NCBI GenBank assembly: GCA_902728285.1
Contig: CACVBU010000538.1
Coordinates: 709,141 to 773,140, forward strand
DNA from: Clytia hemisphaerica
Lineage: Eukaryota > Cnidaria > Hydrozoa > Leptothecata > Clytiidae
Direction: 5' to 3'
DNA: 64,000 nucleotides
Shown: in pieces, positions 1 to 64,000 of the stretch
Layout: every line of letters starts with the position of its first letter
Numbering within the stretch: the first letter of the stretch is position 1
Notes under the pieces: generated by a model
What the model was told of the DNA's origin: nothing
What the model saw: the letters and a program-made list of their open reading frames with translations, nothing else
The model's database searches: none
Program-made: the position numbers and the translations under genes

Positions 1-596
1 TCTTCTCGTAGATTCTCAGATACCAGCGTATAAATTTCGTGAACACGTTCAATGATACATACTTGACGCCAGTTCATTCTTTTCGTGATTGCTGTAAGAG
101 CTCTCGTTGCCCATGGTCCTGTACGCGCGAACGGTTTTGTACGCGCGAAGTATGGATAGTTGTCTTTGTTTGATAATTCAATTGAAGAGCAAGAGTAGGA
201 AATCAAAGGGATCTGTTTACTCGTCGATAGTAAGCCAGCTGAAAGACAACAAACTGAACAAGCGGGCCCAATCATTGCTTTCACGCCCGCATTATAAAGA
301 TCAACCGCCGCCCCGATCGCCATGCTTTCGTCGCATCCTGAGTCAGCAAGTTTTACGTTCAAACGGGTGCCATTTAAAATGGTATCCCTATTATTGATAT
401 CATCTAATACTTTCACCAGACCTCCTTTGATATTGTTTAGTTTGAATGCCTTTGAAAAGCCAGGGTGCAGAAACCCAATCGTAATCTCTTGTGGCACACC
501 AGAAACCATGACAACATTACTGGATATTACCAGAAGCATAAGAAGTGTCAGCAATTTTCCCTCTGTCGCCAGTAACTCTTTGCACATTTTTGTCAT
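1..596 (-). CDS. Receptor with ANF-receptor-type extracellular ligand-binding domain, 5' part (partial)
   Basis: Reading the minus strand from the ATG at 596-594, the frame stays open to the window edge (about 198 codons). It starts with a signal-peptide-like stretch (LLTLLMLLVISSNVVMVSG), then follows the start of a type I periplasmic-binding fold as in natriuretic-peptide receptors and receptor guanylate cyclases: ITIGFLHPGF, a Gly-rich segment with VLDDIN, then GPACSVCCLSAGLLS and PLISYSCSSIELS, followed by YPYFART and a WRQVCIIE strand. These match the order in the ANF_receptor family (PF01094): ligand-side Cys residues after IGP, then PLISYS. A second in-frame ATG lies 27 nt upstream (623), next to a TTTCTAG acceptor-like site, so the start is not settled. 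Transmembrane, kinase-homology or cyclase parts would lie outside the window. It could also be another class of ANF-domain receptor. Confidence 0.75.
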   Translation of the reverse strand, partial: MTKMCKELLATEGKLLTLLMLLVISSNVVMVSGVPQEITIGFLHPGFSKAFKLNNIKGGLVKVLDDINNRDTILNGTRLNVKLADSGCDESMAIGAAVDLYNAGVKAMIGPACSVCCLSAGLLSTSKQIPLISYSCSSIELSNKDNYPYFARTKPFARTGPWATRALTAITKRMNWRQVCIIERVHEIYTLVSENLRE

Positions 597-832
597 CCTT
601 GATCTATGATATATGAGAATCATACCTAGAAAAGTGACATATTACTATTACACTATGACATATTTACTATATAGTACTTAATTATAATAGACACAGTTGA
701 TCGGAGATGTATTCATTCAAAAGTTAATATATAGTGGATTACTGTGGCATTCATTCATATGGCTCATGTCTTCTCCTTTGTAAAGTCTTTATAATTGTAA
801 GGTTCGACATCTCCAACACACTTTTTACAACA

Positions 833-1118
833 CACCTTTTTAACAGACCTGGTAAGATTTCTTCAGCCAAAGGGGTAAAACTAACGGACTGAAACTCGGG
901 GATTGCGACCCTTGTTTTTTTTATGGCTGAAGATTTAAATTCAGAAAATTTCAGTGGGGATGGAAAAATAGCACAACATTTTTGCAGTGAGGATTTGTTG
1001 ATATGATTATTCACAGCGGGACAAAAATTATGGTAGAGTAAAATTTTCCACTAGAAACGATATTTTGTCAAACCTTTCCAGTTGGAGGGGGTTCTACCGG
1101 GCCTGTGAGAAGGGGGTG
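833..1118. mobile_element. hAT-like MITE copy 1
   Basis: A degenerate member of the family whose ends read CACCCCCTTCTCACAGACC and its reverse complement. The right end GCCTGTGAGAAGGGGGTG is well preserved; the left end is diverged. The interior shares 'cggactgaaactcgggga', 'ttcagtggggatgg' and 'acgatattttg' blocks with six other copies in the window. No target duplication is recognisable here. No coding capacity. Confidence 0.7.
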
Positions 1119-1659
1119 TTTTGGGCTCAAGACTGAGGACTTTTGCTTCACCTTTTAGTTTAGGTTCTAAAATAATTGCCATTCTAAAATCATTTTGAAT
1201 ATTTCACAATATTCATATGCTCATTGGATAAACGACTTTTGTTTACCTCCGTTAAATTATCTAATTTTTTGTTTCAGAAAAAGATTTCCAAAAGCAATGC
1301 GAAAGCTGACAGTTCAAAATGTTTTTCTGATTTCAGGACACTAGCTTTATTTACTTGGTTGATGCTTATAAAGTATTTTAGAGATTGTCACAGTTTTAAG
1401 ATTATGGAGGACGAAATGTCAGGATGGTGTGATCAAGACTTTAGTGTGTAGTGGTTGGTATTTTGTGAAGGAGTAGGAAGATGATGAATAGACTTGAGAG
1501 TCATTTTATTGCTAATTTATTTATTTATTGATTGATTTTATAGCAGATTTTATAGCGTATTGTTTTATTTGATCTTACCAATTATCCTCGTTTGTAAATT
1601 TTTTTTAAAACAATTTGTTAACATTTTCAGATTAGAAATTTTCATTTCGATGTTTTTAA

Positions 1660-1735
1660 TCTGATGATGGTGGTCGGATGACACCGAAACGTCTTGAATA
1701 AATTTTGATTTTATGAAAATAAAATGAAGTCGCTT
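1660..1735 (+). repeat. Retroelement 3'-end-like motif
   Basis: CTGATGATGGTGGTCGGATG is followed by ACACCGAAACGTCTTGAATA and AT-rich sequence with AATAAA. This arrangement is common at the 3' ends of animal non-LTR and Penelope-like retroelements, and the CTGATGA...GAAAC spacing resembles a hammerhead ribozyme core with a short GGTG/CACC stem. No upstream reverse transcriptase is visible, so at most this is a dead tail. Confidence 0.35.
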
Positions 1736-2349
1736 CTGTGTTTGAAATTTTTATTGAACTCATTCAGGAGGATCAACCAATTTGAAGATGATAAATAGAT
1801 TTCATTTACCCGTCTAGCATCGAAGATCAAACTAAAAATATCAAAGGTAATTTGTGTTTTGGCAATCCTCTAGAACCTGGAAATAAATCTGAGCTTTGAT
1901 AATCAAAAGACCTTACAAATGTATCGCCCTTAGTTTTTTAATCCATAAAGCCTGTATATCTGGTGATGGGTCAACATGTGACGACTCTCCCCATACCTCT
2001 CTACTACAAATGATCTGAAAATAAAGTTTGTCCAAAAAAGGTGGACAAAGATAAGGAAATACCGGCTTCAAGTTATGGAGACTTTTACTATGTATTGTAT
2101 TTGATTCCTCTTTTAATTATCTTCCCTACAAATCTTCCAAAAAATTTGCATCCAACCTTATCCCAGTAAGTCAAGATATTATTTCTACCTTTTCTTTCCA
2201 AAATTTGTATTTTTTTGTAAGTGTTAACTGAGGAGATAAGTTGGAAAACAATTTTCCATTCTCATGTGTTTACAGTTCAACAACCAAATACCATTTGAGT
2301 AATCACTTAGGAGCGTACGACTTAAGTTTTAAAGGGGCAGTCACGTTTT

Positions 2350-2486
2350 CAAAAGCAGATGTTTTTTTTTCAGTTATTTTGGGTCCATTTCACGATCCGG
2401 TCCACTTTTTTTTGCCAGAATAATTTTATAAGAACACAAAAAGGATGAAAAGCACCCAAAATAACTTGAAAAAACATCTGCTTTGA
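2350..2486. repeat. Inverted repeat (short MITE-like)
   Basis: Arms of about 35 bp: CAAAAGCAGATGTTTTTTTT with TTATTTTGGGT on the left, complemented by ACCCAAAATAA with AAAAAACATCTGCTTTG on the right. The short centre is non-coding. Confidence 0.6.
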
Positions 2487-3195
2487 AAGAATTGTTTATG
2501 AAAAATATTGATGTTTTTTACATTGCGGCGAAAAAGTTTTTAGTTTATTTTCCTGTTGATGAAAACTTTTTTAGTGGTTTCAAGGGAATATGTTTTTGTT
2601 GAGAAAGAAGTTTGTTTTGGTATTAAAAGAAGATTTCAGGAAAACCAAAGTTGTGTAAATATGTTTTCCTCACTCTTTGCCACACCCTGCCCTCTTTGCA
2701 TTTTTTCTAAACTTACACCTAATGGCCGCTCGCTCTTCAATCAGAATATTGTTTTGTTTCAAATTATGTAACCTGTTTACTTGGGGACTGGAGATGGGGG
2801 TAGTAGAAAAGCTTGTCCTTATAATACGACAACTTCACATTGAAACTTTATTGAGATTAAGCTCTTATGACATTATCGTCTGCGTAGAAATGGAAAAAAG
2901 TAACCCTGATGCTTTGTCCAATGCTATCAAATGATGTAAAGAAAGGGCCCACGTACTGATCCGTGTTGAATACCGTATTCTCTTCAACTGTCATTTCTAA
3001 GCAGGCATCTCCAAAGAGATTGTATTGAACTCTGTCATAAATAGGATTGAAACCAGGCGAAAGAATTATCCTTGATCCAATAACAGAAAAGTGTTTTGAG
3101 GAGTATTTTTTGATCCAATGTATAAAAAGCCTTTTTTAAATCAACAAGAACCAGCACACAAATAATTTCCTTTCCAAGTTCCACAAGGATAAAGT

Positions 3196-3410
3196 TGGGC
3201 TATTCCAGTAATAGTCTGGTACTTCCAACGTCGAGGAGGTATGACGTCGGAAATCTAGGGTGGTCAATACCACGAGGTCGAAAATCCATGGTGGTCCAAA
3301 GAAAGAGAAAAATCCAAGAGGGTCCTGAAAATTTGGAAAAAATCCAGGGGATCACCTTTTTATAAGGCTTCCTTGACATAGGGATACAAATTTTTCCTGG
3401 AACAGCCCAT
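3196..3410. mobile_element. MITE, TTGGGCTATTCCAG family, copy 1
   Basis: The left end TTGGGCTATTCCAG is complemented at the right end by CTGGAACAGCCCA. The interior has short Gly-rich-looking 'ggtggtc' runs and no coding. Two relatives follow within 600 bp (3488-3802 and 3901-4180), so this is a local cluster of one inverted-repeat family. Confidence 0.6.
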
Positions 3411-3487
3411 TAGAAACACATATCACTGCATTATCACTTGAGTACTCGTTCCAGAAGCCAGATTGTGAACAACTTGAGAGTGAACAA

Positions 3488-3802
3488 TTGGGCTATTCCA
3501 TTTTATATCATAAAAGGGGTGGGGGTGGACGAACATTTCCAGGGGGCAATCGGAGAAAAATTTCCAAGAAGTAAAACAAAGTATTTTTTTCATTTTTTCA
3601 AATTTATTCTAAAATTACTAGGGGGTTAAAGACTGATTTTAGTTCCTCCACCCTTACTTTTAGGGTATGTAAAACATTTTTTCAAGGTTTTTTTTTTACA
3701 AATTTTGCCATTTTTTAGGGGGTATTCATATATTTCTAAGAATGTATATTTGCCTTAAAAAGGTTCGGTTCCAATGTATGGGAATTTAATGGAACAGCCC
3801 AT
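3488..3802. mobile_element. MITE, TTGGGCTATTCCAG family, copy 2
   Basis: Starts with ATTGGGCTATTCCATTT and ends with AATGGAACAGCCCAT. About 315 bp, with a G-rich 'aaggggtgggggtgg' block near the left end and matching 'ttagggggt' blocks inside. Non-coding. Confidence 0.6.
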
Positions 3803-3900
3803 CGCTTGAAACATTTTCATATGGTTTATTGGTAATATTGGAATGGGCTTTTAGTTGTTTACATCGTCACAATATCCCTTTAAAAACTGGAGTCACTTGC

Positions 3901-4180
3901 AATGGGCTTTTCCAGAAAAAAATCGTGCACCCCCTGTTGAGGAGGTCCATTTCCGTTCCAAGGGGGTAAGGTTTGAAATGCAGTGGAATTCGATAAGGAT
4001 AGACGAAAATCCGTCAAAAATAAGCGGAATTCCAAGGGGGTAATGATTGAAAATTTGTAAAAATTCGGAATTCCAGAGGGGTATGATCCTAAAATTGCCT
4101 GGAATTCCAAAGGGGTAGGTCACAAAAGGTTGGACCTCCTCAACAGGGGGTGCACCGGTTTTTTTCTGGAAAAGCCCAAT
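3901..4180. mobile_element. MITE with long terminal inverted repeats, copy 3 of the family
   Basis: A 280-bp element. The left arm AATGGGCTTTTCCAGAAAAA runs on to CGTGCACCCCCTGTTGAGGA; the right arm is its near-perfect complement, giving inverted repeats of about 48 bp. Short ORFs here on both strands are by-products of the repeat. A fragment of the same end recurs at about 20035-20080. Confidence 0.75.
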
Positions 4181-5370
4181 CTACGTCAAAATATATTGAG
4201 AATTAGTTTATTATAGTCTTCTCTGTGACTTGGTATATTGGGAAATTTATAACGTGTGTACTTACAGGTCACTCGGGTTTGAAGAGTTAGAATAATCAGT
4301 TGTTTTGGGCCTAGGAAACATTTTTCACAAATGGCCTCTAAATAGTTGGAAAATACTGAATTTGAGCCCATTGTGTTGTGGACCTTTAATTAGCGTATTC
4401 ATTGTAATTATCTCGGAGTAGGAAAGAAAACCGACAAGTCCTGTCTTTTTTTTGGATGAGATTTTTATATTTCTTTATAATAATATTTCGATATCTAAAA
4501 AAAGCTATAAATCTAAAATTAAATTAAAAAAGTCTAATATAATGTACATAAAACTCCAAACCGGAGAATTCATTTCTGACATGTCATCAGAGGAATGATA
4601 ATTTCTGTATAAACAGTGAAAATCCATAACATTAGTAGACAAGATGTCGGCAACGCAACCATAAATAGAATCTCCTGCTCTGGTGAGGGAGAGGAAATTT
4701 CGGGCGGTGATGACGGTAGTGGTGTTGATGGCATTGGTTGTGTGTCTTGTAATCTATATAAGGAGAATATAAACTATCAAAAATATTTTGACTTTGAACG
4801 ATTTCCTAACACCCCTTGCCGTTTGAGAAAAGCATATGATATTTTATTGAAATCCTTGAATTCAGGGGGCTTACCTTAACCTTTATTGAAAATCTTCTAT
4901 AAAACAGCAAACTACCGTCGGATGGCAAAATTTCTTGGCGCATTTTCGGGATCGTTTTGCTGGTTTTTTTTTTGCGAATATATTGGCAAAAATAATCCCG
5001 TACAAATGCTTAGACAGCACACAAAGACCTTGAGACTGACGGTCTAAAACTTTGGGGCAGGCTGGAGACTTCAAAAATGGTCCGATTTGGCTGAAATTTT
5101 GCACACTTGATCCTTGGGCAAATCCCTGGGGGTATTTTTTTCATTTTTTCAAAATTTTGATTTTTGGGGCCTGGGGACGAGTTTTTCGCCAAAACGAGGC
5201 TAAAACTTTGGGGCGGCCTTTTCGGTTTTAATGTGACAATAGAAAAGTTGACCGGGAATGAGAAAATTTTGCCATTCTATGAAGTAATCATGACAGCGAG
5301 CGGTGACATTTTCTAAAATAGGACTTCAGTATAGGGGAGAACAAAAAGTTATGATGCAGATTCCAACCCA
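4181..5370. other. Gene-free stretch
   Basis: AT-rich, with no supported exon. A duplicated phrase CTAAAACTTTGGGGC occurs near 5043 and 5200, suggesting another decayed repeat. Confidence 0.4.
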
Positions 5371-5587
5371 TAGATTTATCAAGCTCGAAAGGCTAAATGT
5401 CGTGCTTTAAGCCATCGCAGGAAAAAAGTGGATATCGGAAAAAATATTGTTGCTATTGCTTCTGATTGGTCAAGCGCTGAAATTTTATTGTAATGTCACG
5501 AGACTTAGGTAGAATTTCCTACCTAACTACGGCACACTTTTCAGTAAAAGTACGCCATCTAGCCCTTCGAGCTTTATAAATCTATGA
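5371..5587. mobile_element. MITE with 'catagatttat' ends, intact copy
   Basis: Left end CATAGATTTATCAAGCTCGA, right end GAGCTTTATAAATCTATG. The interior has GTCGTGCTTTAAG, GATTGGTCAAGCGCTGAAAT and GTAGGAATTTCCTACC-like blocks. A second copy at 12335-13413 is split by an 828-bp insertion, which makes this intact copy the reference for the pre-insertion sequence. Confidence 0.7.
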
Positions 5588-5820
5588 TTCAAACCCTTAT
5601 TACCCGAAAGATTTTATTCATACACTTATCAAATTTCTACCTTCTTTTTTCCCCTCGTGAAATCGCTTAAACCTAAATTGCGTGTGGTACCTCACCAAAA
5701 CCCGGGATCTTTCACTCCGTAGAAAGCCGTGACGTCTAGTATAGGCTAAATACGAGCATACGAGTCTAAAATATTAAGTGAGAGTGGCAAGCGGAGATTG
5801 AATTAACGATAAAGGTCTAC

Positions 5821-8800
5821 TTACACTGGCATATCAACAGCATCGTTGAAGCACCATCCAGATGCAATAACAACCATAGCAGCGAAAGTAACAAGAAACA
5901 ATATTCTTTTTGAAGAAACTATTTGTAAGATTGTCCCGAAGATCGTTTTTCCATAACATACGACAGTGGTAATAAAACCCATCAACACAGATGCTCCTTT
6001 CTTTAAGAGCTTTTGACTCTTTTCATTCAAAATCCTTAAAAATACGGTTACCCTCAATATCAATTTCAATGCAAAGAAAATTTTACGGTTGATGCTTCCC
6101 TCATATTTTTCCAAAAGCTTATCAATAAAGATCTTCAAAGTTGCGTATAACGCTAGTATCGAAATCTTAATTTTCTGGTAGGTGTGTAGCATTAAATTTG
6201 TCAACGAAATCCTTTGCCCAAATACCATTACAACCTTTTCAAAGGCAATAACAAACAGTATGACGGCCAATCCAATCAAACTATACAAAGCGAACTCTCT
6301 CAAATTATCCATAATGTCAACTCGTCCAAATTCTTCTACCTTTTTCACAGGCTCTAACGGTGCGATATGTCGAGATCTAAAAATGATTAGAGAAATGAGA
6401 AAAACTACACCCTTAGTTTGTGTTCGAGTTATGGAAAGTTAGACAGCGCAGCTAATATTGTAATGTTCCACTGAGTGAAAAAGTCATCTCATCATCATAG
6501 TGGGAGAGCATCCAGCTACGGTTCACAAGGTTGTGGGTTCAACCCCAAGCCGGTTCATACCTAAGATTCTCAAAATGTTACATGATGCCTCTCTGCTTAA
6601 TGCTCAGCAATTAAGAGAATGATCAAGGGTAAGTGGAGAAATCCAGGGAGAAAGAGTGGCATCCTCCCCTACCTTTGGGTAGATAGCTATCCACAGAGGG
6701 TCGCCTCCGACTGCGGTCGTAGACTTTACTAAAAAATCTTCAAAAAAGAAAACTTACTCAAATACTCCACAATCATATCCAGTATAATAACAAATTGCTA
6801 GACCAAGGGCTGTAATACCAAAGAATGCTGCCACGTAATTTTTCTTTAATTGATGGAAGATTTTTCTTTGTGCTAAAAATCCAAGCACCATTGGCAAGCC
6901 AACTAACAGCACCATTTGACGCAAATAGTTCATCAAAATTTCTGTAAAGAATCCTTTAGGGACAGGTGGTGGTGCTGGTTTTGCTGGGGTTAAAAGTGCA
7001 ACAAAATCTGCTAACCTATAAATTAGAAACAAAAAAAAATGTTTTTCACACTTCCAGTACATCCATTATACACTAACCGTAGCCGTCAATTGCAGCGCGG
7101 CCATTTTTGTCCGTTTTTCCCTACTAAACTCAATCCAATCCTTTTTTACACCTTTTTCTATTGTATATAGGTGCGAAGAAGGACGGTTTTAGGGTGGTAA
7201 AACGAAAAAAAGGCCCGTGCGGTAATTGGCGGCTACAAAGAGATCAGCATAGAATGAAAACGAACTTTAACGAAAAATTTTGCCAACAAGGTATTTCTCC
7301 ATTTAAAAACACCTTATTCACAGACGTCTGTCGGGTCGACCCGGTAGGATTTTTTAAAGCGGATGGGGGTAATAAAAATAACGGACCAAAACTCGATGGG
7401 GATTGATATGACCATATCTTTTATGGCTGGTGATTTAAACGCCATTGTTTCGAGCCGAAAGATTCAGTGGGGATGGAAGAAATGGAACAATATTTTGTAG
7501 TATATTTTGCTTTTCTGATTATTTTCAGCAGGGCAAAAAGCAGAGTTTAATTTTCCACTGGGAACGATATTTTGGCCGATTTTCCAGTGTTAAGGGATCC
7601 CAGTGGGTCTGTGAGAAGGGGTTGTATTTAAAAAGTATTACTTACCGGTATGATCTGTAGATGTAGACGGCAGCCGACGAAAAGACAACAGTACTTGAGA
7701 CAATGAGAGAATTCTTCAGTTTTCTCTTTCGTTCGATCAATTCATTCGTCTGTTTTTCTCGGCGGTCATAGCTAGAATACAACAAATGAAAATAAATAAG
7801 GGCTAGACTACTTTTGTAGGATTCGAGAAAATCTGTACGACATGTATTTTGAAAAATTGCGTATTAATTGCTTATACCTCATCGGCCCTTTTACCCCTTA
7901 TACACCGGCTCTAATTATCTGATCCCTCACTCCTGCCCTTATTACGCCAGTGACGAAAATTAAAGCCGCAATAAGGGCCAGAGTTGAAAGGGGCGATAAG
8001 GCTATTGTAAGAAATAAAGAGAAATATATTTTTTTATTTAAAAAATTATGAGTTGTCTTTCCAAGAGGCATGGCTGTTTCTTAACATAATCGAGTTGAGT
8101 TAGGGAAAGTTCGGCTCAAAGTTAGGAAATTTATTGGTTCTAGGGGGGGTCTAGGGTTGAAAAGTGAGGTATGAGGTATATTTTCAGATTATGGTAGAAT
8201 TGAATCATTGATTGAAAAATGCCAAGCAAACCAAGAACTGGTAAACACTTTTAAAAGCAAAGGGGATTTGATATTTACTTACTTTGATAATCTACTGTTC
8301 ACAACATACACGATGAAAAAGTAGACGGCGTAAAACGCCCATAGGGCGTACAATTCATTCAAGACATTGACTGTTGTTATCTCCGGCGGTCCGTGGATGA
8401 GATTCTGAATGGTCATGTACCAGCTCGATTCCTTTATCTTTGGAGGATACCTATAAGAAAGTTAGAAGTTTTATAAAGTCAGTAAATTTTTGCAACTCAA
8501 AAGTCAGAGAAGAGAAAATCCCGCATTTTCTTGGAAGATCATTATTGGGCTAAAAACATAGTTTATTGGGTTTGTATACAGCTGATGTGTCGTTTCCTTT
8601 GTTTAACAAAAGCTGAGGACACACCTTTTATCCTTGGGACAAGCTGGAGTTTTTACAAGCTCTTATTTGATTTGGTTGGTCGTTAACCAGTAATAAAACA
8701 ATTTTGTTACTTTTTCTAAAGAACGCGTCATCTCTATCACTTCAAATGACCAATTAGTGAAGTATGTTGTAAAAACTCCAGCTCATCCCTTATCCTTAAA

Positions 8801-10576
8801 GTACCTTCGTATTATAAGACACACCTGTGTCACAGACCTGGAGGGACCACCTACCCAACGGAAAATATGCCTAAAATTTCGTCTCCTTTTGGAAAAATGC
8901 GCTTCAATTTTAGCCCCACTGGAAAATTAACTTTCTTTTTATCCCCATTTGAAATTCAATAGGAAAAGATTGCACTCCAAAACCATCCCCATTGGATTTT
9001 TTTGACCCGGTTATAATAAAATTTTAATCCTAAAAAAAAGTTCACCGGGACAGGATGTGAGACAGGGGTGCTATACCACGGGGGGGGGAGGCAGTCAGGC
9101 AAATTGACCGACGGGTATGTGCGGCGGTTAAGGGTATGTTTTTCAAAATATCAGAAATGCACTGTAAGGTTAGACTTTTGATAAATGCACTGTAAGGGTG
9201 GAAATTTCAGTAAATCTGGGAAAAATTGCAATTTTTGAAAATGTTGAGTTTCTTTGCTCTAAAAGAGTTCAAAATTTGAAAAAATGCACTGTAAGGGTAT
9301 GAATTTCACCGATTTTTTTCTGCACTGTAAGGGTGTGATTCTAAAGGCCAATTTTTTTGCCGCACATATCGTCAGTTGGTAAACCCACTGCCCCCTGGGT
9401 GTTATACGTAATTCGTCTTATGATAATCAAAACTTAGCTCTGTAATGATTTGTAGACTTAAAACATAAAAACAACTTACAGATAATTATGGATTTCTTTT
9501 GGAACAATAGTTCCAATTATCCATACCAATGACGTTGCGCATATTAAGTAGATGTTGAAATTGTGGCAACGGTGGGTAGGATAAAAATTTTCATCCGAGA
9601 AAATGATTTTTGGGTCATTATCTATCCCCATTTCCACAGTGCTTGGAACGTTACTTTCGATCTCATAGTTTTCATCAGGTCGTTGGCTTAACTTATTGTC
9701 AAGTCCACAGACTGACTTTGGCAGGTCGATAACCTAAGAAATTTATATGAATAAAGGTGGAAAAGTTGTAAGTAGGATAGTTAGGTTTGTAATGGTTTCA
9801 GGCTTGGCCTCATTGAAAACAATTTGTGTTCTTTGAATATTGGAAATTAGTTAGCTATTCACTAAGGGTATGCTAGTACATGGAAAAAGTTGTTAGTAAA
9901 ATAGTTGGGCCTGTAATGGTTTGAAAAGGATTCTTTCTTTAAATCTAGCGTTGAGATTTTTTGTTGTCACTGAAAGTAGCTTCGAAAGGGGTCTGGAGCA
10001 AAGCAAATGATTATTCTCATTTCATTCAAATCCAACACTAAGACAAATAACTTTCTAAAACTCACGAGAAGTTAATTTTCTTGTACTATAGAAAAAATCG
10101 TTATACAGTTTTTTATAAGAACGAGCTATATAAGGCTTCGAAGATCGAAACATTGAGAACAAGGTAAGAACATTTTTATGGACCCTAAAAACACCTAGTT
10201 TTCTAGGAAATGCCCAAAAATACTCAACAAAATGACAAAAATAATAATAATTGGTAAGGATAAATATTGCTGGTCTTAAAAAAGGATGGACAGCTTCAAA
10301 GGGTCGACGTTCCTCAGAAAAAGAAGGTGTAAAAACTAAAACAACAGCTTAAAGTCAATTTTGGAAAAAAAATATAGAAAATATCTTGTTATGAGGGGCC
10401 AAATGTCCCCTTTGCTTAAGCAACAAGCGAACGTTGCATTTAATTCTAGAAAAAAAAAAAATTCATGCTCGATTTAATAAGTTCCAAAACTTTTTTGCAA
10501 TGAAAGAGTTGTAGATTATTGAATTACCAAACAAGAAATTACATACCGGGTCCTCAAGGGGACTTGAATTATCCAT
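5821..10576 (-). CDS. Multi-pass membrane protein, six exons, 463 aa, unknown family
   Basis: Exons in transcript order: 10576-10547, 9733-9480, 8450-8283, 7771-7646, 7015-6758, 6376-5821. Every junction is GT-AG and phases agree (0, 2, 2, 2, 2); the sum is 1,392 nt including the stop. The N-terminus (MDNSSPLEDP, then an acidic stretch) lacks a signal peptide. Hydrophobic segments lie near residues 71-87 (YLICATSLVWIIGTIV), 128-145 (LYALWAFYAVYFFIVYVV), 172-190, 227-241, 253-271, 308-326, about 400-420 and 435-452, so six to eight membrane spans. A PAKPAPPPVP linker precedes the fourth. The charged stretch RREKQTNELIERKRKLK lies before the third. I recognise no family. The terminal TAA overlaps a perfect donor (AGT|GTAAGT), so splicing onward to a further exon is possible. 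Confidence 0.75.
6495..6730 (+). mobile_element. tRNA-derived SINE, family 2, copy 1
   Basis: A tRNA-like head with a B-box-like GTGGGTTCAACCCC is followed by a non-tRNA body (CTCAGCAATTAAGAGAATGA, AAATCCAGGGAGAAAGAGTG). It lies in the intron between exons 5 and 6 of the membrane-protein gene. The body recurs at 42660-42795, which supports a dispersed family rather than a tRNA gene. Confidence 0.65.
7325..7624. mobile_element. hAT-like MITE copy 2
   Basis: The right end GGGTCTGTGAGAAGGGGTTG and interior blocks (GACCAAAACTCGATGGGGAT, ATTCAGTGGGGATGGAAG, CCACTGGGAACGATATTTTG) place it in the family; the left end is degenerate. It lies directly beside exon 4 of the membrane-protein gene (its donor is at 7645). 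Confidence 0.7.
8632..8793. repeat. Inverted repeat in an intron
   Basis: CCTTGGGACAAGCTGGAGTT on the left is matched by AACTCCAGCTCATCCCTTA on the right, forming an interrupted hairpin of about 160 bp. Related ACACACCT sequences border both sides. Confidence 0.5.
8822..9070. mobile_element. hAT-like MITE copy 3 (diverged)
   Basis: Left end CACCTGTGTCACAGACC, right end GATGTGAGACAGGGGTG. Interior CCCCACTGGAAAATTAACTT and CCATCCCCATTGGATTTTTT match the family in the opposite orientation to copies 1 and 2. Confidence 0.55.
9078..9405. repeat. MITE-like element carrying four TGCACTGTAAGG motifs
   Basis: Imperfect inverted ends (GGGGGAGGCAGT...TATGTGCGGCG against TGCCGCACATA...ACTGCCCCC). Between them TGCACTGTAAGG occurs four times (near 9156, 9185, 9285 and 9322), three of them as TGCACTGTAAGGGT. 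Regularly spaced copies could be protein-binding sites of the element (inference). Confidence 0.5.
10108..10335. repeat. 'taagaaca' repeat family, copy 1 (partial)
   Basis: Begins GTTTTTTATAAGAACGAGCT and carries AACAAGGTAAGAACATTTTT. Full-length relatives (58345-58585 and others) begin TTTTTATRAGAACAAACTA and end near TTAAGAACATCMAAAGGC. It lies in intron 1 of the membrane-protein gene. Confidence 0.5.
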
Positions 10577-12334
10577 CTTCTAACTTCAATACAATAATCT
10601 ATATATTAATAGTATAACGCGTATGTCATTTTGTTTTCTGTTTTCTGTCTGTGTGTCACTTTCGATTTCGCAAGCAATGTTTTGTTCTTTTAAAAGATGA
10701 CTTTTGCTTCTTGCTCCACAAATGTGTTAAATCAGATTCGCGCCGTTTTATAAAGACTTTGTTTTGATTGCTGATAGATTAGACTTTTTCTTTTTTTTAT
10801 TTCTTTTCTTTTGTTTTATATTTTCGAATGTAATTAACGACCTATTTGATTTGAGACATTCGAATTCTTTTCAAAACAAAAGAAAATCTTTTAAACAGAA
10901 TCTGTTAAAGAAAAGAACAATATAAAATAAAACATAAGAATCACAAGACAAGTTTGTTGTTAGAACAACAGCAACATTAAAAATACATTCAAAAGGCGGT
11001 AAAAACTAGAGTTCTTTCTTCGTAAAAAGGGACCTTTAAACATCTATGTCGATAATTATTTTGCTGTAAATCTAAGTCATTGTTGAATTTGAAAAGTTAT
11101 CGAAGTTATGACGAAGTTATTTTATAAAAAGCACCATAAAATTGCTGCCTTCCGGGGGACTATGGTTGCGCGCTGACTTTCGGCCCTGCCCCTTGGACCC
11201 TTAGCAGAATAAAGAGGAGAAGAAACAAGGGATATTGTGTGAATTTTAATTCACTTTTTGGGACTAATTTCACCAAATTTCTATCTTTCTGGGGGCAAAA
11301 AGTTAAAATTTTCCTATTTTTCCGATTCTTAGTGGGACTGAAGTTTGATTTTCCGATTTTTCAAACTGCCATGTTTCAAAAAAGGCACCTTTAAGGCCGG
11401 CATATACCAATACCCTTCCTTCTCTTGCCTAAGCACCCCCCGGGCTGCCTTTTTTCGACGAATCGTGTGTCATGTCTATTATTTCACTCCGCTTATCTTG
11501 ACATCAAAGTTTTTCCTAAACATCAAGAAATACGGCAAATATAACGCGAGCGAAGCGAGAAAAAAAATCTAATTGCAGAGCCGTCTCGGATGTCGCTGGT
11601 CGCCGGTATGGTGTAATTTGGGAATGGCGCCCTTTCTGCTTTCTGATCATTTTTGCCACAAAAATATTTTTCAAAATATGGTTAAAAGATACGTCACCCG
11701 GGAGGGATAGAGTCAAACTTTGAAGAGAATTCTTCCCTTTAATTTTGATTTCATCGTGTTTAAGGGGTGTTTAAGCCACCTTCCCAACATCCAAAGGACT
11801 TTAAATGCGTTCAGCAAACAGCTAAACCGGCGTGCGACGCCGGGTACCGGCTAGTTATTATTAATAGTCCATAGAAAAAACTACCATGAAATTTCTCGGC
11901 TATAAAAACGTCTTCTCCCTTGCTATGAACTCAATTTAAATGTTTTTTATTCTTGAAGTTTACTTTTCTTTTTGCAAAAATAACATATTTGACGTCAATT
12001 TTAAGAGAAATGAAATATTTGATGTCAATTTTATGTAAAGAGTATTTGACTTTAGTTTTATAGTCGTGGTCAAACTGACTTCTTTTTTTTGTAGGGTTCA
12101 ACCATGCATGATCCTCCACCAATTTTAACTCCTCGGTTAATTAGACAAACCTTCTTTTTGGAACGTTTTAGAGCACAGACATCTAGAATAAAGACTGGAA
12201 TTGGCATTTCAATAGCATCTCAATATTTCAATAGCAGTTATTGTCAAAAAAGAATACTTATATTTTTCAAAGTATTCGTGTTTTGCATGCGGGAAAAAGT
12301 TCGCTAATTCTTTCCCTTCGCAAATGATCAACCC
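10577..12334. other. Gene-free AT-rich stretch upstream of the membrane-protein gene
   Basis: It presumably contains the promoter of the minus-strand gene starting at 10576, but no clear TATA box could be placed. Poly(T)/poly(A) runs and a CATATTTGACGTCAATTTTA-type short tandem near 11985-12060 are visible. No exon is supported. Confidence 0.4.
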
Positions 12335-12522
12335 ACAGATTTTTGTGAATCCCGAATGGCTAAGACGTCGTGCTTTAAGTTCTTCCAAGCAAAAAAAGTA
12401 AATATCGCAAAAAATATTGCTGCTATTGTTTTCGAAAACCCGCGAAGCTTCTTATTGGTCAAGTGCTGAAATTCTATTGTAATTTCACGTGACCTAAGGT
12501 AGGATTTTCTACCTGACCTCCG

Positions 12523-13350
12523 CATAGCGTGCACCCCCCCCCCAGAATAGTGGGGGGGGGGTTTGCTTGGGTCGAAAATATTCAAGTGGGATTTGGGGTT
12601 TTCCAGGTTTTAGGTGGGAGAAAAAATTTAAGGTGGGAGTTAATTTCTTTAGGTGGGACTTTAGGTGTTTTGGAAAAAGTTAAAGTAAAATTTCTTATTT
12701 TCAGATTTTATGATATATTTTTTTTATATATTTCATAAATAATTTTTTACCATGCTAAACTTTTCTTTTTATTATTACAGGTCATTTGATGTGTGAATAA
12801 ATATCTTTAAGAATGTTTTTTTTTTTACTTTTGCTTACCTTATTACACTTATATAACTAGTCAAGTAAAAGTACGCGGGTAAAATGAGTGCGAGAATTTA
12901 TTAACGCGAAAGGCAGGGTTTTCGAAAATAACCACGGCTCGAATTTTGTTTAAACATTTGTAATTAACGCGAGGTAAGCAATTCGCATCAATAAGATGAG
13001 TAGTTATATAAGTGTAATAAGGTATTTTGAGAAGCACCAAAATGTAAGAAATGGAACTATACATATACGAATAATTACCACAGTAAAATAATGATAATAA
13101 CTAGACTTACATAATGTGAACAATACGCAAGAAATATTTTTGCTCTTATTTTTAACAATCATAATCGTATATTGACGAACAATATATTGCATCTTCATAT
13201 TACGGTAAAGAAATTTTGCTTTGTTCCTCGAATTAGTATATTTTTTTTGTTTTTAGCTGGGATCTGGGAGTCTGGGCTGAAGGTGGGAATTTTAGGATAA
13301 GGTGGGACCTGAATTTTCAGGTGGGACCTGGAACCCCCTTGCACACTATG
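12523..13350. mobile_element. 828-bp insertion with CATAGYGTGCA ends and CTCCG target duplication
   Basis: It interrupts the MITE at 12335-13413. The ends are CATAGCGTGCACCCCCC and TTGCACACTATG, giving an 11-bp inverted repeat with one mismatch. CTCCG is present on both sides (12518-12522 and 13351-13355) but only once in related MITE sequence. AGGTGGGA phrases are repeated near both ends. An inner inverted repeat at 12837-13023 is nested inside. No transposase ORF. Confidence 0.7.
12837..13023. repeat. Nested inverted repeat (TACCTTATTACACTTATATA)
   Basis: TACCTTATTACACTTATATA plus ACTAG on the left is complemented by AGTTATATAAGTGTAATAAGGTA on the right: 23-bp arms around about 140 bp. It is a third level of nesting inside the 828-bp insertion. 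Confidence 0.7.
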
Positions 13351-13449
13351 CTCCGGCACACTATTCAGCCAAAGCATGACATCTAGCACTTCGGGATTTA
13401 TAAATCTATGATCAGCCAGCTATCCACTCCAGTAATTATTTTATCATAA

Positions 13450-13680
13450 TGTGTAGCCGGGTAGCTTTAGTCAATAGAGCATTTGCCTTACGGTCCAAAG
13501 ATTGATGGTTCGATCCCCGGTCACCTCCAACTCAGCCAATGAGTAGCTTAGATTGGGTAATATGATTTAGGTGGTAAGTTACTGGGAGAGAGGGTAGGTG
13601 TCCTGGCGCCCAATTCAGCATTCATTCAGCTCTTTCACAGCCACTCCGCCGACAGCCACGAGAACAATTATTATTTGCAT
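13450..13680 (+). mobile_element. tRNA-derived SINE, family 1, copy 1
   Basis: The tRNA-like head has TAGCTTTAGTCAATAGAGCA (A-box region) and GATGGTTCGATCCCCGG (B box). The body ACTCAGCCAATGAGTAGCTT, then GGTGGTAAGTTACTGGGAG, is shared with 51868-52085. The head lacks tRNA cloverleaf symmetry, so it is not called a tRNA gene. Confidence 0.75.
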
Positions 13681-13916
13681 AATGTGGAGCCGTAAACCTT
13701 TAATATGAATAATGTTTTTTTCTCATCTCTTCAGGTATACCGCAAGGACGATTTTTCCTTGACCGTAAACTTCACATGGTTTTTATGAGATGTCGATATA
13801 TATGACCCCCGGTTGAGCCATTATTTTTATTATTTCTTTACATTTTAATGCATCTTATCTTCGATAATTTCTTATTGATTGGTCACTTATCTTTATAGGA
13901 TGCTTATAGAGGTGGC

Positions 13917-14043
13917 CTGGCCTGGCTAGGTAAGGTGGGGTAGATTTTCTAAACCTTATTCATCACAGTTTTTAACGAATCAAATGGCTAAAAAAAGATC
14001 ACGTGACGTTCAAAAATCTATCCCACCTCACTTAGCCAAACCA
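13917..14043. repeat. Inverted repeat, about 31-bp arms
   Basis: GGCTAGGTAAGGTGGGGTAG with ATTTTC on the left pairs with AAAAATCTATCCCACCTCAC and TTAGCC on the right. Non-coding; a small MITE downstream of DUF3472-like gene A. Confidence 0.6.
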
Positions 14044-14180
14044 ACCTGAGATACGGTATTCGAAAAAGGAAAAAAAAAGACAGTGCTACTTCCGATTAGA
14101 CTTCATAAATGGCAAATATTTATTTCTTTAACTTCATTAGCTTTTACAAGTATCTTTTCTTCTTTCGCCAAAAAAGGACT

Positions 14181-16635
14181 TTACCAAAGCTTAATTCTTG
14201 ATTTTGTGACGCCTTTAGTCAATGGGCCACTTTCGAAAAAGAGGCTACAGTCTCGTTTCGATCCGGAAATTTGATACTTTTTGCATGTGGATTCGTTATA
14301 GCGTGTCCATGCTTCCATGTGAACAGGGCGTCTTTTATACCGCCCCTCTGTGCTAACTATAGGTCCATATCGCGTGTCTTTGTGATAAATAGCGTTACAC
14401 TTGTTACAGCCAATCATTTCGTCGAATGTTCCAAAACGGTTGAATCCGATTTCGTCCGATTCGAACATGATTGTTCCGACCGGAATAATTTTACCTGGTG
14501 TAGCGCCCTTCTTGATTGTGACACTAACTTGCCAGACAGAACCTGAAAAATAATGACATAATGTAAAAATAATCATCCTTTTACGCGCCGACTTTAATCC
14601 ACGATTCTCTTTTTTGTATGTATATACACTAAAATATACCGTGAACATTTCAATATACGCCATTGCCATGGCAAATTTTCACAATTTTTTCAATACTGCA
14701 TATCTTTCACACCTATATCCGGGAAAGGTCATCATCCGGCTTTAGACCACGTACGATTACTTAATCCAAAAATAAAATGTTACATTTCAATCTCTGCATG
14801 GTGTCTACGAGACCTTGAAAAGTACTAAAATTTTTGCCAAAAAGCCTTGAAAAACAGCTTTAAAATGACCCAAAAACTTGAAAACCTTGAAAATGCTGAA
14901 AACAAATTCGTAGAGACCTTGCTCTGGCTTTCACAAATAACGTGAAAAGCCTGTTTTACGCAGGAACGAGGCTAGACTACTACAAACCTTTGATGAAACG
15001 GTTTTTCTCTCCTAAAACTTCTTCATGAACTTTTCTAAAACCACCAAATTGTGAAGTGTGAATTTGTTTTCTCGGTACAGCTTTTGATAGCTTGACTGTA
15101 TAGCGATCACCAACCTGAAAGTTGATGATTGAAAAGTTTTATTGCTCCAAGCTGTTGGATGCTGGATGAGACTCAATTTTGATCAACAAGCTCAAATTTA
15201 AGTAAAGGTACGAATGGGAATAGTTTCATGGTCACTTCGAGAAGTACTGTGTGTTTAGGGACCATTCAAAAAGTACATACACCCTGAGGGGGGATCTTTC
15301 GAAAAGCGTACGAAAGCTTGGTGGCGGGGTGGGGTTCCATCAGGAAAATGTACGTACGTTTTGCAATTTTTTCCAATATACAAACTGATTTTTCCAACTT
15401 TCTATTTTAATCAAAATATTTTAACCCATCTTACTAGTGTAGTGTCAGTTACTTTGGCTGGACTAAATACCTCGGAGGTAGGACTTATAGTAAGTCTTAC
15501 CCCACGGCATGTGATGGTGTACCAGACGCAGCACACCCTGGTTGTCGAAGACCTGCAATTGACCCATTAAGTTTGAGTATATCGTACCTATTTAACGACC
15601 GAAATCAGATAATAAGGGCTGACTTGACTCTGGTCACAAGCCGTTCACCGTATATAGGGTCAAATGACAAAGGCTACCTTAGGCAACTGTCGCTTTAGCG
15701 AAGCAATAATTAGACCACTTCACTAGTCTCAGGGTCCACCGGGCCAGGGGAGCATTATCCCTCACTTTTTTGCAAAGTAAAATTCTTTGGTTGCGCCTCC
15801 TTAGACTCTATATTCATTGCTCTAACAATTTCATGATGTTGGCCCTGAGTCTGATCCATAGGATTATCTTAATTTAGAAGAGGGACAAATACCTTCATTG
15901 GATATTTTGTTATACATTTAGTACCAGTCGTAAAACCTCGTTTGGCAATATCCCGTAATGAAGGTAGTCCACAATCTTGACAGTTCCGCTTGCAGTTTCT
16001 TAAATCCATGGGACAAACCAATTTGGTGGATTTCTTGACTTGTTTCTTTCCATTTGAAAGTCGATATGTTCGATCACCGTCCCAAATTGAGAAAATAAAT
16101 CCACCTAAAGATTTAAATTAAATTTAATTGCTAGATGCAAACCACCCTGCAACACGATTTCAAATCAGTTACATAGTTTCTTTTTCACAATAAAATCACC
16201 CTACAATCCAATTGCGAAAATAGCTTCCACCAAAATTAAAAGAATAAAGTGCGCCGTCAAAGTAATAAAAAATTTGCTGCTCGCTAAAATTATTTCTCGC
16301 CTAAATGTGTTCCCCGTAAGGTATTAATAAACACTTATTATGGATTACAAAAATCTTACCATAAGTTCCGCCCATTTGAACGCCAAAATATCCGCCCGGT
16401 CCATTTTTCATACCCATTGTATATGATACGTATACGCCTCCACGCTTATGTCTATTCTCGGTTGGATGAAATTGCAAATCATTCCATTCCACATCAACTT
16501 CAAATGACGTCATTGGTTTTTGACTAAGAGGAGGGTTGAACATCATTTTACCATACATTGCTTTGAGCTTTGTTGTTTGAGAACATCTGGCTTTACTGAG
16601 AGGTGGCCATCTTTGGGCTATGGATGATTTCTGAG
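14181..16635 (-). CDS. DUF3472-like secreted protein, copy A (exons 2-5; exon 1 not found)
   Basis: Exons in transcript order: 16635-16360 (276 nt), 16104-15893 (212), 15114-14988 (127), 14542-14181 (362). Splice phases are 1, 1, 0, 1, all GT-AG, with stop TAA at 14183-14181. Exon 2 holds MTSFEVDVEWNDLQFHPTEN and NGPGGYFGVQ; exon 3 GGFIFSIWDGDRTYRL and a Cys cluster CKRNCQDCG; exon 4 VGDRYTVKL; exon 5 SVWQVSVTI, GFNRFGTFDEMIGCNKCNAI. GYFG[IV]Q followed by FS[IV]WD and a GDRY...V strand is the signature order of DUF3472 (PF11958). Function unknown. Exons 3-5 have exactly the lengths of copy C. A phase-1 signal-peptide exon should lie upstream; I searched to about 23 kb without finding one. Copy B, which has exons 1-2 only, lies 25 kb upstream on the same strand. 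Confidence 0.75.
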
Positions 16636-16639
16636 CTAC

Positions 16640-17530
16640 AAAGGAAATTAAACGATATCATTAGCACATTTTTTATATAAGCAGCTTCAGATTTTCTGCA
16701 TCTTGCAATTTCATTTTATATTAGTTGCTTTATCAGTCAGACGATTTCCCAAATTAAACTGCTAAGATTTCTACGTCTGAATGCTTAAAATATTTATTTA
16801 ATATTGTCATTCCTATCTAGAGCCTTTAAATTTTTTTGGTGTCACTGGCATAATTAAAGTCTGTCTCAAAAGCATATAAAACTAAATATAACATTTTTTG
16901 GAAATTTACCCCCCCCCCTGGACATTGTGACTTTTGATCCCCTGGACAGCAGGTCTAACCCACCCCGCCCCAGACATCAGTTGAGTAGTTGAGCTCCAGC
17001 TTCTGGACTAAAAAATGGCAGGGTAAAAACTAGCCAACTTTAAGCTTTAAAGAAATAATACTCATTGAGATTAAACTTTGACTCCTTTATAACTGCTTTA
17101 AACGGCATTCCATTAAACAAACCCTCCCCAATCTCTTGATGTTTATCCCGTGAAAAAATAAAGGGGAAAGATTCCAGAAAAGTAACAAGATTCTTAGTGC
17201 AGAAATGGGAATCTTATACAAACAACGGTAGCATGATTCAAAATGAAAATCCTAATTAGCAAAATCTGTATCAAGATCGGTGAAGTTTGATTGAAGCTTG
17301 ATTAGTTTGATTTATTACCTTGTTTCCATTCTTTTTACATTTTTTACGGCTTATTTAGCAGACGCCCACGCTAAAGTTTAAAGAGCGAGCCAATATCTAT
17401 CATCCCATCAGGGAGGAAAATCTGGAACTTTTACTAACCAAACTCACCGAACACCAATCAAACTTCATTGGATAAAAAACTGTCATCATTTAACAAAGAC
17501 CGCTGTACATTGTGCGGTCCCCTACAAATC
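16640..17530. other. Gene-free stretch upstream of copy A
   Basis: No signal-peptide exon with a phase-1 donor is found here. AT-rich with a C-rich block near 16910. Nothing else recognisable. Confidence 0.4.
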
Positions 17531-17539
17531 TGGATTGTA

Positions 17540-18045
17540 TTTGAATTGTACAATTCAAAGGTGTTTCAAAAAAGGTTCAATTACAATTCAACAAACAATC
17601 CATTTACATTTCACGAATATTTCAAAAGCAATTCGTGAACTGTTTTTGGATTGTCTTGTTTGGATTGTTTTTGAATTACAATGTTCAAGAAAGTTTTAAA
17701 AATTCAAATGCATTTCAAAAGTACATTTCAAAAGCAATTCGTGAACTGTTTTTGGATTGTCTTGTTTGGATTGTTTTTGAATTACAATGTTCAAGAAAGT
17801 TTTAAAAATTCAAATGCATTTCAAAAGTACACTTCAAAAGCAATTCGTGAATTGTTTTTGGATTGTGTTGTTTGAATTGTTTTTGAATTGCAATGTTAAA
17901 GAAAATTTTAAAAATTCAAATGCATTTCAACAGTGCACTTCAAAAGCACTTCGTGAATTGTTTTTGGATTTTCTCGTTTGGATTGTTTTTGAATTTTAAT
18001 GTTCGAGAAATTTTAAAAATTCAAATGCATTTCAAAAGCAATACA
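17540..18045. repeat. Tandem array of about 106-bp units
   Basis: About four units repeat AATTCGTGAACTGTTTTTGG, ATTGTTTTTGAATTACAATG and AAAAATTCAAATGCATTTCA. Unit starts fall near 17630, 17736, 17842 and 17948. The repeat creates two short ORFs (from 17681 and 17787) that are by-products. A related ATTTGAATTG-rich array lies at 39285-39740. Confidence 0.75.
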
Positions 18046-18580
18046 CCTTTTCGACCGTAGTCGCCAAAATTGTCGCGTGGGTTGTTTACCTGTCCGCTTT
18101 ATCCCACTAAAATCGATCCAATCCTTTTTTGACACATTTTTCTATTGTCTATAGGTGCGAATAGTCACTTTTTATATAAGCAAGTAAATTTTGGAACGAA
18201 GATAAAGGTGTGCTTAAATTCCTATTGTTCTATAACAATGGCTCGAATTTTTCTACTTAAATGGAAAAATTCTGTTCATTGCTCAATTCAACAATGATGC
18301 TGAAATTACATTTGGGGTGTAATTTGGAATGTCTATATATCAAATATTGAATTGTAAATGGATTGTTACGCAATGGTTATCATACTAGAGAAATACCAAA
18401 TGAAATTTTAGACCGATTTACTTCTGAACATATAGGTTGGTATTTGACTTTCTGAATGTGGATGATCTGTAGGTATTTATCATTACAATCATTGCTATAA
18501 GAATTTATAATCTGAATCCACAGATAGAACTTATCAGAATCGGTTGAATTAAAAAATGACATATAAAGATTATCACTTAC

Positions 18581-18730
18581 GAAAACCAATAATGATGTTT
18601 CTAATATGACACTTTCTCGATTGATATGATCGTCGTTATGATCTTCAATGTTCCAACCAAATGAATGATCTCTTCCTAGTTTATTAACTTCATGGAGTTT
18701 GATTCTATTTAGATCTTTTTTCAGATATTC
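18581..18730 (-). CDS. Possible internal exon, unassigned
   Basis: Fifty open codons with a strong donor (TTTTC|GTAAGT at 18580) and an acceptor-like AG just upstream. It encodes a charged peptide including LNRIKLHEVNKLGRDHSF and WNIEDHNDDHINRESV. The next exons were not found. It could belong to the gene ending at 19636 only if that gene's stop is not terminal. No family recognised. Confidence 0.25.
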
Positions 18731-19635
18731 TTATCTCTAAAACAGAATAAATACATATAGGATGATATCTTAGTTAAAAACAAAACGAAACTGTTGTAAA
18801 ACTTGAAATATTGAAGGATAACAAGAAAACATATTTTGAAGCAAATATCTCATATCCATAAATGAGAAATGGCAATTAGTGGACTCATTATACCCGGAAT
18901 ATCGAATATAAATCAATATTAAAGCTATCCCAAATCAGAGTTATCAATTGATATAACCTTTTATTTTATTGAAATTTAATAAATAACCTCAAACATTAAG
19001 TACTAGTAATTGAAATTGAATACAAATAACACTCGATATAATTAATGAAATTGAAATTGAATAAATTGAGAGATTAGAATTGGAAATAACGTACTGATAT
19101 AATACAAATAAGAATTATGGTAGTCAAAGTAAATTTTGTAAAAATTCTAACTTCTCTTATACTTTCAATGGCACAGCAAATATAATAAAACACGGAGGAA
19201 GTTAATTTTGAGTAGACAGTGAAGATTTGCACCAATCTTCTTAAGGAGAATTTATGATCTCCAAATTTATGAGAGTAAAGAGAGCAAGAAAAATTTTGAA
19301 TTAAGGTAGTTTATTTTCAAATTTCCTTGTGTTAAATCTCAATGCAAAAACTCACGCACTGAAAAAATCAAGTTCACGTATTCACAATAGAAAGAAGGCT
19401 CATTCACGTGTCACGCCAGCCCCTGGGGGAGCCTCCCTTAAAGCAAAAATTTTGACAGAGGAGTTTAATTTGGTAGAAGACCAGAAATTTTCTTTTCAGG
19501 GGTAATTCATTACTAGAGAGACGCATTTGACGAGAATTTGATTTGATTATAATGGCCGAAATTGAACGACAATTTTTTCTAGGAACTGATTTGGCAGGTT
19601 TTAGCCGAATCCATCAACTCTGACAAATTTTTCCT

Positions 19636-21039
19636 TTAAGAAGGTAAATTGGAATCCTCATTACTGGCGTGGTCCTCAGCCTCAGAATGAACAGTCCAAG
19701 GTTTCCCAAGCTTATGATAGGTCCTTGCTGACTGGACCAAGTTTGTACAAAGCTTGTTAATGCGCTCTTCAGTGATGGGCACTCTCGTATTGTCAGCTCT
19801 GCCCTTTGTGTCAAAACAATTGGTTTTGGCAAACACTGAAACATAAAAAGAATCACACAGCTTCTTTTAAGGAAAGAATTTAATCATCTCAGGGAGACTA
19901 AATTTTGGATGTCTAGGAAAATTAGTTCAACAAAATAAAATGACAAAGCTCCAAGGAAAATGAAAGATTTTGGTCAAAAGATGGGGTTGAGTGAGGAAAT
20001 AAGTACCGCCTAAGTCTTTGGGTTTTATAAGCATTGGGCTCTTCCAGAAAAAAAATTTACACGGGGGGGTGGAGGATATAACAATTTAAAGTTATTTAAA
20101 GAAATGTCTATAACTCACAGTATATGGTGTTTATAACATCTGAAGGAAATGCATCATTTCCATTCACACCTTTGTGGTTCATGCTGCACAGCTCTTGTTG
20201 AGAAAAAAATCTAAATATATAAGAGCGGGTAGATTCTTCTTAATATTGTGAAAGTCTAAATCTTTCAAAATTGCAAAATAAATAACCTAATATCGCTAAA
20301 ATGTAAAAATTTCACTCCTTGTCACTTTAGTTAAAGACTTTGGGATCCTTTTAATTGTTTTATTGAAAACGTGAAACACTTCTTTGAAAAGCAATACATA
20401 ATACAACAATACTAACCTTTTTAGAAGGTATGGGACACATTTCCCTACTTCTGGCTTTAGGTGAGCCCTGCACACTGTCGCCTTTGTCAGGTAAATACCC
20501 TTACCTCGCACAACTTCCATCTAGATGGAAAGGAAATACAAAATAAAAACAACTTTCCATGTATGCCATGTATGATTTGTAATGTTTATTATCAATATTT
20601 TGCAAACGATATTTGAAAAACAAACCTGCAAGGTGACCAGAGATCTAAATGAAAGGTCATTTCCTCAGACTGCAGTATAAAATTCAGATTCCAGAATTAA
20701 TAATTATGTTAAAAGTAATAATAATAGGAAATACTGTATTTCTTCGAATAAGCGTCTGAACCTTTTTGAATTTACAAGATAATAATTGGTGTGTCACTTA
20801 AATTGGAAAAGCTAAAAATTACATCAATAAGTTTCCATTTCTGTTATGTTTCCACTGGCAATTCTATTCATTCTATTATTCAAATAGACTAGTAAAAATG
20901 TAGTAAAAATTGTTTCAATGTTTTATGAATTTAAAGAAACTAGATAAAAAAGGGATTTGAAAATTTGACTTTGTACCTTATCCTCTGCATTTTTCATGTA
21001 GAACTTTTCTTTGTGTGTATTGCTTCTTTGACGTTGTTC
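19636..21039 (-). CDS. Possible BEN-domain-like protein, 3' exons
   Basis: Exons in transcript order: 21039-20977 (63 nt), 20520-20413, 20191-20119 (73), 19835-19636 (200, stop TAA). With donor GTATTG at 20412 the phases agree (0, 0, 1). The joined product carries EQRQRSNTHKEKFYMKNAED, then GIYLTKATVCRAHL, GKCVPYLLKRLLCSMNHKG, FPSDVINTIYLFAKTNCFD and VPITEERINKLCTNLV. The order resembles a BEN domain: a start strand, a conserved [AV].LLR.L helix, a second helix ending before a Lys/Arg-rich turn, then a 'pl....i..l...v' helix. BEN proteins bind DNA and act in chromatin repression. An upstream segment at 21659-21550 (MKAGQSVNCKRCQEKDRELR) looks like coding coiled coil but does not join in phase to the 63-nt exon, so the 5' end is unresolved. 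Confidence 0.4.
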
Positions 21040-21482
21040 CTTAAAATAGATTGATAGATAATAAACCTGTCAGTCTTAACGTTTCATCTATTGTTATGCA
21101 AACAGAGAACCAGCAACATAGTGAAGGCAGAGAAGAGAGCTGTTCCTCAGTTTTGGATATCAAACTCCCTAGTATTCATCTTCTCTCATTGAAATTTTAA
21201 TTTAATATTATTTAACTTATACAAATTCAATGAAAACAATTTTTACCTTCCTAAAATCGTTGAAACCTCTGTTGACTTTTTGTTTATCTAATAAATTAAA
21301 TAATAGGTTTAAGATTTTTGCGATATTTAATATTTCAAGGTAAAAAATTGTATCTTTCTTAATTTATTTTTCGAATCAGTGATTTCAAACATTTCAGACA
21401 AAAAGTGAGTTGAAAATGGCCTTGGAAACTCAAATTTCCTCCAAAAATTTTCATAGATTTTGACAAGCTTGCGAATAATTTA

Positions 21483-21527
21483 GGGCAAAAGTGGCATATT
21501 TTGAAGTCAATCGAATTGGCTGTTAGT
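21483..21527. repeat. Fragment of the outer element that hosts the large transposon
   Basis: GGGCAAAAGTGGCATATTTT and GAAGTCAATCGAATTGGCTG are nearly identical to the right end of the outer inverted-repeat element near 32111-32155. It shows that the outer element is a dispersed repeat. Confidence 0.6.
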
Positions 21528-22099
21528 CATTTAATTTCTGAAACATACAAGCTTCCACCAATTTTTTGAGTCTTCTTAACTCTCTGTCTTTTTCTTGACA
21601 CCTTTTGCAGTTTACTGACTGCCCAGCTTTCATGGCCAATATTCTTTGTGAAGGGCTCCCTGAAAATGAAAGAGCAAATGCTTATGAAAGTAATAATAGC
21701 CTCTCATCTCAAAACGTGCTTTTTCTACAGCTTTGCTTCCAGGCCATTTTTCATAACCTTTAAGCATTGTTAAAAATTATCTAAAAGAATATATAACCCA
21801 ATCTTCGAATGATTCTCTTGTATCTGAAAATCTACACATTGCAAGCCTGATTATGTTACATGAAAATTTGGATAACAAAAGAGCTGAAATGTTCGTATAG
21901 CTATGATAAATTACCAGCAGGAAGTGTAGGAGGGGGTTGATAGGGTATTTCTGGTGAATCATCTTGAGTGTTTCTATCTGTATCTAAACAGTGCGTCTCA
22001 AACCGCGATATTTCGAGAGCACGGAAGCGCGTCAAAACACCAGCTTTTTTAGAGTTTTGTCTCGTTTACCCAAACGCTGCAATCCTGCGTAGGCTTTGG

Positions 22100-23265
22100 G
22101 CTCAAGACTAGAACCCCCAATACGAGACATTGGCCTGACCGAAAAAAAATCATCATCATCAATTTTGTTAATTGTCAGAGTCGTTTACTCACTGGAAATA
22201 CGCAACTTTCTGAAGTTTCGTTTTTTTTCGGTTGTGCTTCATTTTAAAAATAACGAAGATGAAAAGTTACCATCAATCCCGCGAGTAAAAGAAAGTACTC
22301 CGACTAGTCTACGAAAAGTGCGCTCGCGCGGCGAATATAATATCTCGCAAATTAATATATGCATAAAACTGACGAAATCCTTTCTTTTTTATGCTTAGGT
22401 GACGTCACCATCGATCCTGACTCGACAATGGAGAACCAAATTTGGCAATGTATAATTATTACGAGCGGCCGAGAAAGTTTGTGTGACGCAAAAATTGCGC
22501 GATAATCGAAGCCCTAGAAGAACGCCCACTGAAAATTGAAACCAGGAATTTATTGAATATTTCACTAATGAAGTATCAAACTTTTTGTTTTTTGTAATTA
22601 TTATAAATTCATAATTTTTAAATACTATTTTTTGAATGTCAAAGGACAATTAAAGTGAATTTAAGCTGATTGGGTGGATATTGGGCGGACGGGCGTTTTG
22701 CACGTGCCGAGATTGGAAATTAAATGAGAGTAAAAGACGGGGGCGTCTTAGTATGTAATATTAATTCATTATTCTTTTATTTTTATTTTTCGCGAATGAA
22801 AAATGAATTTTTGATTTTTGAATTAAGGAAATATAGTATAATATATTTTATTTGATTGTCAATGCCAAAAGATACTTACGAATAATCTGCTGTGTTGCTT
22901 CGCTATTTACCCCCGGATTGTTTTAGTAGGCACTTCGGTCACGTAAATAAAACACGTGTATATGTTGAAGCCGACTGTGGACTGACCGCAATTGCAATTA
23001 CATAAATTATTGTGGAAGGGAACGCTTGAGACGAATGTTTGGGAAATCAAAAAGACAACTTTTGTGAGAATGTTGAGTTTTGTTTATATGGCTGTTTGGG
23101 ACGCACTGCTAAAACAAATGGAAATAGGATATACTAGAAGGTTACTTAAGTGTTGCTAAATGCACACAATTCTCCTAGAGATGGCTATTGAACTTGAACC
23201 TTGATTTATCTTACTGTTTTAAGGGCTACCGTGATGATCTGGGATGTCGTCAACACTGGGTGACA
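22100..23265. other. Gene-free stretch left of the large transposon
   Basis: Short ORFs occur on both strands (22096-22398 and 22395-22649) but lack homology cues or splice support. AT-rich. Nothing further seen. Confidence 0.35.
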
Positions 23266-23436
23266 TACAGCCCTTTCGATTGACTTCCAAATTTGCCATA
23301 CTCACCAACTTTGCCAAATCCACAATTTCAATGTCAAAAGATCACAGCTTCATGGCAAATTTGTACATCGCTACTCTGCCATTATGATTTCCGTTTTGTG
23401 ATGCTTAGTCAGCAGTTTTCTGTCGGCGTTTGTAAA

Positions 23437-23581
23437 CAGTCGAGTACTATTGCAAATTAGGAGAAATGCGGGTATTTCGCTTAAATAGGATGAATTATCC
23501 TAAATAAGATAAAATCGATAGCTTAGTTAGGAGAAATAGAAGAAAAAGTTGATTTTCTGAACAAATTCAGAGATCCGCGTC
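23437..23581 (+). repeat. Left 145-bp terminal inverted repeat
   Basis: Contains TTAGGAGAAAT twice (near 23457 and 23526) and an ATAGGATGAATTATCCTAAAT partial palindrome. These are likely transposase-binding sites (inference). Similar words recur just inside, near 23675-23715. Confidence 0.9.
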
Positions 23582-23855
23582 TTTATTACTCTCTAAATCA
23601 ATTGTGCTCATACAGAAGATCATTTTAAACCAAAAGTTAGCTTCTTATCAGCGCGGAGTGAAAAAATATAAGCATTTATCCTATTTTGGATAAAATGTAC
23701 TAAATAAGAGAAATAGTATTTTTGTTTACTTTCTTTCCCGTAATAAAAAAGATGAAGAATTAAAAAGGTTTGAGTGGACGAAAAGTGTCGAAAGCGTTCA
23801 ATCGTGTCTGTTACAATTACTGTTTAATACATCTTAATTTCTATATCTTCAAAAC

Positions 23856-24365
23856 ATGAGTCAAGTTTTTACTAAAAGAATTAGATGTTTAACATCTGAA
23901 GTGTTTCAAGAAGCCGATTTGGAAGATATTGTTCAGCACAACCGATTCAGGTTCGACAATAATCTCCGTAAAAAGCCCTTTTTAGGGTTTTATTCTACAG
24001 TCAATGGGTATCATCGCTTTCACGTGAGACCCTACTCATGCAGGATGACTTGTATGAGAGAACCAGAAAACAATTATGACCCAAAGGCGATCAAAATCCT
24101 GAAAGAAGATGGTACATGTGTTGGAAGGATGCCAGCGACATGCTGCCGCATTGTATCCAAGTACATCGATCTTGGCCATATAATCAAAACCAGTGTTTAC
24201 TGGAAAAATGATAAATGGCAACATGGACCCTCCATTGATTTTGGTGATGGCCCTAAACTCGTTTCTTTTTATGCTTTCGAGTTCGAATCCGTCCAGAAGA
24301 GAAACGAACTCGCAGAAGAACTGATGAATAAATTAATTGCCGTTGAAGAAGCTCGCGTCCCTTGA
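23856..24365 (+). CDS. Stand-alone HIRAN-domain protein, 169 aa
   Basis: A single open frame with start context AAAACATGA, 274 bp inside the left terminal repeat. Residues 41-110 form a HIRAN domain (PF08797): FLGFYSTVNGYHRFHVRPY, then the hallmark REPENNYDPKAIKIL, then DGTCVGRMPATCCRIVSKYI. In HLTF/Rad5 proteins HIRAN binds 3'-OH single-stranded DNA ends. The rest is short: an N-terminal region with HNRFRFDNNLRKK and a charged C-terminal helix. No helicase or RING part is attached, so it probably acts as a free DNA-end-binding accessory of the transposon (inference). An AATAAA poly(A) signal lies at 24449-24454. Confidence 0.85.
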   Translation: MSQVFTKRIRCLTSEVFQEADLEDIVQHNRFRFDNNLRKKPFLGFYSTVNGYHRFHVRPYSCRMTCMREPENNYDPKAIKILKEDGTCVGRMPATCCRIVSKYIDLGHIIKTSVYWKNDKWQHGPSIDFGDGPKLVSFYAFEFESVQKRNELAEELMNKLIAVEEARVP

Positions 24366-24516
24366 ACAGTTTAGCGTACTTTGATTATTTTAGGAGAATC
24401 CATGTAAAAATTTATCTCCATCTAGTATGCAATGTATAGTCTGCGAGTAATAAACAATTTTTTCTTGACTACAAGATTTCTCTTAGTCCTATTTTTTTTC
24501 TACATCTCCAGCTGAA

Positions 24517-24723
24517 ACTTTGCTCGTTTGGAGGACAGGATATGACTTTTCTCGGACTATTTGCAAGCGTTTTACAGTGTACCCTTTCGAATTCGAATTC
24601 TCATCAACAGAATATCCATTTTTTTTTCGAATTACAAAGACTGATATTAAGAAGTTCGAATCAGGGAGAGTGAGAGAGGAGCAATTCTTTACAAAAAAGA
24701 AGTATAAAATATCAGTTACTTAA
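24517..24723 (+). CDS. Possible small ORF or exon of the transposon
   Basis: Open from a CTCCAG acceptor-like site to TAA at 24721-24723, encoding YPFEFEFSSTEYPFFFRITK and SGRVREEQFFTKKKYK. The composition looks protein-like (aromatic and charged residues alternate) but no family is recognised and the start is unclear. It may be an exon joined to the next ORF. Confidence 0.3.
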   Translation, partial: TLLVWRTGYDFSRTICKRFTVYPFEFEFSSTEYPFFFRITKTDIKKFESGRVREEQFFTKKKYKISVT

Positions 24724-24775
24724 TTTTAACTTCTCTTCTACAGAAAAAAGTAAAAAAAAACAACATAGAAATAGA

Positions 24776-25000
24776 ATGGAACAAGAAACATTAGAAGAAA
24801 TCGAAGAAACACCTTTTGTTTATGATGAAAATCTCAAAAAGTATCCAATTCGCGACTCTAATAAGAAACACTCTTCGAAAGAAGAAACCCTGGCCAATGG
24901 TAAAAAAACAAGAAGAAGGGCTGAAGGATATATAACAAATCCGTCTAAGCGATCAGATGCCAGACATAAAAGGAAAAACGGTATTGATTTGTTTATGTAA
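24776..25000 (+). CDS. Small charged protein of the transposon, 74 aa
   Basis: ATG at 24776, TAA at 24998-25000. The acidic N-terminus (MEQETLEEIEETPFVYDE) is followed by a very basic C-terminus (KKTRRRAEGYITNPSKRSDA, RHKRKNG). It lies between the HIRAN gene and the repeat-protein gene, same strand. The basic tail could bind nucleic acid (inference). Not recognised. A GTATTG donor near the end leaves open that it splices to a later exon. Confidence 0.45.
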   Translation: MEQETLEEIEETPFVYDENLKKYPIRDSNKKHSSKEETLANGKKTRRRAEGYITNPSKRSDARHKRKNGIDLFM

Positions 25001-25009
25001 TACAATTTT

Positions 25010-25490
25010 TCATTTATTTACTCCGTTCTCCATAAACAAATTGACAATTGCCTATATACTGTATGAATCTAGCGACAATAGAACTTAAAATAGTTTTTAA
25101 AATGATAAAATATCCTGAGGTGGGTACTAGGGCAAAATGTAAGTATATTGTGGTACACATTTTTTTTTAATAAACAACCGAGTTGCTGAGGGCTCAGGCC
25201 TCAAAATTGCCCAAAAAATAAGCAACTTGCTTAGCAATCCTGAGGCCTCAAATTCAAATTAGTAACTTTTTTCCTCAGCAATGAAAAATATCTTTGACAC
25301 AACTTTAAAAGAAAGCGTTGAAAATCTTTGAAAAATACCTCTACTGCCCATTCAAAATTGAAGAATTGTTGAAAAATGCAAAACTGTGCTTTTCAACCAT
25401 TTTAAGCTTGAAAATTTTTAAGCAACCTTACAAGCAACTTTGGGCCTGGACTTCGAAAAATCCTTAGCAAATCTAGGCCTGACCCGAAAA
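25010..25490. other. Non-coding gap within the transposon
   Basis: Contains paired phrases GGGCTCAGGCCTCAAAATTG (about 25190) and ATCCTGAGGCCTCAAATT (about 25240) with GTTGCTGAGG/CCTCAGCAAT around them, a small repeat of unknown meaning. No coding seen. Confidence 0.4.
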
Positions 25491-26801
25491 ATGGAGTTAC
25501 TTATAAAAAAAAGTGTAGATCTTGATAGTTCTAGAAGTATAAAACAGCAAGATTTTATCTATTTTTTCTTAGGACTTCTTCTCTCAGCGTATCAATATAC
25601 GTTGGTCACTGGTGGGAGAGTGTATATTGAATTTGAATACGAAGATGGCAGGAAAAAAAGCAAAGTTACAGAAAGATACAGCTCATCATTGGGTATGATG
25701 CACGATAAGAGAATGAAAGAAACCAATGAACAACTTCAGTCTTCCTCATCTACCATCACGTCACCAAGGTCACTTGGCTCGCCTATGTCTCTGGGCTCTC
25801 CACTTTTTCTAGGTTCATCTCCTGAATCGACAGATCTACTTGACTTTTGTTCTCAAGTTACACCAGTACACGGAGAACAACCTACCCAAACAAGTACACC
25901 AAAGTCCATATTCGTTCAAACAAATGCATCAAATCCGATCGTTCGAACAAATGCACCAACGTCAACCATACAAACAAATACACCAAAGTCCATAATCGTT
26001 CAAACAAATGCATCAAATCCGATCGTTCGAACAAATGCACCAACGTCAACCATACAAACAAATACACCAAAGTCCATAATCGTTCGAACAAATGCACCAA
26101 ATCCGATCGTTCGAACAAATGCACCAACGTCAACCATACAAACAAATACACCAAAGTCCATAATCGTTCTAACAAATGCACCAAATCCGATCGTTCGAGC
26201 AAATTCATCAAAAGTAAACTCAATTGTTCAAGAAAAATCGACCATTCAAGCAAATTCATTAAAAACAAATTCGATCATTCAAGCAAATTCATTAAAAGCA
26301 AATTCGATCATTCAAGCAAATTCATTAAAAGCAAATTCGATCATTCAAGCAAATTCATTAAAAGCAAATTCGATCGTTCAAGCAAGCTCATTAAAAGCAA
26401 ATTCAATCGTTCAGGTCCAGGCAAACTCACCGATCGTTCAGAGTAATACATTTAAACCGTATTCATTAATCGCACAAACAAATTCATTCGTACCCACGTC
26501 AATTGTTCAAACAAACGCACAAAAAACTATCAAAATAGTTGCAACACATGGAGCAAAACCTGTACAACAGTTAGGTCAAAATCAAAAGAATCCCAAGGTT
26601 ATAATACTAGGACAAACACAACAAGAAAGAAAAGCACCTCTGCCTTTTACGAACCATGGTAGTTATTCGTTAAAACCAACGATCACTGATAAATTGTTAA
26701 AAGATATTTCGCCATCAGCCAAACTTTTTCCTGTTAAAAGGGGAGGTGAGCCAAAATTAAGAGGACCATCAGGACTGCAAAGAAAAAAAGCAAAGAAATA
26801 G
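25491..26801 (+). CDS. Repeat-rich Ser/Thr/Asn/Gln protein of the transposon, 436 aa
   Basis: The ATG at 25491 is preferred over an in-frame TTG at 25440. Residues 1-70 look globular (VDLDSSRSIKQQDFIYFFLG and GGRVYIEFEYEDGRKKSKV). A Ser-rich linker follows, then about four 28-residue units of the type TNTPKSIIVQTNASNPIVRT + NAPTSTIQ (84-nt period, 25890-26200), then about seven 11-residue units of the type ANSLKANSIIQ (33-nt period, 26200-26420). The C-terminus is basic and ends QRKKAKK, a nuclear-localisation-like tail. The repeats force long ORFs in two other frames, which are shadows. No family recognised. The low-complexity centre may be disordered. Confidence 0.65.
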   Translation: MELLIKKSVDLDSSRSIKQQDFIYFFLGLLLSAYQYTLVTGGRVYIEFEYEDGRKKSKVTERYSSSLGMMHDKRMKETNEQLQSSSSTITSPRSLGSPMSLGSPLFLGSSPESTDLLDFCSQVTPVHGEQPTQTSTPKSIFVQTNASNPIVRTNAPTSTIQTNTPKSIIVQTNASNPIVRTNAPTSTIQTNTPKSIIVRTNAPNPIVRTNAPTSTIQTNTPKSIIVLTNAPNPIVRANSSKVNSIVQEKSTIQANSLKTNSIIQANSLKANSIIQANSLKANSIIQANSLKANSIVQASSLKANSIVQVQANSPIVQSNTFKPYSLIAQTNSFVPTSIVQTNAQKTIKIVATHGAKPVQQLGQNQKNPKVIILGQTQQERKAPLPFTNHGSYSLKPTITDKLLKDISPSAKLFPVKRGGEPKLRGPSGLQRKKAKK

Positions 26802-27198
26802 ACTCTGTATATGTACGACTATCATTGTGTTTACAAAACATTTTTCATACCTGAAGCTGAAAAACTTAACTATAACGTAATTATTCTTTAGTTTAAATTT
26901 CTTTTGATATTTAACAGTTACACATGTAGGAAACATGACCTATATACATGACCATATACTATACAAAAATCTCAGTTGTTTCTAATCAAAATTTGACTAC
27001 AATTTCATACGTAAGAAGAAATTTATGGTGTAAATGAATGAAAATATTTCTAATGTCCCTAAAGGAAGATAGATCTTCTGGCCTAAGGATCACTTCTGAT
27101 CCTGATGAAAAATTCTTGATTTTGTACACAATTATTTTCCAATGCAAAAATGTTAGTTTTCAAAAATTTTCGTAGTTTCTACACTTAAATTTTTTTTT

Positions 27199-27253
27199 AA
27201 AGAGTGAAAAGATTCATATATATTTATATTATATATGAATCTTTTCACTCTTT
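27199..27253. repeat. Perfect hairpin 1 between the converging transposon genes
   Basis: The 24-bp arms AAAGAGTGAAAAGATTCATA + TATA and their exact complement at 27230-27253 enclose a 7-nt loop. It lies 400 bp after the repeat-protein stop and 590 bp before the end of the opposite gene. Confidence 0.85.
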
Positions 27254-27284
27254 TAGAGAAACTTTACAGAAAATGGATTGGTCA

Positions 27285-27352
27285 AAAATTGGAGGTTTTC
27301 TCAGGACTATGAATCAAAGACCCTTCATAGTCCTGAGAAAACCTCCAATTTT
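27285..27352. repeat. Perfect hairpin 2 between the converging transposon genes
   Basis: The 29-bp arms (27285-27313 AAAATTGGAGGTTTTCTCAG + GACTATGAA; exact complement 27324-27352) enclose a 10-nt loop. The size fits a short miRNA-precursor-like stem or a foldback; nothing shows which. Confidence 0.85.
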
Positions 27353-27844
27353 ATTTTTTTTAAATTTTGCTACAATAAAAAACTATCTATTATAATGATT
27401 AGGTTTAGAGGAGCTTAAAAATATTTTGAGGGTTTTTCCTGAAATTATAAACAGTGCATTCACCTCACAAAGGATAAGTAAAGTTTTAGAGGGTTTACAG
27501 TTCCCCAACCTCCCCCTCTCACTCCCCCAAAAAACTGAATATTTTCTCACATTTTCTCACACAAAATTTACCATTTTCCCAAATTTTAATATTTATCTTA
27601 TATTTTATCTTTATATTTTCATATTTATCAAAATGTATATAGATTTTACATTAGATTAATTATATCCAGTCAACTGTGGCCCTGGAAAATATAGTTTATC
27701 ATTCTTTTTCAAAAAAATTCTTCCTTATTGTTACTTCCATCAGAACCAAGAAAATGAAAATTTTGATAATTCTAATAAATTTTAATTTCATCAAAAGTCA
27801 AACTGATAAAATTTGAAAGCATTAGTGGGCTTTGATTTTCAGTA

Positions 27845-30800
27845 TCACTCACTAGGAAAAATCTTGATCAAGTCATATTTAATTGACTCAAAAGAAGTTC
27901 CATTCATATAAGTTCTCCAATATTCTTTGCGTTTTGATTTAAGATTTGATGTGAGATTTACTAAGTCATCACTCAAAATATCACCATAAATGTTGTACAC
28001 AGTATCTTTACTTGTATATTCAAGAAATTGAGACTGTCTTAAAATGGCTCTCCATTCATTAATTTCGTCGCTTAACAGTACAACTCTTGGGTAAGTATCA
28101 GTTTCCAAATGTAACAATTTGGACGCATTGGAATAGATGCTATCTAGAGTATCGACTGATCTAGATATACGTTGCCAGGTAGATTTGTTAACAATACCTT
28201 TCGGAGCCATTAACTTTTGCCGTTGGACTTTTTGCTCCAGCATGAAATCCCCACCCTGGTTTCTGCTATTTACATTGTGAGAAGAGAATGTCAAATTTTC
28301 TCTTGTTTGCTGCTCTACTTCTTCAGGCATTGTAGATTTCATTAACAAATCTCTATATTCAATTTCACGATAATAAGGATGATTAAAGCCATAAAACCAA
28401 TCATTGAAGGCATACCTTCCAGCATTGCTAACATTGGCATCGTTATTGCGGTCACCCACTCGTTGAATGTATACCCCAAGCGCAAAGTCCAACAAATGAA
28501 ATATAAACTTTAGTGTAGCGGAAGATTGTTCTGACTGCCAATGAACAAATCCTGCAGGAGACAATTCTTCCATGTCTTTTCTATCGGCATACAAACGAAT
28601 AAGCTCAAGTACTGTACCATGCAAAAAAATTTCAAATGTTTCCCAAGCTCTATGAGTGTCACTACAGCTAATGAACGACGAGTAAGCTAATGTTGAATTG
28701 AAGTTGAGTACGTCCTGACCAAGTGGTTCGAAGCATACTTTATCCATGATCTAAAAGTTTAAAATATATAGAAAAACTCATTAGACTTTCTTAAAAATTG
28801 CATTAAAAAACAAAAAAAAATAAAATACATAACTCCAAGGTTAATTTATGAAATAATATATAGTTGAAGGGGTCAAGGATACCAACCCAAGGCTTGAAAA
28901 CCTAACTTATTTTTGAAATTTGAAAGTAGTAGACTCCAGCAACCACTCATTTAGGTATCAAAATCAACTTCAAAAGATTCCCTTACTTTTTGAAAAAGGG
29001 GACCTAGTTCCTCATTTTGGTATGGATAGCAACTGGACACTTGACTTTTTGAAATTTGAAGAAAATACTAACACAACTGTCGACCCCCTGTGTGGATGGA
29101 TTAAAACATAGCTTTGAGCTGCTTTGAAGCTGGTAAATAACTTTTTTAAGAAGCTCTTTAAATACACGCTTTTTTTATAAGAATACCTTCTATAAGAATA
29201 TCAGGGTGAAAATTGGCCAAATCGTAAGAATACTTCCAGGGTGAGTTTCACATATTTTGATAAGAATATAGTCATTTTCTATTTGGTAAGAAAAATAACT
29301 GGGTTTTTTGTTCGACTTAAATTGAGACTTAAAGGTAGAAATGTAATTTTGGCTTCAAATGTGCGCTAGATAGCAAGAAACTCTCAAATAGGTCATTTCT
29401 TGTACTTGTATAAAGGTCAAGTCTGAGAAAGTAAGAGTAAATCAAGAATATTTTACCCTCAATCCCGGCAATTTCTTAAGAATACTTGAGCCTTAGCCAA
29501 AGTACACTTTTCTTATAAAAATTATTCAGCACAAAACAAATTGGCAAAGTAAGCTTCAGTTTAGTTTGTATCTGTGTGTCTGATAGCGGACACAAAAGGC
29601 AATAAGGAAAATTAGAGAGAAAAAATCACCTTGAAGAATCCTTTCATTTGATTCATATTAAGATGCCCAAGGCCAGGTTGCATGGCAACCCAATCATATT
29701 TCTCTTTGTTTTGATCAATCAATCTGTTGGCCAAGCAGTACGGTGGACCATCACATCCAATAAATGTCCATTGCCTCTGATGACCAATTCCCAGGTTAAT
29801 CTTCAGCTGATCCAATATATGTTTCAGATTTTCATAGGAGTTAGGGTTAAGTAGAATTGGCTCTCCAACCATCTGGGGACACACATTTATATGTTTGGTT
29901 TCACCAATAAAGAGATATTTTTCGCCATCTGAAGAGCTTTGGACAGTCCTTTCCTCTTTTTTCTTTTCTTTCCTCTTTACGTCGGCACCGCAAGTGTCAC
30001 AAACACGTTTTCTTGGTCCATATTCTGTCATGCATGTCTAAAATTTTAAAATAAAATGAAATACAAAAAAGTTATGTGATGAGTGAACCTAAGTGGCTGT
30101 TGTAAATATCTCAACAAAATATTTCAAGAATATTACTTTTAGAAAAATTTGCAACATTTTGTTCTGGATTTAAAAATAGGATACTGGTGTCTAATTTTCC
30201 CTTGTAAAAATAAGCTTATTATAAAGAGGTTAAAGTAAACACCCTTCAGCCCTTAACACAGTAAATTTTGTAACCCACTTTACCCAACAAAACAAGTGAT
30301 ATAAGGTATTTATAAAAATAAATTTAATTTTTACCTGATTCGTACATATTCGAGTTTTAACAGACATCAACTCTTCTATTCTAGAAGTTATTTTGTCATC
30401 TTCTTGTTTGAAAAGATGTATCATTTGAAACAAATAGTTGTAGCGGCATCTACGGAAGATTATTCTGGAATTTTGTATGAAGGTTTCCATCTTTTCTTGT
30501 TTTTGTTCCACTGTTAAACCTGCACCCCAGACAATAGGCTTCAAGCTTGCGTCAGTTTGGAGTGAATGAATGGTCCGGAGTATGATGTGTAGAGTGGTTG
30601 TGATGACATCTGCTGCTCCTACTTTATCTTTTGAAACTCTATAATTTTTAATGATATATTTTCCAATATTATCAATGAATGTTATTATGTCCCCAAGAGG
30701 ACATTCTAACGGAGCACTTCCAATTTCATTCAACCAAGTCAAAAATGTTGTATATCCACCTCCAGGAGTCAACTTCCCATTGAGCACACTGACTACTTTT

Positions 30801-31456
30801 GATCCGGAGATGAAGGATTGAACCACGTTTGATACAAAATGATAGGGAAAAATCCACTTTACATTACAAAAAGAGTAGATAGCTTCAATAGTCATGATTA
30901 GCTGATATTGTAATTGCGAATCCAAACTCGAAATATTTCTGTTAGACAGCCCTTCAAGAAAAGAGACCAGAAAGGTATCGTAGTGTTCAACATCGTTTTT
31001 TGGAAGTATTGATTGAAGATAGTTCACATTTGTGTACTTTTGGGATAGGCTTTCTCCAGTTTGTTGAATCCGTGGATTTAACACAATCTTCCCCAATGTT
31101 CTGAAACATTTTTTCCAAATTGATTCCTCAACAGTGTCAATATCCTTGGAAAATTCTGTTAGGGCTGAATTGAATGATGTAACAGCACTACTAAGCGATT
31201 TTGGTTCAGGGAGCCTGTCACTAGGTGAAATAATACGTTTTGTCTTTGCAATACATGCCTGACATAGAAACTTTTCTCTTTCACCAAGAAAAAGGTGGTC
31301 TCTGAGGAACTCGACAACTTCCACGTATACTTTTGACCGTACAATGTGCAGGACACTTTCATCTGGTGTAAAATCCTTCCAAATCTCGTGGAATGAGCAG
31401 CAACAATAAAATTTACTTTTCTTCGCCTCCTCATTCACTGATTGTTCATCCGCCAT
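27845..31456 (-). CDS. DUF6589-like putative transposase of the transposon, 811 aa, three exons
   Basis: Exons in transcript order: 31456-30335 (374 codons), 30037-29630 (136), 28750-27845 (301 plus TGA). All junctions are phase 0 with GT-AG. The start ATG is 220 bp inside the right terminal repeat. The N-terminus has a Cys-rich cluster (FYCCCSFHEIW ... EKFLCQACIAKTKR); exon 2 has another CxxC (VCDTCGADVKRKEKK), then VCPQMVGEPILLNP, WTFIGCDGPPYCLANRLID (Asp at about residue 470) and DWVAMQPGLGHLNMNQMKGF. Conserved 'D-G-[LP]-P' and 'QPGLGH' motifs are typical of the large transposon-associated metazoan/fungal family I associate with DUF6589 (from memory, unchecked). Exon 3 has HWQSEQSSATLKFIFHLLDF and ends FPSE. 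A DDE-type fold is an inference from context. The TGA overlaps a GTGAGT donor-like sequence, so a further exon is possible. Confidence 0.65.
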
Positions 31457-31675
31457 GTTGAAAATTTCAATTTTGTATTTCCGTGAAAGTTTATGCCGAG
31501 TCAGCAGAATTTCGGAATCAATTTCGCTTAGCTCAGCGGAATTCCAAGTATTTTTCTGAACTACGCATGCGTACTACTTAAAAGTTGAATAACTTCTGAA
31601 CGCACGCTGACTGGTGGATCAGACTTCACAAGCATACTATGCTGGCTCCAAATTTCTTAAATTTATGCAAAACTT

Positions 31676-31820
31676 GACGCGGATCTCTGAATTTGTTCAG
31701 AAAATCAACTTTTTCTTCTATTTCTCCTAACTAAGCTATCGATTTTATCTTATTTAGGATAATTCATCCTATTTAAGCGAAATACCCGCATTTCTCCTAA
31801 TTTGCAATAGTACTCGACTG
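31676..31820 (-). repeat. Right 145-bp terminal inverted repeat
   Basis: The exact reverse complement of 23437-23581, ending TACTCGACTG before the GTAAA duplication. Confidence 0.9.
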
Positions 31821-32691
31821 GTAAAGCGAACGATTTTTTAACCAATCAAATTGCCGATCGGCATTGTTTTGCTTTAGCATTGGAAGGTCTTCTATTTTCA
31901 AAAACTTTGGCAAAAGTGGCAAAATTGGAGCCGAAAAGAACACAGGTCTCGTGGGAACAGTGTTTTGTATAGAGACGTATGGAGGTAAGTTCCAAAAACG
32001 CCAAGAATGCCAGATTCACCACATCTTTTTTATTTGGCATTTATGGCACTCAAATTTTGCCACATTTGCCAAATTTTTGTCAATCGAATGCAAAATAATT
32101 GGCAAACAGGGCAAAAGTGGCATATTTTGAAGTCAATCGAATTGGCTGATAGTGTGACATGCATATTTCATAAATCCATTTAGTTTATTAAGATACATGA
32201 AATATTTCGGAGAACGAATTCTTAAAATGAAATTAACAGTGTAGACGTTTTTCTAATGTGAAGTACACCATTTTCCTGTTTGTAAAATAGAAATGTTTTG
32301 AACATTCAAATGATGACCATAACCATTCAAAATTGAAATGTTGTTTCATTGAGTATAGATCGTACCTGTCATCCACAAGGGAACATCTTCGAGAGGAGAA
32401 TCTAGAAGCTCTGAAATTACAAAAAAGAATACAAGCTGATCAATCATTTAAGACAAAAAAGCTGATAATAATCAATTTATTACTCCCTTCTCATTATGCT
32501 CAAACTTTAGCAACCTGCTTCCTCGAGAAAGAAAAATGTGTTTCATGACAAACAACATGAGTTTAATAAGTATATATTTGTCTTGTCATTAACAGTGCTT
32601 TTCTGATAAGATAAAATAATCTCTGTGGGAATTCAAAATTTTTTTATCTTTTAAAGATGCCCTTCAAAATTCGAGATTTAAGATCAGAAGA

Positions 32692-34985
32692 TTAGTCACA
32701 TAAAAGAATGTTACCAGAGTAATATCCACGCCTTTTCTCCAAGTTCGTGTAAATTTTTTCTTGAGGCGGTGTGTAATAATTTTGCTTTGCTCCTATAAAT
32801 AAAAAAAAGACTTAGGACATCTGGTTGAATTCAAAATTGGTATATTACTTGACTGATTTCAAACAAATTCTTTAACACACCCCGCTACTACATATTAAGT
32901 GTGATTAAGTGTTACATACGTACCCATTGGTGCATTTAGTGTTTTTGAAGACACTTGGTCCTGTTGAGTATGAACCTGACTTGGTTGATTTTGCGTTTCT
33001 AAAATAAATTAAAGAAACACAAATGAAGTGAGAGTTTGTGGTAATTAAATTTGTTTGCTTAAAAGAAACCATTGCATTGACATCAAAGGAAGGGATCCAA
33101 TTAACTTTTGAGAACAAAACATGTGTCGACAAGGATTAAATGGTTAGCTACGTACGAATTGGTATAATAGGTGTTCTTGAAAACACTTGGTCATGTTGCG
33201 TATCAATCTGATTTGGTTGATTTTGCGTTTCTAAAAATAAATTAAATGAACACAAAAGAAGTGAGAGTTTGAAGTATTCAGTTTCATTTGCGTTAAATAC
33301 CGTTGCATTGACATCCAAGGAAGAGATCAACTTGACTTTCAAGAACAAAACATGCGTCGATAAGAATTAAATTGTTAGATACGTACGAATTGGTGTAGTT
33401 AGTGTTCTTGAAGACACTTGGTCCTGTTGAGTATCAGGTTGATTTGGTTGATTTTGCGTTTCTAAAAATAAATTAAATGAACACAAATGAAGTGAGAGTT
33501 TCAAGTATTCAGCTTCGTTTGCTTTAAAGAAATCGTTGCATTGACATCGAAAGAAAAGATCAACTTGACTGTCAACAAGGATTAAAGTGTTAGATACGTA
33601 CGAATTGGTGTAATTAGTGTTCTTGAAGACGCTTGTTGAGTATCAACCTGATTTGGTTGATTTTGTATTTCTAAAAAAAAATTAAATGAACACAAATGAA
33701 GTGAGAGTTTGTGGTATTAAAATTGTTTGCTTTTAAAAGGAAACATTGCATTGACATTAAAGGAATAAGGGATTAAGTTATTAAAATGACTTTTGAGAGC
33801 AAATATGTGTCGACAAGGATTAAAGTCTTAGATACGTACGAATTGGTGTTCTTGAAGACACTTGGTCATGTTGCGTATCAATCTGATTTGGTTGACTTTG
33901 CGTTTCTAAAATAAATTAAATGAACACAAATGAAGTGAGAGTTTGAAGTATTCAGTTTCATTTGCGTTAAATACCGTTGCATTGACATCCAAGGAAGAGA
34001 TCAACTTGACTTTCAAGAACAAAACATGCGTCGATAAGAATTAAATTGTTAGATACGTACGAATTGGTGTAGTTAGTGTTCTTGAAGACACTTGGTCCTG
34101 TTGAGTATCAGGTTGATTTGGTTGATTTTGCGTTTCTAAAAATAAATTAAATGAACACAAATGAAGTGAGAGTTTCCAGTATTCAGCTTTGTTTGCTTCA
34201 AAGAAATCGTTGCATTGATATCCAAGGAAGAGATCAACTTGACTTTTGAGAACAAAACATGTGTCGACAAGAATTAAAGTGTTAGATACGTACGAATTGG
34301 TGTAGTTAGTGTTCTTGAAGACAGTTGGTCATGTTGCGTATGAACCTGACTTGGTTGATTTTGCGTTTCTAAAATAAATTAAATGAACACAAATGAAGTG
34401 TTAAAGTATGTGGTAATTAAATTTGTTTGCTTAAAAGAAACCATTACATTGACATTAAAGGAAGGGATCCAATTAACTTTTGAGAACAAAACTTGTATCG
34501 ACAAGGATTACATGGTTAGCTACGTACCAATTGGGGTAGTTAGTGTTCTTGAAGACACTTGGTCATGTTGCGTATCAATCTGATTTGGTTGATTTTGCGT
34601 TTCTAAAAATAAATTAAATGAACACAAATGAAGTGAGAGTTTCGAGTATTCAGTTTCGTTTGCCTTAAATACCGTTGCATTGACATCAAAGGAAGATATC
34701 AACTTGACTGTCAACAAGGATTAAAGTGTTAGATACGTACGAATTGGTGTAGTTAGTGTTCTTGAAGACACTTGGTCCTGTTGAGTATCAGGTTGATTTT
34801 GCGTTTCTAAAATAAATTAAATGAACACAAATCAAGTGAGAGTTTGTGGTATTAAATTTGTTTGCTTAAAAGAAAGAAAACATTGCATTAACATCAAGAG
34901 AAGAGATCAACTTGACTTTCAAGAACAAAACTTACGCGGTGAGTTGTTCTGGTTAAGAAGATGCCAAATAGATTGATGAGGTGTA
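32692..34985 (-). CDS. Gene section with nine tandem mini-exons encoding a 25-aa Q/T-rich repeat
   Basis: In transcript order: 34985-34936 (50 nt, peptide TPHQSIWHLLNQNNSP), then the repeated exons 34806-34741 (66 nt), 34602-34528 (75), 34368-34294 (75), 34135-34061 (75), 33905-33840 (66), 33670-33602 (69), 33461-33387 (75), 33230-33156 (75), 32998-32924 (75), then a final exon 32792-32692 ending in TAA (peptide KQNYYTPPQEKIYTN...). Every repeated exon has an acceptor TAG|AA and a donor C|GTACGT (G|GTACGT in the last) and is phase 1-1, so any subset can be joined in frame. The unit reads QTQNQPNQPDTQQDQVSSRT + LTTPI. Introns are 138-169 nt. Length changes between copies are multiples of three (66, 69, 75), indicating selection for frame. 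No family recognised. Exons further upstream were not found. Confidence 0.7.
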
Positions 34986-35349
34986 CTAAAACAATTAAAA
35001 TGCAAAATGAATCAAATTTAAATAAGTTTTAAATCATACCTACAAATGTTTGTTTTGAAAATGAAAACAAAAGAACTAGTTTCAGATTTCTATTAACAAA
35101 CGACCCCATCCTAATAAACCTTTAGGGGAACACGGTAGTCTATTGAATAACAAATTTCTATAATCCTTTCATTAATTAAATTTCCCACGAATTAATCGAA
35201 CCTAATCGAACGCGATCGAATACTGTAATTGCGATTCGATTGTCGAACGTATCGAAGCAATCGAACGGCAAATCCTGGGTAATATTCGATTGTGATCCGA
35301 TTGCGTTCGACAATCAAATTGCAATTATTCGATTGCATTCAATTGTGTT

Positions 35350-35538
35350 CAATAGACCTTTTTTCAAAGAGGCCACCCTGTTGAATAATTATGTAGTCCA
35401 GCGGAAAAACAATGATAAAACCATGCATAATTATTACAATATGCATGATACAGTAATTATGCATGGCTCTATGATTGTTTTTATAGCTGGACTACATAAT
35501 TATTCAACAGGACGTCCTCTTTGAGAAAAGGTCTATTG
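35350..35538. mobile_element. Foldback element, about 75-bp arms
   Basis: CAATAGACCTTTTTTCAAAG at the left is the imperfect inverse of CTTTGAGAAAAGGTCTATTG at the right. The arms continue inward with CTGTTGAATAATTATGTAGT/ACTACATAATTATTCAACAG and a CATGCATAATTA stem. Non-coding. Confidence 0.8.
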
Positions 35539-35571
35539 ATTCGGCGTTCGATTCGTTCGATTGACACCGTC

Positions 35572-35830
35572 TGGATATTGACAAACTTTTTTCACTAACC
35601 CCCCTGGAAATTTTGGATAACAAAAATTATCCCCTGGAAATTAGGAGTCGACCCCCTCCCTGGAAAATGAAATTTTGTGAAAAAGGGCCTGGAAAGTGAC
35701 TATTGATGCCAGTTTAGGAGGAGAGAACCCCCTGGAAACCTTTAATAACCCCTTGGAAAATCTGAAAATGACCAAAAGCCCCCTGGAAAATCAAGGCTCA
35801 GATCCCTCTGGAAAAGTTTGTCAATATCCA
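35572..35830. mobile_element. MITE, TGGATATTGACAAACTTTT ends
   Basis: TGGATATTGACAAACTTTT at the left, AAAAGTTTGTCAATATCCA at the right (19-bp perfect inverted ends). Inside, CCCCCTGGAAA recurs about six times. Related CCCCTGGAAA sequence is seen at 45265-45330 and 45770-45840. Confidence 0.75.
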
Positions 35831-35872
35831 TGTATGGTTTAAAAATGGAATGGCCCATTGCTACCGTGAGAT

Positions 35873-36090
35873 TGGGTAACTTGCATCAGTGGAGGCTAAC
35901 ATGCATAGCCCTAAAATGAATGACCTGGCTTGGTCATTGAAATACAAAGTTAAATCAAAACAAAAATGATAGAGTGTAGAGCTGTGAGCGGAGCTGAATA
36001 TAGTTTATTTCAATAGTCAGCCAGGTCATTCATTTGAGGGCTACTGTATGCATGTTAGCCTCCACTGATGCTAGTTACCCACTCTCACGG
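35873..36090. mobile_element. Foldback MITE, CCGTGAGA ends, copy 1
   Basis: The left arm CCGTGAGATTGGGTAACTTG runs to GCATCAGTGGAGGCTAACAT; the right arm is its complement, ending CCCACTCTCACGG. The centre has AATACAAAGTTAAATCAAAA. The same centre and ends occur at 39962-40177. Confidence 0.75.
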
Positions 36091-37045
36091 TTTGTGTTGC
36101 AAAATTAAGTTAAGTTAGCTATGATGACCGCTATATATATATAATTAAACAAGGTATGTCTGCATTATAATACAGTGTAGTGCTGCAATCACAAATGACT
36201 TGTGTTTGCGTCGTTTTATAGATAAAAAAGAGTTGATCGGTCACAGAATAAAAGGTCAAACTATGATGATGAGTACAACCCTGCGCCAACAACGCACCGG
36301 ACAGTCCGGTGTTTTGTCCAGTGCCAAAAAGTATCCTTCAGCCACACCAGAAACCTTTAGTCCTGTGTTAGTCCGGTGTTAATTTTTCAAACTTCTGGAC
36401 ACCGGACACATGTGTTTCAAAAATAATGCGCACCAAACTTTGGTGTTGAGATATGTCTGGTTGTAAAAAGTATTCTCATCTGACACCTGGACTTGCTTGT
36501 CCAGTGTTCATGAAGTCCGGTGTGTCAGCATGGTTGTTGATGAGTTAGGCAGAAATCATATCTATCGAGAATAGATCTTTTGCCTTTCCATCTGCCATCT
36601 TGAATTGTATGCAAAAATACAGGAACAAAAAAGCTGTGGTTGGTTTTAGTTGGAAAATATGCAAAACATATGCAAAGTTTACACAAAGATTAAAAAGACA
36701 ACAAAGCATCTATATTATATATTATAATCATTAGTACAATAAAAGATGGGCTATATTAATACTTTCTTTTTGGATAGGTTTTACATATTTTCAATGCACC
36801 ACTGGAATTAGGCCACCTTAAATTTTTCATACAATTCAATATGGCCTGAATATGGCGGATGGAAAAGCGAACAGGTCTATTGAAAGTAAATACCCTGCAG
36901 TTTTGCTGTCTTTATGACAGTCCTCAACCGCGGTCCTTGGATTTCACAATAAGACCCTTTTTTTACAAGTATATATCTATTCTAAAATAAGAAATAATAT
37001 CCCCATCCCTTTCCTATAGGTTTGCTGGAATCTTTTACTATTTCC

Positions 37046-37366
37046 CTAGTCATGAAGACAGAAATATTGTGGTGCGATTTTGGTACAGTTTTGACACTGG
37101 AAACTTCTTGAATTGTATGACAAGCATATCTGGACTTGGTAAAGTGGCAGTTCTGTACAAAGATAATGGACTAAACGGTGGCACTTCCTGCATTGTAGGG
37201 TATCTTTTGGTGCGTTTTCTTCATTTATGATGCACTTTGACGGGCTGCAAAAGTCGTTTATTGATGGTGATTTTTGATTATTTTCCTGGATTTTTTCCGC
37301 CATCTTTGTGCATTTTTCAGACAACAACCGTTCAGTTTTGTATTTGACGTCAACTGTGTGAATCAT
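37046..37366 (-). CDS. PHD-like zinc-finger ORF, 106 aa, probably a transposon remnant
   Basis: One open frame with CRKCHRLVHYLCTELPLYQV and a later FQCQNC. The spacing C-x2-C ... H-x3-C ... C-x2-C is PHD/treble-clef-like, a type often found as free-standing ORFs in invertebrate repeats. An N-terminal CSPSKCIINEENAP may supply further ligands. No neighbouring exon could be joined. Its function is unknown. Confidence 0.4.
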   Translation of the reverse strand: MIHTVDVKYKTERLLSEKCTKMAEKIQENNQKSPSINDFCSPSKCIINEENAPKDTLQCRKCHRLVHYLCTELPLYQVQICLSYNSRSFQCQNCTKIAPQYFCLHD

Positions 37367-37369
37367 TAA

Positions 37370-39270
37370 AGGTGGTGATGAACATTAGTTGACCCAATGG
37401 ACAATCAAAATTACCCTCAAACAGAGCAAAATTACCCCCAAACAGAGCAAGTTTACCCCCCGGACAAGGCTGTTTCCCAGGATTATTCAAATATTTTGAA
37501 TATGAAGGAATTCAATACGGGATGTAGCACATTTTTAACATTCTTACAGGAATAACAATTTAATGGCAATCGACGTTAACGCTATTATGGAAAAAAAGAT
37601 ATGTCTTTCACAGAGGAATACCGTTTTTTTAGTTGACCTGGTAAACAGCAATGAAAGTGATTGAGGAAGAACAAAAACGTTTCAGCATAGAAAAGATACC
37701 TTATTACACGAATATTAATAGTCATTTTATTAACACGAATTGAATAATTTCGTGTTAATAAAAACCCCCCTTAATTAAAACCAGCCACCGTTTCCTTGAA
37801 AAAGCAGAAAAATTCGTGTTAATTTCAGATCGTACAAATTTCAAGGCCGTTGAATACTTGCCTAGTAGTATTCGTGTAATAAGGTAACCATTTAAGGAGT
37901 TGGAAACTAACAATGACAAAATTATTGTAAAAATGTTAGCAAATTAGTTGTTATGAATAGGATATATAAATCTAATAAGATTTATTTCTCAGTGCTAAAT
38001 TTTAATTATTTGTATATTCACTAATTGTGTACTTTGGCCTAAAAATCGAAATTTCCTCTCTCGGAGGTTCAAAAATCAACAAAATTGACAAAAATTTTGA
38101 GAAAAGTCCCTCAAAGGGTCCAAACAACGACAAATATTCTCTCTAATTTTGGGAAAAGTCCCAAAGGGTCCCAAAAAAGCAAATTTTCCCTCTCTCTAAG
38201 GGTCGAATTTCGATTTTTGGCTCGGACATACCCAGGTATATGATTTTAGCCACTGTTTTTAGAGAAAATATGTAGATATTATATTTTTTATTGAGTATGT
38301 ACTTATTTCATCCTACAGGACCCACATACTTGATTATCGCTTATAGGAAAAATTGATTGAATAACTTAATGTCTTTTTTTCTCTCTTTCATTTTCTGTGT
38401 TTTTGGCAAAAATCCTGCTCTAATAATGTTCATAAAAACTCGTGAAGCTTGAGAAATGTAATCTTTGCGTAAACTTGTCCCCTTAACAACACCTCTGTCT
38501 CCATGCTTCCGTTAGAATTTTTCGAAAATTGAATGAAAAGACCAATAAATGCCATCCTTGCGCTTAAACAAAAGAAAGATGATTCTGCCTCTCTTTCCTT
38601 TCAATTTCCCGACATTTTGAGTATTTTGTGTCTAAGCCTATAGATCTCTTTTTTTTTTCGTTACAGACACTTGTTAAACAATAAAAGTATAATAAACATA
38701 TATTGATTTAATCGCCGTTGTTGCTGTCCACGTTAATATTTGTTACAATATTGTTGTTAGCTTCTGGTCATTGGATTCTGCTGATTGATGTTCTAACATT
38801 GGCATTATTATTGATGGTACTTAATACACCTTAATTCTCAAATTACAAAGCTAATGAAGAATCGCATGCATCGAAAATTGGTGAGTTCACTCAAATATTA
38901 GAACATCTTTTAGTCAGTAATAACCTATGCAAGACGTCATCCGCGCTTTTTTCTCCACGCAATTAACGTTTATTCAACTTTGCGACTTTTTCGAATGTTT
39001 GGAGCCAAATATTCGATTTTTTAACGTCACTTAAACTTTCGAAGCTCCTGCATTATAGTCAAAAAATGAATTTGCGTCGTTTTCTGAAAATAGTCAAAAT
39101 AAAACTGAAAATGATTATTTAGCAAAACTAAACCAGGTGCAGATAAGAGTATATTTCGAATAAAGGGGGTGGGGGTTATTGGAATTTTTTCCTTAAAGAG
39201 GGGCGTTTATTCGAAGTTATACGGTAATATAAAGAATTAGAAAAGAAGTAGGGAAAAGTGACAGATACAT
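37370..39270. other. Gene-free stretch
   Basis: AT-rich with repeated phrases (GAGAAAAGTCCCTCAAAGGG / GGAAAAGTCCCAAAGGGTCC near 38100-38180; AACACGAAT/ATTCGTGTTA inverted words near 37700-37870). No exon supported. Confidence 0.4.
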
Positions 39271-39284
39271 TCCAAAATTCAAGG

Positions 39285-39740
39285 AACTTGGATTTTATTT
39301 GAAATGTTTTCAGGAAAATATAGTTTAAACATTTCAAAAACATTTCATTGCTCAGAGAACTTGGATTGTTTTTGAAATGCTTTCAGGAAAGTTGTTTAAA
39401 CAATAGAGAACTTCGATTGTATTTGAAATGCTTTCAGGAAAGTTGTTTAAACAATTCAAAAACATTTCATTGCTCAGAGAACTTGGATTGTCTTTGAAAT
39501 GTTTCCAGGAAAGTTGTCTAAACAATTCAAAAACATTTCATTGCTCAAAAATTTGAATTGTCTTTGAAATGCTTTCATGAAAAGAAGTTTCAACAATTCA
39601 AATACAATTCATTTTTTCTTTAATTTTGAATTGTATTTGAATTGCGTTCTTTAATTTTGAAATGCATTTGAACTATGTTAAAGGATTTTATTTTATGGAA
39701 TGTGTTTGAAATGTCTGTAAAATGCTTTTGGATTTCCTGG
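39285..39740. repeat. Tandem array of GAGAACTTGGATTG units
   Basis: Four or more imperfect units of about 60-90 bp repeat GAGAACTTGGATTGTTTTTG, AAATGCTTTCAGGAAAGTTG and AACAATTCAAAAACATTTCA. The composition is like the array at 17540-18045. Confidence 0.65.
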
Positions 39741-39961
39741 AATTCGTAAGGGGTGGTGTACGGTGGGGCTGGATCTAAATGTGCTTTGTACGGCGGTGAA
39801 AATAGGTTAATTTGAAATCTGCTGTATTATCTGTACACCCCACCTTACCTTACCTTACCTTAAGTCACCGTACAATGACAATGTACGGCAGTGTCTAGGC
39901 AGGGTTGTTTCGATTATACAAAAATGATTGCTGAATTTCAATTGACATGATTTCTAAGAAA

Positions 39962-40177
39962 TACTGTGAGATCGGGTAACTTGCATAAGCCCTCAAATGA
40001 ATGACCCATTTGGTCATTAAAATACAAAGTTAAATCAAAACAAAAATGGTAGGCTAGAGCTGCAAGCGGAGCTGCGTAGTTCATTTGTTTTGAAATTTTG
40101 CTGCTTTGATTGGTCAGTCGTTTGATGGCTGTGCAAGTTACCCTCCACTGAGATGCAAGTCACCCGACTTCACGGTA
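39962..40177. mobile_element. Foldback MITE, CCGTGAGA family, copy 2
   Basis: Left end TACTGTGAGATCGGGTAACT, right end AGTCACCCGACTTCACGGTA. The centre AATACAAAGTTAAATCAAAA equals that of copy 1 at 35873-36090. A TA dinucleotide at both tips could be a target duplication. Confidence 0.65.
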
Positions 40178-40751
40178 CTTGCTAAAACTGACTGTTTGTC
40201 ACAACTAGTTTCACTATTAACACATAACTATCTGGTGAAAAAAGGAAAAAAAGATCATACCTGTGCTGTTTGTAGTTTTGGTGAAGAAGAGAAGAGAGGG
40301 TTATTAATGTTGTTGTTTGTTGTGGAAAATTAACTCTTCTTGTACTGCTTACTGAGCATGATCAATTTATTGGTGCATTCACTAACTACACAAAATACTT
40401 ATAGTAGTAAACAAATATCAAACCTCTTTAAATACTCTACAAAAGACCAGAAAATATGATAAAAATTTATACAGCAGCAGCAAGTTTCAAAAGCATGTCT
40501 GATGTGCATAATCAAGCAGCCATTAAAAAGTTTCACAATGATTGTTTACAAAGGCTTGGTTACACTTTTTGCACTAGCGTATTTTATTTATTAAGAAAAG
40601 CCCTGTTTTTTATCACTTTTTATCTTTGTGAGTGAGTCCACCTTTAGAATATTTGCCGTAGTACGCCCGAAGCCAAACGCCCACGCCATAATTTGCGCCC
40701 CAAAAAATGTCTCGCCAGCCAGACACACGGAAGGCTATCGTAATACTTTCG

Positions 40752-40775
40752 CTAAGCGAAATTAATAATAATAAT
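40752..40775. repeat. (AAT)n microsatellite
   Basis: About eight AAT/ATA triplets in a row near 40762-40785, at the edge of a short C-rich patch. Confidence 0.7.
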
Positions 40776-40873
40776 AATAATAAAAGTTTACAATCTAAAC
40801 CCTACAAGGATTGGATTGGCAATAGAGCTTCAAAGAATGCTTGACAACTATATCGTCCCCGGTTGAATCAAAT

Positions 40874-41088
40874 GATTTTATGGTCCAGAGAGACACCTCT
40901 AAATCTTTTGACCCAATTTTTTTCCAAAGCTGAGATATTTGACTTTGAAATCTCTAAAAATGAGTCTTTACACAGTCTTTATACATTGAATTTCTATTGT
41001 TTTCAAGTAAAAATTTGAAAATTCAAAGTCGAATATCTCAGCTTTGGAAAATAATTGGGTCAAACAGTTTCCTTAGGACCATAAAATG
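40874..41088. mobile_element. Inverted-repeat element, ATTTTATGGTCC ends
   Basis: ATTTTATGGTCC...TTTGACCCAATTTTTTTCCA, then AAGCTGAGATATTTGACTTT on the left, complemented on the right by AAAGTCGAATATCTCAGCTT ... GGACCATAAAAT. Arms are about 75 bp with a short centre. Confidence 0.75.
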
Positions 41089-41155
41089 AATCTCTAAGTC
41101 AAATATCAAAAATCATCTGATAATGCCTTTAGAACTTTTTCAGATCTTTGACGAA

Positions 41156-41433
41156 CACTTCCTCCTTACAGACCCAGTAGGACTTTTTCAGCCAGTGGGG
41201 ATAAAAATGACGGACTGAAACTTTATGGGGATCGATATTCCCATATTTTTTATGCCTGGGGATTTCAATTCTTTTGTTTTCAGGGCAGAAAATTCATTGG
41301 GGATGGGAAAATTTGGCATAATATTTTGAATTGAGTATTGGTTTATTTGATTATTCTCAGTGGCGACAAAGATTGGAGGATAATTTTCAACCGGGGACGA
41401 TATTTTGGCCATTTTTTCTGTGAGAAGGGGGTG
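41156..41433. mobile_element. hAT-like MITE copy 4 with 8-bp duplication
   Basis: Ends CACTTCCTCCTTACAGACCC and TCTGTGAGAAGGGGGTG. Flanks TTGACGAA (41148-41155) and TTGACGAT (41434-41441) match at 7 of 8 bases. It lies just downstream of copy B. Confidence 0.8.
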
Positions 41434-41685
41434 TTGACGATGATAATATGGTAAACTTTTTCTTGAATTTGAAATGTGCACTCGTACCACTTTTGAATTC
41501 TATTACTGATAGAGCTTTGTGCAATCATGATCATGAAAAGCGATTTAACGGACTGGGAACGAGTTTGAATTCCTTTGTACTTAAATAGGTATATCTATTT
41601 ATTTTTATTTCATGTAAGCTAAATCGCCGTTCAGTCAGGTTGCTATCATATCTTTTTAACATGATGTTAGAATTCAAAATCATAC

Positions 41686-43675
41686 CTCCAGAGTGTGATA
41701 ATTCAATCCCAAAACGTCCTTCAGGGCCATTTTTCATTCCCAAAGTGTACACCACGTTCATGCCTCCTTTCATCTCCATATTCTCCGTTGAGTGAAACTT
41801 CAAATCATTCCATTCGACGTCAACTTCAAATGACGTCATTGGGGACTCACTAAGTGGAGGGTCAAAGGTCATTTTTCCATGCATAGCTTTTTGTTTGGTA
41901 TCTGTCGAACATTCTTCCTCGCTGACAGGTGGCCATTCGTTAGCTGAAATAAATAGGATTAGATTAATCTAAAAGCCGGTTTCTACCCGCGGGCGCTGCA
42001 ATCGCACTATTTGGCTTCAATCCTTTTTGCTTAAAAATGTAGCGCGCGCGCAAAAAAAAAGTTGAACACATTTCCAAATTTTTCAAAAGTTACGTCAGAT
42101 CGCGCCAATGGAATTGCTTCATTTTTCTTTTGACCAATAGCGTGGTAGATCTACTAAAAAAGTGCGATCGCGGCGCGCACAAGTGGAGACTGGCCTTAAG
42201 ATATGTAAATAGTACTACAGTTAACTCTCGCTTATTTGAACTTAAATTATTCAAGTCTTGCTATATTTCGAAGTTGTTTCCACTCCCCTTCAAGGAGAAC
42301 CCCTCTTGAAATGCATTCTATAATTCGAATCTCTCTGTAATTCTAACAAATAAAATTGCCCATTTGTGTTCGAATTAGCGATAGTCGACTGTACTTTTTC
42401 TGTTGGTAGCGACCGTAGTGCAGAGTTAGATCATCCGTCTATGTAGTCGATGCTATCGTCCGTATAATATTTTTTATGATATAACATAGTTTGTATATTA
42501 TAAAACGTAATATGTTTCGCGGCGGATAGAGTCTGTGTTTAAGACAACAGCCACTCCCGTAAAAAATTTCCGTCTTCACATTTGTTCCTTTTAGATGAAA
42601 CTCGTCTTAGACTATTATACCGAAGACTTCGCTTTAGTATAAAAAATTACTGAAATTCTTTCTGCTTTGATGCTCAGCAATTTAAGAGAAGGATCAATCG
42701 TAAGTGGAGCAATCTAGGGAGAAAGAGTAGCGCCTTTCCCTACCTCCAGGTAATCATTATCAAAAGAGGAGCCTTGGGTCGCACACTTACTTATTTTGTT
42801 GTTGTATATAAAAAACTTCCTTCTGAATTGTAAAAACGACGGTTTGAAATATATACCTTAGAACACATCTCCTTAGCTTAAATTCAGTTTCGAAGGTTTA
42901 AAAGGGTGATTCGACTGAAATTTTAGTTCATTTTACATACCCCGATACTTTTTTATGGATAGTACACATTAGATAGTACATTAAGGAGCTAATTTTGACG
43001 AAAACTAATTTTGGTGAGCAGCATAAATCTTGAGAACTTATTTTGGTGAATATGGTCAGATTTATTGGTTTTTGCGAGAACTAATTTTAACAAATGACTG
43101 AATCTGGTCTATTTTGCCTTTTTTTCAGCAATTTTAGATGAAATTGGGGATGTTTTTGCGAAATACAAAAGCATTCAATTGTGGCAAGAACTCATTTTGG
43201 TGAATTGAATGGGCCAAAGTATTTAACTTTGATGAGAACTTATTCTGGCGAATCTTGTCTAAACTCACCAAATTTGCCAAAAATATTTCTCGCCTAAATG
43301 AGCTTTTAATGTAGTCTTTTGATAATTTTCACGAACTCCAATACAGTACTAATTTATATATGCATGGATTGGGGAATCACTCTGTTTGCTGTTTGATCAC
43401 CAGCAATAGCGTGGTGGCAGGGGCTCCAGCAGTCGGATTTTTTCGGGGCGCCGAAATACAACGGGCGCAAAAAGATGCCTTTCATTTCTAATTTCAGCGC
43501 CCCTTTACTCTTTTACAACTCGGATATAGCATAACTTTTCCAAAAACATTTGATTTTCTTAGGGGACGCCAAAATCAAAATCTTGATAACTTGACAAAAG
43601 ATTGAAACGGGTTGGGATTTCAAACTTACCGTAAACTAAAACAACTGCAGTAAATATCAAGAAGTAAAGCTTCAT
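41686..43675 (-). CDS. DUF3472-like secreted protein, copy B (exons 1-2 only)
   Basis: Exon 1 is 43675-43630 (46 nt, signal peptide MKLYFLIFTAVVLVYG, phase-1 donor GTAAGT). Exon 2 is 41943-41686 (258 nt, phase 1-1): WPPVSEEECSTDTKQKAMHG, MTSFEVDVEWNDLKFHSTEN, then GMKNGPEGRFGIELSHSGG. The usual GPGGYFG is changed to GPEGRFG. No exons 3-5 are found between here and 37 kb. If the intron after exon 2 were retained the frame would end at 41531. So B is a 5' remnant, a short secreted form, or the 5' part of a gene whose 3' part lies further away (copy A, same strand, compatible phase). A TATA box sits about 100 bp upstream of the ATG. Confidence 0.65.
42660..42795. mobile_element. tRNA-derived SINE, family 2, copy 2 (body only)
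   Basis: TGCTCAGCAATTTAAGAGAA and GGAGCAATCTAGGGAGAAAG match the body of the SINE at 6495-6730; the tRNA-like head is missing. It lies in intron 1 of copy B. Confidence 0.55.
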
Positions 43676-43770
43676 GCCTTGTAAATTTTTGAGTTAACGC
43701 CAATCACTACCAATCACCGCCAGTCTGTCAAAAAAATATCAGCATTCTGATTTCTTAATAACGAAGCAAT

Positions 43771-43783
43771 CTTTTATATAAAG
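43771..43783 (-). promoter_or_regulatory. TATA box of copy B
   Basis: Minus-strand CTTTATATAAAAG, 96-108 bp upstream of the ATG at 43675. Transcription would start near 43745, giving a 5' UTR of about 70 nt. Supports copy B having been a true 5' gene end. Confidence 0.5.
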
Positions 43784-43912
43784 AAGCACTCGGTTGACAC
43801 TAGAGTCTTACATCGCACCTTATTATTTCATCAATTTTAATAACATTTTGAAATTAATACATCAGACACTACTATGCGTTTTTCGCTGTCCTACCTGTTA
43901 AATGATATACGT

Positions 43913-44130
43913 TTTTATTAGAACAAACTATATAAGAAAGTAAACCTTCGATGACTAAAATATCAAGAACAAGTTAATGGACGGTTTCTTAGGAAATTGC
44001 AAAAGAAATACTCACATAATGGTGAAATACGAACATGTTAAGACAACTTTTAGGCTTAAAACTCAAAAAGTTATGAACATCCGAAGGCTTCAATCAGGTT
44101 GGATTTTTTAATAAAAACGATATGCTTTAC
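43913..44130. repeat. 'taagaaca' repeat family, copy 2
   Basis: Starts GTTTTTATTAGAACAAACTA; the body has ATATCAAGAACAAGTTAATG and AAAACTCAAAAAGTTATGAA, then GAACATCCGAAGGCTTCAA. Upstream of copy B. Confidence 0.6.
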
Positions 44131-44790
44131 TTAGTAAAAGAGAACTCTACTGTCCAAATAGGGAGTATTCAGATAAAAGAAACTCTCTGTTTCATAATCA
44201 TAGATTTTGAGGTCCGCCTACACCCTTCATACTCCAGTGGTGCTGTGAACCGACCGTCAAATAACTGATTGTTAGACCTATTAATCTCTCAATGATAGTT
44301 TCATATTAATACCATACTCAGCAAGTATGTGTAGGATATTGCACCTTAGTTTAATCCAGTTAGCGGTTCAAATATCCATTCTATTTATTACATTACTTGC
44401 ATAGGTTGGTTATTATCAATTAAAATGTTCCTATTATCTATCGAGTTAGGCTGTGATTTTATTTTCTATCTTGCCACAGTATGCTGAAGATAAAAGTGCC
44501 CACCATGTTATTAATCTTCGAAAACTTTTTGAGCCCCCTTCCCCGCCCTTATTAGTATTCCCCATCCGTTTATTAGTTTTCTTTACCATTTTGTGAGTAT
44601 TTTGTGCAATTTCCTATGAGTTTGGGTGTTTAGAGTCCGCAAAGCCCACTCTCGTGTTATATCTTTAGGGTTTTTAATCAATAGACGTTTTAACGCTTGA
44701 AATTTCAATATTACACGATAGCTTTTTTTCAGCCGCCCTCACCCGTTTATTCAGGCCTTACCAGTTAATTCACTATTCGGAACCATAGAA

Positions 44791-45072
44791 CACCCCCTTC
44801 TCACAGTAAGCGGGGGTGAAAATATCGGACTGAAAATTGATGGGGACTGATATTTCAATATTTTCTATGACTGGGTAATTATATTCCATTGTTTTCAAGT
44901 CAAAAAATTCAGTGGGAACGGGGAAAATAGCATAACATTTTGCAGTGAGGATTAGTTTATTTGAAAATTTTCAGTGGGAACAAAAATTGGGGTGTAATTA
45001 TCCACTGGGGACAATATTTTGTCAAATTTATCCAGTGGGAAGGGGTCCCACTGGGTCTGCGAGAAGGGGGTG
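44791..45072. mobile_element. hAT-like MITE copy 5
   Basis: Ends CACCCCCTTCTCACAG and CTGCGAGAAGGGGGTG. Flanks CCATAGAA (44783-44790) and TCATAGCA (45073-45080) agree at 6 of 8 positions, consistent with an old 8-bp duplication. Confidence 0.75.
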
Positions 45073-45186
45073 TCATAGCATTATTTTACAGGTAATAAAA
45101 ATATTACTTTAGAATAGGATATAACTGGAATAATTGCTGTTCCATTTAATAACATTATTACTAGGTATATTTATTAATAGGTTGGA

Positions 45187-45224
45187 CCATAGTATAAGAA
45201 AGCCGCGGCTTTCTTATACTATGG
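45187..45224. repeat. Perfect 38-bp palindrome
   Basis: CCATAGTATAAGAAAGCCG followed immediately by its exact complement, with no loop. It lies at the start of a CCCCTGGAAA-rich patch. Confidence 0.9.
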
Positions 45225-46075
45225 TTGGACGAACCTTTCAAGCAAAAAAAATAATTCTTGAAAATGTACCCCCCTGGAAAATGGTAAAATTTACAAAAAA
45301 CGTTTAGGAAAAATTTTCTTCATACCTTTAAGTGAAAGTGGACGAACTAAAACCAGTCTATAACCAGTGTCGTAGCCACCGGGGGTGGCCGGGGGGGGGG
45401 GGTGCCCCCCAAAAAAAGATTTTCAGATTATGGTTTTTTTTGAAAAAGTTGTAAATTTCGTCAACGTTGTCTGTATGTTTACTTTTAAAAAATGTAATGC
45501 ACTAACTATTTAAGCTGATAATCTTATGATTTGAAAATATACTAATATGCGAGCGATTTCTACTTGCCTTTTGCTAAAAGTTGACTTTCGGAGAGGCAGT
45601 TTTAGCCAATCTGGAGGGCATGAAGTTCAAAACTTTTTCTGGCCCGTCTGCCCCAACCATGGTGCGGCCTCCTTGCCTCCTTAGATACTAAACTTATAGG
45701 GCCCCTCTAAAATATTATTTGTGTCTACGGCACTGATAACACTCAGGAAGTTTTAGACTAATTTTTAACCCCCTTTAAAATTGAAAAGACTTTCCTTAGA
45801 CCCCTGGAAATACTTCTTCGGATTACCTCGTGGAAATCGTCCAAGCCCTGTATGGATATAAAATAAAATGGTCCTATCCAATTACAATATGAAAAAATTA
45901 CGTGCTTTGTATTGAACACGAAAATGTTAAGGTTAAGTGTTCAAGAAAAAGGTAAAATAAGCTCTTAAATATACAACTCGCAAGATTTTCAGTTAAGATT
46001 TTTATTAAGACTCTTAAAAGTCAACTATACTTGCAAATATACAAACCGATGTAATCTATATGTTGTATACAACAG

Positions 46076-49000
46076 TTACCAAATTTGTGTTTTGGTCTTT
46101 GTAACTCCTTCAGTTAGAGGGCCACTCTCAAATGAGATACTCGTCTCATCTTTTGAGCCAGAAATAAAATACTTTTTGCAAGAAGATTTGTAATATTTCG
46201 TGTCGCCATACATCTTTGTAGGTTTACGGACACTTCTGTCGTCCCCGCCGATCTTGGGTCCATATCGAGTGTCCTTGTGATAGATAGCGTTACATTTGTT
46301 ACAGCCAATCATTTCGTCAAATGTCCCAAGACGGTTGAATCCGATTTCAGCCGATTCGAACATGATTGTTCCGATTGGGATTTCGGAACCTTGGTTTTCA
46401 CCTTTTACGACAATAACTTTGACTTCCCATACAGATCCTATAGGAACAATTTTCTTGATTTAACTGTTTAAAGATTTGTTATATTTATTCCTAGTCTGCT
46501 CCCTAGATTCCCTAGACTGTAAGTATCCCCCTGATATGGTTTGATATACGGGATGCGTTTCGTGTATAAAATTCCCGTCCGAGAGTTACCCCCGTCTTTG
46601 TTTTTTTGAGTTTCTTCATAAGCTTGACTTGTAAGTCTTATATGAAATATATTTAAATTTCATTAAATTTGAATTAAAAATTGGAATGACTAGATGTTAA
46701 TATAATCATTGGGTTTCTCAACAATTTTAAGAAAGTTGAAACAGGTTACCCAAAATTTGGGTTACTGTTCGGAAGGGGATTTTATACACGATTAGCATCC
46801 CCAATATCAAAACATATCAGAGAGGTTGCTTGCAGCCTACAATTCCCCCTAATTGATATTCTCATTAATATTTACTTTGGTTAAAATAATGTATGATTAG
46901 TAAGTACGTATGTTATAAATATGCTAATATTGCATTTCCGACCTGTTTTGGACACTTCTTCAAAACGTACCAACTTTCACGTCAATTTAGGGTAGGTAAA
47001 TTCTGTCCGATCTGCTGCCTCGGGGGAATCATATTTAGACTGGTATATACTACAAGATTTAATAAGGGAGGGAGCTATTTTAGGAGCATAGGATTGGCTT
47101 TCTCTCAGTATTAACTGATAGTATTTTCGAGAAAATATTTCAGTTTTATTTTACCTGTGACGTCACGATCAACTTCTCCCAAAACGTCTTGATGGACTTT
47201 TTTGAAACCTTCGAAATCAGCGGTGTTGATAGTATCTTGATCTGGTACACACTCCAATTTGACCTTGTATCGATCACCAGCCTAATGAGGGTATTGGTGT
47301 GAATAAATAATGACTGTATCTTGGTGGGCTGTAGACTACATCTGTAAACCCCAAAGACTTAGATTTACTATCCCTCTCCTAAAAGGTTTAATGTTTCATG
47401 TTGATAAACCAAACCTATAGCAGTTACTATTCTCGAAGCACGCTTTCGAGAAATGTGAGACTGTTCATCTAACGTTTCCAGACCATCAAAAAGAACGACA
47501 ATAACTATTAAAAAAACGAAAAAAAGAACGACAAAGAACGACATATTTTTCACATTCTCGCACTCTCTATTTTTATCCCTATACATTACTCTATTGAATG
47601 GCACATTAGAAGGAGCGGGAATTCAAGGAGCGAAATTCTGGCTTGAGAGACTGACGCCTTTCACCACTTGACTATCACTCTAGATCGAAACATCCCCTTC
47701 TCACAGACCCACTGGGACCCCTTCCCACGGGAAAAATTGCCCAAAATATCGTCCCCAGTGGAAAATTCTACTCCAGATTGTGTACCCACTGAAAATAATG
47801 AATTATCTCCACTAAATTTTCTGACTTGAAAACAAAATGGAATTTAAATCCCCAACCATGAAACCATGGGAATATCACAGACCTTCCGTTCGTTATGGTT
47901 GGCTGAAAAAATTCTAACGGGTCTTTGAGAAAAGGGTGTACGGAAAAATACAAAAAGGTGTTACCTTCATCGATGGATGGTTTTTGGTGCACTTTGTACC
48001 AGTAGTGAAACCTTTTTTACCAATCTCTTTTAAGTAGGGTACACCACAATCTTGGCAATTCCGTTTACAATTTTCCGTATCCATCGGCCATGCTAGTTTT
48101 GATGATTTTTTAACGTGTTTGATACCGTCTGCTTTGTTTGTCCGATCTGCATCCCAGACGGAGAAAATGAATTGGCCTAAAATTAAAACATTTTGGGGTT
48201 GATGGCACTGACCTTAATAAAACCTAGACCAAGCCTTATCCGCCATTTTTGATCGTTTTTTGAGAGGGGTACCCACAATGAAGACATTATAGTTTTAAAA
48301 TCTTGCCTAACGACAAACGGCGCTACATCTTTACTGCACAAGTAGATCGCTCTCGATTCGGGTACCACTTTCAAAAAAACTTCGATCAAAATATCTTGCT
48401 TGTCCGGTATTGAGAAACTGCTTCCCAGGGTCTAAATGAAGCTCATTGGTTGATGGGTCAAAAGTGTTGTGAGAAAATCTTTTGTAATTTCCAAGGGCTT
48501 TTCTCTGGAAATACCATTAAACTGGTAGGTGACTGGTGTTATATTGATTTTAATTGCATTAAACATAAGCAATCGTATTTTTTCAAAAATGTGAAGCCAT
48601 TTTAGCTGTTAGTTTTCGAAAATACTTCAACTTCCTTTCAATTAGTTTGATTTCTGAATTCGATTATGTAAAATACAGAATAGTTTATTTCACCGAGAAT
48701 GACTATTTTGGGCTAATCGTCCTAGTGGGAAAAGGTTCCACATTGATTTACACCATTGACAATACAGTTGACTGTCCATAATCCGATTTTCAAGGGGGGC
48801 TTGGATCTTTATCAAAATGGGGAGCGTATTGAATAGTAGAGCGTCGTTTATTAGAGTTTCTTGTTGACGGTGACTTTCAATATCATAGGATAGGAGTGTA
48901 TCGAATAATAGGACGTCGTATTAGAGAATAACAACTGTATGAGTTAGATCACAAACAACTCAAACAAACCTCCATCAGCATGAATTTGTATTCCAAAATA

Positions 49001-50664
49001 TCCTCCGGGTCCGTTTTTCATACCGAAAGTGTACGCTATATAAACTCCTCCATGTTTCTTCGTATTTTCAGTCAGATGAAATTCCAGAGCGTTCCATTCA
49101 ATATCAATTTCAAATGATGTCATCGGTTTCTTTTTGAGAGATGTTTCAAAATGCAAGATTCCGTACATGACTTTAAGTTTAGTTGATTGTGAGCATCTGT
49201 TGGAGCTTATGGGCGGCCATTGTGGTTGTGGCGTTTTTTCATCGTGGAGAAATATTTCATCCCCACCGCCCTCTACTTTTTCATCATGAGGAAAAAGTTC
49301 GTCAACACCGTCCAAGTCAAACAAATCCTTGCCTGTTTATGAGAAATTTTCAACACAGTTTTTAATAAGAGCAAACTATATATAATAACATAAATTTTAA
49401 AAACACATTATCGTAGGGGCCAAGCCTGGGGTCCCTTATCTTTTTTACGACCTAGCAATTTTTAGCCTATTCCAAAGAGCAGTATATTATAAGATATTTT
49501 TGAGAGAGAGGACGCGGATTAGGCCCGGGAAAACGTTTTATGACCAAAATAGTGACGCCATAGCTAAAACTACAAGGGACAATGAGGGGTAGGAAAGTAG
49601 CTGATTTTCAAAAGTCAAAATAAACGAAAATGATTGGTACCATCTGAAATAGCATGAAATTCTGAGTAAAAAATGTATTACAGGAACTCTCTGACTCAAA
49701 CACAAAAGGCTTGGCCCCCTACTATTAAGAACAATTTAAGGCTTTTTGGAATCTAAAAATAATCACATAATGCGGTGAAATAAGAAAGTTTCAAAAACAC
49801 ACTTATGGGCCTAGATCTCGAAAAGTTATGACATCAAAAGGCTTCAAAATCTGTGGACAGATACCACAACAGGAAAATCCCCTCCCGGGTACCACAATTG
49901 GAGAGGATCGAAAGATTAAATTAATAGATAGCCCAAAAAAGTAAAGCTTGGGTAAGAGAAACAACAGCTCAAATTAGAAGGTTTTTCTTTTTATCCTCTA
50001 TTACTACACTATTTATGTTGATGTTATATCTTATCTGGGATAAACCAAAAAAATACACCTTCAGAAACTGCAAAAACTGCTTGTCATTTTTTCTAGCTTG
50101 ACATCGAAAATATGCACGTGTTAGAAATATCCTGAATTAATATAAATTGACCACGATGAATAAAACTTTCTCTTGACAATCCGTATATGATTTATCGATA
50201 GACTTTAAAATAGTAGCGAGGTTAAGCACGGGTTTATTTTGACCGTAAAGTGCGATACCGTAGGCCTGTACATAACTTGCCAAAGCAAACCATGCATATG
50301 AAATCTTATGTACAGGCCTACGATATCGCATTGAACAGTCTAAATGAACACTTGCTTAGCCTCGCTAGTACAAAGCCGAAGCGTTATGAAATACAAGCGA
50401 TTTTTACAAGGCGCCGTTTCTTCCATTGGATGGCCATGAATTGGCCAAGCGTTACTTCGTCAAAAACGGATATATAACAAAGTGTGGACACAGTGACATG
50501 CAAATGAAAGGCCACGATGTTGAGCCTGTAACTATCGATAAAACCATAGTATACTATGATCAAACGATACAACAAACAACAAAAACGAAGTGATGATTTA
50601 TTTTATTGGAGACCTTACCTTGAGTGAACGCAAGTCCCACCAAAATCAATAGGCGAAGGTTCAT
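46076..50664 (-). CDS. DUF3472-like secreted protein, copy C, complete, 369 aa
   Basis: Exons in transcript order: 50664-50619 (46 nt), 49332-48970 (363), 48176-47965 (212), 47281-47155 (127), 46437-46076 (362). Phases are 1, 1, 0, 1; the sum is 1,110 nt. Exon 1 is a signal peptide, MNLRLLILVGLAFTQG. Exon 2 starts with an acidic insert not found in A, B or D (DLDGVDELFPHDEK ... DEIFLHDEKTPQP), then SFEIDIEWNALEFHLTEN and KNGPGGYFGIQ. Exon 3: FIFSVWDADR and CKRNCQDCGVPYLKEIG; exon 4: AGDRYKVKLECVPDQD; exon 5: SVWEVKVIV, GFNRLGTFDEMIGCNKCNAI, CKKYFISGSKDE. Signature order as in DUF3472 (PF11958). Secreted; paired Cys residues suggest disulfides. Function unknown. A hAT-like MITE sits in intron 3 and a 'taagaaca' repeat in intron 1. 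Confidence 0.85.
47691..47938. mobile_element. hAT-like MITE copy 6, in intron 3 of copy C
   Basis: Ends CATCCCCTTCTCACAGACCC and GGGTCTTTGAGAAAAGGGTG. Flanks GATCGAAA and TACGGAAA agree at 5 of 8 positions. The right end lies 26 bp from exon 3. Confidence 0.7.
49359..49860. repeat. 'taagaaca' repeat, copy 3, interrupted
   Basis: The head GTTTTTAATAAGAGCAAACT (49359) and tail (ATCTCGAAAAGTTATGACAT, then CAAAAGGCTTCAAAAT, to about 49850) are separated by roughly 330 bp of other sequence that begins GGGGCCAAGCCTGGGG and ends CTTGGCCCCCTACT, itself an inverted-ended insertion. In intron 1 of copy C. Confidence 0.5.
50250..50331. repeat. Inverted repeat, TGCGATACCGTAGGCCTGTA
   Basis: TGCGATACCGTAGGCCTGTA + CATA at the left is complemented by TATGTACAGGCCTACGATAT + CGCA at the right, with a short loop. 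In intron 1 of copy C, near exon 1. Confidence 0.75.
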
Positions 50665-51830
50665 CTTCCTAATGCCTTCTTACAGAGCGTTCCTTGACTG
50701 AAATATTTTTCTACTTCCCTAAATACAGGTTGTAGTATTGCAACTTGTATTGCAATTTCTCGATAGATTTTAAATTGAGGTTTCTTTTGAGTCGCGTTTT
50801 GCTTTTTGTTTATAATGTTTATACCGTCATAGCGAATTTAAGTAAAAAGCTTCATGTAATAACCCCTTTAAGGGTTTTCGATGTTAAATTTTATATAATG
50901 AATATTCGTTCTGATAATGATGGCAACCACGGGCTTTCCGCGAGGAAGACTCTATTTATGGCTTTTTTTAAAAATAGTTATTTTATCGCGAGGCAAAATC
51001 TTGGCCAAAACCTAAAGATATGCTACAAACTCTCAAGACGTTCATTTCGGAATAAATAATTGATTTAGAAAGCATAAAAACCGGTGTCCTAAGATAGGAA
51101 TACTTATTTTGGTTCTTAGTCTTGCGACTGCAGTTGGAGGCGATCCGAAGCTCTTCTTTAGATAGATATTTACCCGTTAGGGCTCCATTGAACCCATGAT
51201 TCTGTTTCACAGCTTATTGGAGGGTCGGTGAATTTCTTTTATATTGTAGGAATCTCATTTTCTCAAAATAATAGTAAAAAAGAAATAGATGTATGTAATG
51301 ATATAACCTGCTTAGGCTTAACATAGAAATGCGCGCTTTTTACTTTCGATTCTTTGAATAGTAATGTGACTGAGACATGCGTGATAAAATTTATGTGGTT
51401 CGTCCCATTGAGTTTCAAGCCGAAGGCAAGAGGTCAATCTCCTTGGTAGGATTTGAAGCCAACAAATCCTACCAAAGTTGCGCGGCCTTGAGTGACCCGC
51501 AAGGTTTTTACACAAATGACAGATTGAAACTAAAATTTACCGCTTAATTTCGAAAAATATATCACTTGAAAACAAAGGAATTGCTAGATTCAATCCGTCA
51601 TCAAAAATACGGCGCATATTTTAAGGCTTCAATTTTTCTTGCCTGAGAAAGGTTAGAGATTGACCTCTAGCCCTTCGGGCTTGAAACTCAATGGTTCGTC
51701 CTCACAGGTCGAGTTCAAAGAAAACTAAACTGTAATGACCACCGTAACGACCTTGCAAACCGTAACTGAATACTCTATCTTTGCACTACAATTCGTCTTC
51801 TCAAAGGTATAGTAGATCATGTCCACTACA
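50665..51830. other. Gene-free stretch upstream of copy C
   Basis: Should contain the promoter of copy C; no convincing TATA box seen. The GAGTTTCAAGCCGAAGGCAA phrase near 51410 is echoed in inverse near 51680 (CTAGCCCTTCGGGCTTGAAA), bordering a decayed inverted-repeat element. Confidence 0.4.
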
Positions 51831-51867
51831 CCTTGTTTTATAAGAACAAACCATATAAGAACATAAA

Positions 51868-52085
51868 GTTGGGTAGGGTAGCTTATTAGTTATAGCATTC
51901 GCCTTACAATCCAAGGGTTGTGGGTTTGATCCCTGGTCACCGCTAACTCAGCGAATGAGTAGCTTAGATTGAGTAATCTTATCTAGGCGGTAAGTTACTG
52001 GGAGCTGAGAGTAGGTGTGACGCTCCACCTCAGTATTCGATCTCCCAGGTCTAGCGCATATAGAAAGGGAATAGACTACCTCTTT
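51868..52085 (+). mobile_element. tRNA-derived SINE, family 1, copy 2
   Basis: GGTAGCTTATTAGTTATAGC and GGTTGTGGGTTTGATCCCTG (A- and B-box regions), then ACTCAGCGAATGAGTAGCTT and GGCGGTAAGTTACTGGGAG, the same body as 13450-13680. Confidence 0.75.
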
Positions 52086-52089
52086 CCAG

Positions 52090-52568
52090 ACTCCATAGAC
52101 TAGTAAACTAGTCGGTTATTACTTATAACCTTATAATAAAACTGTCAATCAAATAATGTAAACACTAATTAAATATTCAGCGCGCGTGAAAGAAAAGGAA
52201 AATAACCGACTAGAAGCTACTTCCAACGCCTTTTTTTCTTCACCTAAAATCGTAAGGAGAGACGTACAGATTTCTGTATGTCTGACCCGTGCGGGATTGC
52301 ATTTATTTTTCTTTCTGTTTATTGCGTTTTTAGAAATGCTCATTTATTTATATGTTCCCATGTTCAATGTTACTATGAAATATTATTTAGTCAAAAAAGT
52401 TGGATGGATTCTCAAAAACCTAAAAAAAGGTGTAAAATTAAACAACGTTTTTTGAGGGAAGTAGCTTCTAGTCGTTGAAATTCAGAAAAGAGACGCAACT
52501 TCTATTTGGAGCTTGATTTTTTGTATAATAGGTCTGTTTTCAACGACTAGTTTAATAGTCTACAGACT
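52090..52568. mobile_element. Inverted-repeat element with ACTAGT-rich ends
   Basis: Outer arms GACTAGTAAACTAGTCGGTT / CAACGACTAGTTTAATAGTC; inner arms AACCGACTAGAAGCTACTTC (52202) / GGGAAGTAGCTTCTAGTCGT (about 52456). The ORFs inside have no recognisable content. Confidence 0.65.
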
Positions 52569-52799
52569 CCACCGATAGCCACTAGATGAATATAATTATT
52601 TACTTAAGGTTAACGATGGTAAAAATGTTAAGAACAAGCTAAGAACATTATAGGCCTTTGTGAAATTTAAAACACTAAAATGCTGAAAATAAGAACATGT
52701 TACGAACATTTTAGGCTTCCAACTCAAAAAGTTAAGAACATTTGAAAAGTCTTTAAAATTTTTGGATGTTCTTAAAAAAAACTTGTGCTTATATCGAAT

Positions 52800-54890
52800 C
52801 TAAAGGACTGCCCTCCACCAAGGCGTGAGCTCGATCAGATAAAATTATTCCATGCCTTTATTTTTAGAGTTTTTCACCTACGTAATTCATATTTTTACAT
52901 CAAAATAAAACTTTTGCCCACATTATGCCTGCATTTTTATTACATAACGTACTTTTATAACATTTATACATCATCACAAAAAAACAAAAGTGGCAAAAAT
53001 TATAAAACCATCGGGAGTTTTTTTATGTTTCAGAACCAACGAAATCGACCACAGAAAAGAGAGTTTTTATCAAAATACTTAGGCAAGTGACAAGCAAACG
53101 AATCGGTAAAACTAAAAGCATGCAAAGAAAGAATTGCCCCTGTCAAACCCTAAAATCGTAAAACTAGGCAAACACAATTTGAACCGGTAAAAATAATGAA
53201 ATTAAACTGAAAATTTAATTCTTTTGAAATAATTGTCATAAAAGCGGAATAGCGCACTCAGCTACTCAGTACCAGGGAGTCGATAATTAAGGCAAAGTAA
53301 AAAATATTTGCTTACAAAGCTTTTTTAAAGAAAAAGGAAAGAGAAAATTTCTTATCCCGCAGCGCGCAAGCACAGATTTCAAGAATGTCTTCTGTTAATT
53401 TTGCTTTGCCTTGCGCGCCTCTTTTCTGTATAAAAGAAAAGATTACGGTGGAGTCGCCATAACTGGAACACGCACGTTGGCCACAAATTTATTCAAGTGG
53501 TAAGGAAATTTACAGTTTTAAATTGTTAACTGAGGGAGGAGACTATGAAACCTGATGGAATTCAGAAGACATTCGAGTTATAAAGGTTTTACTTAAATAG
53601 AAATTATAGAAATTGAACCATTGGAGCGCACAACCGAACATGGACTTCGCCAATGTCAGATGGACATTGAAAGAACGTTATGTGCTACAAAGGGTGGACG
53701 TAGATTGGAGTAAGGAGTATATGTATAAAGCGTATTTTCCTGACCTAGCTATTACGACAAAGCATATAATTTGATGCTTAGCCTAATTAACACCAATTAG
53801 AGTTTAATTGATTGAACAAATCACCCCTATTGCCTCTCAATTAAGTTCACGTTGATTTTCTAAAAGGTTTACCTTTGAGTATCTCGACATGCGCGTTTCA
53901 TTTTTTATGCACATAGTGTCATAAGATACCCACTTTCTATGACAGCGAGGATTGCTTCCTTTAGATCCTTTATTCAAGTATGTTAGACAAAGGTTTATGG
54001 GATATTCTACCGTTAAGAAGATCTATTAGTACTACCCGCCATCCGGTATACTTTGAGTTTTTACTTTTATTATCAAATGGGACGTGTCCATTCCTACTGT
54101 CCTAGATTCATACATTCATTCAACGTTCATCTGACGCAATAAAGGATATTTTTGGATGATAGTTGGAAGTTGGTCAGTGGTTTTGTGGAAGGCGTGGTGG
54201 GTGGTCAGTTATTTAGATATTTTAAAACCTTCTCCCCGGGGCCTTCTCTTGGAGGTTCCTGAACGACCATGTCACGTAGCAATCAAAGCCTCTCTTGGGC
54301 GTCCATGAAAAATAAGGTTAAATAATGATATCTTACTAACGAGGAGTTGTTGCCGTATCACCAGCTGTAACGCTTGTACATTCGAAAAAACAGAAGAGGT
54401 ATCGTTGATACTGGAGTTTTGCGTAAGTTTATCTACTACGTATCTATACGCAGACACGTGTTTTGTCTTTCCAAGGACTCGGGTCAGTAAGAACAGACTA
54501 CTGTTATCACAAAAGCTCAAAACTTGGTGTTCTTTATAAGAACAGAAGTGATATATCTACCCGCAGACACGTATGTTGAGCGGTGAAAAAGAACACGGCT
54601 ACTATATTTTGACTTTTCCCAACCTGTTTCGGACTCGGTCCGTTCTTGAGGGAATGATCCGCAGACACGTATCTACTGCTATAAAAATTTTGGTTTGATG
54701 TGTTGTTTTCCCCTTCGAGTCAGCTTCTATTCTAAGATGCATACTCTAACTTTATCTCATGGGTAACCGTCTGGCGTTGTAAACCGGTATTTTAGGTTCT
54801 CGGTAACAGGAAAGTCTTTTTTGTATCTTACGATGATATAACTGCCTAACCCTATAACCCCTTTTTATCGATATATTTACCTTTCATTTC
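52800..54890. other. Gene-free stretch left of copy D
   Basis: AT-rich. CGCAGACACGT occurs three times near 54449, 54562 and 54661, spaced about 100-113 bp, within 450 bp of the start of copy D. No exon supported. A GTATAAAAG at about 53428 is too far from copy D to be called its promoter. Confidence 0.4.
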
Positions 54891-55674
54891 AGTTTTCATG
54901 AATTTGTGTACAATGCATTGGTGCAATTTCCTTTTGGTTGTCTTTACACTGATACAAGGTAAGTGAAACATTTTGTTCTGTTTTCACACTCAGTTACTTA
55001 CTACCGAGTTTATGTATGTGTGTTTTTCTGTGACGGAGACGATAAGGTTCTAATTTGACTAGATCCTTACCAGCTGAGGACGATGGTAAATCAGCACTTT
55101 TATCATCCTCAATTTATTGTGGGTCAGAAATGCGGGTTATTCCGAACCGCTTCACTCACTTTCTCACTTTACCGTCTTCAAAAGGGCAAATACATAAACT
55201 CGCTATTAACACAATACCGTAGGATTTCTTTACTTTCTAATTCCCGGGTAAAGATTCCTATCGCATTCCCGGGATCTATCCGCTGTTTTTTTTCTGAGCT
55301 TAACGGAAAAAGTTTTTTTCTTGTGTACAAATGCGTAGTCAGCACGCAACGGCCTTGTTACTGACCTCCTGAAAAGTTGAAGCTACTCTATGTAAGTGTT
55401 AGTCTTTTTATGCTGCTGGAAGTTGAAATAGGAAAGTTACTCTGGGAAAACGGTATCTCTTGGACAGTTTTGTTGGGATATACCGGACTTTATGTTTGTT
55501 TGTTTTTTACTTTGAAATGCTTATACGAGGACATCATCCCAGCAAATTGCAAACTCTTATAACTTTTTACAAAAACATACATAAACAGGCATGTTTTATG
55601 GTCGAAATTTTATGCTCTTTCCACTGTCATTGAATATTTTTTTATGATTCGAAATAATAAATAAGTGACATTAA

Positions 55675-55787
55675 TACAATAATGACCAGTTAGTGAGAAC
55701 TGCACTGAAAATATTACCCGAGGTCCAAGCGTTAATCAAGGGCAATGTTTCACAGTACAGCCCAAAAAAACTGGTCATTATTGTATT
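55675..55787. repeat. Inverted repeat in intron 1 of copy D
   Basis: AATACAATAATGACCAGTT at the left and AACTGGTCATTATTGTATT at the right are exact complements (19 bp) around about 75 bp. Confidence 0.75.
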
Positions 55788-56010
55788 TGTTAATCGTTTC
55801 CTTCAGCTTCGATAGATTTTTCGTGTTTCATTCAGAAAAAAATCAAAAGAAAAACAGGCGCGAAAAGAGATCCAAAATTGTTTTAATTTCTGACGTCAAA
55901 AATGAAAAAATGAGACAAATGATATCAACAGTGTTCATTTTCCTTTGAAGAACTGATTGATCACAATGAATTTTCCAAAAGACGGGCAGCTCATGTCATG
56001 CGAAAAGAAC

Positions 56011-56272
56011 CAATACACTCTTCTCGAGATGCATAAATTTATTGTTGTCCTCGTTTTCAAACACATTTCATTGCTATGAAATTATACATTTAAACCAATT
56101 TAAATTCCCAAAAGGCAAACATTAACTCTAAAACAAAAGTACTTGAAATTCAAAAAGTCTCACGAGGTGTGAACAACACAATTATCATTGTGAATATGTA
56201 ATTTTATAGCAATGAAATCTGTTTGAAAACGAGGACAACAATAAATTTATGCATCTCGAGATGAGTGTATTG
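56011..56272. mobile_element. MITE with about 80-bp inverted repeats, in intron 1 of copy D
   Basis: CAATACACTCTTCTCGAGAT + GCATAAATTTATTGTTGTCC + TCGTTTTCAAACA at the left is complemented on the right with few mismatches. 262 bp, non-coding. Confidence 0.8.
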
Positions 56273-56699
56273 CATTACGCAAAAAGTCGTGTAGCCCGCT
56301 TCAAAAAAGTAACCGGTTAACAGTAGTAAGGTCTGACCCAACCATTTGTGGTGTGAAATATTTATAGGTGAATTCCTCATTCGTCATAGTTTCACAATGC
56401 AGAAATTCATCTGATAAGGAGGGTTTCCATGAGAACTTCATATGGCCGACAATCGATACAGGGTCGTGTACACAAGGCACCAAACAGAAGGCCATGTACG
56501 GAAGAATGATTTTCGAGCCTCCACTCAGTGAAAAACCCATGACGTCACTTGCAGTTGATGTTGAATGGAATGAATTGTAATTCCATCCGACCGAGAATAA
56601 ACAAAAGAAGGGCGGTGTTTATGTGGCGTACACTATGGGCATGAAGGATGGACCGGGCGGTTATTTTGGCGTTCAGATCAGAGCATCGGGAGGTATGAT

Positions 56700-57540
56700 T
56701 GATTATTTTTGATTGTCTTTTTTTTATCTCAACTCAATATTGGTCCCACAAAAAGTCACATTCAAATTTTCACCGTTAATATCGAAGAAATGTAATCGAA
56801 TAAAATCGATTACTTCAAAGTTACTTTTGATTCGATTTTTTGATAAAAATGAAGTGTTTTACTTTTTCGATAAGAACAAATCAAGGTGAAAAATTAAGTA
56901 ATTTTGTTCCATAATCGATTGTGCTCATTTACTTGGAGTTAGATTTTTTTCCAGTAATCGAAAAGAGTAATCAAATTCGATTTGATTTAATGTTCGAACA
57001 CAATCGAATGTCACTATTGAACAGTTTTCTTCAAAATGTACGGAAATATAAAAGATGTTCGATTGATTGATTAAGAATAGCCTAAAAGCTTTTTTATTGG
57101 TCATCTAAATCTCGATCTCGATTAAAGTTTGATTACGCTCATTAAACGATATCGAATTAATCGTTTCGTTTTGTGCTCCATCGATCTTGATTGAAGCATC
57201 AAAAAATTATTTTACTTCAATCAAAAGTTTAGAGAGGTCGGCTGTTTGGATCTTTCTCAAGCAAAAATATTTTGTGTTTTGTTTTTGAAATTGCTCGAAA
57301 TTTTGCAACTACTGAACCAAACGCCTTACAAGTGTGAAGATGCGACACACACACGTTGTTTCGACGTACATCTAACACTAGAGCTAATTCATAGTCATAT
57401 GACAGTCACACAAAACAAAAATTTTCCCTTTTTATTTTCTCAGAAAGACATACACTGGCATGTTCACAAGGCCCTTAAAAGTAACTATTTTATAAGAATA
57501 TCTTTCATAAAAATAAAATCGACTGTAGGACTAATGAGAT
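56700..57540. other. Gene-free stretch with ATCGATT-rich sequence
   Basis: TAATCGA, CAATCGA and TCGATT words recur from 56790 to 57200, similar to the patch at 35195-35345. No exon 3 of copy D found. Confidence 0.4.
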
Positions 57541-57549
57541 GTATGAATA

Positions 57550-57844
57550 CACCCCCTTCTCACAGACCCGAACCCTTCCCATTGGAAAAATTGGCCAAAA
57601 TATCGTCCCCAGTGGAAAATAATATTCTAATTTTTGCCCCCGCTGAAAATAATCAGATGAGCAAATCCCCACTGCAAAATATTGTACTATTTTTCCATCT
57701 TTATTGAATCTTTTGGCTAGAAAACAATGGAATTCAAATCCCCAGCCATAAGAAACATGGAACTATCAATCCCCATTGAGTTCTGGTCCGTTATTTCTAC
57801 CCCTGCTGGCTGATAAAATCCCACCGGGTCTGTGAGAAGGGGTG
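57550..57844. mobile_element. hAT-like MITE copy 7, with perfect 8-bp duplication
   Basis: Ends CACCCCCTTCTCACAGACCC and GGGTCTGTGAGAAGGGGTG; flanks TATGAATA at 57542-57549 and 57845-57852 are identical. This is the youngest copy and fixes the family's borders and the 8-bp duplication typical of hAT elements. Confidence 0.85.
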
Positions 57845-57879
57845 TATGAATAGGGTTTTACTTAGGGAAAATAGTTAAT

Positions 57880-57983
57880 TTACCCAGCTGGCACACAACG
57901 TTGTTTCAATGTTCAAATAACGTTCTTAACGTTCATTTAACGTTATTTGAACGTTGAAACAACGTTGTGTGCCAGCTGGGTAA
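57880..57983. mobile_element. 104-bp palindromic foldback element, copy 1
   Basis: TTACCCAGCTGGCACACAAC + GTTGTTTCAATGTTCAAATA + ACGTT is followed after a short centre by its near-exact complement. The whole element is almost one palindrome, rich in AACGTT. Confidence 0.85.
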
Positions 57984-58344
57984 GTATTAAGTAACCAAGG
58001 ACGCTATCCTAAGTGATCGCGGCGGTCCCAAAATTCTTTATTCTTTAACGCAGAGTAGTGTTTGACCTATGCTACCTAGTATGCCCCTAAATTTAAATTC
58101 AAAAGAAAATCAAAGCATTTTGGTCGTTATTTCATTTTGTTCTCTCTTGCTTTTCTTGTTTCGACTTGTAGGAAGATTTTGTCATTAGTTAAGAAGACTT
58201 TTAATGTGTCTTCGAGGACTGGCACTCTAGGAAACCATAGAAATTTCATAACATCATGGGGCTTGCCATAACTTGTTGGAGTATCCACATTTAGGAGGAT
58301 AAGGATGTATGCTTATCTGTTGAAATTAAATTTTAGCGAATACA

Positions 58345-58585
58345 CGTTTTTTATGAGAACAAACTATATAAGAACATAAGGCTTTGATGAACAAAATAGT
58401 AAGAACAAGTTGAGAACAATTTTAAGGCTTTGTGGACTCTGAAACGCTCGATTTCAAAGGAATAAGGACAACAAATATATAATATAAGAACACATAAAAA
58501 AAACTATTTTTAGGCTTAAAATAAGTCAAAAAGCTAAGAACATCGAAAGGCATTTTTATCATAGAATGTCTTTTTCGAAAGTATT
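58345..58585. repeat. 'taagaaca' repeat, copy 5, near full length
   Basis: GTTTTTTATGAGAACAAACT, CTATATAAGAACATAAGGCT, ATAGTAAGAACAAGTTGAGA and GTCAAAAAGCTAAGAACATC are in the family order. Useful as the reference copy. Confidence 0.6.
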
Positions 58586-59300
58586 GTTAAAGAATTCTTA
58601 CAATTTATTGCATTTTTCATTCAAGAAATTCTTATAAAAACTAGTCTTACAGGAAAGAGTGTGTCTTTTACAAAGGCTTGGCTTTTAATTAATTCGGCTT
58701 TTTAATTTGATTGCGTCAGCCTTTACCTTTACATAGGGTCATGGTCGGGGTCGAGATGTTATCGATTGCTGATGTTAGGTTTTATCTTAAATTTCATTCT
58801 TTTATTCTCACAACAATGATCTTATAGTTAAAATGTTTCCAAGTTCTATGACAACGATAACAAAATAGTGTATAAGGAAAAATGTGGGATTCCCCTATCG
58901 ATACGGTTTGTTTTATCGAATTCGAAATTTGATATCTGTCATCGGCGCTTTTTGGACGCCTTATTTCATGATTAGACATGTTCCTTTCAACTTATTGTGG
59001 ATGTTAAAAAACTTTATATCAAATCATGTGAATATCATAAAAGCACTATACTAATCTACAGAGGCGTACATGGTCACAACTTTTTAGAGTAAGATCAATG
59101 AATCAATAACATTAACACACTTTTTAAAATTATCTTTGAAAAAAATTAACACAGAAATGTACAGGCATGGTTATACCAATTATACGAGTATATCTAAGGT
59201 TTCAGAACATTAAATAATAAAGACGAGTTCATTTGTCAAGCTTCAAACTAAGGTAAGCCATTTGATTTCTTTTGCTTTAACGGACAGCCAGTGACGCATC

Positions 59301-59396
59301 CTAGCTGGCACACAACGTTTTTTCGACGTTTATCTAACGTTCACAACGTCCATATAACGCTAGATGAACGTTAAAACAACGTTGTGTGCCGGCTGA
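59301..59396. mobile_element. Palindromic foldback element, copy 2
   Basis: AGCTGGCACACAACGTTTTT ... AACAACGTTGTGTGCCGGCT. Same ends and AACGTT-rich body as 57880-57983 but diverged in the middle. Confidence 0.8.
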
Positions 59397-59499
59397 GATA
59401 CTATATTTTGCTGACATATATCAGTTTCATATGCTTCAAAAGGAAAATATTGACAAGAGTATGGGCGTCTACTTGCGCAATTCTGACGGACTTTACTCT

Positions 59500-59735
59500 T
59501 TTTTTATTACAAGAACAATCTTACAAAAACAACGAGGCTCAAAAAGCCAAAAATTAATTTTAGAACAGGCCTGAGCCTGAATGACTTTAGAGAACACCAG
59601 ATTTGGACAAAAATGCTGAAAAAATGGGGAAAATAAAAACATAGTAAGAACATTTTTAGGCTAGGAACTCAAAAAGTTAAGAAAATCCAAAGGCTTTAAA
59701 GATTTTTGATGTTCTTATCAAAAAAACCTGTATAG
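59500..59735. repeat. 'taagaaca' repeat, copy 6
   Basis: ATAGTAAGAACATTTTTAGG, GGAACTCAAAAAGTTAAGAA and TTTTGATGTTCTTATCAAAA end the copy. The head is diverged. Confidence 0.5.
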
Positions 59736-59749
59736 CTTTTAGTAATTTA

Positions 59750-62240
59750 ATTAAGTATCTCACCTAACTTACCCCTGTATCACTGAAAAGGGCTAAATTT
59801 ATTCAATTTCAAGGAATTTATTTAGTAACCAAAACTAATAAATTTTACTGCTCATCTAACTTAACTCACCTCTGTATCAATGACAGAGATAAGTTTTATT
59901 CAAATTTAATGAATATTTTCTTTGATTAACATGTCTCATTAATTTGAATGTTTATCACACTTAACTCACCTCTGTATCAATGGAAGAGAGTAAATTTATT
60001 AAATTTTTAGGAATGTTTTCTTTAATCAACATGTCTCGTTAATTTAAATGTGTATCTCACTTAACTTACCCCTGTTTCACTGAAAGAGATTCGTTTTATT
60101 CAAATTTTAATTAATATTTTCTTTGATTAACACGTCTTATTAATTTGAATGTGTATCTCACTTAACTTACCCCTGTATCACTGAAAGAGATTAGTTTCAT
60201 TCAAATTTTAATGAATATTTTCTTTGACTAACACGTCTAATCAATTTGAATGTGTATCTCACTTAACTCACCCCTGTATCACTGAAAGAGAATAGTTTTA
60301 TTCAAATTTTAATTAATATTTTCTTTGATTATCACCTCTAATTAATTTGAATGTGTATCTCACTTAACTCACCCCTGTATCACTAAAAGAGAATAGTTTT
60401 ATTCAAATTTTAATTAATATTTTCTTTGATTAACACGTCTAATTAATTTGAATGTGTGTCTCACTTGACCTACCCCTGTTTCACTTAAAGTCATCAAGGA
60501 GATTAGTTTCATTTAAATTTTAATGAATATTTTCTTTGACTAACACGTCTAATTAATTTGAATGTGTATCTCACTTAACTCACCCCTGTAGCACTGAAAG
60601 AGAATAGTTTTATTCAAATTTTAATTAATATTTTCTTTGACTAACACGTCTCATTAATTTGAATGTGTGTCTCACTTGACCTACCCCTGTTTCACTTAAA
60701 GTCATCAAAGAGATTAGTTTCATTCAAATTTAAGGATTCTTTTCTTTGATTAACACATCTCATTAATTTGAATGTGTCTCTCACTTAACTTATCCCTGTA
60801 TCACTAAAGGAGATAAGTCTTATTCAAATTTTAATTAATATTTTCTTTGATTAACACGTCTCGTTAATTTGAATGTGTATTTCACTTAACTTACCCCTGT
60901 TTCACCGAAAGAGAATAGTTTCATTCAAATTTAAGGAATATTTTCTTTGATTAACTTGTCTCATTAATTTAAATGTGTATCTCGCTAAACTTACCTCTGT
61001 ATCACTGAAAGAGATTAGTTTCATTCAAATTTAAAGAATATTTTCTTTGATTAACTTGTCTCATTAATTTAAATATGTATCTCACTTAAGTTACCCCTGT
61101 TTCACTGAAATAGATTAGTTTCATTCAAATTTAAAGAATATTTTCTTTGATTAACATGTCTCGTTAATTTAAATGTGTATCTCACTTAACTTACCCCTGT
61201 ATCACTAAAAGAGAATAGTTTCATTCAAATTTTAATGAACATTTTCTTTGATTAACACGTCTAATTAATTTGAATGTGTATCACACTTAACTCACCTCTG
61301 TATCACTGAAAGAGATTAGTTTCACTTAATTCTGATGAATATTTTCTTTGATTAACATGTCTCATTAATTTGAATGTGTCTTTTATTTAACACACCTTTG
61401 TATCATTGAAAGAGAGTAAATTTATTAGACTTTAAGGAATATTTTCTTTGATTAACATGTCTCGTTAATTTAAATGTGTATCTCACTTAACTTACCCTTG
61501 TATCACTAAAAGAGAATAGTTTTATTCAAATTTTAATGAACATTTTCTTTGACTAACACGTCTAATTAATTTGAATGTGTATCTCACTTAACTCACCCCT
61601 GTAGCACTGAAAGAGAATAGTTTTATTCAAATTTTAACTAATATTTTCTTTAATTAACATGTCTCGTTAATTTGAATGTGTATCTCACTTAACTTACCCC
61701 TGTATCACTGAAAGAGATTAGTTTTATTCAAATCTAATGAATCTTTTCTTTGATTAACACGTCTCATCAATTTAAATGTGTATCTCACTTAACTTACCCC
61801 TGTATCACTGAAAGAGATTAGTTTTATTCAAATTTAATGAATATTTTCTTTGATTAACACATCTCATTAATTTAAATGTGTATCTCACTTAACTCACCTC
61901 TTTATCCCTAATCCCTGAAAGAGATAAGTTTTATTCAAATTTTAATGAATATTTTCTTTTGATTATTACTTCTCATTAATTTGAATGTTTATAACACTTC
62001 TCAACTCTGTATCTTGTTCTATTTTGAAATTTGTTTTCTTTTGGTCATCACCTCCAATCTATTTGTCTATCTCATTTATCTTACTCCTGTATCACTATGT
62101 ATTATGGCATATTTTTCTTGATTGACACATCCAATTAAATTCTGTATTTCACTTAACTTACCTCTGTATCACTGAAAGAGAGTAAATTCATTTAATTTTA
62201 AGAAATATATTTCCTTATTAACACGACCAATTAATTCAAC
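59750..62240. repeat. Satellite array, about 101-bp monomer, about 24 copies
   Basis: Each monomer contains CTGTATCACTGAAAGAGATT, TTTTATTCAAATTTTAATGA, ATATTTTCTTTGATTAACAC, GTCTCATTAATTTGAATGTG and TATCTCACTTAACTTACCCC. Monomers differ by a few substitutions; some form two-monomer patterns (for example TTTCACTTAAAGTCATCAA at 60480 and 60689). Both edges decay. No spacer variation of a CRISPR kind and no coding frame. Confidence 0.9.
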
Positions 62241-62246
62241 TGTTAA

Positions 62247-62862
62247 CCCTTTAAGTGCCGATGTCGTATATATACGACATGGGCTATATAGGAGGGCGAA
62301 GCCCTCCTGTAATGCCCAGTTTGAGTTAGAAATCGTTATTTTTGGTCGAACTCGTAGGAATTAGATTGTCCTTTATGGTCAAGCAAAAAAAAATTCAAAA
62401 GTGAGTCTTTCCAGCGAAATTTTAAGCAAAAAAGTCAAAAAAATGCAAAAAATTGACAAAAATTCACTTTTTTGAGATTCTGACCGTTTTTTGACTATTT
62501 TTGGTCAACGAGTGATCCAAGAACCTCCAAATTTGGCCCTGTTTTACTTTATTCTGTCTTCTAGTGAATTGATTTGAAAATTTACCACTGGGCACCTTTT
62601 CATCAGTTCAGTCAGGTCCGCGCAGCGGGCCTGACTGCTTTAATTCCCTAACCTACCCCCCCCCCCTTGACCGCCGCCCACCACGTCCTTCCTATATCGA
62701 GCGGCGCCGAAGGCGCCCAAAAGAAAGAAGAGACTCTAAGCTATCCAACGAGCTATATACGAGCTTCTAATTCCTTCTAGATCAGGAGATATAAGCCCTT
62801 AAAGTTTGAACTAGCGATTTTTTAAAAAAAACTTAGAAAAAAGGACCCTGGCACTCAAAGGG
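62247..62862. mobile_element. piggyBac-like non-autonomous element, copy 1 (616 bp)
   Basis: Flanked by TTAA on both sides (62243-62246 and 62863-62866). Ends CCCTTTAAGTGCC and GGCACTCAAAGGG form a 13-bp inverted repeat with one mismatch. Just inside is the palindrome GTCGTATATATACGAC. TTAA target and CCC ends are the hallmark of the piggyBac superfamily. No transposase frame. Confidence 0.85.
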
Positions 62863-62987
62863 TTAAAGAAAAATTGCAAAAATTATTTTTTTTTTTAGAT
62901 TTCTCAATTTTTGGCCTAAACTCACTCAAAAATGCTGAAAAACACCAAAAAATCACATTTTCAAAATTTTTTTTTCACTTTGTTTAA

Positions 62988-63603
62988 CCCTTTAAGTGCC
63001 GATGTCGTATATATACGACATGGGCTATATAGGAGGGCGAAGCCCTCCTGTAATGCCCAGTTTGAGTTAGAAATCGTTATTTTTGGTCGAACTCGTAGGA
63101 ATTAGATTGTCCTTTATGGTCAAGCAAAAAAAAATTCAAAAGTGAGTCTTTCCAGCGAAATTTTAAGCAAAAAAGTCAAAAAAATGCAAAAAATTGACAA
63201 AAATTCACTTTTTTGAGATTCTGACCGTTTTTTGACTATTTTTGGTCAACAAGTGATCCAAGAACCTCCAAATTTGGCCCTGTTTTACTTTATTCTGTCT
63301 TCTAGTGAATTGAATTGAAATTTTACCACTGGGCACCTTTTCATCAGTTCAGTCAGGTCCGCGCAGCGGGCCTGACTGCTTTAATTCCCTAACCTACCCC
63401 CCCCCCCTTGGCCGCCGCCCACCACGCCCTTCCTATATCGGGCGGCGCCGAAGGCGCCCAAAAGAAAGAAGAGACTCTAAGCTATCCAACGAGCTATATA
63501 CGAGCTTCTAATTCCTTCTAGATCAGGAGATATAAGCCCTTAAAGTTTGAACTAGCGATTTTTTAAAAAAAACTTAGAAAAAAGGACCCTGGCACTCAAA
63601 GGG
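62988..63603. mobile_element. piggyBac-like non-autonomous element, copy 2 (616 bp)
   Basis: Same length and ends as copy 1, flanked by TTAA at 62984-62987 and 63604-63607. I counted about seven base differences between the copies, so both are young. The orientation is the same, 121 bp apart. Confidence 0.9.
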
Positions 63604-63607
63604 TTAA

Positions 63608-64000
63608 TGGCATTAAAGGTTTAATTTTTACACAAGAGTTCCCGTTTCATACACATATTTCATATCAGTACACTGTCTGCGTTTTGTTATAATATGCTGA
63701 TATAAACGAAAAAATGTTTTTCTTTTCCTGTTTCTGGCCAATCTTGCTCCACATACGTGTTAATCCAGCTTGAAAAAGCTGGTGATGTAAAATTGATGAG
63801 TAAGCAAACCTTTAAACCTATTGATGACTGAAAGAGAAGTAGTTTCTTTTAATCTAAAGGAGCATCTCTGTTTTACTTACACTCTCAGTTAATTTCATGG
63901 ACTTTATTGGGTTTATTTAATGTATGACCTATCATTTTCTTAAACAGCATTGAGTATTTTTTTAGAAAAGCAATATTGGTGAGATTCAATTTAGGTGATG
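63608..64000. other. Right edge, no gene seen
   Basis: AT-rich; a diverged piece of satellite-like sequence (GACTGAAAGAGAAGTAGTTT) near 63826 suggests the array once extended here. Confidence 0.4.

Follow-up and report, generated by a model that had tools for sequence, protein, structure and literature searches.

A Clytia hemisphaerica DNA transposon lineage in which a free-standing HIRAN gene accompanies a MADS-like gene and a putative transposase gene

What kind of mobile element occupies the centre of this Clytia hemisphaerica window (the whole 64,000-nucleotide stretch analyzed here), and why would it carry a HIRAN protein? The element is bounded by two terminal inverted repeats (TIRs) that are 100% identical over exactly 145 bp, and the target site duplication (TSD) GTAAA lies on both sides, as the initial annotation had described (Table 1). 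We confirm this observation, including the HIRAN open reading frame (ORF) and the three-exon, 811-aa gene, whose reading frame stays open across the GT-AG introns of our gene model; the annotation's count of four intact genes needs correction, since two of them are probably one.

Table 1. Features of the element and its flanks, in window coordinates
Feature	Position	Strand	Remarks
Left TSD, GTAAA	23432..23436	.	5 bp
Left TIR, 145 bp, starts CAGTCGAGTAC	23437..23581	+	Identical end in other copies
HIRAN protein, 169 aa, single exon	23856..24365	+	Intact ORF, Pfam match
MADS-like gene, exon 1 (annotated earlier as small basic protein)	24776..24980	+	Splice model, inferred
MADS-like gene, exon 2 (annotated earlier as repeat protein)	25573..26801	+	Splice model, MADS similarity
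Two hairpin-forming inverted repeats amid the converging genes	27186..27352	.	
Putative transposase, exon 3 (candidate catalytic E, QGGDFxLEQ)	27845..28750	-	
Putative transposase, exon 2 (zinc ribbon, GCDGPP, PGLGHLNMNQ)	29630..30037	-	
Putative transposase, exon 1 (N-terminal C-x-C..H..C-x2-C, FIDNIGKY)	30335..31456	-	
Right TIR, 145 bp	31676..31820	-	
Right TSD, GTAAA	31821..31825	.	5 bp

The proposal of a large, recently active DNA transposon is supported by the rest of the genome. Of 141 candidate places for the 145-bp repeat, 40 were scored, and 25 of these, counting the two in the window, match it at 100% identity; 24 of the 28 loci retrieved carry both ends as a pair. The structure is thus not a matter of chance. 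The termini of other copies coincide with those of the window's element, a point that the initial annotation had set as a test, and deletion derivatives of 680 to 3690 bp retain both ends. An exact 5-bp TSD with a symmetric, TTNAA-like consensus flanks 26 of 29 elements, the exceptions being L031 (with an eroded end), L034, and L036. The suggested search for empty sites returned uninterrupted, paralogous relatives of the target sites of L011, L030, and L040; these come from 9 query-subject pairs chosen for display among the spanning matches, and L010, L016, L034, and L036 were left out of the clean set for indels, palindrome, or tandem repeats. Within the duplication itself, some bases differ at the clean empty sites. 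TIRs, a fixed TSD length, and dispersed copies with common ends and uninterrupted sites are the marks of a class II element, and the window's genes compared with those of four other copies of its own family give a summed dN/dS of 0.30 (34 synonymous and 39 nonsynonymous changes, the pairs not being independent).

Besides the window's own family, A, we read three related families (B, C, and D), which also have TIRs and agree with A in their outermost bases, in the length of the TSD, and in the order of their genes. The hallmarks of the lineage are CAGTC...GACTG ends, TIRs, 5-bp TTNAA-like target duplications, and three inward-facing genes. The small basic protein and the repeat protein annotated in the window are best joined as one 477-aa protein: in our splice model, the best of several frame-keeping junctions inferred from genomic sequence, a GT-AG intron (24981-25572) unites both halves of a MADS-like motif, and in B, C, and D both halves lie within one ORF, which is why three genes are probable rather than four. 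Homologous single ORFs occur at L037, L040, and L041, and the window's second exon contains 84- and 33-bp tandem repeats (25887-26413). Searched against PDB, a profile of this protein from the four families matched SRF (E = 6e-4) and MCM1 (E = 0.006), the only matches at E < 0.01. Pfam SRF-TF (PF00319, cut-off 26 bits) gave scores below its cut-off in B (16 bits for the whole protein, 19.4 for a fragment) and A (13 bits) and no match in C and D, and we therefore use the label MADS-like and nothing stronger. The protein has a PHD-type finger in B, C, and D; no PHD match was found in the window's own gene. As to CArG, the MADS target, the strict pattern occurs within 400 bp of each end at three sites in C (mean of 0.05 in shuffles that kept single-base composition only), one in A, and none in B or in either copy of D, while of two relaxed patterns C and D show an excess of both, A of one, and B of neither; enrichment at element ends, which for strict sites appears only in C, is unproven.

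The stand-alone HIRAN protein claimed for this locus is borne out by an intact ORF with a score of 36.6 bits against Pfam HIRAN (PF08797, cut-off 24.7) and no other Pfam match. Its counterparts in all four families likewise score above the cut-off, and the HLTF HIRAN domain is the nearest neighbor of its structure model, giving it the HIRAN fold. In contrast to the HIRAN domain of HLTF/Rad5, the window's protein is free-standing, and it is only 16% identical to that of HLTF. N72 and D75 belong to the motif that we regard as the DNA site of HIRAN and do not vary across five aligned HIRAN proteins, and the position that presumably corresponds to HLTF Y93 is occupied by Y, Y, I, F, and F in successive rows of this alignment. 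HIRAN prefers 3' ends, and the transposon's protein may handle cut DNA ends.

Is this gene a regular partner of the transposase gene? The annotation had staked its reading on the adjacency of the two, which holds in the four families that we read directly. Of the 71 HIRAN loci, 14 have a transposase locus within 12 kb, where 0.18 would be expected by chance. For these counts, neighboring HIRAN matches up to 2 kb apart, and transposase matches up to 5 kb apart, were treated as one locus. HIRAN loci were found with one query that may miss distant members, and transposase loci are undercounted, as 56 of 283 candidates were scored and 8 further places were chosen from a second search in which 53 of 276 were scored. 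No HIRAN was detected within 12 kb of 30 of the 45 detected transposase loci, nor in the sequence read around single-exon transposase relatives (L038 and L039), and HIRAN may therefore be dispensable. A TIR search at L038 and L039 found none in 6 kb. A further stretch, L048 (4.35 kb, starting 1.9 kb past L039), has a PHD-type ORF, no HIRAN was seen in it by eye, and C794 is not among the HIRAN matches listed; a 48-nt inverted repeat pairs L039:2-49 with L048:1216-1263. In viral contigs, 161 pattern stretches were found and 0 were confirmed. The 30 loci would suit a HIRAN gene that is a neutral passenger from a single capture, which we nonetheless hold to be quite improbable, given that HIRAN proteins 31 to 58% identical to the window's, with scores above the Pfam cut-off, are kept across families and that the gene's dN/dS among A copies is 0.13 to 0.50 (on 3 to 6 changes per pair).

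The 811-aa protein had been called a DUF6589-like putative transposase, and of this the likeness stands as a weak, colinear similarity in all four families, always below the Pfam cut-off. Against DUF6589 (PF20231, cut-off 27 bits), A scores 17.6, B 23.9, and C 12.8 bits, and exon 3 of D scores 13.1; residues 462-574 of A align to profile positions 104-224, 643-723 of B to 325-407, and 488-566 of C to 129-211. D262, D470, and E682 are conserved among the aligned transposase proteins. The only AlphaFold2 model bearing on a candidate RNase-H-like DDE/D core is poor (pLDDT of 47.6, from 11 aligned rows of ORFs and exons). L038 and L039 have no DUF6589 match at E up to 1. A canonical DUF6589 protein of the same genome, L047, scores 152.7 bits, far from the 12.8 to 23.9 of A, B, and C, and hhalign gave no meaningful alignment between it and the transposase profile (Prob 0.1, E 0.61). 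The lineage could belong to a superfamily already in Repbase or Dfam (e.g., Academ, which combines its transposase with an accessory nuclease or helicase, or an unnamed DUF6589-type group), with HIRAN and MADS/PHD as accessories of one branch. Capture of accessory genes is documented in several DNA transposon superfamilies, TET/JBP being the case in the portion of PMC12730594 consulted, the single-exon relatives have no detected HIRAN, and at least 105 DUF6589 matches in the genome, from the scoring of 102 among 356 candidates, exceed the cut-off and sit elsewhere than the transposase loci. We find this assignment doubtful, as Pfam at E up to 10 listed no transposase model for the 811-aa protein besides the subthreshold DUF6589 (HMMER's filters drop many weak matches), and no mention of DUF6589 was found in the literature searched.

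That literature yielded no description of a HIRAN, MADS-like, and transposase gene set, and to our knowledge few eukaryotic transposons have their own repair-type DNA-binding protein. The ends of hAT elements begin with CAG, as do those of the window's element; a Pfam search with the 811-aa protein, to E 10, listed no hAT domain, the dimerization domain included. The 5-bp duplication is also that of hAT5, and the CA...TG ends together with a duplication of this length agree with the CMCT clade, whose duplications are 2 to 5 bp (both in the portion of PMC12730594 consulted). Transib and TransibSU, the RAG1-RAG2 transposons, similarly combine 5-bp duplications with a second encoded protein, whereas the TIRs of TransibSU measure 13 bp against 145 here (PMC4411706, in part) and HIRAN and MADS-like genes stand in place of RAG2; a search of PDB sequences with the transposase profile, to E 10, listed neither RAG1 nor Transib. 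Fungal TET/JBP DNA transposons resemble the present lineage in having captured an accessory gene that acts on DNA, a different one from those found here, and their transposases belong to other named groups (PMC12730594, in part).

Our results lead us to propose, with a probability of roughly 0.6, a cut-and-paste transposon with an 811-aa transposase (perhaps a distant DUF6589 relative), a MADS-like accessory protein, and a HIRAN protein that holds the ends. The 811-aa protein, with its conserved D262, D470, and E682, would pair the ends and, using a 5-bp stagger, cut and rejoin them; the MADS-like protein would be a dimeric accessory that binds DNA and chromatin, and either binds subterminal repeats or selects targets; and the HIRAN protein would hold or protect the exposed ends, or else the branched intermediates of strand transfer, until these are joined or repaired. 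Alternatively, HIRAN and MADS/PHD might act outside transposition, regulating transcription or countering host silencing or repair. Proteins that act in chromatin and transcription are the typical setting of PHD fingers and MADS domains, and many transposase loci have no detected HIRAN. Transposon-encoded TET/JBP proteins have been proposed to counter silencing (PMC12730594, in part). Such a role appears unlikely to us, since the invariance of N72 and D75 in five HIRANs is what DNA binding would predict and since each of the four families read retains HIRAN beside the transposase, although neither observation separates transposition from repair. Extending the cut-and-paste proposal, we suggest tentatively, and at somewhat less than even odds, that the four families form a new superfamily of eukaryotic cut-and-paste transposons, with a transpososome containing two dedicated subunits that are not catalytic: HIRAN, gripping the exposed 3' ends, and a MADS/PHD protein that forms dimers at subterminal sites and steers the element to chromatin.

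If HIRAN does act on transposon ends, the protection and routing of those ends after excision would become testable, and a small, free HIRAN would be available for comparison with HLTF/Rad5. If the link to DUF6589 is true, the large, uncharacterized DUF6589 group would gain a concrete transposon context.

The element ends placed at 23437 and 31820 were borne out, with both 145-bp terminal inverted repeats (TIRs) 100% alike and GTAAA flanking each side. When the TIR was searched against the 417-Mb assembly (951 contigs), 25 of the 40 matches scored among 141 candidates, including the window's own two, were 100% identical across the full 145 bp. From around matches other than the window's own, 28 loci (L009 to L036) were taken, and both TIRs were present and inward-facing in 24 of these, with a single end only in L022, L023, L025, and L028; the elements measure between 680 and 9125 bp. 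Family A, that of the window element, has another nearly full-length copy in L009 (98.6 and 95.6% identity in two blocks), L012 is a 3.7-kb deletion derivative, and the remaining paired loci, at 680 to 1554 bp, chiefly retain terminal parts. Genes are disrupted in L009 and L022, the other long family A copies. In the short family A derivatives L024, L026, L027, L029, L030, and L032 to L035, the two ends differ, one carrying CAGTCGAG and the other CAGTCAGG.

Duplications were checked in 29 elements, namely, that of the window, the 24 paired loci, L037, L040, L041, and L042. An exact 5-bp target-site duplication was found in 26 of them (the exceptions being L031 with an eroded end, L034 with a 4-nt match, and L036 with one mismatch), and the duplications have a symmetric, TTNAA-like consensus. 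We also joined both flanks of elements and sought the uninterrupted site among the fetched loci. The joined flanks of L011 were found in L019 (96%) and L025 (93%), those of L030 in L029 (85%), and those of L040, of family B, in L030 (90%), evidence that is paralogous rather than allelic. Occupied and unoccupied copies differ at some duplication bases.

Spliced genes place the window in a eukaryotic genome. The HIRAN gene is a single exon of 169 amino acids. The initial annotation listed separate small basic and repeat proteins; both ORFs are present, but they are most simply read from the sequence as two exons of one MADS-like gene with a putative splice. Among the frame-keeping junctions listed, 24980/25573, which has a polypyrimidine acceptor, best rebuilds the MADS-like motif (KRKNGLLLSAYQYTLVTGGRVYIEFEYEDGR), and both motif halves lie within a single ORF in L037, L040, and L041. 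The putative transposase has three exons with predicted phase-0 GT-AG introns, whose positions, as placed here, are the same in families B and C; that of family D is split into at least three pieces, going by an incomplete model, and the L040 gene has a premature stop about 30 residues short.

Families B, C, and D share the window's gene layout, with HIRAN and the MADS-like gene on one strand and the putative transposase opposite, in the same order. Their MADS-like proteins have a C-terminal PHD-type finger, scoring above the zf-HC5HC2H cut-off in B and below the PHD cut-off in C and D; the window's protein gave no PHD-type match. The family D MADS-like/PHD protein had 24 genome matches (56 of 56 candidates scored), some of which adjoin transposase or HIRAN loci on contigs C715, C737, C898, C341, C635, C558, C899, C928, and C794; on C327 the only neighbor is HIRAN. 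By eye, L041 is apparently inserted within a reverse-transcriptase-like ORF (L041:673-1618 plus right flank). The window also contains a near-perfect, MITE-like palindrome (57880-57983; 45-nt arms, 14-nt spacing), and similar stretches occur at window 59300-59395 and in L019 and L028.

Elements of families B to D and tandem arrays in the window
Feature	Location	Length	Repeat	Duplication
L040 (family B)		7915 bp	112-bp inverted repeat	GACAA
L037 (family C)		6744 bp		TTGGT
L041 (family D)		8199 bp		TCTGG
L042 (family D)		7374 bp		TCCCT
Tandem array	window 17621-18038		106-bp units	
Tandem array	window 32907-34931		231-bp units	
Tandem array	window 59755-61999		101-bp units	

Between the window and L009, L012, L022, and L023, we counted 34 synonymous and 39 non-synonymous differences, giving a summed dN/dS of 0.30 in which all pairs have the window as common partner; single exons ranged from 0.08 to 1.26. 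Copy pairs of families C and B gave 0.27 to 0.99, one exon having 4 non-synonymous and 0 synonymous changes. These ratios suggest that coding constraint may act between jumps.

Genome-wide, 78 HIRAN matches (99 of 99 candidates scored) merged into 71 loci and transposase matches into 45, one contributing search having scored 56 of 283 candidates. For 14 HIRAN loci, a transposase locus lies no more than 12 kb away, versus 0.18 expected; these 14 are not independent because several are copies of one family. Conversely, HIRAN was found within 12 kb of 15 transposase loci; none was detected within that distance of the other 30, many of them fragments, or in the sequence read of a single-exon transposase lineage (L038, 852 aa; L039, 871 aa), and both count against universal pairing. 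Among the 57 HIRAN loci for which no transposase match was obtained, some are short family A derivatives, and others may have a partner among the unscored candidates. A 48-nt inverted repeat (L039:2-49 and L048:1216-1263) lies around a PHD-type ORF and a transposase of this single-exon lineage, and may or may not represent element ends.

The HIRAN Pfam model had 47 matches in the genome (69 of 69 scored) and also hit one of the 14 control genomes. Its top match in the source genome (C547:110562-110795; E 2.8e-20) is possibly a host HLTF/Rad5-type gene. Equal scores (45.3 bits) at C256:1650662, C256:1782474, and C832:1478580, with no nearby transposase match in the scored lists, perhaps mark another HIRAN-bearing repeat family. 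DUF6589, the Pfam family that the putative transposase resembles below threshold, had at least 105 matches above cut-off (102 of 356 candidates scored), and those on C472, C860, C168, and others are perhaps other mobile elements; several are intact 600-aa frames in equal-scoring pairs.

No mention of DUF6589 was found in the open-licence PMC literature searched, and the lineage's gene set was not recognized there in the titles and abstracts of the papers listed. The HIRAN domain is mentioned together with both transposons and transposases in two listed papers, one surveying viruses and one on a T6SS effector, and HIRAN together with transposable elements in two, the virus survey again and a paper on a fungal genome. 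This DNA transposon lineage is real and has amplified recently, and its four families share a pair of accessory proteins, HIRAN and MADS-like; it is possible that the lineage constitutes a new superfamily.
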